From Azoarcus indigens (GTDB taxonomy: Bacteria; Pseudomonadota; Gammaproteobacteria; Burkholderiales; Rhodocyclaceae), in contig NZ_SNVV01000027.1 in the NCBI RefSeq assembly GCF_004361735.1, positions 1-64,000 of the forward strand: a stretch of DNA of 64,000 nucleotides. The letters run 5' to 3'. The notes under the pieces are model-generated. The model searched no databases. It had not been told where the DNA came from and worked only from the letters and a program-made list of their open reading frames with translations. The number at the start of each line of letters is the position of its first letter. The stretch's first letter is position 1. The position numbers were made by a program, and so were the translations under genes. Below are positions 1-64,000 of the stretch, in pieces.

Positions 1-172
1 TTGCTCCTGAGATGAATCGACGACGTGGCCTTCCCAGAAGACCACGCCCAACATAGCATCGCGCATGACGGGGAAGAGGAAGGGGATCGGTTTGTTTGGC
101 GACTGCCAATCTACCAACCTCCGAACCGTCAACCACTACTTCCCCCAGATTGCGCGAAGAACCTTTTTTCAT
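1..172 (-). CDS. possible partial reading frame downstream of hemF, unidentified
   Basis: An ATG at 172 (starting M-K-K-G-S-S-R) opens a frame with no stop to the window edge, about 57 codons. It lies 11 bp after the hemF stop, and a GGAG sits about 5 nt before the ATG, so it could be the next gene of the operon. The product is not recognised; nadD would be a common neighbour but its N-terminal motif is absent. Another frame on the same strand (residues WQSPNKPIPFLFPV and on, no good start) is also open. Base composition is AT-richer than the neighbouring genes. It may simply be intergenic. Confidence 0.2.
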   Translation of the reverse strand, partial: MKKGSSRNLGEVVVDGSEVGRLAVAKQTDPLPLPRHARCYVGRGLLGRPRRRFISGA

Positions 173-183
173 TCCATCTCCAC

Positions 184-1098
184 TCAGGCCCAGTCGCGTG
201 GCACCAGGAATTCCTCCTGCAGCCGCGCTTCGGCGCTGCCCGGCTCCGGGCGCCAGTCGTAACGCCACTTCACCTCGGGCGGCATGGACATCAGGATGGA
301 TTCGGTGCGGCCGCCGGACTGCAGGCCGAACAGGGTGCCGCGGTCGAAAACCAGGTTGAACTCCACATAGCGGCCGCGGCGGTAGGCCTGAAAGTCGCGT
401 TCGCGCTCCCCCCAAGGCAGTTCGCGGCGGCGGGCGGCGATGGGCAGGTAGGCGTCGAGGAAGGCGTCGCCCACCGAGCGGGTGAGGCCGAAGGCGCTGT
501 CGAAAGGCGTGCTGCCGTCGGCACCGAGGTCGTCGAAGAACAGTCCGCCTACGCCGCGGGCTTCGTTGCGGTGCTTGAGGAAGAAGTAGTCGTCACACCA
601 TTCCTTGAGCCGGCGGTATTCGGTTTCTCCGCCGAAGGGCAGTACCGCCGCCTTGCAGGTGGCGTGGAAGTGGCGCACATCTTCTTCAAAGGCGTAGTAG
701 GGCGTGAGGTCCATGCCGCCGCCGAACCACCACACCGGTGCCTTGCCCTCGGCCAGGGCGACGAAGCAGCGCACGTTCATGTGCACCGTGGGGCAGTAGG
801 GATTGCGCGGATGCAGCACCAGCGAGACGCCCATCGCCTCGAAGCGGCGGCCAGCCAGCTCCGGCCGGTGGGCGGTGGCGGAGGCCGGCATGCCGGCGCC
901 CATCACGTGCGAGAAGTTGACGCCGCCGCGCTCGAAGAAGTCGCCGCCCTCGATGACGCGGGTCAGCCCGCCACCGCCGCCGGGACGCTCCCATGCGTCG
1001 CTGCGGAAGGGCTGGCCGTCGAAGCTCTCCAGCCCGCCGACGATGCGGCCCTGCAGGCCGGTGAAGTAGTCCTTGATGGTGCCGAGATCGAGATCCAT
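184..1098 (-). CDS. hemF: oxygen-dependent coproporphyrinogen III oxidase
   Basis: Aerobic coproporphyrinogen-III oxidase (304 aa), which decarboxylates two propionates of coproporphyrinogen III to give protoporphyrinogen IX in cytosolic haem synthesis. Family hallmarks are visible: GGGVNFSHV-like segment near residue 60 ([10 protein letters not shown]), [15 protein letters not shown] near 95-110, [13 protein letters not shown] near 123-136, and the C-terminal [11 protein letters not shown] stretch. Length is normal for HemF. It is the last clear gene of a minus-strand run after purD, with about 100 bp between them, so co-transcription is possible. Confidence 0.96.
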
Positions 1099-1201
1099 GC
1101 GCAGCCTCCGGGGAGCGACGGCGGAAAGAGCCGTGGGAAAAGAAAAAGCCGCTGCCGGCGGGGTGATGCCGGGCAGCGGCCTGTGATGCCTGGGTTGCGG
1201 T

Positions 1202-2473
1202 TCAGCGATCCACTGCGCGGTGACCGATGTCGCGGCGGTACTGCATGCCGGCGAAGCCGATGCGGCTCAGCAGTTCGTAGGCCTGCTTTTGCGCTTGGCG
1301 CACGTTTTCGCCCAGCGCGGTGACGCACAGCACGCGACCGCCGGCGGTGACGACCTGGCCGTCGCGCTCGGCGGTGCCGGCGTGGAACACATGGGCGTCT
1401 TCGCTGCCGGCCTTGTCCAGGCCATCGATGAGGTCGCCCTTGCGCGGGCTGTCGGGATAGCCTTCGGCGGCGACGACCACGCCCAGCGCGACGCGGCGGT
1501 CCCACTCCGCTTCGACCTGGTCCAGCTTGCCGGCGATGGCGGCTTCAACGAGGTCGGCGAGGTCGGTCTTCAGCCGCATCATGATGGGCTGGGTTTCCGG
1601 ATCGCCCATGCGGCAGTTGAATTCCACCACGCGGGGCTTGCCTTCGCCGTCTATCATCAGGCCGGCGTAAAGGAAGCCGGTGTAGGGCAGGCCCTCGGCG
1701 GCCATGCCGGCCAGCGTCGGCTGGATGATCTCGCGCATCACCCGGGCGTGGACTTCGGGCGTGACCACCGGCGCCGGCGAGTAGGCGCCCATGCCGCCGG
1801 TGTTGGGGCCCTGGTCGCCATCCTTCAGGCGCTTGTGGTCCTGGCTGGTGGCCAGCGGCAGGGCATGCCTGCCGTCGGCCATGACGATGAAGCTGGCTTC
1901 CTCGCCCTGCATGAACTCCTCGATGACCACCCGCGCACCGGCGTCGCCCATCTTGTTGTCCAGCAGCATCATGTCGATGGCGGCGTGAGCCTCTTCCAGC
2001 GTCATCGCCACCACCACGCCCTTGCCGGCGGCGAGGCCGTCGGCCTTGATGACGATGGGCGCACCCTCGGCGTCGATATAGGCATGGGCCTGGGCGGCGT
2101 CGGAGAAGGTCTGGTACTTGGCCGTGGGGATGCTGTGGCGGACCAGGAACTGCTTGGCGAAGTCCTTGGAGCTTTCCAGCTGGGCCGCCTGGCGGATGGG
2201 GCCGAAGATGGGCAAGCCGGCGGCGCGGAAGGCGTCCACCACGCCGGCGGCCAGCGGCGCTTCCGGGCCGACCACGGTGAAGCCGACCTGCTCGCTGCGG
2301 GCCAGGGCGACGAGATCCTCGACGGCGGTGACGGCCACGTTCTGCAGCTTGGGCTCGCGCGCGGTGCCGGGGTTGCCGGGGGCGACCAGCACGCGGGTGA
2401 CCTTGGGCGACTGGGCAAGCTTCCAGGCCAGTGCGTGTTCGCGTCCGCCCGAGCCGATGACGAGGACTTTCAT
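1202..2473 (-). CDS. purD: phosphoribosylamine-glycine ligase
   Basis: GAR synthetase (423 aa), the ATP-dependent ligation of glycine to phosphoribosylamine in de novo purine synthesis. The N-terminus [19 protein letters not shown] is the PurD nucleotide-binding signature. An ATP-grasp domain follows, with [17 protein letters not shown] near residue 140 and the [11 protein letters not shown] metal/ATP motif near 285. It follows purH on the same strand after a 72-bp gap holding a GC-rich hairpin. Purine genes side by side support a purH-purD transcript. Confidence 0.97.
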
Positions 2474-2514
2474 GGGTTGCTCCGGATCAGTGTTGCTTCT
2501 TCTCTAGCAAGGGC

Positions 2515-2536
2515 GGGCCGGCGGCGAGGCCGGCCC
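2515..2536 (-). terminator. GC-rich hairpin between purH and purD
   Basis: GGGCCGGC pairs with GCCGGCCC across a 5-6 nt loop. No strong U-tract follows on the minus strand, so this may be an attenuating or processing hairpin rather than a full terminator. Confidence 0.35.
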
Positions 2537-2545
2537 TGCATTCCA

Positions 2546-4129
<1,584 letters not shown>

Positions 4130-4197
4130 CTGGGTTCAGGCAGAAAGGAGAAAGAGGTGCGACGGAGCGGCCGGGGCGCCTGTGGGCGCGGCCGGGC

Positions 4198-4434
4198 TTA
4201 CAGCAGGTCGTAGTCGGTGAGCTTGCGGCGCAGGGTGTTGCGGTTGATGCCGAGCATTTCGGCGGCGACCGTCTGGTTGCCCTTGGCCTGCTGGAGCACG
4301 AACTGCAGCATCGGGCGCTCGACGTTGCGGATCACCATGTCGTAGATGGCGGCCGGCTTTTCGCCGTCGAGGTCGCGGAAATACTGGTCCAGCGTGCGGA
4401 ATACCGAGTCGGCGATCTCGTTGGAGCGGCTCAT
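4198..4434 (-). CDS. fis: Fis-family nucleoid-associated DNA-binding protein
   Basis: Small 78-aa factor. The C-terminal half carries the Fis helix-turn-helix (KGNQTVAAEMLGINRNTLRRKL), and the N-terminal half has the dimerisation region. Fis bends DNA and modulates rRNA, recombination and growth-phase genes. The start ATG overlaps the end of dusB by 4 bp (ATGA), the classic translationally coupled dusB-fis operon. Betaproteobacterial Fis is shorter than the 98-aa E. coli protein, as here. Confidence 0.93.
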   Translation of the reverse strand: MSRSNEIADSVFRTLDQYFRDLDGEKPAAIYDMVIRNVERPMLQFVLQQAKGNQTVAAEMLGINRNTLRRKLTDYDLL

Positions 4435-5465
4435 GCTGCAAGTTCCTGGGGCTGTTCTTCTGCGCTGTCGGCGGCGTACTCGAGGCGCGCGCCGGCATCG
4501 GCGAGACGGCCAAAGAACTCATCCACCGCGGAGAGCTGGCTGGCGACGTCGGGAAGGCGGTTCATGGCGAAACGGAAGGCGGCCGAACCGACCAGCCCCT
4601 TGGTGTACCAGGAGATGTGCTTGCGGGCGACGCGCACGCCGGCATCTTCGCCGTAGAAGGCATAGAGGTCGGCCAGATGCTCGCGGCAGACCTGGTGGAT
4701 CTCGGAGACCAGCGGTGGCGGCAGTTCCTCTCCGGTGCGCAGGAAGTGTTCGATCTCGCGGAAGATCCACGGCCGGCCCTGGGCGGCGCGGCCGACCATG
4801 ACGCCGTCGGCACCGGTGTAGTCCAGCACGTGCTTGGCTTTCTGCGGCGTGGTGATGTCGCCGTTGGCGATCACCGGGATCTTCACCAGGGTCTTCACCA
4901 GCGCGATGGTGTCGTACTCGGCTTCGCCGGTGTATTGGTCGGCGCGGGTGCGGCCGTGGATGGCGATGGCGCGGATGCCGGATTCTTCGGCAATGCGCGC
5001 CACCGTGGGTGCATTCTTGTTCTGGCGGTTCCAGCCGGTGCGGAACTTGAGCGTCACCGGCGTGTGCGGCACCGCCTTGACCACCGCCTCCAGGATGCGG
5101 GCGACCAGGGGTTCGTCCTGCATCAGCGCCGAGCCGGCCATCACGTTACAGACCTTCTTGGCCGGACAGCCCATGTTGATGTCGATGATCTGGGCGCCGC
5201 GGTCCGCGTTGTAGCGGGCGGCCTCGGCCATCATCGCCGGGTCGGCGCCGGCGATCTGTACCGAGATCGGATCGACCTCGCCCTCGTGGTTGGCGCGCCG
5301 CTGCGTCTTGGCGCTGCCGTACAGCAGCGAGTTGGAGGTGACCATCTCGGACACCGCCACGCCCGCGCCCAGCTTCTTGCACAGCTGCCGGAACGGCCGG
5401 TCTGTCACGCCCGCCATGGGTGCGACGAAAAGATTATTGCGCAAGGTGAAGCCGGCGAACTGCAT
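4431..5465 (-). CDS. dusB: tRNA-dihydrouridine synthase B
   Basis: FMN- and NADPH-dependent reduction of uridine in the tRNA D-loop (344 aa). It has the N-terminal FMN-binding TIM barrel with LFVAPMAGVTDRPFRQL near 13-27, the active-site cysteine in DINMGCPAKKV near 100-110, and IAIHGRTRADQYTG near 170. A helical C-terminal domain follows (ARKHISWYTKGL). It is cotranscribed with fis. Length and motifs fit DusB rather than DusA or DusC. Confidence 0.95.
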   Translation of the reverse strand: MQFAGFTLRNNLFVAPMAGVTDRPFRQLCKKLGAGVAVSEMVTSNSLLYGSAKTQRRANHEGEVDPISVQIAGADPAMMAEAARYNADRGAQIIDINMGCPAKKVCNVMAGSALMQDEPLVARILEAVVKAVPHTPVTLKFRTGWNRQNKNAPTVARIAEESGIRAIAIHGRTRADQYTGEAEYDTIALVKTLVKIPVIANGDITTPQKAKHVLDYTGADGVMVGRAAQGRPWIFREIEHFLRTGEELPPPLVSEIHQVCREHLADLYAFYGEDAGVRVARKHISWYTKGLVGSAAFRFAMNRLPDVASQLSAVDEFFGRLADAGARLEYAADSAEEQPQELAA

Positions 5466-5536
5466 GAGGGAGAGGGGCGGTGCGGGGAAAGAGCGGCATT
5501 TTACCCCAGGAGGCAGGGGCCGGGGCAGCCCGGTGC

Positions 5537-5564
5537 GCGCTCCGTGTCCTTGCTCGCGGAGCGC
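5537..5564. terminator. hairpin between the hydroxylase gene and dusB
   Basis: GCGCTCCG and CGGAGCGC form an 8-bp stem with a 12-nt loop in the 141-bp gap between the UbiH-family stop and the dusB start. No U-tract is obvious. It may separate two transcription units. Confidence 0.3.
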
Positions 5565-5606
5565 GATGCCTGCCGGCCGACAGGCGGTGCGGCGGGCCTG
5601 CCCGGT

Positions 5607-6776
5607 CTAGGGCCAGGCGCGGGCGCCGAACATCATGCGTTTGGCGACGAAGTGGCGCAGCGGCGGGAAGAGGTCCAGCGCCACCAGGCCGGCGCCGCGC
5701 AGATGGCGCAGCGGTGCGATGTCGTTGCTGAACAGGCGTACCAGGGTGTCAGTGAAGCGTATGGTGCCCAGGCGGTCCAGCCGGCGGTTGCGGGCGTAGG
5801 CGGCGAGCACCGCCGGCGCTCCGGGGTCGCCGCGCTGCTCCAGCAGCACCCCGGCAAGCGCCCAGACGTCGCGCAGCGCCAGGTTGAAGCCCTGGCCGGC
5901 CACCGGGTGCAGGGTCTGCGCGGCGTTGCCCAGCCAGGCGGTGCGCGCCCCGGTTGGCTCGCGGCGGTAGCGCAGGCCCAGCGGATAGCGCAGGCGTTCG
6001 GCCACGGCGGTGAGCTGCACGCGATTGCCGATGTGGGCCTGGATGCGGGCGAGGTAGGCTGCGTCATCCATAGCCATCAGGCGGTCGGCTTCCGCTGGCG
6101 AGGCGGCATGCACCACCGCGTAGCGGTTGCCGCAGGGCAGCAGCGCAAGCGGGCCTTGGGACGTGAAGCGCTCGAAGGCGGTCGAGTGGTGGCCGCCGGC
6201 GACGTCTACATAGGCGATCAGCGCATGCTGGCCGTAGTCGCGCTCGGCGATGTCCCCCTCGCCCGCCTGCATGCCGCCTTCGGCGCAGGCGGCGAGGCGG
6301 GCAGTGAGGCTGCGGCTGCCATCTGGCGTTTCCAGCGTGGCGACGATGCAGTCGGCCCGGGCGTCCAGCGCGCGGACTTCGGCGTCGTTCAGGATGGCGA
6401 TGCCAGCCTCTTCGACCGCCTTGCGCAAGGCGGTGGCCAGGGCGCCGGCGGGGGCGACGTAGCCCAGCGCGTCGATGTCGTAGTCCGCGGCCTGCAGCAG
6501 GGTACGGCCCAGGCCGCCCTGCTGGGAGACGTGGATGGTCTTGATCGGCGTGGCGGGCAGGCCGGCCCACACGCCCAGCCGTTCCAGTGTCTGGCGGGTG
6601 CCGTGGGCGAGGGCAAGCACGCGGGGATCGGCGTCGGCGGCGCCTTGCGGGCGGGCGTCGGCCAGCACGATGTCCAGGCCGCTGTGCTTGAGGGCCAGGG
6701 CCAGCGCCAGCCCGACCGGGCCGGCGCCGACGATCAGGAGGTCGTGCTGCGGGAGGCTTTGCGCTGGGGCCGTCAT
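5607..6776 (-). CDS. UbiH/UbiF-family FAD-dependent hydroxylase
   Basis: Flavoprotein monooxygenase of the UbiH/UbiF/COQ6 family (389 aa), probably hydroxylating the aromatic ring of a ubiquinone precursor on the cytosolic face of the membrane. The Rossmann motif VGAGPVGLALALAL is at about 16-29. The second FAD motif reads AAQTLHPVAGQGFNLALRD near 300, the family signature GD/A-A-x-x-x-x-P-x-x-G-Q-G. Which ring carbon it modifies (UbiH, UbiF, UbiI or UbiM type) cannot be told from sequence alone. Its start overlaps the pepP stop by 4 bp, the same pepP-ubiH coupling as in E. coli. Confidence 0.88.
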   Translation of the reverse strand: MTAPAQSLPQHDLLIVGAGPVGLALALALKHSGLDIVLADARPQGAADADPRVLALAHGTRQTLERLGVWAGLPATPIKTIHVSQQGGLGRTLLQAADYDIDALGYVAPAGALATALRKAVEEAGIAILNDAEVRALDARADCIVATLETPDGSRSLTARLAACAEGGMQAGEGDIAERDYGQHALIAYVDVAGGHHSTAFERFTSQGPLALLPCGNRYAVVHAASPAEADRLMAMDDAAYLARIQAHIGNRVQLTAVAERLRYPLGLRYRREPTGARTAWLGNAAQTLHPVAGQGFNLALRDVWALAGVLLEQRGDPGAPAVLAAYARNRRLDRLGTIRFTDTLVRLFSNDIAPLRHLRGAGLVALDLFPPLRHFVAKRMMFGARAWP

Positions 6777-8125
6777 GCAGCGGTGCTGCGGGCGTCCCGC
6801 ATCAGGGCTTCGATGTCGTCCGCCTCGCGCGGCACGCCTTCGGTGAGGTATTCGCAGCCATCGGCGGTGACCAGGGCATCGTCCTCGATGCGCACGCCGA
6901 TATTCCAGAACTCCTCAGGCACGTCGTCGGCAGGGCGGATGTAGCAGCCCGGCTCCACGGTGAGCACCATACCCGCTTCCAGCGTGCGCCACTGGCCGCG
7001 CGCCTTGTATTCGCCGGCGTCGTGCACGTCCATGCCCAGCCAGTGGCCAGTGCGGTGCATGTAGAAGCGGCGGAACTCGCCGGTTTCGATGATCTCGTCC
7101 AGGCTGCCCTTCAGCAGGCCGAGGTCCAGCATGCCCTGGGCGAGCACCTGCACCGCGGCTTCGTGGGGCTGGTTCCAGTGGGCGCCGGGCTTGATCGCGG
7201 CCTTGGCGGCGTGCTGCGCGTCCAGCACCAGCTGGTATACCGCGCGCTGCGGGCCGCTGAAGCGGCCGTTCACCGGGAAGCTGCGGGTGATGTCGGAGGC
7301 GTAACCGTCCAGTTCGCCGCCGGCGTCTATCAGCAGCAGGTCGCCATCGGCCATCAGGCGGTCGTTTTCCACATAGTGGAGGATGCAGGCGTTGGGGCCG
7401 CTGGCGACGATGGAGGGATAGGCCGGGTACTGGCTGCCGGCGACGCGGAAGGCGTGCAGCAGTTCGGCTTCGATTTCGTATTCATAGCGGCCTGGCCGGC
7501 TGGCGGCCATGGCGCGGCAGTGGGCGGCGGCGGAGAGCTGGCCGGCGCGGCGCATGATGGCGATCTCGTGGGCGTCCTTGACCAGGCGCATCTCGTCCAG
7601 CTCGGCGCGCAGGTCGCGCAGCGAGTGGGGCGCGGCGACGCCGGCGCGGGTGTTGGCGCGTACGCCGTTGAGCGCATCCAGCAGGCGCTTGTCCCAGGCG
7701 TCGTCGTAGCCCAGGCCGCACCACAGCACGGGTTGGTCGGACAGCAATTCGGGCAGGCGGCGATCGAGGTCGCCTATGGTCCAGGCGTCGTCGAAGCCGA
7801 ACAGTTCGCGGGCGGCCTCCGGGCCGTAGCGGAAGCCGTCCCAGATTTCCCTTTCTTCGTCTTTTTCGCGACAGAAGAGGTATTGCCCGGGTGTGTCGCC
7901 CGCCACCAGCACCACTACCGCTTCCGGTTCGCGGAAGCCGCTGAGGTAATAGAAATAGCTGTCGTGGCGATAGGGGTAGTGGGTGTCGCGGTTGCGTGTG
8001 CGTTCCGGCGCGGTGGGCAGCACCGCAATGCCGCCGCCGGCTTCGGCCATGCGTGCCAGCAGGCGCTCGCGGCGGGCGCGGAAGGGGGCGGCGTCGAACG
8101 GGATGGGCGGGGTCGGGGCGTTCAT
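6773..8125 (-). CDS. pepP: Xaa-Pro aminopeptidase
   Basis: Proline-specific aminopeptidase P (450 aa), a dimanganese enzyme removing N-terminal residues ahead of proline. The N-terminal creatinase-like domain (about 10-180) is followed by the pita-bread fold. Metal ligands are visible: Asp in LLIDAGGELDGYASD and ITRSF, His in MHRTGHWLGMDVHDAG, Glu in MVLTVEPGCYI and NIGVRIEDD. Length is typical. It is coupled to the downstream hydroxylase, and the MurU stop upstream is 13 bp away. Confidence 0.95.
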   Translation of the reverse strand: MNAPTPPIPFDAAPFRARRERLLARMAEAGGGIAVLPTAPERTRNRDTHYPYRHDSYFYYLSGFREPEAVVVLVAGDTPGQYLFCREKDEEREIWDGFRYGPEAARELFGFDDAWTIGDLDRRLPELLSDQPVLWCGLGYDDAWDKRLLDALNGVRANTRAGVAAPHSLRDLRAELDEMRLVKDAHEIAIMRRAGQLSAAAHCRAMAASRPGRYEYEIEAELLHAFRVAGSQYPAYPSIVASGPNACILHYVENDRLMADGDLLLIDAGGELDGYASDITRSFPVNGRFSGPQRAVYQLVLDAQHAAKAAIKPGAHWNQPHEAAVQVLAQGMLDLGLLKGSLDEIIETGEFRRFYMHRTGHWLGMDVHDAGEYKARGQWRTLEAGMVLTVEPGCYIRPADDVPEEFWNIGVRIEDDALVTADGCEYLTEGVPREADDIEALMRDARSTAA

Positions 8126-8138
8126 GGGCTCGATTATG

Positions 8139-8864
8139 TCACGCCGTGCCGGCTAGCTCGTTGGCGCGCAGGCGCTGGTCCAGGGCGTGCAGCTGGGCCG
8201 GCGTGCCAATGTTTTCCCAGGTGCCGTCGAAGCGCTCGCCGGTGGCCAGGCCGGCGGCGATGGCGCGGCGGTAGAGCGGGCCCATGGCGGCCTTGGTGCC
8301 GGGGGCGAGGTGGGCGAAGCTGCGGCTGTCGTAGAGGCCGATGTTGCCGAAGGTGAGCTTTTCGGCGCCGTCGCCGTGGAGCCAGCCGGCGTCGTCCAGG
8401 GCGAAGTCGCCAGCGGGATGGAATGCGGGGTTGGGCACCATGACGAGATGCATCATCGGCTCCGGGGCATCCACCATGCCGGCGGCGAGCGGCAGCAGCT
8501 TGCGATAGTCGTAGTCGCTGTAGATGTCGCCGGAGACGACGAGAAAGACGCTGCTGTCGCCGCCAGCGCCCTCGGTCAGCAGCGGCAGGGCTTGGGCGAT
8601 GCCGCCGGCGGTTTCCAGCGCTTCTTCTTCGGCGGAGTAGCTCAACCGGACGCCAAAGCGGGCGCCGTCGCCGAGAGTGGCTTCGATCTGCGCGCCCAGC
8701 CAGGCATGGTTCACGACGATGTCGCGCAGGCCGGCGCGGGCGAGGGCTTCGATCTGCCAGGCGATCAGTGGCTTGCCGCCGGCTTCGAGCAGCGGCTTGG
8801 GGCGGTCGTCGGTCAAGGGCCGCATGCGCTCGCCGCGGCCGGCGGCCAGGATCATCGCCTTCAT
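8139..8864 (-). CDS. murU: N-acetylmuramate alpha-1-phosphate uridylyltransferase
   Basis: Nucleotidyltransferase (241 aa) of the anabolic peptidoglycan-recycling route, converting MurNAc-1-phosphate plus UTP to UDP-MurNAc. The start MKAMILAAGRGERMRPLTD gives the nucleotidyltransferase P-loop, followed by KPLLEAGGKPLI and the VSGDIYSDYD metal-binding aspartates. The ATG at 8864 follows the amgK stop by 2 bp; longer upstream reading lies inside amgK and is Arg/Pro-rich out-of-frame sequence. Pairing with amgK supports the recycling role over a generic sugar-nucleotide role. Confidence 0.92.
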   Translation of the reverse strand: MKAMILAAGRGERMRPLTDDRPKPLLEAGGKPLIAWQIEALARAGLRDIVVNHAWLGAQIEATLGDGARFGVRLSYSAEEEALETAGGIAQALPLLTEGAGGDSSVFLVVSGDIYSDYDYRKLLPLAAGMVDAPEPMMHLVMVPNPAFHPAGDFALDDAGWLHGDGAEKLTFGNIGLYDSRSFAHLAPGTKAAMGPLYRRAIAAGLATGERFDGTWENIGTPAQLHALDQRLRANELAGTA

Positions 8865-8866
8865 GG

Positions 8867-9886
8867 TCAGAAGGTGTAGCCCACGGTGACCGGCTCCGGG
8901 TCCAGCCTGTCGAGCAGCTTGAGCAGCGGGCCGAGGTCGCGGTAGCGGGCGCAGGCGCGGCGCAGGTAGTCCATCACCAGGGGCATGTCGGCCAGGTAGC
9001 CGTCCTTGCCGTCGCGGTGGTAGAGGCGGGCGAAGATGCCGAGCACCTTGATGTGGCGCTGCACGCCCATCCATTCGAAGTCGCGGTGGAAGTCGTCGAA
9101 GGCCTCGCGTACCGGCAGGCCGAGGCTGCGGGCGGTTTCCCAGTAGCGGGCCAGCATGTCGAGGACGAAGGCTTCGTCCCAGCGGATGTAGGCATCCTTG
9201 AACAGCGAGGCGAGATCGTAGGTGAGCGGGCCGTAGACCGCGTCCTGGAAGTCGATCACGCCGGGGTTGCGGCCTGCGGGGATCAGCATCAGGTTGCGCG
9301 AGTGGTAGTCACGATGGACGAAGACCTTGGGCTCGCTCAGGTTCGCCGCCAGGATGCGCTCGAAGGCCTGGTGCAGCATGGCCTTCTCCTTGTCGTTCAG
9401 CGCCACGCCCTTGTGGCGGGCGATGTACCACTCCGGGAAGAGCATCAGCTCGCGCAGCAGCAGTTCGCGCGAATACTCGGGCAGCACGCCCGGCCGGCTG
9501 GCGGCCTGGATGGCGGCCAGCGAACCGAGGGCGTCGGCATAGAGGTGGGCCGCGGCCTGCGGATCGGCGTGGCTGCCGCGCAGCGCGGACAGGTAGGTGG
9601 TGCTGCCGAGGTCGGAGAGCAGCAGGAAGCCCTGGGCGCGGTCCTCGGCGAGCACGTCCGGCACATGCACGCCGGCATCGCGGAACAGGGATGCGACCCG
9701 CAGCCAGGGGCCGCAGTCCTCGCGTTCGGGCGGTGCGTCCATCGCCACCAGGCTGGGCGAGCCGTCGGCGAAGCTGGCGCGGAAGTAGCGGCGGAAGCTG
9801 GCGTCGGCCGACGCCGGCGTGAGTTCGAAGGCGCGGCCGGGCAGGGTTTTCTCCAGCCAGGCGTGGAGTTGTTCGAGTCGCTGCAA
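8867..9886 (-). CDS. amgK: N-acetylmuramate/N-acetylglucosamine 1-kinase
   Basis: Aminoglycoside-phosphotransferase-fold sugar kinase that phosphorylates MurNAc or GlcNAc at the anomeric position, feeding MurU. Kinase motifs: catalytic loop VFVHRDYHSRNLML and metal-binding IDFQDAVYGPLTYDLAS. I prefer a TTG start at 9886 (LQRLEQLHAW), because GGAGAA sits 6 nt upstream and the resulting 339 aa matches the family. The first ATG, at 9934, adds 16 Arg-rich residues and reaches into the lptD promoter region. It is divergent from lptD. Confidence 0.9.
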   Translation of the reverse strand: MQRLEQLHAWLEKTLPGRAFELTPASADASFRRYFRASFADGSPSLVAMDAPPEREDCGPWLRVASLFRDAGVHVPDVLAEDRAQGFLLLSDLGSTTYLSALRGSHADPQAAAHLYADALGSLAAIQAASRPGVLPEYSRELLLRELMLFPEWYIARHKGVALNDKEKAMLHQAFERILAANLSEPKVFVHRDYHSRNLMLIPAGRNPGVIDFQDAVYGPLTYDLASLFKDAYIRWDEAFVLDMLARYWETARSLGLPVREAFDDFHRDFEWMGVQRHIKVLGIFARLYHRDGKDGYLADMPLVMDYLRRACARYRDLGPLLKLLDRLDPEPVTVGYTF

Positions 9887-9981
9887 GCGGGTTCTCCGCG
9901 TACGTTCGTGTAGAATCCGCGAGTTTATCAACACGGCCGCTGCGCGCGCATCCGGCCATCTTCGGGACGACGGGGAACGCT

Positions 9982-12555
9982 TTGCCAGACATGGGCTTGA
10001 AGACGCGGATGCGGTTGATTCCGCTGCTGTTGTGCTGGATGTCGGGGACGGCTTTCGCCGCGGGCTTGTCTCCCCTGGTCGTTTCTCCCGATCTGGTGCG
10101 CGGTTCCCGCGACAAGGCTGCCACGCCTGCCGCCGCTCAGGCTGCGGACAAGCCGGCGGCGCAGCAGGGTGCCGTCACCGAGAAGCCGGCCGCGGCTACG
10201 GCTGCACCGTCCTCGTCTTCTTCCTCTGCCGTGGAAGTGCGTCCGGTCCGACCCGCCGGTGACGAAGGCGCCGCCGTTGGGGTGCCGGTGCAACCGAGGC
10301 CTTCTGCCGGTGCGAGCGGGCAGGTGGTGCGTCCCGAGCAGACCCGGGCACCGGTTGCCATGCCGGCAGCCCAGCCCAGTGCGGCGACGCCCGCCCCCGG
10401 CGGCACCGAAATCCGCGCTCTGCGCATCAGCGGCACCCGCGCGGTGGAGATGGTGGCCGATGGCGACGCTGAACTGCAGCGTGGCGAGACGGTGCTGAGC
10501 GCTGACAAGCTCACCTACCGCGAGCCTACTGATGAAGCGCTGGCCGACGGCAACGTGCGCCTGCGCGAGGGCCAGAGCCAGGTCACCGGCCCGGCGGCGC
10601 AGTTGGTCGTCGGCGAGCAGGTGGGCGAGTTCCAGTCGCCCGCTTACCGCATCACCCGCGAGCGCCCCTCGCTGATCGAAGGCGAGCCGCCGCGGGTGGT
10701 ATCAGGCGGCGGCCAGGCTGACGTGATGTATTTCGAGGGCGAGAACCATTACCGCCTGGAGAATGCCACCTGGTCCACCTGCACGCCGGACGATCCCGAC
10801 TGGTACATCAAGGCGCGCGACCTGCAACTGGACTATGACCGCGAGATCGGTACCGCCCGCAGCGGCACCGTGGTGTTCAAGGACGTGCCGCTGCTGTGGA
10901 CGCCCTGGGCTGAGTTCCCGCTGGTCGGCCAGCGCCAGTCCGGCCTGCTGGCGCCCACCTTCGGTACCTCGAACAAGACCGGCCTGGACCTGTCGGTTCC
11001 TTATTACTGGAACATCGCGCCCAACTACGATGCCACCATCGCGCCGCGCTACATGAGCCGCCGCGGCCTGCAGCTGGCGATCGAAGGGCGCTACCTCGGC
11101 GAGACCTACAAGGGCGAGGCGCGGGTGGAATGGCTGCCGCGCGACAACGTCAGCGGCGAAGAGCGCAGCCTGGGCTCCTGGCAGCACCAGCAGTGGCTGA
11201 CGCCGCAGTTGTACGCCTCCTTCGACGTCAACGGCGTGTCCGACGACGAGTACTTCGAGGATCTCAGCACCCGCATCTCGGTGGCCTCCAAGGTCAACCT
11301 GGTGCGGGAGGGCCGCCTGATGTATGTCGGCGGCGACTGGTGGTCGGCCTCGGCATTGGTGCAGAGTTACCAGACGCTGAATGCGGACCCGGACGTCACC
11401 TACACCACGCCCTACCGCCGTCTGCCTCAACTCATGCTGAACGCCAACAGGCCGGACCTCATCGGCGGGCTGGCCGCCACCTTCCAGAGCGAGTACGTCA
11501 AGTTCGCCCACCCCGATGAAGGTATGCCTGAGGGGACGCGCGTCACTGTCTATCCCTCGCTGTCGCTGCCCATCCAGCGAGCGGGCTACTACATCACGCC
11601 CAAGATCGGCGTGCACCAGACCCAGTACGACCTGGATCGCGGCCTGCCCGGCGGGCGCGACTCCATCACCCGTACCGTGCCCATCTACTCGGTGGATGCC
11701 GGCATGACCTTCGAGCGCGACATCAATCTGTTCGGCAGCGATTACGTGCAGACCCTGGAGCCGCGCCTCTACTACCTGAACGTGCCCTACCGCCGGCAGG
11801 ACGACATCCCGATCTTCGACACCAGCCGCTACGACTTCGGCTTCGCCCAGATCTTCTCCGAGAACCTGTATACCGGCGGCGACCGCATCGCCGACGCCAA
11901 CCAGATCACCGCCGCCGTCACCACCCGGTTGATCGACCCCACCACCGGCGGCGAGCGCCTGCGCGCGCTGATCGGCCAGCGCTACTACTTCGAAGACCAG
12001 CGCGTCACCATCAACCAACTGGGCGGCAGCGTGGTCGAAGAGCCGCGCACCGGCCGGCGCGCCGACATCCTGGCCGGCTTCAGCGGCCACTTCAACCGCG
12101 AGAACTCGCTGGATTCGCTGATCCAGTACAACCCGCGGGACAACTGGACCGAGCGCTTCAACGTCGTCTACCGCTACCAGCCGGACTTCGCCAAGGCGCT
12201 CAACCTCAGCTACCGCTACGCCCGTGACATCCTGCGCGACGTCGACGTCTCCGGCCAGTGGCCGCTGGGTGGCCGCTGGTACGGCGTCAGCCGGCTGACC
12301 CACTCGCTGAAGGACGACCGCCTGACCGAGGCCATCGCCGGCCTGGAGTACGATGGCGGCTGCTGGGTGTTCCGCGTCGCGGCGCACCGCTTCGCCACCA
12401 ACTCCGAAGACACCACCCAGGCCTTCTTCATCCAGCTCGAGCTGAACGATCTGGCCAGCATCGGCACCAGTCCGGTCAGCCTGATCAAGCGCAGCGTGCC
12501 TGGCTATGGCACGATCAACGAGCCGGTATCCAACCGGGTGTTCGGTTTCGACTGA
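9982..12555 (+). CDS. lptD: LPS-assembly outer-membrane protein LptD
   Basis: Outer-membrane beta-barrel that inserts lipopolysaccharide into the outer leaflet with LptE (857 aa). It has a signal peptide ending near AFAAG, then an unusually long Ala/Pro/Val-rich low-complexity segment (about residues 30-140). The OstA/jellyroll domain follows (EIRALRISGTRAVEMVADGD), then the barrel, ending in the Phe expected for OMPs (NRVFGFD). Two mature cysteines are visible (TCTPDDPDW and GGCWVFR), positioned for the inter-domain disulfide. A TTG at 9982 has GGGGAA 5 nt upstream; the ATG at 9991 is the alternative start. surA follows. Confidence 0.95.
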   Translation: MPDMGLKTRMRLIPLLLCWMSGTAFAAGLSPLVVSPDLVRGSRDKAATPAAAQAADKPAAQQGAVTEKPAAATAAPSSSSSSAVEVRPVRPAGDEGAAVGVPVQPRPSAGASGQVVRPEQTRAPVAMPAAQPSAATPAPGGTEIRALRISGTRAVEMVADGDAELQRGETVLSADKLTYREPTDEALADGNVRLREGQSQVTGPAAQLVVGEQVGEFQSPAYRITRERPSLIEGEPPRVVSGGGQADVMYFEGENHYRLENATWSTCTPDDPDWYIKARDLQLDYDREIGTARSGTVVFKDVPLLWTPWAEFPLVGQRQSGLLAPTFGTSNKTGLDLSVPYYWNIAPNYDATIAPRYMSRRGLQLAIEGRYLGETYKGEARVEWLPRDNVSGEERSLGSWQHQQWLTPQLYASFDVNGVSDDEYFEDLSTRISVASKVNLVREGRLMYVGGDWWSASALVQSYQTLNADPDVTYTTPYRRLPQLMLNANRPDLIGGLAATFQSEYVKFAHPDEGMPEGTRVTVYPSLSLPIQRAGYYITPKIGVHQTQYDLDRGLPGGRDSITRTVPIYSVDAGMTFERDINLFGSDYVQTLEPRLYYLNVPYRRQDDIPIFDTSRYDFGFAQIFSENLYTGGDRIADANQITAAVTTRLIDPTTGGERLRALIGQRYYFEDQRVTINQLGGSVVEEPRTGRRADILAGFSGHFNRENSLDSLIQYNPRDNWTERFNVVYRYQPDFAKALNLSYRYARDILRDVDVSGQWPLGGRWYGVSRLTHSLKDDRLTEAIAGLEYDGGCWVFRVAAHRFATNSEDTTQAFFIQLELNDLASIGTSPVSLIKRSVPGYGTINEPVSNRVFGFD

Positions 12556-12597
12556 GCTTTTCCTGCACCTCTCCGCCCCATCCGTTCCCGAGGCATC

Positions 12598-13917
12598 ATG
12601 AATCGATCCCTGTCTCTCCTCCGGTCGCTGATCGTCGCCGGCCTCTCCTGCGCGGCCCTGGCCCAGCCGGTTTCCGCTGCGTCGGTGCGCCCGGTCGAGG
12701 TGGACCGCATCATCGCGGTGGTGAATAACGAAGTCATCACCTCCCAGGAACTGCGCGCCCGGGTCGATCAGATCGTTCGCCAGTTCAGCCGCCAGGGCAA
12801 CCAACTGCCGCCGCAGGACGTGCTGCAGCGCCAGATCCTGGAACGCCTGATCGTCGAGCGCGCCCAGCTGCAGCTCGCCCGCGAGACCTCGCTGCGGGTG
12901 GACGACGGCATGCTGGAGCGTGCCATCGCCCGCATCGCCGAGAACAACCGCCTGTCACCGCAGGAGATGCGTGCGGCGCTGGAGCGCGACGGCGTGTCCT
13001 GGAGCCGGTTCCGCGACGAGATCCGCACCGAGATCCTGCTCACCCGCCTGCGCGAGCGCGAAGTGGACAGCAAGGTGGTGGTGACCGACGCCGAGGTGGA
13101 CAACTTCCTCACCAACAATCCGGACGCTTTCTCCGGCGTCGAGTACCACGTCGCCCACATCCTGCTGCGTGCGCCGGAAGGCGCCTCGCCGGAGCAGATC
13201 GCCCGCCTGCGCCAGCGTGCGGAGACGGTGATGGCGCGGCTGCGCTCGGGCGAGGACTTCGCCCGTGTCGCCGCCGAAACCTCGGATGCGCCGGACGGCC
13301 TCAGCGGCGGCGACCTCGGCTGGCGCGAGCGTGACCGCCTGCCGGCGCTGTTCGCCGATGCGGTGCGCAGCCTGCAGCCTGGCCAGGTGTCGCCGGTGAT
13401 GCGCAGCGCCGCTGGCCTGCACATCGTCAAGCTGGTGGAGTCCCGCGGCGGTTCGGCGGCGGGGCCGCAGCAGCTGGAGCAGACCCACGCCCGCCACATC
13501 CTGATCAAGACCTCCGAGGTGGTGTCCGACGCTGAAGCCGAGTCCCGCCTGCTGGGTCTGCGCGAGCGCGTGGTGAACGGCGCCGATTTCGGCGAACTGG
13601 CCAAAGCCAACTCCGCCGACCTCTCTGCCGCCAAGGGCGGCGACCTCGGCTGGGTCAATCCAGGCGATACCGTGCCGGAGTTCGAGCGCGCGATGAACGC
13701 GCTGAAACCGGGCGAAGTCAGCCCGCCGGTGCACTCCCCCTTCGGCTGGCACCTGATCCAGGTGGTGGAGCGCCGCATGCAGGACGTCACCGACGAGCGC
13801 AAGCGCAACGCCGCGCGCTCCATCCTGCGCGAGCGCAAGTCCGAAGACGCCTACGAGGACTGGGTCCGCCAGCTGCGCGACAGCACCTACGTCGAATACC
13901 GCCAGGAACAGGAGTGA
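12598..13917 (+). CDS. surA: periplasmic chaperone / peptidyl-prolyl isomerase SurA
   Basis: Periplasmic foldase for outer-membrane proteins, including LptD, encoded just upstream (439 aa). A signal peptide (1 to about 28, ending VSAAS) is followed by the SurA N-terminal chaperone domain (VDRIIAVVNNEVITSQEL). Two parvulin domains follow, near 180-285 (YHVAHILLRAPEG) and 290-395 (THARHILIKTSE), each with the GGDLGW motif. Length is usual. It is 42 bp after lptD and overlaps pdxA by 4 bp. Confidence 0.96.
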   Translation: MNRSLSLLRSLIVAGLSCAALAQPVSAASVRPVEVDRIIAVVNNEVITSQELRARVDQIVRQFSRQGNQLPPQDVLQRQILERLIVERAQLQLARETSLRVDDGMLERAIARIAENNRLSPQEMRAALERDGVSWSRFRDEIRTEILLTRLREREVDSKVVVTDAEVDNFLTNNPDAFSGVEYHVAHILLRAPEGASPEQIARLRQRAETVMARLRSGEDFARVAAETSDAPDGLSGGDLGWRERDRLPALFADAVRSLQPGQVSPVMRSAAGLHIVKLVESRGGSAAGPQQLEQTHARHILIKTSEVVSDAEAESRLLGLRERVVNGADFGELAKANSADLSAAKGGDLGWVNPGDTVPEFERAMNALKPGEVSPPVHSPFGWHLIQVVERRMQDVTDERKRNAARSILRERKSEDAYEDWVRQLRDSTYVEYRQEQE

Positions 13918-14909
13918 GCGTGACCGCCCCGCAGCCCGGCGTGCTCGCCGTTACCAGCGGAGAGCCGGCGGGCGTTGGCCCGGAGCTGTGCCTGCGCCTG
14001 GCCGAGCGCGACTGGTCGCTGCGGCCAGTGGTGCTGGGCGATGCCGGGCTGCTGGCCGAGCGCGCCCGCCTCATCGGCGTGGCGCCGCGGCTGCGGGAGT
14101 ACGACCCGGCCCTCGCACCTGAACGCGGCGTGCTCGACGTGCTGCACGTGCCGCTGGCCGCGCCGTCGCAGCCGGGGGCGCTGGCGACGGCCAATGCCGC
14201 CTACGTGCTGGAGCTGCTGGATCGCGCCCTGGCCGGCTGTACCTACGGCGAGTTTGCCGGCATGGTTACCGCGCCGGTGCACAAGGGCGTGATCTGCGAA
14301 GCCGGCGTGCCCTTTTCCGGCCACACCGAATACCTGGCCGCCAAGACCGGCACGCCGCTGGTCGTCATGATGCTGGTGGGGGGCGGCATGCGCGTCGCGC
14401 TCGCCACCACCCACCTGCCGCTGGCCGCGGTGCCGGCCGCCATCACCCAGCCGCTGCTGGAAGACACCCTGCGCATCCTGCATGCCGACCTGAGCAATCG
14501 CTTCGGCGTGGACTCGCCCCGCATCCTGGTCGCTGGCCTCAATCCGCATGCGGGTGAGGGCGGCCACATGGGGCGGGAAGAGATAGACGTCATCGCCCCG
14601 GTGCTGGCGCGCCTGCGCGAGCAGGGCATGCGTCTCACCGGCCCGCTGCCGGCCGACACCCTGTTCGTGCCGCACACCCTGGAGCAGGGCGACGCGGTGC
14701 TGGCGATGTACCACGATCAGGGGCTGCCGGTGCTCAAGCACGCCAGCTTCGGCGGCGGGGTGAACGTCACCCTCGGCCTGCCGGTGATCCGTACCTCGGT
14801 GGACCACGGCACTGCGCTGGACCTGGCCGGCACGGGGCGCGCTGACGCCGGCAGCCTGTTCGCCGCCTACGAGCTGGCGGCCGCCATGGCCGCAGCCTGC
14901 CGCGCCTGA
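13914..14909 (+). CDS. pdxA: 4-hydroxythreonine-4-phosphate dehydrogenase
   Basis: NAD-dependent oxidation of 4-phosphohydroxy-L-threonine in pyridoxal-phosphate synthesis (331 aa). It starts with GTG overlapping the surA stop (GTGA). Motifs: [15 protein letters not shown] at the N-terminus, metal-ligand histidines in [21 protein letters not shown] and [12 protein letters not shown], and a C-terminal [15 protein letters not shown]. The surA-pdxA-rsmA order is conserved in proteobacteria. Confidence 0.95.
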
Positions 14910-14920
14910 GGAATCCTTCG

Positions 14921-15718
14921 ATGGAAGAGCATCGCGCGCGCAAGCGCTTCGGCCAGAATTTCCTGTCCGATCCCAACATCATCCGCCGCATCATCGACGG
15001 CATCCGGCCGCAGGCCGGCGAACTCATGGTGGAGATCGGCCCCGGCCTGGGAGCGATGACCGCGCCGCTGGTCGAGCGCCTGGGCCATCTGCATGTGGTC
15101 GAGATCGACCGCGACCTCATCGCCCGCCTGCACGAGAACTACACGGCGGAGCGGCTCACGGTACACGAGGGCGACGCGCTGAAGTTTGACTTCGGCAGCC
15201 TGGGGGCGCCACTGCGCATCGTCGGCAACCTGCCCTACAACATTTCTACTCCCATCCTCTTTCACCTGGCGGAATTTGCCGAAGCGGTGAAGGACATGAC
15301 CTTCATGCTGCAGAAGGAAGTGGTGATGCGGATGGTGGCCGAGCCTGGCACCGAGGAATACGGCCGCCTGTCGGTGATGCTGCAGTACCGCTTCCGCATG
15401 GGCCGGCTGTTCGACGTGCCGCCGGGCGCCTTCCGGCCGGCGCCCAAGGTGATGTCCAGCATCGTGCGCATGGTGCCGCTGCCGGTGGAGCAACTGACGG
15501 CAACGGACGAGGCGCTGCTCGGGCGCATCGTCACCGCCGCTTTCGGCCAGCGGCGCAAGACTCTGCGCAACACCTTGCGCGACTTCCTCGACGAGATGGA
15601 TTTCGAGGCCCTCGGCCTGGACGCCGGCCTGCGCGGCGAGCGCCTGGCGATGGCGGAGTTCGTCGCCATCGCCAACCATGTCGCCGCCAAGGGGGCACGG
15701 GCCGGTACGGCGGCCTGA
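14921..15718 (+). CDS. rsmA: 16S rRNA dimethyladenosine methyltransferase
   Basis: RsmA/KsgA dimethylates two adjacent adenosines near the 3' end of 16S rRNA during small-subunit maturation (265 aa). The N-terminus [15 protein letters not shown], the SAM motif [14 protein letters not shown] and the catalytic [10 protein letters not shown] are all present. The C-terminal helical domain includes [10 protein letters not shown]. It lies 11 bp after pdxA and ends the plus-strand run. Confidence 0.96.
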
Positions 15719-15772
15719 GCCTGGGGCGTCTGCTGGCGCTGCGCTCGCGGCGCCTCTCTCAGGTCCGGTGTC

Positions 15773-15964
15773 TCAGGGCTTCTTCGCCGCGCAGGTGCTG
15801 AGCCCCAGCAAGGGATAGAGCGGGCAGCGGCTGGCAAGGCCGGTGGCCAGCGGCACCACGCCTATCCAGGCCCACAGCGGTCCGCCCAGCAAGGCCCAGG
15901 CGATCAGTGCGAGGCCCACCAGGATGCGCAGCATCCGGTCGATTCCGCCGACATTGGCTTTCAT
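15773..15964 (-). CDS. DUF2892 (YgaP-like) small membrane protein
   Basis: A 63-aa inner-membrane protein with two hydrophobic segments (MLRILVGLALIAWALLG and WAWIGVVPLATGL) followed by the RCPLYPLLGLSTC signature with two cysteines, typical of the DUF2892 membrane part of YgaP-like rhodanese proteins. The ATG at 15964 has AAGGAG 8 nt upstream. Its role is unclear; such proteins are often found with sulfur or redox genes. It is downstream of, and probably under, the Crp/Fnr-type regulator. Confidence 0.8.
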   Translation of the reverse strand: MKANVGGIDRMLRILVGLALIAWALLGGPLWAWIGVVPLATGLASRCPLYPLLGLSTCAAKKP

Positions 15965-16139
15965 GGCTTTCTCCTTCGGTCGTTGGCAAACGCTTGCGAT
16001 TGCACCAGCCGGAGGATGGGCGGGTCTGTGACCTGGGTTACATAGGGTCGGGCGCGGTGGTGGCGCGGGCAATCGGCATCCTGCCCGCTCCTTGGTTGTA
16101 CTGCCCTGTTGTGCTGGCCTGGAAGCGGCAGGAACGGCT

Positions 16140-16799
16140 TCAGCCCGCTCCGCCCGCCAGCGCCCGCAGGCCCGCCGGGTCGAGGATCTCCACCTGTTCC
16201 CGCGACAGCCGCAGCAGCCCCTGGTCGGCGAAGCCCTTGAGCAGACGGCTGACCATCTCCCTCACGCTGCCCAGTTCGTCCGCCAGCTGCTGGTGGGTCA
16301 CATGCAGCACCCGGCCCTTGCCCAGCAGCACTGCGGCCAGGCGCTGATCCAGGCGGCGGAAGGCGACCTCCTCCACCAGCTGCATCAGGTCGGCGATGCG
16401 CTCGGCGAACAGGTGGAAGACGAAATCGCGGAAGGGGGGCACGGTGAGGAGCTGGTCGAAGACCGGTGCCGGCAACAGCATCAGCCGCAGCGGCGTCTCG
16501 GCCATGCCGCGGGCGTTGTAGTCTGCCCGGCCGAGCAGGCAGGAGGCGGAGAGAATGCAGGTTTCGCCGGCGATGATGCGGTAGAGCGGCAGCTCACGGC
16601 CGCTGGGCGAACGCTTGCTCACCCGTACCGAGCCTTCGAGCAGAAAAGGAAAGCCCTCGCAGCCCTGGCGCTCGTCGAACAGCACGCTGCCGGCGGGAAC
16701 CGCCATCCAGCGGGCCGGCGCCAGCAGACGATCGCGGTCGGTTTCGGCCAGCGCTGCGATGGCGGGGTAGCGTGTCAGCAAGGTGGCGACGTCGTTCAT
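16140..16799 (-). CDS. Crp/Fnr-family transcriptional regulator
   Basis: A 219-aa regulator. It has an N-terminal cyclic-nucleotide-binding-like beta roll (about 15-130, LDEGSVRVSKRSPSGRE-type strand pattern) and a C-terminal winged helix with HVTHQQLADELGSVREMVSRLL, including the family SVREMVSR recognition helix. It lacks the N-terminal cysteine cluster of FNR. Cysteines occur only in GCEGF and TCILSASC, so an FNR-type iron-sulfur cluster is unlikely. It starts at ATG 16799, overlapping the hydrolase stop by 4 bp. The effector is unknown. Confidence 0.87.
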   Translation of the reverse strand: MNDVATLLTRYPAIAALAETDRDRLLAPARWMAVPAGSVLFDERQGCEGFPFLLEGSVRVSKRSPSGRELPLYRIIAGETCILSASCLLGRADYNARGMAETPLRLMLLPAPVFDQLLTVPPFRDFVFHLFAERIADLMQLVEEVAFRRLDQRLAAVLLGKGRVLHVTHQQLADELGSVREMVSRLLKGFADQGLLRLSREQVEILDPAGLRALAGGAG

Positions 16800-17515
16800 G
16801 CCGGCTCCGGGAAAGTGCGCGCCAGCCAGGCCAGTACCAGCGCGGTAGCCGCCTGTGGCGTGCCGATGTGGTCCGCCTCCAGCTCGTGATAGGCGCTGGC
16901 CGGATGCGGCGGTGCAAGTGCGTAAGCGTAGCCGCGGCCGAGGTCGAAGTGGGCGTCGGCGCGGCCAACTGCCCACAGCAATGGCAGCGATTCGAGGTGG
17001 CGGCAGTTGTCCGGCATCACCGCCGGGCCGTCCGCGGCGAAGTACTCCAGGTAGTGCGCCGGTGGAATGCGCACCGGCCGTGGGCGGCCCTGGAAGACGT
17101 CGGTCAGGGTGAGGCGTTCCTGTTCGCCGCTGGCGACGGCATGGGCGGCGCGGGCGAGGGAGTCGGTGCTGATTCCCTGCTGGTGCAGCCAGTCCGGGAA
17201 GTGGCCAGGGCCGAGCACCAGCAGGCCGTCGGCCGAAGCGTGGCGGCGGGCACAGGCGATGGCGGCATTGGCGCCCATGCTGTGGCCGCCGAGCACCACC
17301 CGGTCGCAGCCCTGCCGGCGCAGGGCCTGCGCAGCGGCGTCCAGGATCAGCAGCGCGTCGTGGAAGGAGGCGTCGTACAGACGGGCCAGCGACCAGGGGA
17401 GTTCCGGCGTCAGCACCGGGTGACCGGCGGCACGCAGTGCGTCCGCCAGCGTGCCGATGGCATAGGGCGGTTTGTCCCACTTGCCGTGGGCGAGCACGAT
17501 GCCCGGCCGCTTCAT
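16796..17515 (-). CDS. alpha/beta-fold hydrolase, DUF3530-like or esterase-like
   Basis: A 239-aa cytosolic alpha/beta hydrolase. The nucleophile elbow is VLGGHSMGANAAI (Gly-His-Ser-Met-Gly), an oxyanion-type HGKWDKPP segment lies at the N-terminus, and a catalytic-His candidate is in LEADHIGTPQ. No signal peptide. The substrate cannot be inferred. It is translationally coupled to the Crp-type regulator and 16 bp from xthA. Confidence 0.75.
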   Translation of the reverse strand: MKRPGIVLAHGKWDKPPYAIGTLADALRAAGHPVLTPELPWSLARLYDASFHDALLILDAAAQALRRQGCDRVVLGGHSMGANAAIACARRHASADGLLVLGPGHFPDWLHQQGISTDSLARAAHAVASGEQERLTLTDVFQGRPRPVRIPPAHYLEYFAADGPAVMPDNCRHLESLPLLWAVGRADAHFDLGRGYAYALAPPHPASAYHELEADHIGTPQAATALVLAWLARTFPEPA

Positions 17516-17531
17516 GGCGCGGGGTGCCGTC

Positions 17532-18293
17532 TCAGAGCGCCAGCTCCAGCACCACCGGGGCGTGGTCGGAGGGGCGCTCCAGGGAGCGCGGGGTCTTGTC
17601 CACCGCGCAGCTGCGGCAGGCGGCCGTCAACGCCGGGGAGACCAGCAGGTGGTCGATGCGCAGGCCGAAGTTGCGGCGGAAGGCGAACAGGCGGTAGTCC
17701 CACCAGGAGTAGCTGCGCTCCGGCTGCTCGAACAGGCGGAAGGTGTCGACCAGGCCGAGGCCGAGCAGGGCGGCAAAGGCGGCACGCTCCGGCTCGGAGA
17801 CGTGGATCTCGTCCTTCCAGTCCGGGTGGGCGTCGCGGTCTTCCGGGGCGACGTTGAAGTCGCCACCCAGCACCAGCCGTTCGTGCTGGCGCATTTCCTC
17901 GCGCAGCCATTCGGTCAGCGCGGTCAGCCAGCGCAGCTTGTAGGCGAACTTCTCCGAGCCCACCGCCTGGCCGTTGGGGAAGTAGCCGCAGATCACCCGC
18001 ACGCCATCCACCGTGGCGGCGATGATGCGCTTCTGCTCATCGGAGAAACCGGGGATGTCGCGCAGCACTTCGGTGGGCGCGGCACGGCTGAGGATGGCAA
18101 CGCCGTTGTAGGTCTTCTGGCCGTTGTACACCGCGTGGTAGCCCGCCGCCTGCAACTCGGCCAGCGGGAAGGCCTTGTCTTCCATCTTCAGCTCCTGGAG
18201 GCATAGTGCATCCGGCTGGTTGGCGGCGAGCCAGTCGAGCACATGGGGAAGGCGTACCTTCAGCGAGTTCACGTTCCAGGTGGCGATTTTCAT
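17532..18293 (-). CDS. xth: exodeoxyribonuclease III
   Basis: AP endonuclease / 3'-5' exonuclease of base-excision repair (253 aa). It begins MKIATWNVNSLKVRLPHVL. Motifs: catalytic Glu in CLQELKMED, YNGVAILSR, GGDFNVAPEDRD, and the C-terminal RIDHLLVSPAL with the catalytic Asp-His. The start at 18293 was chosen because the protein begins exactly at the conserved strand; an ATG 5 codons upstream is possible. Neither has a good ribosome binding site. Confidence 0.94.
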   Translation of the reverse strand: MKIATWNVNSLKVRLPHVLDWLAANQPDALCLQELKMEDKAFPLAELQAAGYHAVYNGQKTYNGVAILSRAAPTEVLRDIPGFSDEQKRIIAATVDGVRVICGYFPNGQAVGSEKFAYKLRWLTALTEWLREEMRQHERLVLGGDFNVAPEDRDAHPDWKDEIHVSEPERAAFAALLGLGLVDTFRLFEQPERSYSWWDYRLFAFRRNFGLRIDHLLVSPALTAACRSCAVDKTPRSLERPSDHAPVVLELAL

Positions 18294-18364
18294 TGGGAGT
18301 GGGGGCATATTCGAATGGCGATGGATGGTACCGAGGCTTGGGGGCGAGGCCAAGCCGGCCGCCT

Positions 18365-19927
18365 TCAGGCGCTGAGGTCCGCCGTGGGCAGACGCAGGCG
18401 GAGCAGGATGAATTCCGCCGGCCTGATCGGGGCGAAGCCGATTTGCACAACGATGTGCCCTTCGGCGAGTTCGGCCGGGCTGGTGCTTTCCCGCCCGCAA
18501 TGGACGAAGAAGGCTTCTTCCGGCTTGCCGCCCTGGAAGGCGCCCTGGCGCATCAGGGCCAGCAGGAAGCTGCCGGCTTCCCGCCGCAGCCGGGCCCACA
18601 GCGCTTCACCATTGGGCTCGAATGCCGCCCAGGCGAGGGCATCCTCCAGGCCCTGTTCGATGAAGAGCGCCAGCCGGCGCACCGAGATGTACTTCCACTC
18701 GGAGCCGAGTTCGTCGGCGCCGGCCAGGGTGCGTGCTCCCCACACCACCCAGCCGCGGCCATGGAAGCTACGCAGGCAGTTGAGGCCCTGCTGGTTGAGT
18801 TGCCACTGCTGCGCATCGTCCAGGCGCTGGGCGCCGTCCTGGGCGCCGAGGAGCTGGGCCGACTCGCCGGAGGGGGCTTTCCACACACCGCGTTCGGCGT
18901 CGTTGCGGACGATGACGCCGGCGATGGCGCCGCAGGGGGCGAAGGCGGCGGCGCGGTTGCCGGCCAGCGGGTCGGCGAACAGCAGGCGGGGAAAGTAGAG
19001 GGCGACGTTGGCCGCGGCCGGGAGGCCGATGCATTCCCGCAGCGCGCGCAGTTCCGCGCCCAGCAGCGGGGCGCTCCAGTGCGCGGGGGCGTCCATCAGC
19101 AGCATTGCCCGGCGCTGCTGGCAGTAGGCGGCGGCCTCGGCCCAGCTTGCCGGCGCCACCTCGGTGTCCCGCTGCGGCGGCGGCAGGCAGAGCAGCTTGA
19201 AGGGGATGCCTTCCAGCGCGTGGAGTCCGGTGCCGGCGTGTTGGTCTCCGAGGAGCTCGGCGTCGCCCACCGGGGCGCCATCGCTGCCGGACGTTGTTGC
19301 TGCGCCGGGCCGGCCTTGCTCGTCCAGTACGGCAACCATGGCCGGATCGGGGCGCGTGCCCGCCGGCAGGCCGTGCCGCACCCGCGCCAGGTGGGAACTG
19401 CGGGTAAGGGCGGCATCGATGAAGCGCGGGCTGCCTGGATCGCAGCACAGGTCGCGGAATACCTCGGTGTTGACGGGGTTACCGCCTGCGCCCATCTCCT
19501 CCAGGGTGAGGTTGAAGTAGGACTCGTCCGCCACGCCGCCGGTCATGTGGTCCACCCTGGCGCGCAGCTTCTGGCCCCAGCTGCCGGGGCTGGCGGCTTC
19601 CAGCGTAAGCCGCTTGTCGCCGGCGGGTAGTGCGAGGGTGGCGGTACAGGCGGCGGGATCGCCGTTGAACACGCGGACGATGCAGGCTTCGTGGCCCCCG
19701 TTGCGGAAATAGTGCTGCACCGCGTGGCCCAGCGTGTCTTCGGCGCGGGGGCTGCCGAAGTGGAGCTCGTAGTCGTGGGCGCTGCCAACTTTCAGTGGAA
19801 CGTTGACCGGTCCGCGGCGGGCGCCGCCTATGAATGCCGCAAGGGTGCTGCTTCTGCCGGGCGTGGGTACGAGCGCGTCTGGAATCTCTTCGATGTAGAC
19901 GCCGGGATAGCGGGAAGTGGGCGGCAT
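18365..19927 (-). CDS. phage-tail-sheath-like protein (contractile injection system type), orphan
   Basis: A 520-aa protein with the architecture of contractile tail sheath subunits. The N-terminus YPGVYIEEIPDALVPTPG is followed by a GPVNVPLKV-type segment and a variable middle region. The conserved C-terminal sheath domain has LNCLRSFHGRGWVVWGART, EWKYISVRRLALFIEQGLED and FAPIRPAEFILLRLRL. Sheaths of this kind polymerise around an inner tube in phage tails, R-type particles and extracellular contractile injection systems. No tube, baseplate, spike, tape-measure or ATPase gene is nearby. The frame is intact and full length, so it is not obviously decayed. Confidence 0.85.
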   Translation of the reverse strand: MPPTSRYPGVYIEEIPDALVPTPGRSSTLAAFIGGARRGPVNVPLKVGSAHDYELHFGSPRAEDTLGHAVQHYFRNGGHEACIVRVFNGDPAACTATLALPAGDKRLTLEAASPGSWGQKLRARVDHMTGGVADESYFNLTLEEMGAGGNPVNTEVFRDLCCDPGSPRFIDAALTRSSHLARVRHGLPAGTRPDPAMVAVLDEQGRPGAATTSGSDGAPVGDAELLGDQHAGTGLHALEGIPFKLLCLPPPQRDTEVAPASWAEAAAYCQQRRAMLLMDAPAHWSAPLLGAELRALRECIGLPAAANVALYFPRLLFADPLAGNRAAAFAPCGAIAGVIVRNDAERGVWKAPSGESAQLLGAQDGAQRLDDAQQWQLNQQGLNCLRSFHGRGWVVWGARTLAGADELGSEWKYISVRRLALFIEQGLEDALAWAAFEPNGEALWARLRREAGSFLLALMRQGAFQGGKPEEAFFVHCGRESTSPAELAEGHIVVQIGFAPIRPAEFILLRLRLPTADLSA

Positions 19928-20100
19928 TGGGGGCGGCCTTGTCGCGGCTGGGGGGTCGGGGGCTGCTGGCGGTCCGACGCCTTTGTTCTTGTGCGGGCAG
20001 CGAAATTCAATCTAGGCCAGCGCCAGGGGAAGGCAAGGGCGCCGGAATGGCCGGAGGGGCTGTGGCCCGAGCGGCGCCTTGCCCGTTCGCGTGCGGAAGC

Positions 20101-20631
20101 TCAGGAGCGGCGGCCGAACTCCCGCCGTAGCCAGTCGTCCACCAGCGCCTTCTCATAGCGAAGCTCATCTCCGGGATAGCGGTTGCTGCTCATCATGAAG
20201 GCGGGGTCGCGCAGCTGGCGGCTGCCGCGCGCCAGTTCGCGGCCCTCGGCGTCGGTCAGGCGGAAGCTGAGGTCGATGCGGGGCGGGTAGATGTCGCGGA
20301 CGATGCGCACGTCGCTGAACCGGGGGCCGTGCCAGGGCTCGTAGCTGCCGGCGCGCCTGAGTTCGGTGATGGTGATGTCCAGGCGCTGGCCGGCGGGCAG
20401 TGTCCTGTCGGCCTGGCGGGTGAGGTGAGCCCGCAGCGCCTTCAGCCAGGCTGCGCTGTCCTTGCGCTCCAGGCCGGCGTTGAAGCCGGAGAATTCGCTG
20501 AAGCGCTCCGGGTGGTCGTAGCGCACTTCGATGCGCGGCCCTGTGTCCGCCGACGGCGCCGACATCGAGGGGGGGCTGAGCAGCGCGGCCAGCGAGAGCG
20601 ACAGCATGTGCAGCAGGAGACGGGGAGACAT
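20101..20631 (-). CDS. DUF3016 exported protein
   Basis: A 176-aa secreted protein. The signal peptide runs MSPRLLLHMLSLSLAALLSP to about residue 25. The mature part resembles DUF3016: IEVRYDHPERFSEF near the start, DITITELRRAGSYEPWHG in the middle, and a C-terminal RYPGDELRYEKALVDDWLRREF. Function unknown; presumed periplasmic. The ATG at 20631 is preceded by a GAGGAA-like box. The 173 bp between it and the sheath gene hold nothing recognised. Confidence 0.75.
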   Translation of the reverse strand: MSPRLLLHMLSLSLAALLSPPSMSAPSADTGPRIEVRYDHPERFSEFSGFNAGLERKDSAAWLKALRAHLTRQADRTLPAGQRLDITITELRRAGSYEPWHGPRFSDVRIVRDIYPPRIDLSFRLTDAEGRELARGSRQLRDPAFMMSSNRYPGDELRYEKALVDDWLRREFGRRS

Positions 20632-20754
20632 GGCGGCTTCCTCACGGATTCCGGCCGGGCCGGCAGCCGGCCGTCTCTCGCTTGGACCGAGGCGGCCGGC
20701 GCAGGTTGCCGCTGCTCCGGGCGGTAAGCCTGCTGCGCAGCGCGGCAAGCCGGC

Positions 20755-22083
20755 TCAGTGGCCCGCGCTGCTCTCCCGGATGGAAGAGAGTTGGCCGACC
20801 ACGCGCACGACTTCCCTGGCGCCGTCGTGGATCTTGGAAATGGTCGTGCCGACCTCGTTGGTCAGCTCCGCGCCGCGGTCGGCCTGGCGGGCCGTATCGC
20901 CCATGCGCTCGATGGCGGCCTTGGTGCTGTCCTGAATGGCGCGGGTGATCTCGGAGATGCGGCCGGTGGAGCTGCCGGTGCGTTCGGCGAGCTTGCGCAC
21001 CTCGTCGGCCACGACCGCGAAGCCGCGCCCGTGCTCGCCGGCCCGGGCTGCCTCGATGGCGGCATTGAGCGACAGCAGGTTGGTCTGGTCGGCGATCTCG
21101 TGGATGGTACGGACGATGAAGTCGATCTCGCCGGAGCGGGTGTCCAGTTCTTCCAGCAGCCGGGAGGACACCTGCACCGTCTCCGCCACCCTGTCCATCT
21201 CGGCGGCCGCCTCGCGTATCGCCCGATCGCCCTCGGCCGACAGCGTCTCGGTTTCCAGCGACACGTGATAGGCCATGCGGGCGCTTTCCGCCTCGGCCTC
21301 GTAGCGCTCCACCCGATCACTGATGTCGTTGGCGAACTTCACCACCTTGCTCGGTTTGCCCTGGGCGTCGAACACCGGGTTGTAGGTTGCTTCCATCCAT
21401 ACCGCCCGGCCATCGCGGGTGAAGCGGCGGAACTGGCCGGAGGCGAACTCGCCCCGGTTGAGGTCGGCCCAGAAGGCCGCGTACGCCGGGCTGCGGACGT
21501 AGTCCTGCTCGCAGAAGATGCGGTGATGTTTGCCACGCAGATCTTCCAGGCGATAGCCCATGGTCCTCAGGAAGTTGTCGTTGGCGGAAAGCACGGTGCC
21601 GTCCATGGCGAACTCGATGACCGCCATCGAGCGGTTCAGCGCCTGCAGCTTGCCCGCGTTTTCCTGGTCGGCTAGCACCCGGGAGGTGATGTCGTTGGCC
21701 AGCTTGATGATGCGGCAGGGCTGGCCCTGGGCGTCGAACACAGGGTTGTAGGTGGCCTCCAGCCATACCGGGGTGCCGCCGTGGGTGATGCGCAGGTACT
21801 GGCCGGAGGTGAATTCGCCGCGTGCCAGCTTCTGCCAGAACTCGCTGTAGTCGCGGCTGGCGACGTATTCCGGCTCACAGAAGATGCGGTGGTGGGCGCC
21901 CCGCAGTTCCTGGGCGGTGTAACCCATCAGACGAAGGAAGTTGTCGTTGGCCGTGATGATGGTGCCGTCCAGGCCGAACTCGATCACGGCCATGGACCGG
22001 CCGATGGCGTTGAGCAGGGCGTTCTTCTCGCCGAGTTGCTGTTCGAGTTCGCTGACCTTCTGCTTGAGCGCAGTGTTGAACAT
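20755..22083 (-). CDS. cytosolic chemoreceptor with two PAS domains, BdlA-like
   Basis: A 442-aa methyl-accepting chemotaxis-type protein without membrane segments. An N-terminal coiled coil ([19 protein letters not shown]) leads into two near-duplicate PAS domains, each with MAVIEF, TANDNF or SANDNF, HHRIFCE and [14 protein letters not shown] / [14 protein letters not shown], about 120 residues apart. A signalling domain with [20 protein letters not shown] follows. This PAS-PAS-MCP layout matches the biofilm-dispersal regulator BdlA and Aer-like sensors. The start at 22083 has GGAG 5 nt upstream, better than the ATG at 22149. The ligand is unknown; haem or FAD sensing is possible. Confidence 0.86.
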
Positions 22084-22469
22084 GAAAACTCCGTGTCGGT
22101 TGAGCGCAGTGTTGCCGTCAGGAAACCCGGGGCTGCGCATGGATTTCACAATAGCCGGCTTTCTTCTTTGTATTCATAGCTTTTGGGGGGGATCGAGAAG
22201 TATTTCATGTGCCTGAAACGGGGGGTCCGGAGCGCTTGTGTCGCGCGTCACGCGGGGGCCCGCGGAATCCGCCGGCCGAGGCAGCACGGTGGCTGGGAAA
22301 CGATGTCGGCCGCAGGGGCCGCCGCCGCCCGGATGGACCGGCGCGAGGCGGCGCTGCAAGGCATGTGGATGTGGTGGAGGGTACGCGGTGGTGCTCGCCG
22401 GATGGGCATTGCCGCAGGCATAATTCCGCCGCCCGGGCGCGGCACGGGCGTTGTTTGTCGAGGACATCT
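22084..22469. other. 386-bp divergent intergenic region
   Basis: The region lies between the BdlA-like gene (minus) and the DUF945 gene (plus). The portion nearest the chemoreceptor is AT-richer and holds TATTGT and TATGAAT, possible minus-strand -10 elements. A CATAAT about 45 bp upstream of the DUF945 start could serve the plus strand, but no good -35 accompanies it. The remainder is GC-rich and shows nothing recognised. Confidence 0.4.
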
Positions 22470-23846
22470 ATGCGTAAGACGGTAGTGATCGCCGGTGGTG
22501 TGCTGGCGCTGGCAGTGGGCGTAGTGGGGGGCAGCTACTACGTGGGCGGGAAGATCGAGGATGACTTCCGCACGGGAGTGGAGCGCATCCGCGGCGCGGG
22601 CTTCGACGTACGCGTTCTCGACTACCGGCGCGGAGTGTTCGGCGCCGAGGCGGAAACGCTGTGGACGCTGCCCAGCGAGGAGGAGCCCTTGAGCTTCACC
22701 CTCGCCCACGCGGTGAGCCACGGCCCTTTGCCGGCCGGCAAGGCGGCGGAGATCCGTACCACGCTGCAGCTGGATGACGAGGCCAGCCAGGCACTGGCGC
22801 CGCTGCTGCAGGGGCGCCAGCCGCTGGAGATCCTCAGCAAAGTGTCCTGGGGCGGTGACCACAGCCACACGCTGAACGTGGTGGATTACCGCGGGCCGGT
22901 GGAAGAAAGCGAGGTCGTCTGGGGTGGCATGCAGGGCACCGTGGATGTCACCGCTGGCGGCAAGGTCACTCGCGGTTCGCTGTCGCTGCCGGTGCTTACC
23001 GTGCGCGATCCGGCGGGCAAGAACGTCGATCTGCAGAAAGCCTCCATCACCTTCGATACCACCCAGCCGCAGAACTATCACTTCTGGACCGGCGAGGCGC
23101 TGTTCGCCATCGAGCGCCTCGCCGTAGGCGGTACGCCGGAGCAGACGGTGGAGATCGAGGGCCTGGGCCTGACTTCCTCCACCGCGCTGGAGGGCGATCT
23201 GGTCTCGACCACCATCGAAATCAAGGCGAACCACTTCAGCGGCGGTGGCGAAGTGCTGCAGGCGCCTGGCGTCACCCTGTCGCTGCAGCGGCTGGATGCC
23301 GGCGTGCTGGATGCAGCTTCCCGCATGGCGCAGGAAGGTGCCGCCGCCGGTGAGGACATCCAGGCTCACAACCAGCGGCTGCTGACGGCGATGATTTCCC
23401 AGCTGCCGGCCTTGCTGGCGCGCTCGCCGGTGGTGGAGATCAAGAACCTGGGTGCGACCCTGCCCGAAGGCGTGGTGAAGGCGGACCTGCGCCTGGCCTA
23501 CGTCGGCAAGCCGGGCGGGCTGGGCTTCAACCCGCTGGTGGACGTGGAAGGCCAGGCCAACCTGGCCCTGCCGCAGCCGCTGCTGGAGCGGGTGCTGTCG
23601 GTCCGCGCGCGGCAGGAGCTGGAGAACTACATGGAGGTGATGGACCTGGGGGCCAGTGAGGAAGAGATCGCCGACGCGGTGGACGAAACCGTGCGCACCC
23701 GGGTGGAGGCGCTGACCGCGCAGGGCGTGCTGGTGCCCAAGGATGGCCAGTGGGTGAGCGCGCTGGAGTACAAGGGCGGCGTGCTCAGCATCAACGGCAA
23801 CCAGACTGCGCTGGGCGCTCTCGGCGCGATGGGCCTGCCGCTCTGA
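22470..23846 (+). CDS. DUF945 (YdgA-like) family protein
   Basis: A 458-aa protein anchored or exported by an N-terminal hydrophobic segment (VVIAGGVLALAVGVVGGSYYVGG), followed by GKIEDDFRTGVERI, typical of the DUF945 family. The mature part is beta-rich with no catalytic motif recognised, and is probably periplasmic. The ATG at 22470 has AGGA 6 nt upstream; longer upstream reading is Arg-rich non-coding sequence. The function of the family is not established. Confidence 0.82.
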   Translation: MRKTVVIAGGVLALAVGVVGGSYYVGGKIEDDFRTGVERIRGAGFDVRVLDYRRGVFGAEAETLWTLPSEEEPLSFTLAHAVSHGPLPAGKAAEIRTTLQLDDEASQALAPLLQGRQPLEILSKVSWGGDHSHTLNVVDYRGPVEESEVVWGGMQGTVDVTAGGKVTRGSLSLPVLTVRDPAGKNVDLQKASITFDTTQPQNYHFWTGEALFAIERLAVGGTPEQTVEIEGLGLTSSTALEGDLVSTTIEIKANHFSGGGEVLQAPGVTLSLQRLDAGVLDAASRMAQEGAAAGEDIQAHNQRLLTAMISQLPALLARSPVVEIKNLGATLPEGVVKADLRLAYVGKPGGLGFNPLVDVEGQANLALPQPLLERVLSVRARQELENYMEVMDLGASEEEIADAVDETVRTRVEALTAQGVLVPKDGQWVSALEYKGGVLSINGNQTALGALGAMGLPL

Positions 23847-23862
23847 CGCTGGTCTGAAATGC

Positions 23863-23891
23863 AGTGGGGCGGGCCCTTGGCCCGCCCCACT
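23863..23891. terminator. bidirectional terminator-like hairpin
   Basis: Perfect 12-bp stem, AGTGGGGCGGGC pairing with GCCCGCCCCACT across a 5-nt loop, between the convergent DUF945 and DUF4124-glutaredoxin genes. There is no long U-tract on either side, but position and stability suit transcription termination in both directions. Confidence 0.6.
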
Positions 23892-23909
23892 TGCGTTCAC
23901 CCGGCTCGA

Positions 23910-24413
23910 TCAGCGTGGAACCGCCGCCGCCGACTTGGGATAGCCGGCGTCATCCAGCATCTTCTCCCAGGCGGTGGTCTCGTAGCCCTTGAAGTTCATG
24001 CGGCCTATGGTGATCGCCGGCACCTGCTCGGGCGTGCCGAACAGCTCACGATACGCCTGCACCTCCTCGGTACTCTCCAGCTTGTGTTCCTGGAAGGGGA
24101 TGCCGCGGCGCTTCAGCAGGTCGCGCGCCAGGTTGCAAGGCGCCTGGCAGTCCTGGGTGACGAACACCGCCACCGGGAAGTTGGCCATCGCCTGCCGCAC
24201 CGCGTAGGAAGGCGTAGTGTCGGCGGCGGGGGCGCCGCCGTAGCGCTTCTCGTCGAGCTTGTGGATGCTGGCCGGCGGTGGCTGGTCGGAGTAGTTCACC
24301 CGGCCGTTGCTGTCCACCCAGCGGTAGGTGGTGGGCGCCTGCGCCAGGGCGCCGGCGCTGGCCGCGGCCAGCACGACGGCGGCCAGCCCCTGCCACAACC
24401 GGCCGGCGCTCAC
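23910..24413 (-). CDS. DUF4124 and glutaredoxin-domain exported protein
   Basis: A 167-aa exported protein starting with GTG at 24413, overlapping the prlC stop as GTGA. Signal peptide to about 24 (LAAVVLAAASAGALAQA), DUF4124 segment YRWVDSNGRVNYSDQPPP, then a glutaredoxin-like domain with TQDCQAPCNLARDLLKRRGIPF and VPAITIG. The cysteine pair is spaced CxxxC rather than the CxxC of classic glutaredoxins, as in many betaproteobacterial members. It probably acts in periplasmic thiol chemistry. Confidence 0.82.
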   Translation of the reverse strand: MSAGRLWQGLAAVVLAAASAGALAQAPTTYRWVDSNGRVNYSDQPPPASIHKLDEKRYGGAPAADTTPSYAVRQAMANFPVAVFVTQDCQAPCNLARDLLKRRGIPFQEHKLESTEEVQAYRELFGTPEQVPAITIGRMNFKGYETTAWEKMLDDAGYPKSAAAVPR

Positions 24414-26488
24414 GCTTCCACCATGCCGTTGTGGCGCAGCAGCGCATCCACCTTCGGTTCGCGGCCGCGGAAGGCCTTGAAGGATTCCAGCGCCGGCCGG
24501 CTGCCGCCGACGGCGAGGATCTCGCGCCAGAAGCGGGCGCCGGTTTCCGCGTCCAGCAGGCTGCCCTTGCCGGCGCCGGCCTCCTCGAAGGCTTCGAAGG
24601 CGTCCGCCGACAGCACCTCCGCCCACTTGTAGCTGTAGTAGCCGGCCGCGTAGCCGCCGGCAAAGATGTGGGAGAAGCTGTTGGGGAAGCGGTGCCAGGC
24701 CGGCGGGAACAGTACTGCCACCTCTCGTCGCACTTCATCCAGCACGCCGAACACCTTTTCCATCGGTACCGGCTGGCCGCCGGCGACGATGTCGCTATGG
24801 ATGCGCAGGTCGAACATCGAGAATTCCAGCTGGCGTACCGTCTGCATGCCGCTCTGGAAGTTCTTGGCGGCGATCATCTTGTCGTAGAGCGCGCGGGGCA
24901 GCGGCTCGCCGGTATCGACATGGGCGGTCATGCCGGACAGCACGTCCCATTCCCAGCAGAAGTTCTCCATGAACTGGCTGGGCAGTTCCACCGCGTCCCA
25001 CTCCACGCCGTGGATGCCGGACACGGCCAGTTCTTCCACCTTGGTCAGCAGGTGGTGCAGGCCGTGGCCGCACTCGTGGAACAGGGTGAGCACGTCGTCG
25101 TGGGTGAAGGTGGCGGGCTTGCCATTGACCGGGCCGGGGAAGTTGCACACCAGGTAGGCCACCGGCGTTTCCATGCCGCCGGCCGGGCGGCGGTGGCGGC
25201 TGCGGGCGGAGTCCATCCAGGCGCCGCCGCGCTTGGTTTCGCGGGCGTGGAGGTCGAGGTAGAAGTGGCCGACCAGCTCGCCTTCCTTCTCGATGCGGAA
25301 GAAGCGCACGTCCGGATCCCACTTGGGCGCCTCGTCCGGGAGGATGTCCACCTTGTACAGGGTGCGGATGACGCCGAACAGCCCATCCAGCACCTTGGGC
25401 TCGGGGAAGTACTGCTTCACCTCTTGCTCGGAGAAGGCGTAGCGCGCCTGGCGCAGCTTCTCGGAGGCGTAGGCCACATCCCAGGGGAAGAGCTCGGCCA
25501 GGCCCAGCTCCTTGGCGGCGAAGGCCTTCAGCTCGGCGAGGTCGCGTTCGGCGAAGGGCTTGGCCTTGGCGGCGAGGTCGCGCAGGAAGGCGAGCACCTG
25601 TTCCGGCGTGTCCGCCATCTTGGGCACCAGCGAGACCTCGGCGAAGTTGCGGTAGCCCAGCAACTGGGCTTCTTCCTCGCGCAGGGCGAGGATCTTGCCG
25701 ATCAGCGGGCCGTTGTCCCATTCCGGCTTGCCGGCCTCGGAGGCGCGGGTGGCGTAGGCGCGGTACATGCGCTCGCGCAGGCCGCGGTCGTCGGCATACT
25801 GCAGCACCGGCAGGTAGGAGGGCATGTGCAGGGTGAACTTCCAGCCCGGCTTGCCTTCCTTCTCCGCCGCGGCACGGGCGGCGGCGCGGGCATCTTCCGG
25901 GATGCCGGCGAGGCCGGCTTCATCGCTGACCCATTCGCTGTGCGCGTTGGTGGCATCGAGGATGTTCTCGGAGAACTTGGCACCGAGCTGGGATTGCTCT
26001 TCCTGGATTTCCTGGAAGCGGGGCTTCACTTCGTCCGGCAGCTCGGCGCCGGAGAGGCGGAAGTCGCGCAGTTCGTTGTCCAGGATGCGCTGGCGCACCG
26101 GCGACAGGGTGGCGTATTCCGGGCCGTCGTGCAGGGCCTTGAATTTGTGGAAAAGGGCGAGGTTCTGGCCGACTTCGGCGTAGAAGCGGGAGACCTCGGG
26201 CAGCATTTCGTTGTAGGCCTCGCGCCACTCGGGCACGTCCATCACGCTGTGCAGGTGGCCGACCACGCCCCAGGCGCGGCCCAGGCGTTCGCCGGCCTCG
26301 TTCATCGGTTCGACGAAGTTGGCCCAGGTGGGCGCGGCGGTATCGGCGGTGAGGCGGGCGATCAGTGCGCGGTTCTCTTCGAGCAGGCCGCGCACCGCGG
26401 GGGCCACGTGCTCCGGGCGGGCGTCGCTGAAGCGGGGGAATCCGGAGAAGTCGAGCAGCGGGTTCTGGGCGTTCGATGTCTGGCTCAT
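24410..26488 (-). CDS. prlC: oligopeptidase A (M3 family)
   Basis: Cytosolic zinc metallopeptidase (692 aa) that degrades short peptides, including cleaved signal peptides. The zinc motif HEXXH is in FHECGHGLHHLL with the downstream Glu in GVEWDAVELPSQFMEN. The start ATG at 26488 (MSQTSNAQNPLLD) matches the family N-terminus; upstream in-frame residues are low-complexity. Length fits. It is coupled by overlap to the DUF4124-glutaredoxin gene. Confidence 0.95.
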   Translation of the reverse strand: MSQTSNAQNPLLDFSGFPRFSDARPEHVAPAVRGLLEENRALIARLTADTAAPTWANFVEPMNEAGERLGRAWGVVGHLHSVMDVPEWREAYNEMLPEVSRFYAEVGQNLALFHKFKALHDGPEYATLSPVRQRILDNELRDFRLSGAELPDEVKPRFQEIQEEQSQLGAKFSENILDATNAHSEWVSDEAGLAGIPEDARAAARAAAEKEGKPGWKFTLHMPSYLPVLQYADDRGLRERMYRAYATRASEAGKPEWDNGPLIGKILALREEEAQLLGYRNFAEVSLVPKMADTPEQVLAFLRDLAAKAKPFAERDLAELKAFAAKELGLAELFPWDVAYASEKLRQARYAFSEQEVKQYFPEPKVLDGLFGVIRTLYKVDILPDEAPKWDPDVRFFRIEKEGELVGHFYLDLHARETKRGGAWMDSARSRHRRPAGGMETPVAYLVCNFPGPVNGKPATFTHDDVLTLFHECGHGLHHLLTKVEELAVSGIHGVEWDAVELPSQFMENFCWEWDVLSGMTAHVDTGEPLPRALYDKMIAAKNFQSGMQTVRQLEFSMFDLRIHSDIVAGGQPVPMEKVFGVLDEVRREVAVLFPPAWHRFPNSFSHIFAGGYAAGYYSYKWAEVLSADAFEAFEEAGAGKGSLLDAETGARFWREILAVGGSRPALESFKAFRGREPKVDALLRHNGMVEA

Positions 26489-26534
26489 GATGTCTGGATC
26501 GTCCTGCTGGTCGGTAACGCGGCTATTGTGCCCA

Positions 26535-26567
26535 AAAAGCGCGAAGGGCGCCGCTATGGGCGCCCTT
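26535..26567 (-). terminator. rho-independent terminator of the DUF2189 gene
   Basis: On the minus strand, AAGGGCGCC and GGCGCCCTT form a strong stem (26544-26567), followed by CGCGCTTTTTG. A second GC stem (GCGCCGC/GCGGCGC, 26581-26609) lies just before it, after the DUF2189 stop. Confidence 0.6.
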
Positions 26568-26621
26568 GGCAAAAGCAATCGCGCCGCGCCCGGTTTGCAG
26601 GTGCGGCGCGGGGCGAGCGGC

Positions 26622-27398
26622 CTATCCGACCATGTCCTTGTAAGCGTGCCAGGTGGCATGGCCGAGCAGGGGCAGCACTACCACCAGCCCTATCATCATG
26701 GTGGCGAAGCCTATCGCCACCGTGGCGACGATGATCACCGCCCACAGGGCCATGGCGCCCAGATTCACGCCGACTGCCCGGGCGCTGGTCATGGCGGCGG
26801 TGATGGCGTCCACCTCGCGGTCTATCAGCATCGGAATGGCGATGGCCGACAGGGCGTAGATCACCGCTGCCAGCGCACCGCCCACCACCAGGTAGGAGAC
26901 GACGAAGTGGGTGTATTCGCCGGAAAAGAACACCGTGCGGTAGAAGTCGCTCAGGTCCGGCACCACGTCGTGATAGAACAGGGCGAACAGGATGGCGGAG
27001 ATCCGCTCCCAGCCGATCAGCGCCAGCGCCAGGAACACGCCGAAGTAGAGCAGGCTGTCGCCATGCCGGGTCAGCCCCTTGAGTGAGCGGCTGAAGCTGA
27101 CCCGCTCGCCGCCGTCCTGCCGGCGGGAGATCTCGTACAGCCCGGCTGCGGCCAGCGGTCCGATCAGGAAGAAGCCGGAGATGGCGGCAGTGAAGAGGTA
27201 GGGCATGGAGGCCGCGTAGGCCAGGATCATGTAGCCGATGGCGGCGAGGATGAGGCCATAGCTCAGGCTGGCGCCCGGGCTGTCGCGCATGTCCTGCAGG
27301 CCCAGCCGCAACCACAGCAGGGGGCGCGAAACGGCGACCGTGCGGACCTGGGGAAGCTGGAAGTGATGATCCAGCGATGAGTGGTAGGGCTTGTCCAT
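26622..27398 (-). CDS. DUF2189 membrane protein
   Basis: A 258-aa inner-membrane protein with about six hydrophobic helices (for example YGLILAAIGYMILAYAAS and ALWAVIIVATVAIGFATMM). It has the DUF2189 opening (VRTVAVSRPLLWLRLGLQDM) and ends LGHATWHAYKDMVG. The function of the family is unknown; members are sometimes described as cytochrome-c-oxidase-associated. Stands alone. Confidence 0.8.
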   Translation of the reverse strand: MDKPYHSSLDHHFQLPQVRTVAVSRPLLWLRLGLQDMRDSPGASLSYGLILAAIGYMILAYAASMPYLFTAAISGFFLIGPLAAAGLYEISRRQDGGERVSFSRSLKGLTRHGDSLLYFGVFLALALIGWERISAILFALFYHDVVPDLSDFYRTVFFSGEYTHFVVSYLVVGGALAAVIYALSAIAIPMLIDREVDAITAAMTSARAVGVNLGAMALWAVIIVATVAIGFATMMIGLVVVLPLLGHATWHAYKDMVG

Positions 27399-27590
27399 GG
27401 CAACCTCCGTTGGCTGGTGGCACCGCTCACCATCCCCGCCGTGCAGGGCGGTCTCGGGTTGCTTTTCAGGTTAGGTCGACTTGGACGCTTTGGCGACCGT
27501 CATTGGTCGGCCGGGCGATGAGGGAATCCCCTGATGCGGCGGCCGGGGGCCGCCGATGAAGGGCTGCCACGCCGCAGCGGAGCACCCTTG

Positions 27591-27614
27591 CGGCGGGAGC
27601 GCGGGCTCCCGCCG
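27591..27614. terminator. perfect hairpin downstream of purC
   Basis: CGGCGGGAGC-GCGG-GCTCCCGCCG is a perfect 10-bp stem, beginning 8 bp beyond the purC stop. It lacks a U-tract but is well placed to end the purC transcript. The rest of the 224-bp gap to the DUF2189 start holds nothing else recognised. Confidence 0.5.
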
Positions 27615-27622
27615 GGCTGGGC

Positions 27623-28558
27623 TCAGGCCAGGCTGCGGCCGGTGAGCTTTTCGTAGGCTTCGCGGTACTTGGCGGCGGTGCGCTCGACCACCTCGGGCGG
27701 CAACTGGGGGCCGGGCGCCTTCTTGTTCCAGTCCAGGGTTTCCAGGTAGTCGCGCACGTACTGCTTGTCGTAGGACGGCGGGCTGATGCCTTCGCGGTAG
27801 CTGTCGGCGGGCCAGAAGCGGGAGGAATCCGGCGTCAGCGCCTCGTCGATCAGGTGCAGGGTGCCGGCGGCATCCACGCCGAACTCGAACTTGGTGTCGG
27901 CGATGATGATGCCGCGGCTGGCGGCGTAGTCGGCCGCCTGGGTGTAGAGGGCGATGGCGGCGTCGCGGGCTTCGGTGGCGAGCTGGGCGCCGGTCTTGCC
28001 GGTGCCGGCCAGCACGTCTTTCAGCACTGTGTCGCAGCGGGCCTGGGCCTGTTCGAAGGAAATGTTCTCGTCGTGGTCGCCGACGTCGGCCTTGGACGCC
28101 GGGGTGAAGATGGGCGCGGGCAGCTTGGCGGCCTGGGCCAGGCCGGCGGGCAGGGCGATGCCGCAGATGGCGCCGGTGTCCTGGTAGTCCTTCCAGCCGG
28201 AGCCGATCACATAGCCGCGCACCACCGCCTCGATGGGCAGCGGCGCCAGGCGTTTGACTACCAGCGCGCGGCCCGCGACCTGCTCGCGCTCTTCGGCCGT
28301 CACCACGGTTTCGGGGGCGATGCCGGTGAGCTGGTTGGGCACGATGTGGCCCAGGCGCTCGAACCAGAAGTTGGCCATCGCGGTGAGCACCCGGCCCTTG
28401 TCGGTGATGGGGTTGGGCAGGATGACGTCGAAGGCGGAGAGGCGGTCGCTGGTGACGATGAGGAGCTTGTCGTCGCCGACGGCGTAGATGTCGCGCACCT
28501 TGCCGCGGCCGAGCAGCGGCAGGCTCTTGATGGAGGATTCGAAAAGCGGCTTGGCCAC
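27623..28558 (-). CDS. purC: phosphoribosylaminoimidazole-succinocarboxamide synthase
   Basis: SAICAR synthetase (311 aa), joining aspartate to CAIR in purine synthesis. Signatures: [19 protein letters not shown]-type P-loop near 20-38, [14 protein letters not shown] near 115-128, and the IADTKFEFG motif near 217. The long form (about 300 aa) is usual in beta/gammaproteobacteria. It is separate from the purH-purD cluster. Confidence 0.96.
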
Positions 28559-28684
28559 GATGGCGGAGTCCCTTCTGGGTAAAACGCGATTATAGGCCAG
28601 CGTGCCCGCCGGCCGGCTGCGGTCCGGCGGTGCAGGCGGGCACGGCTTGCCCTGCTTGGTGAGCGGGCGGTCCCGGGGCGGCGC

Positions 28685-29977
28685 TCAGTGGCCGCCGCCA
28701 TCCTCGGCGGTCAGCGCCTTGCGCATGCGGCGCAGGCCCAGCGCCACCAGACAGGCGATGACCGGGATGGAGACGGCGGTGATGATCTCCGGCGTGGCCG
28801 GCAGGATGATGTCCTTGGCGCCCTTGGCGACGTAGTTCACCAGCTGCGAGGCGTAGTAGGTGATGGCGACCACCGACAGCCCTTCCACCGTTTCCTGCAG
28901 GTGCAGCTGGATCTTGGCGCGGCGGTTCATCTGCGCCAGCAGCTCCTGGTTCTGCCGCTCCAGTTCGATGTCGACCCGGGTGCGCAGCAGCTGGGAGTTG
29001 CGGGCGATACGGCCGGAGAGGTCTTCCTGGCGGCGGGCGATGGTGGCGCAGGTGGCGATGGCGGGCGCCAGCCGGCGCTGCATGAACTCGTCTATGGTGG
29101 GGAAGCCGTCGTAGCGCGTCTCGCGCAGTTCCTCGATGCGCTGGCCGACCAGCCGGTAGTACGCCGCTGCGGCGCCGAAGCGGAAGGTGGTGCGCGCCAC
29201 CGAGCGCTCGACGTCGGCGGCGAGCTTGGTCAGGCGGCCCAGCACCTTGCGGTCGTCCTCGGAGCTGCGGGCCTCGCCCATGCTGTCCATCAGATTGGCC
29301 AGTTCGTCTTCGGCGCGGGAGAGCAGGCGGCCGACTTCCTTGGCGACCGGGAAGGCGAGCAGCGCCATCACCCGGTAGGTCTCGATCTCGACCAGGCGCT
29401 GCACCGTGCGGCCGGCCTGGCGTGGGGTGAGCCCGGCATCCAGCAGCAGGAAGCGGGAAAAGCCGTCCTTGATCTGGAAGTCGGTGAACACCCAGCCGCT
29501 GCCGCCGGCCACCTGCGCGGCCACCAGCGTTTCGCCGCGCGGCGAAACCGCCTGGGTGACGCTCTCCGGCGCGATCTCGGCCACGCCGCGCAGCTCGATG
29601 TGGGTGGCGGTGATCAGGCGGCCAGGGATGGCCTTGCGCCAGGCGGCGGGCACCGCCAGCAGGGCATGCTCGTCGTCGGTGTCGCCCGGCTGGATGCGGC
29701 GGAAGAAGGTGTAGCTGGAGAACTCGTTGTGGCGCTCCCACTTCAGCCGGAAACCGCCGCCGTCGAGGAAGACGTGGCCGGAATCCACCGCCGGTGCTTC
29801 CACGCCCAGCTGTTCGGCGAGCGCGGCCAGGTGGGCGGCCTCGCGCCCGGCGCTGCCTTCGTGGTGCAGGAAGGCGAGGTAGGTGACGAACTCCGGCGTA
29901 TCCAGCGGCACCGGCGGGCGGGCGTGGACTTCGTCGTTGAGGGTCTGGCGTAGCGGGTGCTGTTCGAATAGGGACAT
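28685..29977 (-). CDS. DUF3422 membrane-anchored protein
   Basis: A 430-aa protein of the DUF3422 family, common in proteobacteria and of unknown function. The ATG at 29977 (MSLFEQHPLRQTLNDEVHARP) matches the conserved family N-terminus (HPLR.L.NEVHARPP). A largely soluble and helical body is followed by two C-terminal hydrophobic stretches (AITYYASQLVNYVAKG and EIITAVSIPVIACLVALGL), suggesting a membrane-anchored protein facing the cytosol. Confidence 0.83.
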   Translation of the reverse strand: MSLFEQHPLRQTLNDEVHARPPVPLDTPEFVTYLAFLHHEGSAGREAAHLAALAEQLGVEAPAVDSGHVFLDGGGFRLKWERHNEFSSYTFFRRIQPGDTDDEHALLAVPAAWRKAIPGRLITATHIELRGVAEIAPESVTQAVSPRGETLVAAQVAGGSGWVFTDFQIKDGFSRFLLLDAGLTPRQAGRTVQRLVEIETYRVMALLAFPVAKEVGRLLSRAEDELANLMDSMGEARSSEDDRKVLGRLTKLAADVERSVARTTFRFGAAAAYYRLVGQRIEELRETRYDGFPTIDEFMQRRLAPAIATCATIARRQEDLSGRIARNSQLLRTRVDIELERQNQELLAQMNRRAKIQLHLQETVEGLSVVAITYYASQLVNYVAKGAKDIILPATPEIITAVSIPVIACLVALGLRRMRKALTAEDGGGH

Positions 29978-30053
29978 GTCGTCTGGATGGTGGCCGGTGC
30001 GGCACCCGGAATGGGCGGAAGGCGGCATTTTGCGCAGCGGCCCCTGCAATGAC

Positions 30054-30094
30054 AAGGCGCCGCCCGCCACCGGTGAATGGCGAGACGGCGCCTT
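30054..30094 (-). terminator. stem-loop downstream of the YceI operon
   Basis: AAGGCGCCG (30054-30062) pairs with CGGCGCCTT (30086-30094), with a smaller internal GCCA/TGGC stem. It lies 37 bp beyond the last YceI stop and is followed on the minus strand by TTGTCATTGC. A plausible operon terminator. Confidence 0.5.
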
Positions 30095-30130
30095 GATTGT
30101 CTTACCCGCGCAGGGGCGGGAAGAGGCGGC

Positions 30131-30709
30131 TTACTGCTTGATCGCTTCGATGGCGATGTCCAGCGTCACTTCGTCGCCCACGTAAGGCACGTACTTGCCG
30201 GCGCCGAAGTCGCTGCGCTTGATGACGGCGGTGGCGTTGGCGCCCAGCGCGTCCTTCTTCAGCATCGGATGCGGAATGGCCTGGAAGGAGGTGACGGTCA
30301 GCGTCACCGGCTTGGTCACGCCCTTCAGCGTCAGGTTGCCGACCACTTCCACCGGCTTGTCGCCCTCGAAGCGCACCGAGGTGGACTTGAAGGTGGCGGT
30401 GGGGAATTGGGCGGTGTCGAGGAAGTCGGCCCCCTGGATGTGCTCGTCGAAGGTGGGGAAGCCGGTATCCACCGAGGTGGTGTCTATGGTCACGTCCACC
30501 GAGCCGGTCTTGGCTGCCTTGTCGAAGGTCACGGTGCCGGTGGTCTTGTTGAAGCGCGACAGCTGCTTGGAGAAGCCCAGGTGGTTGTAGGAGAAGCGCG
30601 GGAAGGTGTGGCTGCCGTCGATGGCGTAGGTTTCCGGCGCGGCCAGGGCGGGCGCGGCCAGGGCGATGGCGAGCGGGGTGGCGAGGGCGATACGGGTCAG
30701 CATTTTCAT
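30131..30709 (-). CDS. YceI-family periplasmic lipid-binding-fold protein
   Basis: A 192-aa exported protein with a signal peptide ending ALAAPE and a lipocalin-like YceI barrel (YAIDGSHTFPRFSYNHLGF at the N-terminus, FPTATFKSTSVRF in the middle, IKRSDFGAG near the C-terminus). YceI proteins bind isoprenoids such as quinones. It is the last gene of the dioxygenase-b561-YceI-YceI run and is a divergent paralogue of its neighbour. Confidence 0.9.
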   Translation of the reverse strand: MKMLTRIALATPLAIALAAPALAAPETYAIDGSHTFPRFSYNHLGFSKQLSRFNKTTGTVTFDKAAKTGSVDVTIDTTSVDTGFPTFDEHIQGADFLDTAQFPTATFKSTSVRFEGDKPVEVVGNLTLKGVTKPVTLTVTSFQAIPHPMLKKDALGANATAVIKRSDFGAGKYVPYVGDEVTLDIAIEAIKQ

Positions 30710-30788
30710 GGGTTCTCTCCGGATGTGTGCTTGATCAGCGGGATGGAAAAAGGATGGGCTGGGAGCCCTGCGATGGGACTGCGGCGCC

Positions 30789-31367
30789 TTACTTGTGCGC
30801 GGCCTGCAGGTGGAACTTCACCTGGATCTCGTTGGCGACGATGCCGAAGTCGGCCCATTCGCCTTCGCCGATGGCGAAGTCGCCGCGCTTGATGACAAAG
30901 CTGCCATCGAAGGCGCCGCTGGCCGGGTCGAAGGTGAAGGGCGCGGTGACGTTCTGGCTGCGGCCCTTGATCGTCAGCGTGCCCAGGGCTTCGTAGCGGT
31001 TGCCGCCCAGGGCCTTCACCGAGCTGGACTTGAAGCTGGCCTTGGGATGCTTGGCGGCATCGAACCAAGTCTTGCCGGTGACTTCGGCGGTGGCTTCATC
31101 CGAGCCGGCATCCACGCTGGCGACGTCGATGTCCACCGTGGCCTGGCCGGCTTCCGGCTTGGCCGGGTCGAAGTTGAGCCTGGCGTCGAACTTGTTGAAC
31201 TTGCCGTCCATCGCCACGCCCATCTGGCGATAGGTGAAGGCAACGCGGCTGGCGTCCGCCTTTACCTGGTCAAAGGTGGCGGCCTGGGCGGCAGGCGCGG
31301 CCAGGGTGAAGACCGACAGGCCCAGCACGGCGGCGAGGGTGGCCTGGCGCAGGGTGCTCGTTTTCAT
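30789..31367 (-). CDS. second YceI-family periplasmic protein
   Basis: 192 aa with a signal peptide (cleavage near AAQAAT), then a YceI domain: VAFTYRQMGVAMDGKF, HPKASFKSSSVKALG and VIKRGDFAIGEGEWADF. It has the same length as the following paralogue but low identity, so the duplication is probably old. It lies directly after cytochrome b561, as yceJ-yceI in E. coli. Confidence 0.9.
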   Translation of the reverse strand: MKTSTLRQATLAAVLGLSVFTLAAPAAQAATFDQVKADASRVAFTYRQMGVAMDGKFNKFDARLNFDPAKPEAGQATVDIDVASVDAGSDEATAEVTGKTWFDAAKHPKASFKSSSVKALGGNRYEALGTLTIKGRSQNVTAPFTFDPASGAFDGSFVIKRGDFAIGEGEWADFGIVANEIQVKFHLQAAHK

Positions 31368-31424
31368 TCTTGACTCTCCTGGGGGTGACCGCCGGGGGGC
31401 GGCCGGATTGCGTTGGCTTGCGGC

Positions 31425-31982
31425 TCAGGCCTTGGCGCCCGGCAGCATGCGGGTGAGGACATCGTCGCGGTCGATGAAGTGGTGCTTCAGCGCCGCACAG
31501 GCGTGGCCGACGACGGTGGCGGCGAGCAGCCAGTTGAGCCAGGCGTGGGTGGTGGCCAGCAGGTCGCCCAGTTCGGCGTTCTTGGACACCAGGTCCGGCA
31601 GCGGTAGCACGCCGAACCACACAGTCTGGAAACCCTTGGCGGAGCTCATCAGCCAGCCGCTCAGCGGCACTGCGAACATCAGGATGTAGAGCACCACATG
31701 GGCGCTGTTCGCCGCCAGTTGCATCAGCGCGGGCATGCTCGCCGGCAGTTCCGGCGGCCGGTGGCCCAGCCGCCAGGCGAGGCGGGCCAGTGCCAGCACG
31801 AACACGGTGATACCTGCCCACTTGTGCCAGGAGTAGAGCTTGAGCTTGGTGGGCGACAGCGACAGGCTGGTCATGTACAGGCCGAGGCTGAAGATGCCGA
31901 TGATGCCGAGGGCGATCAGCCAGTGCAGCGAGATGGCGGTGCGGGTATAGCGGGCGGGGCCGTGGGGAGCGAGGCTGTTCAT
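31425..31982 (-). CDS. cytochrome b561 (YceJ-like)
   Basis: A 185-aa four-helix inner-membrane cytochrome b. Haem-ligand histidines are expected in TAISLHWLIALG, KLYSWHKWAGI, ANSAHVVLYILM and TTHAWLNWLLAATVVGHACAALKHHF. It presumably moves electrons between quinol and a periplasmic partner, plausibly the YceI proteins encoded next to it. It is 24 bp from the dioxygenase gene. Confidence 0.9.
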   Translation of the reverse strand: MNSLAPHGPARYTRTAISLHWLIALGIIGIFSLGLYMTSLSLSPTKLKLYSWHKWAGITVFVLALARLAWRLGHRPPELPASMPALMQLAANSAHVVLYILMFAVPLSGWLMSSAKGFQTVWFGVLPLPDLVSKNAELGDLLATTHAWLNWLLAATVVGHACAALKHHFIDRDDVLTRMLPGAKA

Positions 31983-32006
31983 GGTTGTCCTTGTTCGGGG
32001 TGAGGC

Positions 32007-32834
32007 TCAGGCGGCCAGCGGCGCGGTCTCGCTGCCGGCGGTGGCGTGGCGGCCGAAGGCGAAGCTGTCCATGGACAGCACGCCGTTGGTGACGCCGCCG
32101 GCGATGCGCGCCGCCTGCTGCCAATCCTTGCCGGCCGCGCCGATGGCGAAGTACAGCGGCAGCAGGTGCTCGTCCGTCGGGTGGGCGCGGACGGCTTCCG
32201 GCGCCCGCCGGCGGTAGTCGAGCAAGGCTTCGAGGTCGCCGGCCTCGATTGCGTTCCAGATCCAATCGGCGAAGGCGGTGGCGTAGGTGTCCGCGCGTTC
32301 GTCGCCGCGCCGCAGCTCGTACAGGTTGTGGGTGAGGCTGCCGGAGCCGATCAGCAGCACGCCCTGCTCGCGCAGCGGCGCCAGCGCGCGGCCGAACTCG
32401 AACACCACCTCCGGCGAGCGGGTGGCGGGCTGCGCCACCTGCAGTAGCGGGATGTCGGCCTCTGGGTAGAGGTGCATCAGCGGCACCCAGGCGCCGTGGT
32501 CGCGGCCGGCGCGATCGTTGGCCACCGCCGGAATGCCGTGGCGACCGAGCAGGCCGATGACCTCCGCCGCCACGCCGGGCGCACCCGGCGCCGGGTAGGA
32601 CAGGGTGTACAGCTCGGCCGGGAAGCCGCCGAAGTCATGGATGGTTTCCGGCGCCGGGCCGGACAGCACTTCCGCGCTGCGCGTCATCCAGTGTGGCGAC
32701 ATCACGACGATGGCGCGCGGCCGCGGCAAGATTTCGCCCAGGCGGCGCAGCGCCGGGCCGGCAATGCCGGGCAGCAGGGCGAACATCGGCGATCCGTGCG
32801 AGATGAACAGGCTGGGAAAGGCGGGGGCGGACAT
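32007..32834 (-). CDS. DODA-type extradiol ring-opening dioxygenase family (YgiD-like)
   Basis: A 275-aa class III (LigB-type) metalloenzyme. Predicted metal-site or active-site histidines are His13 (FISHGSP), His48 (MSPHWMTR), His113 (GRDHGAWVPL) and His169 (GSGSLTHNL). E. coli YgiD of this family is a 4,5-DOPA dioxygenase; the true substrate here is unknown. The ATG at 32834 was chosen because the longer reading frame upstream runs antisense through the LysR gene. It leads the b561-YceI run, and the LysR gene is divergent 138 bp away. Confidence 0.87.
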   Translation of the reverse strand: MSAPAFPSLFISHGSPMFALLPGIAGPALRRLGEILPRPRAIVVMSPHWMTRSAEVLSGPAPETIHDFGGFPAELYTLSYPAPGAPGVAAEVIGLLGRHGIPAVANDRAGRDHGAWVPLMHLYPEADIPLLQVAQPATRSPEVVFEFGRALAPLREQGVLLIGSGSLTHNLYELRRGDERADTYATAFADWIWNAIEAGDLEALLDYRRRAPEAVRAHPTDEHLLPLYFAIGAAGKDWQQAARIAGGVTNGVLSMDSFAFGRHATAGSETAPLAA

Positions 32835-32972
32835 GGCTGGGTCTCCGTAGGTGTCCGTTCTAGGCAGCATAGGAAAGGCGCTGCGGACAATCGCTACTCT
32901 ATTGACTTTGATGGATGAGATAAACGCAGGATGATTTGACAGACTGTAAAGCACAGGAAAACAATTCTGCCC
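32835..32972. promoter_or_regulatory. divergent promoter region, dioxygenase operon / LysR
   Basis: This is an AT-rich gap. On the minus strand, TTTATC-N17-TAGAGT is a fair sigma-70 candidate for the dioxygenase operon. On the plus strand, TTGACA at 32936-32941 has AACAAT 18 bp later, very close to the LysR ATG at 32973. ATTGAC-TTTGAT (32901-32912) is a partial dyad that could be a LysR contact. None of this is decisive. Confidence 0.4.
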
Positions 32973-33893
32973 ATGGACAGATTCCGTGAGATGGCAACCT
33001 TCGTCGCCGTGGTTGAGGCTGGCAGCTTCGTCGGCGCCGGTGAAACGCTGCGCGTCTCCAAGGCCGCGGTGTCTCGCAGCGTGCAGGAGTTGGAGGCCCG
33101 CCTGGGCGCCCGCCTGCTGCAGCGGACCACCCGCCGCCTGTCGCTCACCGAGGCAGGCCGCGCTTACTACGCCCGCAGCAAGCAGATCCTGGCCGACGTG
33201 GAGGAGGCGGACGGCGCGGTCGGCGCGGTCACCGGCCAGCCGGTGGGCCAGCTGCGGGTGAACGTGCCTTTTTCCTTCGGCCTCAGGCACCTGGCGCCGC
33301 TGTGGGGTGAGTTCCTCGCCCGCTATCCCGGCATCGAACTGGACGTGTCGCTGAACGACCGCCTGGTGGACCTGGTGGAGGAAGGCTACGACATGGCGGT
33401 GCGCATCACCCGCATGGCGGACTCCTCGCTGGTGTCGCGCCGGCTGGCGAGCACCCGGGTGCTGTTCTGCGCCTCGCCGGAATATCTCGCCGAGCACGGT
33501 CAACTGAAGCGGCTGGCGGATGTCACCCGGCATGCGGTGATCGGCTACAGCTACTCCCAGTTCGGCGACCTGTGGCGGCTGAGGCGGCGCGATGGCGTCG
33601 AGGAGGAAGCGCTGACGCGGCCGCGGCTGCGCGCTAACAACGGCGATACCTGCCGCGCGGCGGCGCTGGCTGGCCAGGGCATCGCCCTACTGCCCACCTT
33701 TCTCATCGGCGAGGACTTGCACGCCGGCCGCCTGGTGCCGGTGCTGCTGGATTACCCGCCGCCGGAGCTCGGCATCTACGCGGTTTATCCCTCGCGCAAA
33801 CACCTGTCGCTGAAGGTGCGGGTGCTGCTGGACTTCCTGGCCGAGGCTTTCGCCGAGGTGTCCTGGGCGGGCTGCGACGCCCAAGCGGGTTGA
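32973..33893 (+). CDS. LysR-family transcriptional regulator
   Basis: 306 aa. N-terminal winged helix (FVAVVEAGSFVGAGETLRVSKAAVSRSVQELEARLG is the HTH span, residues about 9-44), then a periplasmic-binding-like effector domain with RLLQRTTRRLSLTEAG and DLVEEGYDMAVRITRM. Divergent from the dioxygenase-b561-YceI operon, which is its likely target. The effector is unknown. Confidence 0.92.
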   Translation: MDRFREMATFVAVVEAGSFVGAGETLRVSKAAVSRSVQELEARLGARLLQRTTRRLSLTEAGRAYYARSKQILADVEEADGAVGAVTGQPVGQLRVNVPFSFGLRHLAPLWGEFLARYPGIELDVSLNDRLVDLVEEGYDMAVRITRMADSSLVSRRLASTRVLFCASPEYLAEHGQLKRLADVTRHAVIGYSYSQFGDLWRLRRRDGVEEEALTRPRLRANNGDTCRAAALAGQGIALLPTFLIGEDLHAGRLVPVLLDYPPPELGIYAVYPSRKHLSLKVRVLLDFLAEAFAEVSWAGCDAQAG

Positions 33894-33975
33894 GCGGATG
33901 CGCTAATTGGTAGACGGCGTACCCAGGAAGGGCGGTGCGTCCCGTGCCGCCAAGCGGCGGCCCGTTCCCGCCCCG

Positions 33976-34016
33976 AATGAAAATCGGCCCCGCGGGCTTG
34001 CGCACCGCAGGGCCGA
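33976..34016 (-). terminator. rho-independent terminator of dctA
   Basis: On the minus strand, TCGGCCC (from 34016) pairs with GGGCCGA (to 33984), with additional GC pairs in the arm, followed by TTTTC. It starts 32 bp after the dctA stop. Confidence 0.7.
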
Positions 34017-34047
34017 CTCCGGGGTAGGTATCGGGTAGGGGGCGGGC

Positions 34048-35394
34048 TCAGGCCGAGCGGGCTTCCGGGCGCGCCACGTTCATGTGGGACTCCTCGGCGT
34101 CGAGCACGATCATTTCCGGCGAGCTGGCTTCTTCCTCGGTCTCGTTGTTCAGGTGGGCCTGCAGGCGCTCTTCGTCCAGCTCCTTGCACCACTTGGCGAC
34201 GACGATGGTGGCCACGCTGTTGCCAATCAGATTGGTCAGCGCGCGGGCTTCGGACATGAAACGGTCTATGCCCAGGATCAGCGCCAGGCCGGCCACCGGA
34301 ATGCCGCCCACTGCCGACAGCGTCGCCGCCAGCACGATGAAGCCGCTGCCGGTCACGCCTGCCGCGCCCTTGGAGGTCAGCAGTAGCACCAGCAGCAGGG
34401 TGACCTGCTGGGTGATGTCCATCGGCGTGTTGGTGGCCTGGGCGATGAACACCGCCGCCATCGTCAGGTAGATGGAGGTGCCGTCGAGGTTGAAGGAGTA
34501 GCCGGTGGGGATCACCAGGCCAACGGTGGACTTGTTGCAGCCCAGGTTCTCCATCTTGGCCATGATGCGCGGCAGCGCCGACTCGGAGGAGGAGGTGCCG
34601 AGCACGATCAGCAGTTCTTCCTTGATGTAGCGGATCAGCTTCCACACCGAGAAGCCGTGGCTGCGGGCGATGGTGCCCAGCACGCCGAAGATGAAGACCA
34701 GGCAGGTGAAGTAGAAGGTCGCCATCAGCTTGCCGAGCTCGGCCAGCGTGCCGACGCCGTACTTGCCGATGGTGAAGGCCATCGCACCGAAGGCGCCGAT
34801 CGGGGCCACCTTCATGATGTAGCCGACGATGCCGAACAGCACATGGGAGAACTTCTCGATGAAGTCGAACACCAGGGTGCCGCGGCCGCCGAAGCGGTGC
34901 AGGGCAAAGCCGAACATCACCGAGAACAGCAGCACCTGCAGGATCTCGCCCTTGGCGAAGGCATCCACCACCGTGCTGGGAATCACATGCAGCAGGAAGT
35001 CGGTGGTGCTCTGCATCGCGCCCGGCGCGGTGTAGGAGGCGATGGCCTTGGTGTCCAGCGAGGCTGGGTCGATGTTCATGCCAACGCCGGGCTTCACCAC
35101 GTTGACGATGACGAGGCCGACGATGAGGGCGATGGAGCTGACCACTTCGAAGTAGAGCAGGGCGAGGCCGCCCGTCTTGCCCACCTTCTTCATGTCTTCC
35201 ATGCCGGCGATGCCGACGACCACGGTACAGAAGATGATCGGCGCGATGATCATCTTGATGAGCTTGATGAAGCCGTCGCCCAGCGGCTTCATGGCGGTGC
35301 CGGTCTCCGGATAGAAGTGCCCCAGCAGCACGCCGATCGTAATGGCGACGATGACCTGAAAGTACAGGGAACGATAGATCGCTTTCTTGACCAC
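34048..35394 (-). CDS. dctA: C4-dicarboxylate/cation symporter DctA
   Basis: Inner-membrane transporter of succinate, fumarate and malate (448 aa, DAACS family). It starts with GTG at 35394 with AGGAG 6 nt upstream. Motifs: serine-rich hairpin [45 protein letters not shown] and the C-terminal [15 protein letters not shown]. Length is typical. A monocistronic unit with its own terminator. Confidence 0.95.
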
Positions 35395-35904
35395 GGATGT
35401 CTCCTCTACAGGAGCCGCGGATTATTTGCCCATCAATGGCGCGCGGGCAGTGTGAACATCCGCACTGTGGAAAACACTTATATAAGACAGGGATGTCGAG
35501 GCCGCAGCTGGGGCGGAGTTAATGCCATCGGCGTCGTCCGTGGGCCCTTGAACGCCTTGATCGGAAAGGCTTTTGATTCCGCCATTGGTGCGGTGCAAAA
35601 GGCCACCCCAGCGGTTGGGTCTTGCCTGCTTCGTCCTGTCGAGACGGTGGCTGGAATCGGCCGGAAAATTCTTCCGGCATGCACCGGATTGAGGCTCGGA
35701 AAATGCGCTTTCGCCCCAAAAAAGGGCGCTTCCGGCCGGCTTGCCGGGGCCGGGCAAAAAAAGCTTGTTACCCCTTTCCTCCGAGGCTTTTCCCCGGATA
35801 TAGTTACGGAAAAATAGCTTTGCAATAAAGCAAATTAAGTTAGTCACCCTGGTGGAAAAGGGCAGCCTCGACGCTGCACCGGCTCCCCGCAGAGAGAGGA
35901 TCGT
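35395..35904. other. 510-bp divergent intergenic region, dctA / livH
   Basis: No credible gene. Near dctA a TATATAAG (35479-35486, read on either strand) could be a -10. In the middle are several GC hairpins, such as CGCCC-CAAAAAA-GGGCG (35712-35727). Close to livH the sequence turns AT-rich, with a small dyad TTTGC-AATAAA-GCAAA at 35819-35834, a possible operator or UTR hairpin. AGAGAGGA precedes the livH ATG. Confidence 0.5.
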
Positions 35905-36777
35905 ATGATCTGGCAACAGCTGATTAACGGGCTGATGTTGGGGGGCATCTATGTCTTGATCGCCGTCTCCTTCACGCTCGCCATAGGCATCCTGAACTTC
36001 CTCAACTTCTCCCTGCCGGGGTTGTTCATGCTCGGTGGCGTGCTGACCTGGGCGCTGATCGGCGCCGGCTGGCACTGGAGCCTGGCGATGCTGGTGGCGC
36101 TGCTGGCCGCCGCCGCGGTGTCGCTGCTGGTGGAGCAGCTCTCCTACAAGCCGATGCGCAACGCCGATCCGGAGCTGCCGCTGGTGAGCTCGCTGGGTTT
36201 CCTGGTGCTGATGGAAAACCTGGTGATCGTGAAGTGGGGCTCGGACCAGCAGTCCTTCCCGGCGCTGATTCCCGACTTCAATCTGCGCTTCGGCGGCCTC
36301 ATCATCGGCACCGCCCAGCTCATCAGCTTCCTGATCGCGGTCGGCGTGGTGCTGTGGCTGTCCTGGTTCCTCAAGACCACCAACACCGGCCGCCGCCTGC
36401 GCGCCATCGCCGAGAACCGCGACACCGCGGAAATCCTCGGCATCAACCTCGCCCGCCTGGTGCCCTGTGTCTTCGTCTTCAGCGCGGTGTTCACCGCCCT
36501 CGGCGGCATCCTGTTCGCGCTCAACTACCTCCAGGTATCGCCCTTCATGGGCGAGAACATCGGCTTCAAGGGCGTGGCGGCGATGATCGTCGGCGGCATG
36601 GGCTCGATCTGGGGCGCCATCGTCGGCGGCCTGCTCATCGGCCTGGTGGAGGTGCTGTCGATCTACTTCTTCGGTGCCGACGTTGTGAACATCCTGGTGT
36701 ACGGCTTCCTGCTGCTGGTGCTGATCGTACGCCCCGCCGGCCTGCTGGGCCGTCCGATCTCGCGGGAGAAACTGTAA
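35905..36777 (+). CDS. livH: branched-chain-type ABC transporter permease LivH
   Basis: A 290-aa inner-membrane permease of the HAAT family with about eight hydrophobic helices. It begins MIWQQLINGLMLGGIYVLIA and carries the conserved GRRLRAIAENRDTAEILGIN EAA-type loop near 165-185, which docks the ATPases. First gene of livHMGFK. The ribosome site AGAGAGGA is 6 nt upstream. Confidence 0.93.
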   Translation: MIWQQLINGLMLGGIYVLIAVSFTLAIGILNFLNFSLPGLFMLGGVLTWALIGAGWHWSLAMLVALLAAAAVSLLVEQLSYKPMRNADPELPLVSSLGFLVLMENLVIVKWGSDQQSFPALIPDFNLRFGGLIIGTAQLISFLIAVGVVLWLSWFLKTTNTGRRLRAIAENRDTAEILGINLARLVPCVFVFSAVFTALGGILFALNYLQVSPFMGENIGFKGVAAMIVGGMGSIWGAIVGGLLIGLVEVLSIYFFGADVVNILVYGFLLLVLIVRPAGLLGRPISREKL

Positions 36778-37619
36778 TGAGCGGCTACCAGACCGGCGTT
36801 CTCGTCTTCCTGGCCTTCAACGTCATCGCGGCCTACTCGGTCTATCTGCCGATGGCGGCCGGCCAGCTCAACCTCGGCATCGCCGGTTTCATGGCGATAG
36901 GCGCCTACACCTCGGCCTACCTCAGCAACGAGCTGGGCTGGTCCATGCTGTCCAGCGTGCCGGCCGGCGCGCTCGCCTCCTGCCTGCTGGCGACGGTGGT
37001 GGCGGTGCCGGTGTTGCGCACCCACGGCATCTACCTGGCGCTGGCGACCTTCGCGCTGGGGCAGATCATCGCCGCGGTCTTCCTCAACCTGGAAGTGGTG
37101 GGCGCGGCCGCCGGCTACCCGGTGAATGAATACGTGTCGCCCATGGTGGTGGTGGCTTGCGCCGCCGGCGTGGTGCTGCTGATGGTGTTCCTTTCCCGCA
37201 CCCGCTACGGCCTCTACCTCACCGCGATCAAGAACGACGCCACGGTGACCGACCTGATGGGCGTGAACGTGCGCGGCATGCAGATCTCCGCTTTCGCCAT
37301 CGGCGCCATGGTCGCCGGCTTCGGCGGTGCGCTCTACGGGCACCACTACAGCTTCATCGAAGCCCAGCACTTCAACGTGCTGCTGAGCGTGTTCACCGTG
37401 CTCTACGTGCTGCTGGGCGGCACCCAGACGGTACTCGGGCCGCTGGTGGGCGCGGTGTTCTTCACCCTGCTGCCAGAAGCGCTGCGGGCCAGCGACCAGT
37501 GGCGCTACGTGATCTTCGCCGCGCTCATCATCCTGATGATGCTGTTGCGTCCGCAGGGGCTGCTCACCGCCTCCCTGCTGCGCAGCCTGGGCGGCCGCAA
37601 GCAAGGAATGCAGCAATGA
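36777..37619 (+). CDS. livM: branched-chain-type ABC transporter permease LivM
   Basis: A 280-aa permease starting with an ATG that shares one base with the livH TAA (TAATG). Signatures: AAGQLNLGIAGFMAIGAY near the N-terminus, LRTHGIYLALATFALGQII, and the loop RTRYGLYLTAIKNDATVTDLMGVN. Forms the heteromeric channel with LivH. It overlaps livG by 4 bp. Confidence 0.93.
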   Translation: MSGYQTGVLVFLAFNVIAAYSVYLPMAAGQLNLGIAGFMAIGAYTSAYLSNELGWSMLSSVPAGALASCLLATVVAVPVLRTHGIYLALATFALGQIIAAVFLNLEVVGAAAGYPVNEYVSPMVVVACAAGVVLLMVFLSRTRYGLYLTAIKNDATVTDLMGVNVRGMQISAFAIGAMVAGFGGALYGHHYSFIEAQHFNVLLSVFTVLYVLLGGTQTVLGPLVGAVFFTLLPEALRASDQWRYVIFAALIILMMLLRPQGLLTASLLRSLGGRKQGMQQ

Positions 37620-38440
37620 GCGCGACGGCAACCCTGGGCAATGCCGGCGCGCTGGCTGGTTCCGCGGCCGGCAGCACGGCCAGTGACTACGCGCTGGAAG
37701 TGCGCGGCCTGTCCAAGTCCTTCGGTGGCCTGGAAGTGATCGGCGACCTCAGCTTCGCCGCCCCGCGCGGCAAGGCCACCGCGCTGATCGGCCCCAACGG
37801 CGCCGGCAAGACCACGGTGTTCAACCTGGTGTCCGGCGTGTATACGCCCACCGCCGGCACGGTGCTGGTGAATGGCCAGGACATCACCGGCGTGCCTTCC
37901 CGCCGCCGCATCCACGCCGGCGTGGCGCGCAGCTTCCAGAACATCCGCCTGATGCAGCATCTGACGGTGATCGAGAACCTGCTGATCGGCCAGCATGTGC
38001 GGGCGCAGGGCCTGGGCGCGCTGTTCAGCCCCTTCCGCCTGATGCCGAAACACCGCTGGTGGAAGGAGGCGCAGCAGGCGCTGGACGAATGCGGCCTGGG
38101 CGCCTACGCCCAGCAGACGGTGGGCGCGCTGGCCTACGGCATCCGCAAGCGCATCGACCTGGTGCGGGCGACGCTGGCCGGCCCTTCGCTGCTGCTGCTG
38201 GATGAACCGGCCGCCGGCCTCAACCCCACCGAAACCCAGGATCTGCTCGCCCACCTGCGCCTGCTCGCCAGCCGCGGCACCAGCTTGCTGGTGGTGGAGC
38301 ACGACATGCCCTTCGTCGGCGAAATCTGCGAGCACGTGGTGGTGCTCAACTTCGGCCGCAAGATCGCCGAGGGCACGCTGGACGAAGTGCGCCAGGTACC
38401 GCAGGTGCGCGAGGCCTACCTGGGCAGCGAGGAAGAATGA
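37616..38440 (+). CDS. livG: ABC transporter ATP-binding protein LivG
   Basis: A 274-aa cytosolic ATPase of the transporter. Walker A is IGPNGAGKTTVFN, the signature region is degenerate (GALAYGIRKRIDLVRATL), Walker B is LLLLDEPAAGLNP, and the switch is LVVEHDM. An N-terminal Ala/Ser-rich extension of about 25 residues precedes the ATPase core. It is coupled to livM by ATGA. Confidence 0.93.
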   Translation: MSATATLGNAGALAGSAAGSTASDYALEVRGLSKSFGGLEVIGDLSFAAPRGKATALIGPNGAGKTTVFNLVSGVYTPTAGTVLVNGQDITGVPSRRRIHAGVARSFQNIRLMQHLTVIENLLIGQHVRAQGLGALFSPFRLMPKHRWWKEAQQALDECGLGAYAQQTVGALAYGIRKRIDLVRATLAGPSLLLLDEPAAGLNPTETQDLLAHLRLLASRGTSLLVVEHDMPFVGEICEHVVVLNFGRKIAEGTLDEVRQVPQVREAYLGSEEE

Positions 38441-38441
38441 C

Positions 38442-39167
<726 letters not shown>

Positions 39168-39249
39168 CGGACGCGCGGCCCGCTTCCCCCACGGGCTGCC
39201 GCTTTCTTCGGTGTGTTGGACTTGTTGGACTAACAGAGAGGTGTTCCCC

Positions 39250-40428
39250 ATGCTGCAAATGAAAAAAGCGACCCTGGCCCTGGCCGCGGTCTCGATGTTC
39301 GGTGCGACCGTGGCGCATGCCGCCGACCTCGTCCTCGGCCTGGCGATGGCCAAGACCGGTCCCTATGTGAGCCTCGCCAATACCAACGAGATCGCGGTGG
39401 ACATGGCGGTCGAAGAGATCAACAAGGCCGGCGGCGTGAACGGCAAGCAGATCAAGGTGGTGAAGTTCGACACCGGCGGCGATCCCAAGCAAGCCACGCT
39501 GGCGGTGCGCCGCTTCGCCGAGGACGACAAGGCGCTGGCCATCGTCGGCCCCTTCAGCTCCAGCGAAGTGAAGGTTTCCTTCCCGGTGGGCGAGCGCCTG
39601 GGCATTCCCCAGATGGCGATGAGCTCCTCCGCGCCCGGCCTGGGCAAGGGCTTCAGCTTCGGCTTCCGCAACACCACCGACGAAGGCCGGGTGGTGAACG
39701 AAGTGCTCAGCTCCATCAAGGAGAAGGGCCTGCCGCACGCCACCGGCGCCATCGCCTACGCCACCGACGATACCGTCTCCAAGTCCATGGGCACCGCGGT
39801 GTTCCCCAAGCTGTTCGGCGAATACAAGATTCCGGTGAAGGGCGAGGTGGATTTCCAGTACAAGGCCTTCGACCTGTCGCCGCAGGTGTCCCGCCTGGTC
39901 GCCATCAAGCCTGACGTGATCGGCGTCGGCGCACCGCCGGAAGCCGCCATCAACCTGGCCAAGGAAATGAAGCGGCAGGGCGTGCAGGCCCGCCTCATCG
40001 GCGGTACCACCATCGCCGACCCCGATCTGCCGCAGCGCATGGACGGCGCCGGCGAGACCATGACCATAGGCACCACCTTCTTCAAGGACTACGACGACAA
40101 GGCGAAGAAGTTCTCCGCCGAGTTCTCCAGCCGCGCCAAGGCCGCCGGCCTGACCCGCACCGTGCCCAACCAGATGGACGCGGCGAGCTACGACATCGTC
40201 TACCTGTATGCCGAAGCCATGCGCAACGGCAAGGTCGGCGCCGCCGCCGACAAGCTGGCCGACGAGCGCAAGGTGATCCGAGACGAGTTGGTCAAGTTGA
40301 AGGACTTCCCGGCGCTGGAAGGCGGCATCACCTTCGACGCCGACGGCGATGCGGTGAAGCCCATCTACGTGCTGGAAGTGAAGAAGGGCGAATGGACGTT
40401 GCTGGACCGCCGCGTGCCCAAGCAGTAA
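39250..40428 (+). CDS. livK: ABC transporter periplasmic substrate-binding protein (LivK-like)
   Basis: 392 aa with a signal peptide (LALAAVSMFGATVAHAAD) and the type I periplasmic-binding fold: LGLAMAKTGPYVSLAN, AVEEINKAGGVNGKQIKVV and AIVGPFSSSEV. The ligand may be a branched-chain or other amino acid, or an aromatic acid; the sequence alone does not decide. The start at ATG 39250 has GAGAGG upstream, and a strong terminator follows. Confidence 0.92.
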   Translation: MLQMKKATLALAAVSMFGATVAHAADLVLGLAMAKTGPYVSLANTNEIAVDMAVEEINKAGGVNGKQIKVVKFDTGGDPKQATLAVRRFAEDDKALAIVGPFSSSEVKVSFPVGERLGIPQMAMSSSAPGLGKGFSFGFRNTTDEGRVVNEVLSSIKEKGLPHATGAIAYATDDTVSKSMGTAVFPKLFGEYKIPVKGEVDFQYKAFDLSPQVSRLVAIKPDVIGVGAPPEAAINLAKEMKRQGVQARLIGGTTIADPDLPQRMDGAGETMTIGTTFFKDYDDKAKKFSAEFSSRAKAAGLTRTVPNQMDAASYDIVYLYAEAMRNGKVGAAADKLADERKVIRDELVKLKDFPALEGGITFDADGDAVKPIYVLEVKKGEWTLLDRRVPKQ

Positions 40429-40452
40429 TTCCTGCTCCTGTCGCAGCAAACG

Positions 40453-40480
40453 AAAACGCGCTCCCCGGAGCGCGTTTTTC
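40453..40480 (+). terminator. rho-independent terminator of livHMGFK
   Basis: AACGCGCTCC-CC-GGAGCGCGTT (40455-40476), a perfect 10-bp stem followed by TTT, 26 bp after the livK stop. A-rich on the other side, so it may work in both directions. Confidence 0.88.
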
Positions 40481-40624
40481 ATTGTCCGCCGGACGCGGTG
40501 CGCTGCTTCGCGTTCAGGCCTGGCGGTTCAACTTTCTGGTGCCGCAGCGGCTGGGCTGCAGATCGTGCGGCGGTACCCAGCCGTGGAGGGGTATGGGAAA
40601 CAGGCAATAGCCGGGGGGCTTTCC

Positions 40625-40666
40625 ATTGCATGTTTTTGTCGTTATTCAAAAGAACCTATGATTGCA
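40625..40666 (+). promoter_or_regulatory. promoter and possible autoregulatory half-sites of the second LysR gene
   Basis: TATGAT (40657-40662) is a good -10, with a T-rich TTTTGT 17 bp upstream. Two ATTGCA hexamers (40625-40630 and 40661-40666) flank or overlap it. The same hexamer forms the dyad ahead of the FUSC gene, so it may be the LysR recognition unit. Confidence 0.45.
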
Positions 40667-40693
40667 TTAAGGTAAATCCAAAGAGGGGCCGCC

Positions 40694-41626
40694 ATGCCAC
40701 GTCCCGATCTCAATCTCCTGCTGGCGCTGGATGCGCTGCTCGAGGAGGGCAGCGTCATCGGCGCCGCGCGCCGCATGCATCTGAGCGCGCCGGCGATGAG
40801 CCGCACCTTGAGCCGCATCCGGGAGGCGCTGGGCGACCCGGTGTTCGTCCAGGTCGGCCGCAAACTCATGCCCACGCCCAAGGCGCTGGCACTGCGCGAA
40901 CAGGTACGGGTGGCGGTCGAGCAGGCCTCGCAAGTGTTCGCCTCCAGTGCCGAGATCGACCTGAAATCGCTGGACCGGCGCTTCAGCGTCCGCGCCACCG
41001 ATGAGTTCGTGAGCATCCATCTGGGCTATCTGCTGGATGCGATGGCGCGGGAAATGCCGCGGGCGATGCTGCGCTTTTCGCCGGAGGAAGACGACGTGGA
41101 CGAAGAGGCGCTGCGCAGCGGCCGCATCGACCTGTTCATCAGCGCCTCGCGCAAGCTGGGGCCGGAGATCCGCGTGCAGTCGCTGTTCACCACCACGTTC
41201 GTGGGCGTCGCGCGCGCCCACCATCCGATCTTCGACGAGGAGATCACGCCCGAACGCCTCACGCACTGGGAGCACATCAACGTCTCGCGACGCGGCAGGG
41301 CCGCCGGGCCCGTCGATGCCGCGCTGGAAGCGCAGGGACTGCGACGGCATGTCGCCCTGGTGGTGCCCAATCCGTACACCGCATTGTTCGCATTGCTGGA
41401 TTCGGATCTGCTGTTGCCCTTGCCCCGGCATCTGGCCAGCACCGCGCTGGCTGCGGGCCTGCACATTCGCCTGTTCGACCTGCCGATACCGCTGGAAACG
41501 GTGCTGCTGACGCAGGCCTGGCACCCGCGCCTGGAGGGCGACCCGGCCCATCAATGGCTGCGGCGGACCATTCATACGCTCTGCAACGAGAGCCAGGCGC
41601 AGGCGGCGAAGCGCGCCAAGCCATAG
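40694..41626 (+). CDS. LysR-family regulator of the efflux operon
   Basis: 310 aa. The N-terminal HTH (DALLEEGSVIGAARRMHLSAPAMSRTLSRIREALGDPVF, residues about 13-51) is of the NodD/LeuO-like subgroup, and a ligand-binding domain follows. It is on the same strand as, and 120 bp ahead of, the FUSC-DUF1656-HlyD-NodT genes, the arrangement of AaeR with aaeXAB except for orientation. The inducer is probably an aromatic acid (inference). AGAGG precedes the ATG. Confidence 0.9.
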   Translation: MPRPDLNLLLALDALLEEGSVIGAARRMHLSAPAMSRTLSRIREALGDPVFVQVGRKLMPTPKALALREQVRVAVEQASQVFASSAEIDLKSLDRRFSVRATDEFVSIHLGYLLDAMAREMPRAMLRFSPEEDDVDEEALRSGRIDLFISASRKLGPEIRVQSLFTTTFVGVARAHHPIFDEEITPERLTHWEHINVSRRGRAAGPVDAALEAQGLRRHVALVVPNPYTALFALLDSDLLLPLPRHLASTALAAGLHIRLFDLPIPLETVLLTQAWHPRLEGDPAHQWLRRTIHTLCNESQAQAAKRAKP

Positions 41627-41656
41627 CGGCGCGTTCGCCGCCATGCGTGCGTATCG

Positions 41657-41674
41657 TGCAATGGTTAGATTGCA
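41657..41674 (+). promoter_or_regulatory. LysR-type operator candidate TGCAAT-N6-ATTGCA
   Basis: A perfect 6-bp dyad whose inner T (41662) and outer A (41674) satisfy the LysR T-N11-A rule. It overlaps TTGCAA, a possible -35 of the efflux operon promoter, and the same ATTGCA hexamer recurs at the LysR gene. Confidence 0.55.
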
Positions 41675-41706
41675 ATAAATTCACTTTTTGGAATGATCCG
41701 GTCTCC

Positions 41707-41734
41707 CTACAGTGATGCGTATCGATCACTGTAG
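41707..41734 (+). promoter_or_regulatory. 10-bp inverted repeat before the efflux operon
   Basis: CTACAGTGAT-N8-ATCACTGTAG, perfect over 10 bp, ending 12 nt before the GTG start of the FUSC gene. It could be a second operator or a 5'-UTR hairpin that would sit close to the ribosome site. Confidence 0.5.
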
Positions 41735-41746
41735 AAGGGCTGCATC

Positions 41747-43876
41747 GTGCATTCGACGAACGCACCAGACGCGGATTCGTGCGTCTCTCCACGCCTTTCC
41801 CGGTTTCGGGAGGGGCTTGCGCGTGGGCTGCCTTATCTCGATCTGACGACGCCGCGCGCGACTTATGTGATGCGTTCCATCCTGGCCGCCTGCCTCGCTT
41901 TGGTGGTGGCCTATCTGCTGGAACTGCATGCGCCCTACGCGGCGGCTTCCAGCGTGCTGCTCGTCATCAACCCCGTCCAGGGCGGTGTGATCGGCAAGGG
42001 GGTGTGGCGGGTGCTGGGCACGCTGGTCGGCATGCTGGCGGCCTTCGTGCTGATGAGCGCCTGCGGCCAGATGCCCTGGCTGTTCCTGCTCGGTTTCGGC
42101 GTGTGGCTGGGCGTTTGCGTGGTGGGCATGACGCTGCTGCGTCACTTCCGGGCCTATGGCGCCACGCTGGCGGGCTACACCGTGGGCCTGGCGGCCTACG
42201 GCGCCATGCAGCACCCGGAACTCACCTTCGACCAGGTGATGGGGCGCGGCGCATCCGTGCTGATCGGCGTGGTCTGCCTGGCGCTGGTCTCGGCCCTGTT
42301 CAGCAGCCGCAGCGTGCACAGCCGCCTGGCCGCGCTGCTCGACCGCCTCGCGGCCGCCACGGCAGGCGTGCTGGCGACGCATCACCAGGCCATCCAGGGC
42401 GGCGCGGAACCAGGCGCCCAGCCCCTGGATGCCGCACGGCGCTCGCTCATCACCGAGGTGTATGGCGTGGACGATCTGTTGGCGCTGGGCAAGGCCGAGT
42501 CCGCCGACCTGGCCCATCGAGCCGGCACGGTGCGACACACGATGGTGTCGCTGTTTTCCGCCCTGGTGGGCGGCGCGCCGCCCATGCGCGAACGCGGCGC
42601 CGGTGCGCTGAGTGCGTTGCAGCCGGGCTGGGAACAGACATGGCGGGAGCTCGGGCAGGTGCTGGAGCGGGAACCCGGCCCGGCCGGAAGGGCGCTTGCC
42701 ATCCTGCGGCTGGCCGAGTTGCGCGCCCGGCTGGTGGCAGCGCTCACCGCCACCTCGGTGGACGATGCCGCCGGGCAGGCCGCGCTGATGATCGCGGGCG
42801 ATCGCTTGATCGAGCAACTCGACGATTACCGGCAAGCCCTCGAAGGCATCGAACGTTTCCACCAACCCAGGCCGACGCCGGCGCGTCTGTCCGTGCCCTT
42901 CCACCGCGACACGGTGGCGGCTTTCCAGAACGGCGTACGCGCCCTGCTGACCGTGCTGATGGGCGGCGCCTTCTGGATCGCCACCGGCTGGACGGAAGGC
43001 AACATGATGCTGGCGGGCTTGGCGGCGGCCTGCGCGCTGCTGTCCACCGCGCCCAATCCCGCGCTGGGGGCGGTCGAATTCATCAAGGGCACGGTGGCCG
43101 CCGTGGCGATGGCCTTCCTGTGCACCTTCATCGTGCTGCCGCACGTCTCAGGCCTGCCGCTGCTGCTGGTGATCCTGAGCCTGTTCTGGCTGCCCGGCGT
43201 GTATGCCACCACGATGCCGCGTCATGCCTTGGCGGGCGTGGCCTATCTGGTGGCGTTCACCACGCTTGCGGCGGCGGACAACCCGATGCGCTACGACTTC
43301 GCGCTGTTCCTCAATGGCGCCGTGGCCTGGATCCTGGCGACGTGTTTCACGCTGCTGGGCTTCAGGATCGTGCTGCCGCGCAACGGGGCGCGCGACGCCA
43401 CGCGCTTGCACCAACGCATCCGCAACGCGGCGCTGGGCACCTTGCGCGGCGAGCCGGCCGATGCGCAAGCCTGGCAATGGCGCCAGCAGCATCGCATCGC
43501 GCAACTCGGGGCCTTGCTCAGGACGCAGCCGCAGGCGATGGATCGTGCCATCGCCCAGGCGTTGAGCAGCCTGCATCTGGGCCGGGAAGTCCTGCGCCTG
43601 CGACGCTGGCTGCGCGAGGCCCCCCAGGATGCCGAATGGCCGCGGTTGGTGGCGCGCCCGCTGCGTCATATGCGCCAGTTGGCGGGCGATCCCGCTCGGG
43701 CCGCGCGCCATGCCCGTCGCGCGGCGACTTGCCTGGCGCGTTTGCCGGCGCGCTCCCACGCCGCGATGGATGACGTGCGGCGCGTGACGGTCGTGTTGCT
43801 CGACATCGCCGCGCTGCTGGAGCGCCATGCGGATGCCGCCGTACCGACCTCTGGAGGCCACGCCCATGCTCAGTGA
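41747..43876 (+). CDS. FUSC-family inner-membrane efflux protein (AaeB-like)
   Basis: A 709-aa membrane protein with two hydrophobic blocks (about residues 40-190 and 395-545), each of about six helices, separated by a long cytosolic helical region. This is the FUSC/AaeB layout. Conserved-looking stretches are TPRATYVMRSILAACLAL, GKGVWRVLGTLVGML and FWIATGWTEGNMMLAG. With HlyD and NodT partners it likely exports aromatic carboxylic acids or related toxic compounds. It starts with GTG at 41747 and has a weak ribosome site. Confidence 0.9.
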   Translation: MHSTNAPDADSCVSPRLSRFREGLARGLPYLDLTTPRATYVMRSILAACLALVVAYLLELHAPYAAASSVLLVINPVQGGVIGKGVWRVLGTLVGMLAAFVLMSACGQMPWLFLLGFGVWLGVCVVGMTLLRHFRAYGATLAGYTVGLAAYGAMQHPELTFDQVMGRGASVLIGVVCLALVSALFSSRSVHSRLAALLDRLAAATAGVLATHHQAIQGGAEPGAQPLDAARRSLITEVYGVDDLLALGKAESADLAHRAGTVRHTMVSLFSALVGGAPPMRERGAGALSALQPGWEQTWRELGQVLEREPGPAGRALAILRLAELRARLVAALTATSVDDAAGQAALMIAGDRLIEQLDDYRQALEGIERFHQPRPTPARLSVPFHRDTVAAFQNGVRALLTVLMGGAFWIATGWTEGNMMLAGLAAACALLSTAPNPALGAVEFIKGTVAAVAMAFLCTFIVLPHVSGLPLLLVILSLFWLPGVYATTMPRHALAGVAYLVAFTTLAAADNPMRYDFALFLNGAVAWILATCFTLLGFRIVLPRNGARDATRLHQRIRNAALGTLRGEPADAQAWQWRQQHRIAQLGALLRTQPQAMDRAIAQALSSLHLGREVLRLRRWLREAPQDAEWPRLVARPLRHMRQLAGDPARAARHARRAATCLARLPARSHAAMDDVRRVTVVLLDIAALLERHADAAVPTSGGHAHAQ

Positions 43877-44060
43877 GTTCTCGTTGGCCGGCATCTACCT
43901 GCCGCCCTTCTTCGTCTACGCCTGCCTGGCCCTGCCTATCTACCTGGGTCTGCGCTTCGTGCTCGCGCGCAGCGGGGTGCTGCGCTGGGTGTGGCATCCG
44001 GGCCTGTTCGAGTTCGCGATTTCCCTCTGCCTCGTTTCCCTTCTGGTGCTTTATGTCTGA
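43866..44060 (+). CDS. DUF1656 (AaeX-like) small membrane protein
   Basis: A 64-aa protein with two hydrophobic helices (IYLPPFFVYACLALPIYLGL and LFEFAISLCLVSLLVLYV). The ATG at 43866 has GGAGG 8 nt upstream and overlaps the end of the FUSC gene. DUF1656 proteins accompany FUSC-HlyD efflux pairs in nearly every such operon; the role is unknown. Confidence 0.87.
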   Translation: MLSEFSLAGIYLPPFFVYACLALPIYLGLRFVLARSGVLRWVWHPGLFEFAISLCLVSLLVLYV

Positions 44061-44982
44061 ACGCTCTTTCTCCGCCAAGCTGCTGCTACGGGCAGGATTT
44101 ACCCTCGCGGTGGCCGTCGCTGCCGTATTCCTGGTCAGCGCGCTGTGGCGTGCCTACGTCGTCGCCCCCTGGACCCGCGATGGCCGTGTCAGCGCGCAGA
44201 TCGTGCGCATCGCCCCCGAGGTGTCAGGCACCGTCGCCGAGGTCTCGGTCACGGACGATCAATACGTCAAACAGGGCGATGTGCTCTACCGTATCGACAA
44301 AGCCGGCTTCGCGCTGGCGTTGGCCCAGGCCGAGGCGCAACTGGCAGCGGCCGAGGTGTCCTGGCGCCAGAAGACCGAGGAGGCGCGGCGCCGCCGCGGC
44401 ATGGAAAGCCTGGTGCCCGCCGAGGACATCCAGCGCGCGAACCAGGCGATGGCCATCGCCCAGGCCGAACTGCGCAGTGCGCAGGTCGCCGTGGACAGGG
44501 CGAAGCTGGACCTGACGCGCACCGAACTGCGGGCGCCGACCGATGGCTACGTCACGCACCTGCGCTTGAACAAAGGTGACTACGCGGTGGCGGGCCAGCC
44601 GAACCTGGCTGTGATCGACGCCCACAGCTTCTGGATCACCGGGTATTTCGAGGAAACCAAGCTGCACGGCATCCAGCCCGGCGCGGCGGCGCGCATCCGC
44701 CTGATGGGCTTCGACGAGGTTTTGCCGGGGCGGGTGGCCAGCATCGGGCGGGGCATCACCGACAGCAACCAGCAGGCCGACGCGCAGGGCCTGCCGAGCG
44801 TGGAACCCAGCTTCAGCTGGGTCCGGCTGGCGCAGCGCATTCCGGTGCGTGTCGAGTTCGAGCATGTCCCGCATGAGCTTGTGCTGGCGGTCGGCATGAC
44901 CGGCAGCATCGAGGTCACGCCCTCGGCAGGCGTGCCGGTGCCCCAGGGCCGGCTGATCTCGCTGCTGCACCGCTGGATGTGA
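44053..44982 (+). CDS. HlyD-family periplasmic adaptor (AaeA/EmrA-like)
   Basis: A 309-aa membrane-fusion protein. One N-terminal anchor (AGFTLAVAVAAVFLVSALW), biotinyl-lipoyl halves (VSGTVAEVSVTDDQYVKQGD and ELRAPTDGYVTHLRLNKGDY), a coiled-coil hairpin with SLVPAEDIQRANQAMAIAQA, and a beta-barrel part (FWITGYFEETKLHGIQPG). It bridges the FUSC pump and the NodT channel. The start at 44053 overlaps DUF1656 by 8 bp. Confidence 0.92.
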   Translation: MSERSFSAKLLLRAGFTLAVAVAAVFLVSALWRAYVVAPWTRDGRVSAQIVRIAPEVSGTVAEVSVTDDQYVKQGDVLYRIDKAGFALALAQAEAQLAAAEVSWRQKTEEARRRRGMESLVPAEDIQRANQAMAIAQAELRSAQVAVDRAKLDLTRTELRAPTDGYVTHLRLNKGDYAVAGQPNLAVIDAHSFWITGYFEETKLHGIQPGAAARIRLMGFDEVLPGRVASIGRGITDSNQQADAQGLPSVEPSFSWVRLAQRIPVRVEFEHVPHELVLAVGMTGSIEVTPSAGVPVPQGRLISLLHRWM

Positions 44983-44992
44983 GGGCGAGTCC

Positions 44993-46477
44993 ATGCATGT
45001 CTCCCTCCCTCGCACGCAGCCGCGCCTTCGGCAGGCACTGCTGGCCTCGCTGCTGACCGTCCTGGCCGGCTGCACCACCGTGGGCCCGGACTACCAGACG
45101 CAGGCGCCGAACGTGCCCGCGCACTGGATCGAGGCCGACGCCGCCCCGCCCGATGGCGAGCACGACGGCCTGCGCACCTGGTGGCGTGCCTTTCAGGATC
45201 CCTTGCTCGACCGCCTGGTCGATCAGGCCCTGGCGCACAACCAGGAGCTGGACATCGCCCTGGCGCGCCTGCGCCAGGCCCGCGCCGAGCGCGTGCAGAT
45301 CGCCGCGGCCGCCATGCCCGAGGTCTCGATCGGCGTTGCCGGCGAGGCCGTGCGTGGCAGCAAGGCACTCGGCTCGCAGCCCGGCGGACAGGCGCGAACC
45401 TGGCACCTGGGCTTCGATGCCAGTTGGGAGCTGGACCTGTTCGGCGGCACGCGCCGCGCGGTCGAGGCCGCCGACGCCGGCATCCAGGCGCTGGCCGAGG
45501 ACCATCGTGCGCTGCAAGTGAGTCTGGTGGCCGAACTGGTCTCCGATTACGCCGGGCTGCGCATTGCGCAACGGCGCCTTGCCATCGCGCAGGACAACAT
45601 CCGCACGCTGGCCGAAGCCGAGCGCTTGGCCGAACAAGCGCAGCGCAGCGGCCTGGGCGCGCTGGCCGATGTCACCCAGGCCCGCGCCGAGCGCGAAATG
45701 GCCGAGGCGCAGCCACCCTTGCTGCATGCGGACGTCGCCCGCTTCAGTCACGCCATAGGCGTGCTGACGGGCGGGTTTCCCGGCGACTGGCATGCCGTCC
45801 TCGCCACGCCCGCTCCCGCGTTGCCCATGCCAGCCGATTTGCCGCTGTCGCTGCCTTCGGACGTCATTCGCCAACGGCCCGATCTGCGCGCGGACGAACG
45901 GCGCCTGGCTGCCGCCACCGCGCAGATAGGCGTGGCACAGGCCGCACGCTTCCCCAGGTTCCGCATTCCCCTGGGGATCGGTACCAGCGCCAGCGTCATC
46001 CACGACCTGTTCTCCGGCGCCAGCCTGGCGTGGTCGGCGGCGATGCAGGGCAGCCATTCCCTCTACGACAGCGGCCGCGCGCGGGCGGGCGTGACCGCCG
46101 CACAGGCCAATGCCGACGCCGTGCGGCGCGTCTACGAGCGGGACGTGAGTGTGGCGCTGCGCGACGTGGAGGACGCCTTGACCGCATGGACCAGCGAACG
46201 CCAGCGGCAAGCCGCGTTGCAGAAGGCCGTGGCCGACAGCCAGCAGGCCCTGCAACAGGCCAGCCAGCTATATACGCGAGGATTGAGCGCCTACCTGCCG
46301 GTGCTGGTGGCGCAGCGCAGCCTGAATCAGGCGCGCGATACGCTGGCCCTCAGCCAACTGGCGCAGTTGCAAGGAGGCATTGCCCTGTACAAGGCGCTGG
46401 GGGCGGGCTGGTCGGACTCCTCGCTGGTCCCTGAGTCCGAGCAACGCGTCGCCAGAGAAACAACGGCGACGCGATGA
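44993..46477 (+). CDS. NodT/OprM-family outer-membrane efflux lipoprotein
   Basis: A 494-aa TolC-like channel with a lipoprotein signal (ASLLTVLAGCTTVGPDY; lipobox LAGC, Cys about 27). The two OEP repeats follow, with WWRAFQDPLLDRLVDQALAHN and PDLRADERRLAAATAQIGVAQAARFP. Outer-membrane exit duct of the tripartite pump. Last gene of the operon; a decayed IS remnant starts immediately after. Confidence 0.93.
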   Translation: MHVSLPRTQPRLRQALLASLLTVLAGCTTVGPDYQTQAPNVPAHWIEADAAPPDGEHDGLRTWWRAFQDPLLDRLVDQALAHNQELDIALARLRQARAERVQIAAAAMPEVSIGVAGEAVRGSKALGSQPGGQARTWHLGFDASWELDLFGGTRRAVEAADAGIQALAEDHRALQVSLVAELVSDYAGLRIAQRRLAIAQDNIRTLAEAERLAEQAQRSGLGALADVTQARAEREMAEAQPPLLHADVARFSHAIGVLTGGFPGDWHAVLATPAPALPMPADLPLSLPSDVIRQRPDLRADERRLAAATAQIGVAQAARFPRFRIPLGIGTSASVIHDLFSGASLAWSAAMQGSHSLYDSGRARAGVTAAQANADAVRRVYERDVSVALRDVEDALTAWTSERQRQAALQKAVADSQQALQQASQLYTRGLSAYLPVLVAQRSLNQARDTLALSQLAQLQGGIALYKALGAGWSDSSLVPESEQRVARETTATR

Positions 46478-46479
46478 GG

Positions 46480-46857
46480 CGCCCAACGTTTCCCCGCCCT
46501 CCAGCCGGCCGTCTTCATGCGGCCATTCCTTGCTGATCCGGTTCTGCATGAACGGGGTGGGCGACAGGGACTCCAGGCCGGAGTGGCGGGGGCTCTGGTT
46601 GCAGAAGACGGCGATGTATTGAAGGGGATCGCTCGTCGCCGCATTTCGAGTCGCGCGGCCCATGCCCTGCACCGGCTCGATTCAGCGGTCTGCCTTCGCC
46701 GCCTTGTCCCCGTTGCGCAGCCTTTGCTCAAGCCAGCCCAACGCGCCGGCAGCACGGCTGATGCTGCCGACCTCATCGGCTCGCTTGACGGCCTGCTCCT
46801 TGAACCCGGCCGTATTCCTGGCTGGGATCGCCTCACCTCCTTTTTCCTCTCGTGGTG
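46480..46857 (-). mobile_element. IS3-family transposase remnant (orfA and orfB fragments)
   Basis: On the minus strand, 46682 to about 46857 reads as an OrfA-like helix-turn-helix piece (GFKEQAVKRADEVGSISRAAG) ended by a TGA at 46682-46684. About 46480-46640 reads as the C-terminal end of an OrfB/integrase-core protein (LQYIAVFCNQSPRHSGLESL, the YIxVFYNxxRRHSxLGxLSP motif). The middle of the element is missing and the frames are broken. No clear terminal inverted repeats were found. It sits between the NodT stop and the cupin-operon terminator. Confidence 0.7.
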
Positions 46858-46910
46858 TCGAGCCTGCTACGGCCGGATTGGAAGAGGAGATCCGTGGGGC
46901 AGCTCAAATG

Positions 46911-46934
46911 AAAAACCCGCCTCGCGGCGGGTTT
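46911..46934 (-). terminator. rho-independent terminator of the hpaC-hpaB-cupin operon
   Basis: AAACCCGCC-TCGC-GGCGGGTTT (46913-46934), a perfect 9-bp stem, followed on the minus strand by TTTTTC. It lies 35 bp after the cupin stop and could also stop plus-strand transcription. Confidence 0.88.
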
Positions 46935-46968
46935 CGGCAGCAACTGCGGTACCGGTGAAACCGGTTCT

Positions 46969-47355
46969 TCAGACCGGATCGTAGTAGTGGATTTCCAGCA
47001 GCACGCAGCCGTTCTCCGACTTGAACGGGCCATGCCAGGCGCCGGGCGGGCGGCAGGCGTAGGTGAAGGGCTTGTAGTTGGTGCCGCCCTCGCCGTTCTC
47101 GTCGTTGCCGACGGTGAGGTCGCCGCTGACCAGGAACACTTCTTCCCAGTAGTCATGCACGAAGGGCTTGGTGGTGAAGACGCCGCCTTCAAAGCGCAGC
47201 AGGCGGGTCTGGCTGCCGCGCTTGTTCTCCACGTCGAGGCCGCCGGCGAGGATCTTTTGCTGGACGCGGGCGCCCGGCGGGTAGCCCGGCGGGGTTTCCC
47301 AGCCGTCCACCATGTCGATGGTATGGAACTCGTCGTGTAGCTTGTTCACTGCCAT
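46969..47355 (-). CDS. cupin-domain protein of the hydroxylase operon
   Basis: A 128-aa single-domain cupin. Cupin motif 1 is in FVHDYWEEVFLVSGDLTVG and motif 2 in RPPGAWHGPFKSENGCVLLE, with His and Glu ligands for one metal. It starts at ATG 47355 with AGGAG upstream and lies 29 bp after hpaB. It may be a small dioxygenase or isomerase acting on the hydroxylated product, or a sensor; neither is demonstrated. Confidence 0.83.
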   Translation of the reverse strand: MAVNKLHDEFHTIDMVDGWETPPGYPPGARVQQKILAGGLDVENKRGSQTRLLRFEGGVFTTKPFVHDYWEEVFLVSGDLTVGNDENGEGGTNYKPFTYACRPPGAWHGPFKSENGCVLLEIHYYDPV

Positions 47356-47384
47356 TTCGGATTCTCCTGTCTCTCGGGTTGGGG

Positions 47385-48824
47385 TTACAGCGAGTACGAC
47401 GCCAGCATGCGATCCAGGATGCCGGCGGAGCGGTCCCAGTCGTAGGTGCGGAAGGAATGGCCCTTGGTGACGAAGGTGGCGCCGGCATAGAACATCTCGT
47501 ACTGGGTGTGGCGCGAGGCGAATTCGGAACCCAGCGCATCCCAGGCGAGCTTGAAGAACTTCACCCGCTCCTGCGCGCCGGCCACCGGCGACTGCTGGGT
47601 CTTCTCGATGATGGAGGCGATTTCCGGGTTGGCGAAATCCTTCACCGAGGACGGCAGCATGATCAGGCCGCCGCCGGCGAGGTCGCGCATGGCGGTGACC
47701 AGGCGCGGGTACATCTGCTGGGTGAGCGCCTGGGCGGCGTAGAGGCTGTGGCGGTCCGGGATGAAGTAGGCGCCGCGCTGGGTGCCCTTGGCTTCCATGG
47801 CGTGCACGAAGGCATCCACCATGTCCGCCTCGGCGCACAACTGGCCCAGGGTGTCTCGCACCTGCGGGAAGCCGATGATGCCGTTCATCTCGGCGGTGCG
47901 GCGGGCGATGCCCATGAGGAAGCGCAGCTTCACCGACAGCCGGATCATGGCCTGGTAGTTCTGGTAGACGTGGGCCGGGGTGGCGTGGAACTGCTTCTGG
48001 CACATCTCCAGGCTGTCCACCACGAACACGCGGTCCCAGGGCACCTTCACGTCGTCGAAGAACAGCACCGCGTCGTTCTCGTCGAAGCGGCTGGCGAGCG
48101 GGTTGTCGAACACCTCCGGCGCGCTGGCTTCATAGGACTTGCGCGACATCACCTTGAGGCCCTTGGTGTTCATCGGGATGGCGAAGGAGAAGGCGTACTT
48201 CTCGTCGCCCGGCTGCAGCGGCTGGATGCAGGTGACCAGCACTTCGTCGGCCATGATGCCGCCGGTGGCCAGCATCTTGGCGCCGCGTATGGTCAGGCCT
48301 TCGGCGTCGCGGTCCACCACGCCTGCGGAGAGGAAGGGATCCTGCTGCTGGGCGGCGCTCTTGGAGCGGTCGGCCTGCGGATTGATGATGACGTAGGTGA
48401 GGTAGAGGTCGTTGTCGCGGGCGTACTTGTAGTAGTCCGCCAACGCGCCGGCGCGCTTCGGATCGTAGGCCTCGAACACCTCCAGGCCCATGTACATGCC
48501 GGCGATGCAGGAGGCGACGTGGTCCGGCGCGCGCCCGAGGAAGCCGCCGTGCAGCTCGGTCCAGGCTTCCAGGCCCTGGCGGCGCTGCTTCAGGTCGTCG
48601 TAGCTGAAGGGCAGTTGCCAGATGCGGTTGGCGCGGCCGCCTTCGGGCGTCTCGAAAGTCATCAGTTCCTGGTTGGCCTGGGCGAAGTCGAACAGCTTGC
48701 CCACCGAGGCCACCGCGTTGCGGAAGGCGGGATGGGTGGTGACGTCGGCGGCGCGCTCGCCGTCGATGTAGACAGCGCGGCCGTCGTTCAGGCCCGCGAT
48801 GTGTTGGCTTCCAGTCTTGATCAT
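47385..48824 (-). CDS. hpaB: 4-hydroxyphenylacetate 3-monooxygenase-family oxygenase component
   Basis: A 479-aa FADH2-using flavin monooxygenase that ortho-hydroxylates a phenolic ring, supplied by the reductase encoded upstream. Recognisable features: GRAPDHVAS with Arg98, YLTYVIINPQADRSK near 141-155, the flavin-binding TGGIMADEVLVTC near 187-199, and a C-terminal YDWDRSAGIL. Many true HpaB enzymes carry a His where this one has Tyr144 (LTY rather than LTH), so the substrate may be another phenol. GGAG is 5 nt before the ATG. Confidence 0.88.
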   Translation of the reverse strand: MIKTGSQHIAGLNDGRAVYIDGERAADVTTHPAFRNAVASVGKLFDFAQANQELMTFETPEGGRANRIWQLPFSYDDLKQRRQGLEAWTELHGGFLGRAPDHVASCIAGMYMGLEVFEAYDPKRAGALADYYKYARDNDLYLTYVIINPQADRSKSAAQQQDPFLSAGVVDRDAEGLTIRGAKMLATGGIMADEVLVTCIQPLQPGDEKYAFSFAIPMNTKGLKVMSRKSYEASAPEVFDNPLASRFDENDAVLFFDDVKVPWDRVFVVDSLEMCQKQFHATPAHVYQNYQAMIRLSVKLRFLMGIARRTAEMNGIIGFPQVRDTLGQLCAEADMVDAFVHAMEAKGTQRGAYFIPDRHSLYAAQALTQQMYPRLVTAMRDLAGGGLIMLPSSVKDFANPEIASIIEKTQQSPVAGAQERVKFFKLAWDALGSEFASRHTQYEMFYAGATFVTKGHSFRTYDWDRSAGILDRMLASYSL

Positions 48825-48914
48825 TTCTGCTCCGTTGGGGACGGTTTGGTTCGGGATGGGGGTGAAGCGGGAAGCGGGCGGCTGCGGTGGGGCCTGCAGC
48901 CGCCGGTCTTGTTC

Positions 48915-49415
48915 TCAGGCCTGCGCGGCCTCGTGCTGCACGCCGTGGTAGCGGCCGCGGAAATAGAGCAGCGGCGGCGGCGCGGGGTCGTAGGTGAAGC
49001 GCAGCACGCGGCCGACCACGATCACATGGTCGCCTCCCTCGTACTGGCAGTGGTGGCCGCACTCGAAGTGGGCGAGGGCGCCCTCCAGCAGCGGCGCCAT
49101 CGCATGGCCGGGGCGGTGGGCGACCTTGTCCCAGCGACCGTCCTGCGGCCGGGCGAACAGGTCGGAAAGCCCGCGCTGGCCGGCACCCAGCACATTGATG
49201 GCGAAGCCGTCCGCCGCCAGCAGGCGGGCCAGGCCGCCGGAACCGCGCATCAGGCTGAACAGCACCAGCGGCGGATCGAGCGAGAGGGAAGAGAAGGAGT
49301 TGACGGTCATCCCCAGATGCTCGCCGTCGGCGGCATGGGCGGTCACCACGGCGATGCCGGTGGCGAACTGCCCCAGGGAATGGCGGAATTCGCGAGGGTC
49401 TGTCGGGGCTTGCAC
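48915..49415 (-). CDS. hpaC: flavin reductase component (HpaC-like)
   Basis: A 166-aa flavin:NAD(P)H reductase delivering reduced flavin to HpaB. Motifs: FRHSLGQFATGIAVVTA, GMTVNSFSSLSLDPPLVLFS and C-terminal DHVIVVGRV. I place the start at GTG 49415, because AGGAG lies 7 nt before it and the ATG at 49544 would begin upstream of a perfect TATAAT promoter element. First gene of the operon; the family length of about 165 aa fits. Confidence 0.9.
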   Translation of the reverse strand: MQAPTDPREFRHSLGQFATGIAVVTAHAADGEHLGMTVNSFSSLSLDPPLVLFSLMRGSGGLARLLAADGFAINVLGAGQRGLSDLFARPQDGRWDKVAHRPGHAMAPLLEGALAHFECGHHCQYEGGDHVIVVGRVLRFTYDPAPPPLLYFRGRYHGVQHEAAQA

Positions 49416-49510
49416 GAAACGGCTCCTGGGGCTGGCTGCCAGGGCTTTCCGGGGGCTTCTCCGGCGGGCCGTGGCGGCTTCGTTATTTTCTAAATTTAGC
49501 TTGGTTGCGA

Positions 49511-49544
49511 AGCTATTATAGAAAGCTGTTGCAGCGGCAGGCAA
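49511..49544 (-). promoter_or_regulatory. promoter of the hpaC operon with MarR-box candidate
   Basis: Minus strand: -35 TTGCCT (49544-49539), 18-bp spacer, -10 TATAAT (49520-49515). The core CTTT-C-TATAATAGCT is repeated almost exactly at the marR promoter, suggesting an operator overlapping the -10. The -10 is about 100 bp before the GTG start. Confidence 0.7.
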
Positions 49545-49686
49545 GCCTGTTCGGCAAATAGTGGAAGACCACGCTCACGGGGCGCGAAAGGGATGGGCGG
49601 GCGGGCTTCTGCGGCGCGCAAAAGCACACGGGCCGCGATGCGGCCCGTGTCGGAAAAAGCGGGTGTGCCTCCGTTGGAGGCTGGCG

Positions 49687-50283
49687 TCAGCCCTCGGCGA
49701 CCTTCGCCTGCAGGGCGAGGTAATCGACCAGGTGCAGCGCCTGGTCGCTGGAAACCACCAGCTTGGACATGATCTGTCCCAGCATCTGGAACTCCTCCGC
49801 GCTGAGCGGGAAGAGCATGTCGTTCACCGGGCTCTGGATGCCGGTGAGGGCGTCGAGCTGGGTGCGCGCTTCCGGCGTCAGCGTCAGCCGCACCCGGCGG
49901 CGGTCTTCGGGGTTGGTCACCTTGGCCACAAGGCCGGCCTTCACCAGCTTGTTCACCTCGGTGGTGATGAATGCGCCGCTGAAGTGCAGGTGGTCGGCAA
50001 TGGCGTTGATGCCGGCCTCGCCATGCTGCAAGTGGGCGATGGACATCAGGATGGTGTAGGAGGTGCCGGACAGGTCCAGCAGGCGGCCGAACTTGTTGCG
50101 GATGTCCTGGATGCGCGCGGAGAAGGCGAGCAGGTCGTGCACCAGTGCGCGGAAGGCAGCGTCGCTACCGTCCACCAGCAGTTCCGGCCGCGACACGGTG
50201 AGCTTGGACGTCTTTCGTGCCGAGCTTGCGCCGGCTTTCGTGGTGGCGGTGCCGGTGGTTTGTCGCTTGGTACTGGCGGGCAT
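49687..50283 (-). CDS. MarR-family transcriptional regulator
   Basis: 198 aa. A Lys/Thr/Ala-rich N-terminal tail of about 45 residues precedes a MarR winged helix (LLDLSGTSYTILMSIAHLQ, AIADHLHFSGAFITTEVNKLVKAGL, wing TNPEDRRRVRLTLTPEA). The start at ATG 50283 was chosen because the ATG at 50325 overlaps the -10 box. It is upstream of, and co-oriented with, the hpaC operon, and shares its promoter box. Likely a phenolic-acid-responsive repressor (inference). Confidence 0.88.
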   Translation of the reverse strand: MPASTKRQTTGTATTKAGASSARKTSKLTVSRPELLVDGSDAAFRALVHDLLAFSARIQDIRNKFGRLLDLSGTSYTILMSIAHLQHGEAGINAIADHLHFSGAFITTEVNKLVKAGLVAKVTNPEDRRRVRLTLTPEARTQLDALTGIQSPVNDMLFPLSAEEFQMLGQIMSKLVVSSDQALHLVDYLALQAKVAEG

Positions 50284-50312
50284 GAGAACGGAATGGATCG
50301 CTAGGCAAAGAT

Positions 50313-50327
50313 AGCTATTATACAAAG
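50313..50327 (-). promoter_or_regulatory. marR promoter -10 with the shared box
   Basis: Minus strand CTTT-G-TATAATAGCT, with a consensus -10 TATAAT at 50322-50317 and a poor -35 (TGCAAA 18 bp upstream). It matches the hpaC promoter box in 14 of 15 positions, so autorepression is plausible. Confidence 0.65.
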
Positions 50328-50659
50328 AAGTATTGCGCTTTTTGCAGTTCCGGCCGCGCCAATGGGCTGGACCGCAGCCGCCCGGGCCAAGTGCCGGCGC
50401 TCAACGCAGCCGGGCTGCAGCCCGCCTGGATTGAGTATGGCAGCTGGCCTGCGTCTTTGCTGCCGGGCTGGGCGCCGGTGCCCGCGGTGGTGCGCAGGCG
50501 GCAAGGCGGCGGTGCTGCGATGCACTGCCCTGGTGTGGCCGCCCCTCCGGCCGTGTTGCGAACGCGGTGGCTGGACAGCCGCTCGCGCGGAACCCGGGCC
50601 GGTGGCCGGGCTGCCGCACTCTTTCCCCCTCCTGGAAGCGGATGTTCCTCCTCTGCCGC

Positions 50660-50674
50660 TGGCACGGGGCTTGC
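50660..50674 (+). promoter_or_regulatory. sigma-54 promoter upstream of the chemoreceptor gene
   Basis: TGGCAC-GGGGC-TTGC matches the sigma-54 -24/-12 consensus exactly (GG at 50661-50662, GC at 50673-50674). It is 88 bp before the ATG at 50763. The rest of the 479-bp gap from marR is GC-rich with nothing else recognised. Confidence 0.8.
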
Positions 50675-50762
50675 GATGAGTTGCCGCAGCCCTGGCGTTT
50701 CCCGACGCCGGGGCTGCGGCTTTCCAACCCCTCGCAATACCCGACAAAACAAGGAGAAAACC

Positions 50763-51812
50763 ATGAATCGCTACGCTGACGGCGCCTTGCTCGCGCTGGC
50801 TGTGTTGTCCGCCGCCTATGCGGTCTTCGAGGGTGGCGGTGTGCCGGCAGGGGCCGCTGCGGCGCTGGTCCTCGCCGCGCTCGCAGTGCGTGCCCTGGCC
50901 GCCGCGGCCCCGGCCGGCTTGAGCCGTGCCGATGCCGCCGCTCTGGGTTCGTCCCTGGCTGCCGGCGACTGGGCGGGAGCGCAGGCGCTCGGCCAGCGGG
51001 CGGCGCCCGGCAGCGTTGCCGAAGGCCTGGCCAGGGCGATCGGCAAGCTGCTGCGCGAGCTGCAAGCGGCCGAGGAAGGGCAGGCCGCAGCGGAGCAGCG
51101 TTTGCGGGCCGCCGAGGCGAAGGCTGCCGCGATGCCCCAGGCGGCCGCCGGCGCCGGCCACCGGGTGCTGGATGGGTTGCGCGCTCGGCTGGCTGCCTTG
51201 TGTGCGTCCCAGGTGGAGTTCTGCGAGCACCTTTCGCGCGGCACCGGTGCCGCCGAGCGGGCATCCGAGAAGATCGCCACTTGCTATCGGGCGGTGCAGG
51301 AGAGCGACGGCGCGCTGACCCAGCTGCGCGACTACAGCGCCCAGGTGGCGCAGGTGTTCGCCGAGCTGACGGAGCAGTCCAACCGCATCGAGCACATCGT
51401 TTCCAGCATCCAGGAGATCGCCAGCCAGACCAATCTGCTCGCGCTCAATGCCGCCATCGAGGCGGCGCGCGCCGGCGAGAGCGGCCGCGGTTTCGCCGTG
51501 GTGGCGGACGAGGTGCGCAAGCTGGCCGAGCGCTCGGCGCTCTCCAGCAAGGAGATCGGCGACATCGCCCAGGGCCTGCATCGCACCGCCGCCGACGCCG
51601 GCAGCCGGGTCGAGCAGGCCACTTCCAGCGCGGAGCACGGCAAGAACCGCATCGAGGTGGCGATCAGGATGATGGACGACGTCACCGAGGATGCGCGGGT
51701 GCGCATGGTCGTGCTGGAGAAATCCACCCAGTTCGCGGTGCGCCAGCGCGACGAGGGCGTGGATATCGAAGCGGGCCTGGCCCAGGCGCTGGCGGGCCTG
51801 CAGGCCGCCTGA
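50763..51812 (+). CDS. methyl-accepting chemotaxis protein without periplasmic sensor domain
   Basis: 349 aa. Two closely spaced N-terminal hydrophobic segments ([15 protein letters not shown] and [20 protein letters not shown]) form a hairpin anchor with essentially no periplasmic loop. An Ala-rich helical region follows, then the signalling tip [20 protein letters not shown] with [14 protein letters not shown]. Ligand sensing must therefore be cytosolic, membrane-embedded or through a partner. Ribosome site AAGGAG is 6 nt upstream. Expression is probably sigma-54 dependent. Confidence 0.9.
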
Positions 51813-51869
51813 GCGGCGGCGGCCAAGGGGGGCTGCGCCCGGGCATCACCGCGGGCCGGCCCGCCTGCC

Positions 51870-52016
51870 TCAGCCCAGCATCCGGTAGCGTTCCAGCCAG
51901 CGCGCGTAAGGCGCCGGCAGCGCCCGGGGCGGCTTCTCCTTCTTCAGCGCCAGCGCGGCTTGGTAGGGGAGTGTGGGTTGGCGAGGCGGGCGCGGCCTAT
52001 CAAATCCGGGCTTCAT
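51870..52016 (-). pseudogene. unrecognised C-terminal coding fragment
   Basis: A minus-strand frame ending at TGA 51870-51872 reads LPYQAALALKKEKPPRALPA and then PYARWLERYRMLG. It has protein-like composition but no proper start and no recognised family. Probably the truncated end of a lost gene; it may be chance. Confidence 0.3.
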
Positions 52017-52110
52017 CAAGACCCTCGCCTGGCATGAGCGCACCCATCACTTGCCGGCCCACCGCTGGGTGCGGGCACAGTTGACTGAGACCTGCGAGGA
52101 GCCGGCTTGA
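52000..52110 (+). pseudogene. C-terminal fragment of a LysR-type regulator
   Basis: The plus-strand frame ending at TGA 52108-52110 reads FIKTLAWHERTHHLPAHRWV followed by RAQLTETCEEPA. This matches the WHxRxxxDPAHxWLR ending of NodD/NahR-type LysR proteins; the intact LysR at 40694 ends with a similar segment. No upstream part survives in frame. Confidence 0.5.
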
Positions 52111-52178
52111 GCGAGCCCCGGCGGCTGGACGCCGGCCACCCCGTTTCTGGCTCCGGCACCGCAGCCCGAGACCACTGC

Positions 52179-52202
52179 GTCAGATTGACCGGGTCAGATT
52201 GA
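52179..52202 (+). repeat. direct repeat GTCAGATTGA, 14-bp period
   Basis: Two perfect copies (52179-52188 and 52193-52202) lie about 150-170 bp upstream of the sigma-54 promoter at 52347, the usual distance for an enhancer-binding site. Not found upstream of the chemoreceptor promoter. Confidence 0.45.
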
Positions 52203-52346
52203 GCACCACCGCGGCGGGCTGCGCCAGCGCCGGCCGCCACGCCGCCTGCCGCCCTTGCGCTGGCCGTGTGCATTCCTCATCCAATCGACTGAAAGAAAAG
52301 GAAAAGCCGCCGTAAGGGCGGCATGGGCCGGAGCGCTCCCGCGCAC

Positions 52347-52361
52347 TGGCACCGGCGTTGC
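52347..52361 (+). promoter_or_regulatory. sigma-54 promoter of the channel-ALDH-GMC operon
   Basis: TGGCAC-CGGCG-TTGC, then TATTT, an exact -24/-12 consensus (GG at 52348-52349, GC at 52360-52361), 82 bp before the first ATG at 52444. Confidence 0.85.
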
Positions 52362-52443
52362 TATTTCCTCTTCGAGGCCTCGAACGCTCAGCCCCGGCAG
52401 CCGCCGGGATAAGCATCCTCAACCCCTCGAAGGAAAGAAAAAG

Positions 52444-53373
52444 ATGCGCCCAACCCCAATGAAGAGAACGCCGGCCGGCCGGCCGGTACCGTCGCGTGGT
52501 TTCCGCCTCGCCTGCCTGATGCCGCTGCTGCTTTCCCTGCTCGCAGTGGCCACGCCCGCCCACGCCATCGACGTCGAAGCCGGCGACTACACCGCTGCGC
52601 CCGCCGGCACCACGCTGGGTCTTCTCTACATGCAGCACGCGGAGCGCGAAGACCTCTACGCCAGCGGCGACAAGGTGCCCGGCAAGGGCAAGTTCCGCAG
52701 CGACGTCGGCATCCTGCGTTTCATCCACTTCATGGAACTGGGCGGCTACATCATCGACCCCCAGATCCTGATCCCCTTCGGCAACCTGCGCGGCTCGGGC
52801 GATTTCTCCAGCCTGGGCAGCAACGGCGGCTTTGCCGACCCGGTACTGGCTGCCACGCTGTGGACCATCAACGACCCGGTGAACCGCCGCTACCTGGGCA
52901 TCACGCCCTTCCTCTACGTGCCCATCGGCAACTACGACCGCGGCGAAGCCCTGAACATGGGCGAGAACCGCTGGCGCTATGCACTGCAGTTGGGCTACAT
53001 CCAGGGCATAGGCGACAAGTTCACCGTCGATCTGCTGGGCGACGTCACCTTCCACGGCGATAACACCGACTACAGCAGCACCGGCGCCACTATGAAGCAG
53101 GACCCGACCTACCAGTTCCAGGCCTTCGGCCGCTACCACATCCGGCCGGACCTGGACTTCCGCGTCGGCGTCGCCCGCTCCTGGGTGGGCAAGGTGAAGG
53201 TGGATGGGGTGGAGACCACCGGCCAGGCCATGGTTACCAAGTTCAGCGTCGGCTTCGGCTACCAGATCGTGCCGCGCACCCAGCTGTTGTTCGTCTATGG
53301 CCGCGACATCGACGTCACCGACGGCTTCAAGGAAAAGAACCGGCTGAACCTGCGCGTCGGCTACGCCTTCTGA
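52444..53373 (+). CDS. outer-membrane channel of the phenol MetA-pathway transporter family
   Basis: A 309-aa exported beta-rich protein (signal peptide ACLMPLLLSLLAVATPAHA). The body has alternating-residue strands and NDPVNRRYLGITPFLYVPIG in the middle, as in PF13557-type transporter proteins found with aromatic-degradation genes. It ends RVGYAF with the C-terminal Phe of outer-membrane barrels. It probably admits the hydrophobic substrate oxidised by the following enzymes. Start ATG 52444 has AAGGAA upstream. Confidence 0.85.
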   Translation: MRPTPMKRTPAGRPVPSRGFRLACLMPLLLSLLAVATPAHAIDVEAGDYTAAPAGTTLGLLYMQHAEREDLYASGDKVPGKGKFRSDVGILRFIHFMELGGYIIDPQILIPFGNLRGSGDFSSLGSNGGFADPVLAATLWTINDPVNRRYLGITPFLYVPIGNYDRGEALNMGENRWRYALQLGYIQGIGDKFTVDLLGDVTFHGDNTDYSSTGATMKQDPTYQFQAFGRYHIRPDLDFRVGVARSWVGKVKVDGVETTGQAMVTKFSVGFGYQIVPRTQLLFVYGRDIDVTDGFKEKNRLNLRVGYAF

Positions 53374-53484
53374 GGCGCCGGCGGGCGGGGGGTGGATTGC
53401 GTCCGGCCCGCGCGCCGCATGCGGTCCGCCCGCCGCGCCCCCCGTTGCCCCTCTTCCTTCCCGCATCTGAACAGGAAAGATCCC

Positions 53485-54921
53485 ATGACAGAGAAGATAG
53501 CCCACCTGTACCCCGCTCCGCTCACCGGCCCGCAGGTGCCCCTGCTGGAGCCGGCCACCGGCGCCACGCTGGCCGGGCTGCGGCTGGCTTCGGTGGCCGA
53601 CGTGGCTGCCGCCGCCGAAGCCGCCGCCACCGCGCAGGCCGCCTGGGCGGCGACGCCCTTCGACCAGCGCGCGGCGGTGATGCGCCGTGCCGCCGAGCTG
53701 CTGCGCGAGCGCGCCGACACCTTCAACCGCTGGAACGTGCGCGAGTGCGGCTCCATTCTGCCCAAGGCGGAATGGGAGCTGAACGCCTCCTACGAGCAGT
53801 TGCACAACGCCGCCGGGCTGATCGCCCAGCCGCATGGCCACATCATGCCGTCCTCGGTGCCGGGCCGGACCAATCTGTGGTCGCGGGTGCCCATCGGCGT
53901 GGTCGGCATCATCGCGCCGTGGAACTACCCGCTGCTGCTGGCGATGCGTTCGCTGGCGCCGGCGCTGGCGCTGGGCAACGCGGTGCTGCTGAAGCCGGCG
54001 CTGCAAGGCTCGGTGTGCGGCGGCCTGCTGCTGGCCGAGCTGTTCCGCGACGCCGGCCTGCCGGCGGGCGTGCTCAGCGTGCTGCCGGGCGAGGCGGACG
54101 TGGGCGACGCTATCGTGCGCGATGCCCGCGTCGGCATGATCTCCTTCACCGGCTCCACCGCGGTGGGCAAGCGCATCGGCGAACTCTGCGGCGGCCTGTT
54201 GAAGAAGGTGGCGCTGGAGCTGGGCGGCAATAACGCCTTCATCGTGCTGGAGGACGCCGACATCGAGGCCGCCGCCTCCCACGGCGCCTGGGGCGCCTTC
54301 CTGCACCAGGGCCAGATCTGCATGCAGGCTGGCCGCCACCTGGTGCACGAGGCGGTAGCGGCGCAGTACGCCGAGGCGCTGGCGCGCCGCGCCAAGGCGC
54401 TGCGGGTGGGCAACCCGGACACCGAAACGGTGCATCTCGGCCCGCTCATCAACGCCCAGCAGCGCGCCAAGGTGGGCGGCATCGTCAGGGACACGCTGGC
54501 GCGCGGCGCCAGCCTGCTGGCCGGCGGCAAAGGCGAGGGCCTGTTCTACGAGGCCACCGTGCTCGGCGGCGTCACGCCGGACATGCCGGCCTTCATCGAC
54601 GAGATCTTCGGCCCGGTGGCGCCCATCACCCCCTTCGCCGGCGACGACGCCCTGGTGGCGCTGGTGAACAGTTCGCCCTACGGCCTCTCCGCCGCCATCC
54701 ATACCCGCGACCTCGCCCGTGGCCTGGAACTTGCGCAGCGGTTGAAGACCGGCATGGTGCACATCAACGACCAGACGGTGAATGCCGAATTCAACGTGCC
54801 CTTCGGCGGCATGGGCGCCTCCGGCAACGGCGGCCGCTTCGGCGGGCCGGTGAATGCCGAGGAATTCACCCAGAGTCAGTGGGTGTCCATGGTGTCCCGC
54901 CCGGTCACCTATCCCTTCTGA
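53485..54921 (+). CDS. NAD(P)-dependent aldehyde dehydrogenase (benzaldehyde dehydrogenase-like)
   Basis: A 478-aa cytosolic ALDH. Catalytic Cys279 in HQGQICMQ, general-base Glu245 in VALELGGNN, Asn147 in APWNYP, and the nucleotide-binding FTGSTAVGK near 221-229. Resemblance to XylC-type benzaldehyde dehydrogenases suggests an aromatic or short aliphatic aldehyde produced by the next gene. Ribosome site AGGAAAG precedes the ATG. Confidence 0.92.
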   Translation: MTEKIAHLYPAPLTGPQVPLLEPATGATLAGLRLASVADVAAAAEAAATAQAAWAATPFDQRAAVMRRAAELLRERADTFNRWNVRECGSILPKAEWELNASYEQLHNAAGLIAQPHGHIMPSSVPGRTNLWSRVPIGVVGIIAPWNYPLLLAMRSLAPALALGNAVLLKPALQGSVCGGLLLAELFRDAGLPAGVLSVLPGEADVGDAIVRDARVGMISFTGSTAVGKRIGELCGGLLKKVALELGGNNAFIVLEDADIEAAASHGAWGAFLHQGQICMQAGRHLVHEAVAAQYAEALARRAKALRVGNPDTETVHLGPLINAQQRAKVGGIVRDTLARGASLLAGGKGEGLFYEATVLGGVTPDMPAFIDEIFGPVAPITPFAGDDALVALVNSSPYGLSAAIHTRDLARGLELAQRLKTGMVHINDQTVNAEFNVPFGGMGASGNGGRFGGPVNAEEFTQSQWVSMVSRPVTYPF

Positions 54922-54999
54922 ACGCAGCGGGCGACACGATCCGCGCCTTCCTTCCCCCGACCCCAACGAGAAGCGCAACCCCCCGACAAGGAAAACTCC

Positions 55000-56745
55000 A
55001 TGGATAAGGAAAACAAGTCCCGCCTCGAACTCAACGAGGAGGTGAACCGCCTCGAATCCGCGCTGATGCGTGGCCGCGGCGACCGCCGCCAGTTTCTCAA
55101 GGCTGCCACCGCCGCCGGCTACAGCATGGCCGCGGCCACCTCGATGATGGCCTTCGCCGACCGCGCCTTCGCCCAGCAGTCCGCCAACCGCGCGGCGCTC
55201 ACCGCCGAGTACGACTTCATCGTCTGCGGCGCCGGCTCGGCCGGCTGCGCGGTGGCCCGCCGGCTGGCGGACAACCCCAACGTGCGGGTGCTGCTGCTGG
55301 AAGCCGGCGGCTCCGACAACGTGCCGCAGGTGATGGACGGCACCCGCTGGCCGGAGAACATCGGCAGCGAACGCGATTGGGCGTTCAAGGGCCAGCCCAC
55401 GCCCACCCTCAACGGCCGCACGCCGCCCTTCCCGATGGGCAAGGTGCTGGGCGGCGGTTCCAGCGTGAATGGCCTGGTGTGGGCGCGCGGCCACAAGAAC
55501 GACTGGGACATGTGGGCCGAGGTGTCCGGCGAAAAGGCGTGGAGCTATGAGTCGGTGCTCGGCATCTACCGCCGCATCGAAGACTGGCAAGGGCCGGCCG
55601 ATCCCAAGCGGCGCGGCAAGGGCGGCGAGGTCTACCTGTCGCTGCCGGAAGCGCCGATCAACCCAGTGGCGCCGGCGCTGATCGAGGCGGCGGGCGATTT
55701 CGGCATGCCCAAGGTGGTGGACCTCAACGGCGAGATCATGGAAGGCGAGGGCGGCGCCGGCATGCCCAACCTCATCGTCAAGAACGGCCGCCGGGTGTCG
55801 ATGGCGGTGGCCTACATCCACCCCATCATGGACCGCTCCAACATCACCGTGCTGCTGGGCGCGCATGTGAACCGGCTCAAGTTCAAGGGCAAGCGCGTCA
55901 CCGGCGTGGAGTTCGTGCATGAGGGCAAGGTGCACACCATCGCGGCGAAGCATGAGGTCATCCTCTCCACCGGCGCCATCAACACCCCGCGCATCCTGAT
56001 GATCTCCGGCGTCGGCCCGGAGAAGGAGCTGAAGAAGCACGGCATTCCGGTGGTGCAGAAGCTGGAGGGCGTGGGCCAGAACTTCCAGGATCACATCCTG
56101 CTCGGCGGCTGCATGTGGGAGTACTTCACGCCGGAGCCCGGGCGCAACAACTCGGCGGAATTCACCTTCTTCTGGAAGAGCGATTCCTCGCTGAGGACCC
56201 CCGACCTGCAGCCCTTCCTGGAGGAATTCCCCTACACCAGCGAAGTCACCCGCGAGCAATACACCATCCCGAAGGCAGCCTGGGTGCTGGCGGCGGCCAT
56301 CGTGCAGCCCACCAGCCGCGGCCACATGACCATCAGCGGCCCGCGCCCGCAAGATCCGCCGCTGATCTACCCCAACTTCCTCTCCACCGAGCAGGACATC
56401 AAGGCGCTCACCCGTTCGGTCGAGATCTGCCGCGAACTGGGCAACTCCAAGCACCTCAAGCCCTACGCCAAGCGCGAGATCATGCCGGGCGAACTCAAGG
56501 GCAAGGAGCTGGAGCGCTTCATCCGCAACGCCGCCGGCACCTACTTCCACGAAACCTGCACCTGCAAGATGGGCCGTGACGAGATGTCGGTGGTGGACGG
56601 CAAGCTGCGGGTGTATGGGCTGGAGGGGCTGCGCATCGCCGACGGTTCCATCATGCCGGCGATCACCACCGGCAACACCATGGCGCCCTGCGTGGTGATC
56701 GGCGAGCGCTGCGCCGAGGAGCTGAAGCAGCAGTACCGCATCTGA
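55000..56745 (+). CDS. Tat-exported GMC-family alcohol oxidoreductase
   Basis: A 581-aa FAD-dependent glucose-methanol-choline oxidoreductase. The Tat signal has Arg29-Arg30 in GDRRQFLKAATAAG and a hydrophobic stretch, with cleavage near AFAQQ. FAD motif FIVCGAGSAGCAVARRL, GMC signatures MGKVLGGGSSVNGLVWARG and STGAINTPRILMISG, catalytic His517 (FHETCTCKMG) and a second active-site position Asn559 (TTGNTMAP). Predicted to fold with FAD in the cytosol and oxidise an alcohol in the periplasm. AAGGA precedes the ATG. Confidence 0.92.
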   Translation: MDKENKSRLELNEEVNRLESALMRGRGDRRQFLKAATAAGYSMAAATSMMAFADRAFAQQSANRAALTAEYDFIVCGAGSAGCAVARRLADNPNVRVLLLEAGGSDNVPQVMDGTRWPENIGSERDWAFKGQPTPTLNGRTPPFPMGKVLGGGSSVNGLVWARGHKNDWDMWAEVSGEKAWSYESVLGIYRRIEDWQGPADPKRRGKGGEVYLSLPEAPINPVAPALIEAAGDFGMPKVVDLNGEIMEGEGGAGMPNLIVKNGRRVSMAVAYIHPIMDRSNITVLLGAHVNRLKFKGKRVTGVEFVHEGKVHTIAAKHEVILSTGAINTPRILMISGVGPEKELKKHGIPVVQKLEGVGQNFQDHILLGGCMWEYFTPEPGRNNSAEFTFFWKSDSSLRTPDLQPFLEEFPYTSEVTREQYTIPKAAWVLAAAIVQPTSRGHMTISGPRPQDPPLIYPNFLSTEQDIKALTRSVEICRELGNSKHLKPYAKREIMPGELKGKELERFIRNAAGTYFHETCTCKMGRDEMSVVDGKLRVYGLEGLRIADGSIMPAITTGNTMAPCVVIGERCAEELKQQYRI

Positions 56746-56903
56746 GCCGCCGTCGGGGAGGCTGGCGCTTGGTTTGACCGGGCCTTTGGTTCGTCCGGTC
56801 GAAGGCCTCATCCAGCCCGCTGGCCCCCCGCCGTGGGCGACCCCATGCCCGTGCGGGAACGGGCCGCCGGGCGTGCATGGCTTCAGCCGCGCCCGGCCTT
56901 GCC

Positions 56904-56942
56904 GCCACTACGCCAGCTCAGGCTGGGGTGGTGGCTTTTTTT
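56904..56942 (+). terminator. rho-independent terminator of the channel-ALDH-GMC operon
   Basis: GCCAC...GTGGC outer stem (56904-56908 with 56931-56935) enclosing CCAGC/GCTGG, followed by seven T residues. It is the strongest terminator on this strand after the GMC gene. The 202 bp between the GMC stop and vapC contain nothing else recognised. Confidence 0.85.
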
Positions 56943-56947
56943 GCGTC

Positions 56948-57334
56948 TCAGACGGTGGCGATGGTGTCGCTGTAGCGGGCAAGCACTGCGTCGTGGGTGA
57001 GCAGTCGCATCGGCTCGACCAGGGCCTGCGCGACGATGAGTCGGTCGAAAGGGTCCTGGTGGTGGCGGGGCAGCTTTTCGACCGCTACCGCATGTTCGGC
57101 TTCTATCGGCAGCAATCGATAGCCTGCGGCCTCGAAATAGCGGCTGGCCTCCTGCCCCGCGACCGGCATATCGCCACGAGCCAGAGAATGCTTGATGGCA
57201 ATTTCCCACAGGCTGGCGACACTGACCCAGATGGAGGCCCTGGGCGATTGAATCAGCTCGCGGGCGGTGACGGAAAGCCGCGGGCTGTCTGTGATCGCCC
57301 ACAAGGCGACGTGGGTATCCAGCAGCAGATTCAC
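56948..57334 (-). CDS. PIN-domain toxin (VapC-like)
   Basis: A 128-aa PIN ribonuclease. Acidic residues of the metal site are in LLLDTHVALWAI (Asp6), SLWEIAIKH (Glu) and DPFDRLIVAQAL (Asp), with a further Asp near LLTHDAVLARY. Encoded with a Phd-type antitoxin whose stop overlaps its start by 4 bp. The pair forms a type II toxin-antitoxin module. Confidence 0.9.
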   Translation of the reverse strand: MNLLLDTHVALWAITDSPRLSVTARELIQSPRASIWVSVASLWEIAIKHSLARGDMPVAGQEASRYFEAAGYRLLPIEAEHAVAVEKLPRHHQDPFDRLIVAQALVEPMRLLTHDAVLARYSDTIATV

Positions 57335-57579
57335 TTCGCGTCTTCGCCGAGGAAAAGGCGAGCGACCTCGGCGTTGTGGGTATCGATGTCGTCTGGCACC
57401 TCGAACAGGCCTTTGGCAATGCCGATGCGCTTGTCTGGCGACGGGGTCTCCACCGGCACCAGCTTGGCCGCCGGCTTGCCGTTGCGGGCGATGACGATCT
57501 CGCGGGCTTCGCCTTGCTCTATGGCCTCCACGAGGCGGGACAGCGAAGACTTGGCCTGCAGCATGTTGACCGATTGCAT
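57331..57579 (-). CDS. Phd/YefM-family antitoxin
   Basis: An 82-aa antitoxin with MLQAKSSLSRLVEAIEQGEA and EIVIARNGKPAAKLVPVE, the Phd/YefM DNA-binding fold. The C-terminal tail (IDTHNAEVARLFLGE) would neutralise the PIN toxin. GGAGGAG lies upstream of the ATG. Its promoter should be in the 85 bp toward the sigma-54 activator gene; CTTAGTCTAGTCTG there is a short repeat. Confidence 0.88.
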   Translation of the reverse strand: MQSVNMLQAKSSLSRLVEAIEQGEAREIVIARNGKPAAKLVPVETPSPDKRIGIAKGLFEVPDDIDTHNAEVARLFLGEDAK

Positions 57580-57664
57580 GGGGGACTCCTCCGGGAACTA
57601 CTTAGTCTAGTCTGGCCAGGTGCCTCTCTCAAGCCGGTCGGCGCCGGTTTTGTTGTCGCGAAGC

Positions 57665-59599
57665 TCAGCCCCGGCTCTCCGCCAACTGCTGCTTCAGCCG
57701 CGCGCTGGCGCGCACCCGGCGCTGCAAGGTGGAACGGCTGACGCCCAGGTGGTCGGCGGCGCGGGAGAGATTGCCGCCGGTGAGGCGCAGGGCATCGGCC
57801 ATCGCTTGTTCTTCCAGGGCGCTTAGGGAGGCCGGCGGCGTGCTGGCCGCGGGCTGGGCCGGGGCAATGGCAGGCAGGCTTGCGGCGACCGCGGCCGGGG
57901 GCAGGGCGAAGCGCACATGTTCGGCGCTGATGGCCTCAGCCGCCTCGCACAGCAGGGCGGCGCGCTTGAGCACGCTGAGCGCTTCGCGCGCATTGCCCGG
58001 CCAGGGGTAGGCGGCGAGCAGGGCGGTGGCTTCCGGGGTGAGGCCGCCGGGGTGGCCGGCGCCGTCGCGCGCCAGGGTGGCGAAGAGGTCCGCCAGGCGG
58101 CTGCGTTCGCGCAGCGGCGCGAGCGCCAGGGTGTAGCCGGCGATGCGGTAATACAGATCGGCGCGGAAGCGGCCCTGGGCCACCAGCGTGTCCAGGTCCT
58201 GGTGGGTGGCGCACAGCAGGCGGAATTCCACCGGCCGTGGTTTGCCGCTGCCCAGGCGGGCCACTTCGCGGCTGTCCAGCACCCGCAGCAGGCGGGCCTG
58301 CAGGGCGAGCGGCATGTCGCCGATCTCGTCGAGGAAGAGGGTGCCGCCGTCGGCCTCCTCGATGCGGCCGCTGGCGCCGCCCTTGCGGCCGCCGGTGAAG
58401 GCGCCATCGGTGTAGCCGAAGAGTTCGGATTCGATCAGCGCTTCCGGCAGCGCGGCGCAGTTGATGGCGACGAAGGGGCCGGCCGGCTGCTGGCGGTGCA
58501 ACGCATGGGCGACCACCTCCTTGCCGCTGCCGGTCTCGCCACGCAGCAACACCGGCAGGCCCTTGTCCAGCGCCTTGAGGGCGATGCGGAAGCGGCCGGC
58601 GAATTCCGGGTCGCCCATTTCCGGGGCGTCCTGCCCGACGTTGGCCATGGCCGTGGCGCGGGGCATGGAGAGCGGCTGCCGCGCGGGGGCGCCGCTGCGT
58701 GTCTCGATGAACACGAACAGGCCGGAGTTCAGCCGTATCGGCAGCGGCCGGCCGCTCTGGGCGAGGAGTTCCAGCCACTGGCCGTACTGGCCGTCGAAGA
58801 CGCTCTCGAAGCTGAGCATGGCCAGCGGCAGGCCCAGCGGATTGAGGATGCGCCGCGCCTCGCGCGTCATGCCCAGCACCTCGCCATCGGCCCCGAAGGC
58901 GACGGTGGCATTGCGCGATTCGCCGTTGGCGCTCCAGCTCATGCGCAGGGTGAGGCGGGCGCGTAACCGCTCCAGTTGACGGTGTTCGATGGCGCTGGCG
59001 CAGCTCTCCGCCAAGCTGATGGCGCCGAACTCGCGGCCCTCGCGGTGCTTGGTCAGATTCACCGCGCCGACCAGCTGCCCAGCTGGATCGAAGATGGGCG
59101 CGGCGGCGCAGTAGAAGGCGGCGTTGGCCTCGAAATAGTGCTCATGGCCGAAGACCTGCACCGGCCGCTGGCAGGCGAGGGCGCAGTTCATGGCCGCGGT
59201 GCCTATGGCCTGTTCGGACATGTCGCAGCCCAGCTGCAAGGCCTCGTACAGCTCGCCGCTCGCCTCGCGCGGATCGGTGAAGCGGGCGATGGTGAGCGCC
59301 TCGGCATCAGTCAGCACCGGATGGAAGCCGGATTCGTGCAGCACCCGGGCGAACAGGCCCAGCGTGGCCTCGAAGTCGCGGATCAGCAGGGCGTTGCGGC
59401 CGCGCAGTTCCTCCACCCGGCTGCGGTCATGGATGTTGAAGCCGACCCGCGCCGAGGCCGGGCGCTGGTCGGCGCAGCGCCGCCAGGAGTCGAGGATGGC
59501 GGCATCCACCAGCCCGTCCGGCGTTTCGCCCTGCCCGAAGAATAGTTCGCGGGCGCGATGGGCATGCAGGCCCGGCACTGCTGCGGCGAATCTCGACAT
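57665..59599 (-). CDS. AcoR-type sigma-54-dependent transcriptional activator
   Basis: 644 aa. N-terminal sensor part with a GAF domain (about 85-200), then a PAS-like stretch (about 230-300), AAA+ domain with Walker A GETGSGK (354-360), sigma-54 loop GAFTGG (399-404; canonical is GAFTGA) and Walker B GGTLFLDEIGD, then a Fis-type HTH (GGNLSRAADHLGVSRSTLQRR). The start at ATG 59599 (MSRFAAAVPG) matches AcoR-type N-termini. The likely activator of the two sigma-54 promoters at 50660 and 52347 (inference). Confidence 0.93.
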   Translation of the reverse strand: MSRFAAAVPGLHAHRARELFFGQGETPDGLVDAAILDSWRRCADQRPASARVGFNIHDRSRVEELRGRNALLIRDFEATLGLFARVLHESGFHPVLTDAEALTIARFTDPREASGELYEALQLGCDMSEQAIGTAAMNCALACQRPVQVFGHEHYFEANAAFYCAAAPIFDPAGQLVGAVNLTKHREGREFGAISLAESCASAIEHRQLERLRARLTLRMSWSANGESRNATVAFGADGEVLGMTREARRILNPLGLPLAMLSFESVFDGQYGQWLELLAQSGRPLPIRLNSGLFVFIETRSGAPARQPLSMPRATAMANVGQDAPEMGDPEFAGRFRIALKALDKGLPVLLRGETGSGKEVVAHALHRQQPAGPFVAINCAALPEALIESELFGYTDGAFTGGRKGGASGRIEEADGGTLFLDEIGDMPLALQARLLRVLDSREVARLGSGKPRPVEFRLLCATHQDLDTLVAQGRFRADLYYRIAGYTLALAPLRERSRLADLFATLARDGAGHPGGLTPEATALLAAYPWPGNAREALSVLKRAALLCEAAEAISAEHVRFALPPAAVAASLPAIAPAQPAASTPPASLSALEEQAMADALRLTGGNLSRAADHLGVSRSTLQRRVRASARLKQQLAESRG

Positions 59600-59905
59600 G
59601 GCGACTCCCGTGGTCTGGCGGCTGCGGCCGTGGTTGCCAAGGAGTATTACCGAAGGCGTACGGCCGGGGTGGAATTCGAGCGGGGAACGAAGCAGGTACT
59701 GTGCCCATCGGGGGCGGAGGTGATGGGTGGGTTGGAGGGTAAAGCGGCTTCTCGAGCGGGCCGCTTCGCGCCCCGGCCCTGTAGCCTGCCGGCCCCAGGC
59801 GCTCCGGCGGGCGAAGTCGGTGCTTCGCTTGTTCTGCCTACGCCCCGCGAGGGTAGAGGGGAGAAAAACCGTACTTCCGAACGCGTAGGTCAATGCGCCT
59901 GCTGC
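59600..59905. other. 306-bp intergenic region
   Basis: Between the start of the sigma-54 activator gene and the stop of the second MarR gene, both minus strand. TAATAC (read on minus) near 59643-59648 could be a -10 for the activator. No RNA, repeat or coding sequence recognised. Confidence 0.4.
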
Positions 59906-60385
59906 CTACCTGGAGCCGCCTTCCTCCACCGCCACCGGGGCAGCCTCGTCGAAGCCGCCGATCTTCCGCAGCAGGAACAGCAGCGCGACCCGTTCTGCCG
60001 GGTTCAGGCTGCCGAAGGTCGCCTCGGTGATCTGCTCGGCGAAGGGCACCATGCGCACCACCAGTTCCTGGCCTTCGGGGGTGAGGGCGACCAGCACCTT
60101 GCGGCGATCCAGTGGATCGTGGCTGACGCTGAGCAGCTTGCGTGTCTTCAGGCGTTCGACGATGCCTCGCACGGTGGCCTGGTCGATAGCGCTGGCGCCG
60201 ACGATGGTGCTGAGCGAGCAGGAGCCGTGGTCGCGCACCGCGCACAGCACCACGAACTGGGCGGCAGTGAGCTGCGAGTCCGGGATCTGCTGCTGGAAGA
60301 TCGCCATGTGGCGCTGGTAGGCACGGCGCAGCAGGTGGCCGACCTGTTCCGAGAAGTGATAGTGCGGGTCTTCGCCGTTGGGCAT
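59906..60385 (-). CDS. MarR-family transcriptional regulator
   Basis: 159 aa. Helix-turn-helix and wing are in LTAAQFVVLCAVRDHGSCS, STIVGASAIDQATVRGIVERL and SHDPLDRRKVLVALTPEG. The length is canonical. Oriented away from the ABC operon at 61.4 kb, with the 635-bp regulatory region between them, so it may repress that operon and itself. A possible ligand is an aromatic acid or its CoA ester. Confidence 0.9.
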   Translation of the reverse strand: MPNGEDPHYHFSEQVGHLLRRAYQRHMAIFQQQIPDSQLTAAQFVVLCAVRDHGSCSLSTIVGASAIDQATVRGIVERLKTRKLLSVSHDPLDRRKVLVALTPEGQELVVRMVPFAEQITEATFGSLNPAERVALLFLLRKIGGFDEAAPVAVEEGGSR

Positions 60386-60819
60386 GGGGAGGTCTTTGCC
60401 TGTCGAGGAGTGTTGCCGGGCGGCGGGCCATGCCGGGTCGGGAAAGGCCGCCAGCGCGTGTGGGCACAGAGTCTAACCGCAGTGCGTGGCCGGGTGGGAG
60501 CCCCCGGCGGGCCTTTGTCTTGCCGCGCGGAATCAGGGGCTTGGCCGCGCCGGCGAGCATGCACGGCGGGGGCCGAGTGGTAATTTGTTAAGTGAACACT
60601 GTACGAAAGACGTGCTGCGTTGCGGTCTGCGGTGGCGGCGCGGGGCACGGCTTTAGTGCATGGACGGACGGCGTTTGCCATTGGCTTTAACGGCAAGGCA
60701 TCCGGCGATATTCCATTGCGCTGGGATACGGCGCGAAGACGGCATGGCGTGTGCGATCCGAATTCTGCGCTGCGCCAATTTTTGCACCGCGTCAGGCGTT
60801 TTTCGGCGGCTTCAAGTTG

Positions 60820-60834
60820 GTGCATCTAATGCAC
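60820..60834. promoter_or_regulatory. 15-bp palindrome GTGCAT-CTA-ATGCAC
   Basis: Perfect dyad 24 bp upstream of the candidate -35 of the ABC-operon promoter. Candidate binding site for a dimeric regulator. Confidence 0.5.
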
Positions 60835-60857
60835 TGTTTCGGTGTGAAAAAAACTTG

Positions 60858-60886
60858 TTGTATCGGCAGTATCGTTGCGCTAGATT
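60858..60886 (+). promoter_or_regulatory. sigma-70-like promoter ahead of the second ABC operon
   Basis: TTGTAT, 17-bp spacer, TAGATT. Tandem dyads begin 9 bp downstream, a repressor-like position covering the start of transcription. Confidence 0.5.
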
Positions 60887-60895
60887 GCGCAAAAA

Positions 60896-60940
60896 ATGTA
60901 ATGGACACTACATGAAAATGTAAGAGCCACTACATGAAAA
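60896..60940 (+). repeat. tandem dyads ATGTA-N8-TACAT, 22-bp period
   Basis: Dyad 1 is 60896-60913 and dyad 2 is 60918-60935. The units also share the direct repeat CACTACATGAAAA (60906-60918 and 60928-60940). The 22-bp spacing puts both on the same DNA face. Likely operators, possibly for the adjacent MarR protein. Confidence 0.65.
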
Positions 60941-61020
60941 ACAGACGATCCGGCACAGCCGGACGGGACCGTAGCCGAGGCGGTTTTCGCCCTTGCCGGT
61001 CCACCCGACAGGAGTAGTTC

Positions 61021-61179
61021 ATGGCCCATACGATACGTGCCGCGCATCCCCACGCGCCGGCCGGTGGCCCCGCCGCCGCTTCCTCGTGCCGCCACGCTTT
61101 CCCGCGCGCCGCCGGTGTCCATCCGGACGCGGCCGGGCAGGGCGTGGGCTCACTCCCGCCGCCTGCTTTCGCTGCCTGA
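61021..61179 (+). CDS. possible 52-aa small protein, unidentified
   Basis: The frame begins MAHTIRAAHPHAPAGGPAAA and ends LPPPAFAA, with GGAG 6 nt before the ATG. Rich in Ala, Pro and His, and not similar to anything I recognise. It lies in the leader of the second ABC operon, so it might be a leader peptide or a chance frame in GC-rich DNA. The 211 bp between it and the binding-protein gene hold nothing recognised. Confidence 0.3.
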   Translation: MAHTIRAAHPHAPAGGPAAASSCRHAFPRAAGVHPDAAGQGVGSLPPPAFAA

Positions 61180-61390
61180 TGCCTGCGCTGTGGCCTGCAG
61201 TTCTGACTCCGTTCTGAGCTGAGCCCGGTGCCCCGGCGGCGCGCATCCGATGCGCGTTGCAGGCCGCTTCCCCGCAGTCGCTGCGCCACCGCCTGTGCGG
61301 TCGGCGGGGGAGCGCTCAAGTCCGATTTCCCGCAACACCCCAACCCCGCAACCCCAGCAATCCAACAGAGAAACTAGCCAGGAGAAAAAC

Positions 61391-62593
61391 ATGAAGCTGA
61401 AGCCTGCCGTCCTCGCCATTGCCCTCACCGGTGTTCTCGGTGCCTCCGCCAGCGCCTGGGCCGCCGATGTGATCAAGATCGGCGAAATCAACAGCTACAA
61501 GGCGCAGCCGGTGTTCCTCGACGCCTACAAGCGCGGCATGACCCTGGCGCTGGATGAAATCAATGGCGCCGGCGGCGTCAATGGCAAGAAGCTGGAAGTG
61601 ATCACCCGCGACGACAACGCCAACCCGGGCGACGCGGTGCGCCTGGCCGACGAGCTGCTGTCGCGCGAGGGCGTAGACCTGATCGCCGGCTCCTTCCTTT
61701 CCCACGTCGGCCTTGCGCTGGCGGACTACGCCCAGCAGCGCAAGGTGTTCTACCTCGGCACCGAGCCGCTGACCGACAAGATCGTGTGGGAGAACGGCAA
61801 CCGCTACACCTACCGCATGCGCACCTCCACCTACATGCAGACGGCGATGCTGGCGGCCGAGGCGGCGAAGCTGAAGAAGAAGAAGTGGGCGCTGATCTAC
61901 CCCAACTACGAGTTCGGCCAATCCTCCGTCGCCACCTTCAAGAAGCTGCTGAAGCAAGCCCAGCCGGACGTCGAATTCGTGATCGAGCAGGCGCCGCCGC
62001 TGGGCAAGGTGGATGCCGGCAGCGTGGTGCAGGCGGTGGCCGATGCCAAGCCGGACGCGATCTTCAACACCCTGTTCGGGCCGGACCTCGCCAAGTTCGT
62101 GCGCGAGGGCAATACCCGCGGCCTGTTCAAGAGCGTGCAGGTGGTCAGCATGCTGACCGGCGAGCCGGAGTACCTCGACCCGCTGCGCGCCGAAACGCCG
62201 GATGGCTGGATCGTCAGCGGCTATCCGCAGGATTCGCTGGAGACGCCTGAGCACAAGGCCTTCCGCGCCGCCTACGTGGCCAAGTTCAATGACTACCCGC
62301 GCCTGGGCGCGGTGGTGGGCTACAGCGCCATCAAGTCGCTGGCGGCCGGCATCAAGAAGGCGGGCGGCACCGACACCGAGAAGCTGATCGCCGCCTTCAA
62401 GGGCCTGAAGGTGGATACGCCCTTCGGCGAGATCGTCTATCGCCCGCAGGACAACCAATCCACCATGGGCGCCTACATCGGCAAGCTGAAGAACACCGGC
62501 GACAAGGGCATCATGGTCGATTACCACTACGTCGATGGCGCCACCGTGCAGCCCAGCGACGAAGAGGTGAAGAAGATGCGTGGTGACAAGTAA
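61391..62593 (+). CDS. ABC transporter periplasmic substrate-binding protein
   Basis: 400 aa with a signal peptide (AIALTGVLGASASAWAAD) and the type I binding fold: IKIGEINSYKAQPVFLDAYK, ALDEINGAGGVNGKKLEVIT and LIAGSFLSHVGLALADYAQQ. Only distantly like LivK at 39250. In this genomic setting the ligand could be an aromatic acid. GGAG is 8 nt before the ATG. It shares one base with the next gene (TAATG). Confidence 0.92.
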   Translation: MKLKPAVLAIALTGVLGASASAWAADVIKIGEINSYKAQPVFLDAYKRGMTLALDEINGAGGVNGKKLEVITRDDNANPGDAVRLADELLSREGVDLIAGSFLSHVGLALADYAQQRKVFYLGTEPLTDKIVWENGNRYTYRMRTSTYMQTAMLAAEAAKLKKKKWALIYPNYEFGQSSVATFKKLLKQAQPDVEFVIEQAPPLGKVDAGSVVQAVADAKPDAIFNTLFGPDLAKFVREGNTRGLFKSVQVVSMLTGEPEYLDPLRAETPDGWIVSGYPQDSLETPEHKAFRAAYVAKFNDYPRLGAVVGYSAIKSLAAGIKKAGGTDTEKLIAAFKGLKVDTPFGEIVYRPQDNQSTMGAYIGKLKNTGDKGIMVDYHYVDGATVQPSDEEVKKMRGDK

Positions 62594-64000
62594 TGAGTTC
62601 CTTCCTCGTCCAACTGCTGAACGGGTTGGCGGGCGCCTCGTCGCTGTTCCTGGTGGCGGCGGGGCTGTCGCTGATCTTCGGCGTCACCCGGATCGTGAAC
62701 TTCGCCCACGGTTCGCTCTACATGCTGGGGGTGTACATCGCCTACAGCATGTCCGAGCGGCTGGCGGGCGGGGTCGGTTTCTGGTTCTCCCTGGTGTTCT
62801 CGGCGGTGGCGGTGGGCTTTATCGGCGCGCTGATCGAGATGGTGCTGCTGCGCCGTATCTATAAGGCGCCCGAGCTGTTCCAGCTGCTGGCCACCTTCGC
62901 CCTGGTGCTGGTGATCAAGGACGGCGTACTGTGGATCTGGGGCGCGGAAGACCTGCTCGGCCGCCGCGCGCCGGGGCTGGAAGGCTCGGTGGAAATCCTC
63001 GGCCGCAACTTCCCCACCTACGACCTGTTCCTGATCGTCATCGGCCCCGTCGTGCTGGCGCTGGTGTGGCTGCTGCTCACCCGCACCCGCTGGGGCACGC
63101 TGGTGCGCGCGGCGACGCAGGACCGCGAGATGCTGTCCGCGCTCGGCGTGCACCAATCTTGGCTGATCACCGGCGTGTTCGCGCTCGGCGCCATGCTCGC
63201 CGGCCTCGGCGGCGCGCTGCAGTTGCCGCGCGAGCCGGCCAACCTGGGCATGGACATGCTCAGCATCGGCGATGCCTTCGTGGTGGTGGTGGTGGGCGGC
63301 ATGGGCTCCATTCCCGGCGCCTTCGTCGCCGCGCTGATCATCGCCGAGATCAAGGCCATCTGCATCTGGCTGGGCGATGTGAACTTCGGCCCCTTCAGCA
63401 TCAGCTTCTCCAAGCTCACCCTGGTGGTGGAGTTCCTGGTGATGGCGGTGGTGCTGGTGGTGCGTCCGTGGGGCCTGTTCGGCCGTCCGCAGGGCACGCC
63501 GCGCCACAGTGGCGCGCCGGAAGCGCCTTTGCGCCCGGCGGGCAAGTCGCTGCGCTGGTTCGCGGTGGCGCTGGTGGCCGGCATGGCGGTGCTGCCGCTG
63601 CTGCAGGGCCAGTTCCCGTATGCGCTGGTGCTGTCGGTGGATCTGCTGATCGCGGCGCTGTTCGCCGCCAGCCTGCACTTCATCATGGGCCCAGGCGGCA
63701 TGCACTCCTTCGGCCACGCCGCCTACTTCGGCCTGGGGGCCTACGGCGCCGCGCTGCTGATGAAGGCCGCCGGGTTGCCGATGGAGGCCTCGCTCATCCT
63801 GGCGCCGGTGGTGGCGGGCCTGGGCGCGGTGGTGTTCGGCTGGTTCAGCGTGCGCCTGTCCGGCGTCTATCTGGCCATGCTGACGCTGGCTTTCGGCCAG
63901 ATCGCCTGGTCCATCGCCTTCCAGTGGGATGACTTCACCGGCGGCTCCAACGGCATGATCGGCATCTGGCCCTCGGGCTGGGCCAACAACCGCACCGCGT
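62593..64000 (+). CDS. fused LivH-LivM ABC permease (partial at window edge)
   Basis: An uninterrupted frame of 469 codons that runs off the window. Residues 1 to about 295 are a LivH-type permease (LIFGVTRIVNFAHGSLYMLG, the loop RTRWGTLVRAATQDREMLSALG, and a C-terminal VVRPWGLFGRP). A short linker (PQGTPRHSGAPEAPLRPAG) leads into a LivM-type permease (LHFIMGPGGMHSFGHAAYFG, VRLSGVYLAMLTLAFGQIAW). No stop or internal ribosome site is evident, so both channel halves are one polypeptide. ATPase genes are expected beyond the edge. Confidence 0.9.
   Translation, partial: MSSFLVQLLNGLAGASSLFLVAAGLSLIFGVTRIVNFAHGSLYMLGVYIAYSMSERLAGGVGFWFSLVFSAVAVGFIGALIEMVLLRRIYKAPELFQLLATFALVLVIKDGVLWIWGAEDLLGRRAPGLEGSVEILGRNFPTYDLFLIVIGPVVLALVWLLLTRTRWGTLVRAATQDREMLSALGVHQSWLITGVFALGAMLAGLGGALQLPREPANLGMDMLSIGDAFVVVVVGGMGSIPGAFVAALIIAEIKAICIWLGDVNFGPFSISFSKLTLVVEFLVMAVVLVVRPWGLFGRPQGTPRHSGAPEAPLRPAGKSLRWFAVALVAGMAVLPLLQGQFPYALVLSVDLLIAALFAASLHFIMGPGGMHSFGHAAYFGLGAYGAALLMKAAGLPMEASLILAPVVAGLGAVVFGWFSVRLSGVYLAMLTLAFGQIAWSIAFQWDDFTGGSNGMIGIWPSGWANNRTA

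Follow-up and report, generated by a model that had tools for sequence, protein, structure and literature searches.

Which sigma factor transcribes a putative channel, aldehyde dehydrogenase and GMC oxidoreductase operon of Azoarcus indigens, and which activator might be involved, is a question raised by a short sequence in front of its first gene. The operon lies in the window, as the whole stretch of 64,000 nucleotides analysed is called here (contig NZ_SNVV01000027.1, positions 1 to 64,000). The consensus of sigma54 (RpoN) −24/−12 promoters is TGGCAC-N5-TTGC, and a motif scan of the window returns an exact match, TGGCACCGGCGTTGC (TGGCAC-CGGCG-TTGC), on the plus strand at 52347–52361, with the GG and GC of the −24 and −12 elements correctly spaced and 82 bp between the match and the ATG at 52444 of the channel gene. 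The preliminary description, which had picked out this match by eye, was correct as to its position, orientation and distance from the gene, and its claim of a single further exact match within 1.7 kb also holds, the other being at 50660–50674 on the same strand, 1,687 bp apart. By our own codon-usage gene caller, trained on nine genes of the window and used for all motif placements, the 52347 site is intergenic and co-oriented with the channel gene; the caller puts the channel start at 52519, and 52444 is preferred and was used instead because by eye it has a ribosome-binding site, AAGGAAAG, and gives a signal-like N-terminus.

As a count the motif is only mildly unusual. Dinucleotide-shuffled windows (n = 100) held a mean of 0.18 matches, with at least two in 2 of the 100, and the 5.46-Mb genome contains 25 exact matches (the reversed pattern occurs 3 times) where about 15 would be expected by chance if the shuffle mean of the window is scaled up. 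It is position and not count that separates the signal from chance, since 20 of the 25 fall in intergenic DNA and point towards a gene that starts 23–207 bp downstream, whereas such a placement, within slightly wider limits of 10–250 bp, is found for 4.4% of position-and-strand combinations in the window, from which alone this background derives; in a simple model with that background, at least 20 promoter-like placements among 25 has a P of about 4e-23. Four of the remaining matches are inside called genes (L001, L005, L011, L014) and one points towards the end of a gene that runs the other way (L021), and so the concern, raised with the original reading, that the motif might be frequent at non-promoter positions is not borne out. 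The downstream proteins of 18 of the 20 promoter-like sites were scanned with Pfam, some of them cut by a locus end, the other two sites being those of the window itself; they include a NifH-family protein, a NifB-like radical SAM protein, FliK, a PQQ alcohol dehydrogenase and a cytochrome c, and two of the 18 (L002, L009) have no Pfam match.

That the motif at 52347 is there by chance and an undetected sigma70 promoter drives the operon is hardly credible. The roughly 15 matches expected per genome and the five genomic copies in non-promoter places leave some room for it, and a scan of 51800–52480 that returned no sigma70-like site says little and excludes nothing, because 50 shuffles gave none either (mean 0.0). 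However, the motif sits before genes across the genome, and the site and the tandem repeat upstream of it, described below, are conserved; on genome-wide placement and conservation together a chance match at 52347 is rejected, and the reading as a sigma54 promoter is well supported.

Two full rpoN genes are present in the genome (L132, L133; both matches over the curated cut-off), one of them on contig C20 near two exact sigma54 sites and an activator gene. Sigma54_activat matches number 28; 22 of these are strong (E of 6e-60 or lower), including one in the operon cluster. On contig C19 two exact sigma54 sites about 5 kb apart (29519 and 34422; L018 and L019) precede the genes for the PQQ alcohol dehydrogenase and the cytochrome c, and an activator gene is close by at 35747; these perhaps constitute a second alcohol-oxidation circuit built on the same logic.

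The identities first proposed for the three genes are confirmed by Pfam. All on the plus strand, they are the outer-membrane channel gene (52444–53373; PF13557, Phenol_MetA_deg, 133 bits), the aldehyde dehydrogenase gene (53485–54921; PF00171, 501.5 bits) and the gene of a GMC-type alcohol dehydrogenase/oxidase (55000–56745; GMC_oxred_N and GMC_oxred_C) with an N-terminal RRQFLK, a Tat-like motif that may direct export. Gaps of 111 bp and 78 bp separate them in turn, no plus-strand terminator-like site is found in either gap, and the two plus-strand sites in 53300–57000 fall just past the GMC gene, although with 3 sites in total this interval is not above its shuffles (mean 2.3); the three genes are presumably transcribed together. 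A minus-strand PIN-domain gene, presumably VapC-like, lies at 56948–57334 between the GMC and activator genes in Azoarcus, and the GMC to activator spacing is only about 95–140 bp in the Comamonas and Pseudomonas relatives introduced below. Operons pairing a GMC alcohol dehydrogenase with an aldehyde dehydrogenase are a known kind for alcohol catabolism, and the present one resembles them in gene content, the pair being adjacent also in several of the loci compared (L061, L063, L066, L072). Searches with profile models and against solved structures gave no characterised orthologue of the operon; among the solved structures that align with the GMC protein across most of their own length are those of pyridoxine 4-oxidase and choline oxidase.

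The GMC protein served as query in the search for related operons; among 101 relatives it returned, besides the genome itself, only a near copy in the same genus (G003, 99%) and a relative at 63% (G088). Azoarcus sp. TTM-91 (L056) has the entire neighbourhood at 94–100% protein identity, and Comamonas sp. BIGb0124 (L057) has the channel, aldehyde dehydrogenase and GMC genes with the convergent activator gene (69, 72, 83 and 53% identity). Plasmid pBYT5-1 of Pseudomonas sp. BYT-5 (L131; GMC 89% identical over 90% of the query) carries all four genes in a rearranged order, with the channel gene beyond the activator and an IS1411 transposase gene separating aldehyde dehydrogenase and GMC. In that stretch (L131 13637–16578) a gap of 38 bp separates the end of the transposase gene from the annotated start of GMC, whose frame is without the RRQFLK leader.

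Sigma54 sites precede the orthologous genes in each of these loci. In TTM-91 the site is exact and the promoter (52340–52366) is 100% identical, as is the repeat (52174–52204), whereas the remaining spacer, excluding also 52367–52395, is 82% identical and drops to 45–70% when 52253–52332 is taken in blocks of 20 bp. The split operon of BYT-5 has a site before each piece, exact before the aldehyde dehydrogenase and with 1 mismatch before the channel (TGGCATCGACCTTGC, no recognisable repeat being present there), and the Comamonas promoter GGGCATGACGATTGC is weaker, with 2 mismatches. Of the relatives of the GMC and aldehyde dehydrogenase operon only some have a sigma54 site. A survey of up to 500 bp before the GMC match in the first 20 of 73 GMC-relative loci (L056–L075) found an exact site in three (L058, L059, L062), a site with 1 mismatch in two (L061, and L057, where it falls within the aldehyde dehydrogenase gene), a site with 2 mismatches in four (L069, L072, L074, and L056, where it too falls within that gene) and none at up to 2 mismatches in the other 11, and so sigma54 control is not general in the GMC enzyme family.

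Upstream of the promoter, between it and a chemotaxis gene, GTCAGATTGACCGGGTCAGATTGA at 52179–52202 forms a tandem repeat of period 14, GTCAGATTGA-N4-GTCAGATTGA on the plus strand, which is probably the enhancer (upstream activating sequence). Its 23-mer core begins at 52180, 167 bp ahead of the first base of the −24 element, and the corresponding distances are 166 bp in TTM-91, 121 bp in Comamonas and 129 bp in BYT-5; a review (PMC7057263) places enhancers approximately 100–150 bp upstream. The repeat is unique in the 5.46-Mb genome, with no second copy at up to 3 mismatches. A search of eight genomes or records at the same tolerance gave three hits with fewer than 3 mismatches, namely TTM-91 (0 mismatches), Comamonas (before the orthologous operon, all 18 specified bases identical, but inverted) and BYT-5, before the aldehyde dehydrogenase gene (16 of 18 bases, 2 mismatches), and seven others with exactly 3; for the reversed pattern 6 hits were obtained, all of them in a single one of the eight (G458). 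Passive inheritance is argued against because the repeat is inverted in Comamonas and the rest of the spacer there gives no useful MAFFT alignment. The carriers amount to only three distinct lineages, and an order-wide search at up to 1 mismatch found the repeat in 1 of 399 genomes, that of the window itself, in what is a thin sample (the rows shown of the order draw include G001 and not G003 of the same genus). No paper on this repeat is apparent by title among the literature matches listed for its letters.

Other features accompany the spacer. An IHF-like site at up to 1 mismatch is absent from the spacers of the window and TTM-91, and candidates are present in the Comamonas spacer and in both BYT-5 spacers. 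Two overlapping terminator-like hairpins lie on the minus strand at 52306–52323 between repeat and promoter (2 found, 0.3 in shuffles) and by eye are not conserved in TTM-91. Directly upstream of the repeat, 51870–52121 on the minus strand resembles a decayed gene end (PYARWLERYRMLG-stop), a 41-residue stop-free part of which has no Pfam match. Before a Curvibacter GMC gene (L062 7903–7927) one perfect TCAGATTGA half on the minus strand occurs without a second half, one base from an exact sigma54 site, which may be chance.

The activator gene in the cluster (57665–59599, minus strand) is at the operon end and convergent with it, and encodes an AAA+ sigma54 activator domain (PF00158, 200 bits) with a C-terminal Fis-type HTH (PF02954, 40 bits) and no receiver-domain match in Pfam. 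The protein may be AcoR-like; among the profile models matching it PrpR ranks highest, its match being limited to the AAA+ and HTH part, and no AcoR model is among the best 25 of 26. Matches at E 1e-130 or better were confined to its own genome in both the class draw (1 of 369 genomes) and the order draw (1 of 399), thin samples in each case. The recognition helix reads SRSTLQRR in the window activator and in its Comamonas relative, and in BYT-5 the same residues are found by eye out of frame and past the gene end, the annotated frame (L131 16715–18643) stopping before the HTH. TLQRR is absent from the 10 other activators compared (13 of 16 loci compared) and from the last 45 residues of 18 other activators of the genome. 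All three repeat-bearing loci thus hold a related activator with SRSTLQRR, out of frame in BYT-5, which favours a pairing of activator and repeat.

The sigma54 contact loop is the odd part of this protein. Single-component catabolic sigma54 activators are matched in the AAA+ Sigma54_activat domain, the Fis-type HTH, the lack of a receiver match and the placing of the gene convergently beside its probable target operon, but GAFTGG replaces GAFTGA in the window activator, with GTYTGG in Comamonas and GAFTGA in BYT-5. Among the 22 strong activators of the genome 19 loops could be read, 12 being GAFTGA, 5 GAYTGA, 1 GSFTGA and 1, that of the linked activator, GAFTGG, and no loop was read by the pattern in L167, L172 and L181. 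In a survey of such loops (PMC3162934) the changes of A6 to G and A2 to T are listed as putatively functional, the former not experimentally so, and F3 to Y is found in a validated activator.

Given this loop it might be supposed that the promoter is sigma54 dependent but that another activator of the genome drives it and owns the repeat, since Sigma54_activat has 21 other strong matches there, including a paralogue 47% identical to the linked one. We consider this distinctly unlikely, because the repeat travels with relatives of the linked activator having the same recognition helix in all three lineages (Azoarcus, Comamonas and the Pseudomonas plasmid), because its single occurrence in the genome is what a dedicated regulator would lead one to expect, and because the helix of the 47% identical paralogue (L178) differs, reading SRATLYRR. 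Alternatively, on a genuine sigma54 promoter the repeat could be the operator of a regulator of another kind, for example the MarR-type repressor encoded at 49687–50283. Two MarR-type genes are in the neighbourhood, and a separate perfect palindrome, TTCGAGGCCTCGAA at 52371–52384, spans the expected transcription start (about 52373, as reckoned from the promoter). Yet the 17.7-kb Comamonas locus has the repeat and no relative of the neighbouring MarR, HpaB and HpaC proteins at E 1e-8, and the distance of the repeat upstream suits an activator, and so such an operator is very unlikely. The palindrome itself may possibly be an extra operator; it occurs once in the window at up to 2 mismatches (at least one copy in 16 of 100 shuffles) and by eye can be found in TTM-91 but not in Comamonas.

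The second exact site, at 50660–50674 on the plus strand, precedes a chemotaxis-transducer (MCPsignal) gene at 50763–51812. A use by this promoter of a second enhancer copy is rejected, none being present in the genome at up to 3 mismatches, and shared control of the two sites is thereby unsupported; they are probably separate units. A 16-pair hairpin at 50684–50719 (minimum free energy −37.1 kcal/mol for 80 nt, z −6.05, none of 200 shuffles as low) starts close to where the transducer mRNA driven from 50660 would be expected to begin, and a similar sequence is seen by eye in TTM-91. A bolder and rather unlikely view is that one enhancer serves both promoters and that a sigma54 module, composed of the GAFTGG/GTYTGG activator, an invertible tandem TCAN3TGA enhancer, the promoter and the channel, GMC and aldehyde dehydrogenase genes, has moved between Azoarcus, Comamonas and a Pseudomonas plasmid. 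Were this so, the single Azoarcus enhancer also serving the transducer promoter 1.5 kb upstream would link chemotaxis to catabolism of the same compound.

Overall we hold it highly probable that 52347–52361 is a real RpoN promoter of the channel, aldehyde dehydrogenase and GMC operon, opened by the linked activator from the tandem repeat; most likely the activator binds the repeat and so switches the operon on. RNA polymerase with RpoN would wait at the site as a closed complex until the activator, having sensed a small ligand, presumably one of the alcohols or aldehydes that the operon enzymes act on, occupies the tandem TCAGATTGA sites at 52179–52202, loops the DNA and spends ATP in opening the promoter. 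The channel would then admit the substrate, the GMC enzyme, perhaps exported by its RRQFLK leader, would oxidise alcohol to aldehyde, and the aldehyde dehydrogenase would turn the aldehyde into an acid. A pyridine alcohol is one candidate substrate, because the pBYT5-1 module adjoins genes annotated as 2,5-dihydroxypyridine dioxygenase, molybdopterin-binding protein, 2Fe-2S protein and others, which we take to be of the nicotinate pathway; no genes of that type are among the 30 window proteins, from beyond the first 20 kb, scanned with Pfam. By title and the start of the abstract, none of the publications found for BYT-5 or for GMC with sigma54 deals with this locus. Counting against the preferred reading are the GAFTGG loop, the 2 mismatches in Comamonas, the BYT-5 channel without a repeat, the BYT-5 activator frame lacking its HTH, the absence of an IHF-like site at up to 1 mismatch from the window and TTM-91 spacers, the 11 of 20 GMC-relative loci without a sigma54 site and the small number of lineages, three, that have the repeat.

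All the parts belong to a well-known regulatory kind. The exact motif, its GG/GC spacing and intergenic position, the probable upstream enhancer and a genome that encodes RpoN and activators are all as in sigma54 promoters, with no departure from the class in the features tested, and that promoter and upstream switch are an ordinary, textbook form of bacterial gene control is well supported. The candidate enhancer, TCAN3TGA-N5-TCAN3TGA, is unlike the TGT-N10-12-ACA type that PMC6615313 describes for fifteen clostridial groups and likens to those of FhlA and NifA, AcoR being given a distinct motif there.

The first reading of this locus lacked the repeat and its tie to the activator gene, and with this pair added a motif spotted by eye grows into a testable putative circuit in which an activator acts through a probable enhancer on the promoter of its target genes. 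The repeat and the SRSTLQRR helix are proposed as a specificity pair for sigma54 activators, and a promoter with a dedicated, possibly alcohol-responsive activator could serve as a biosensor part. With its two RpoN paralogues the genome also offers a natural setting in which to ask whether one of them works with a GAFTGG loop.
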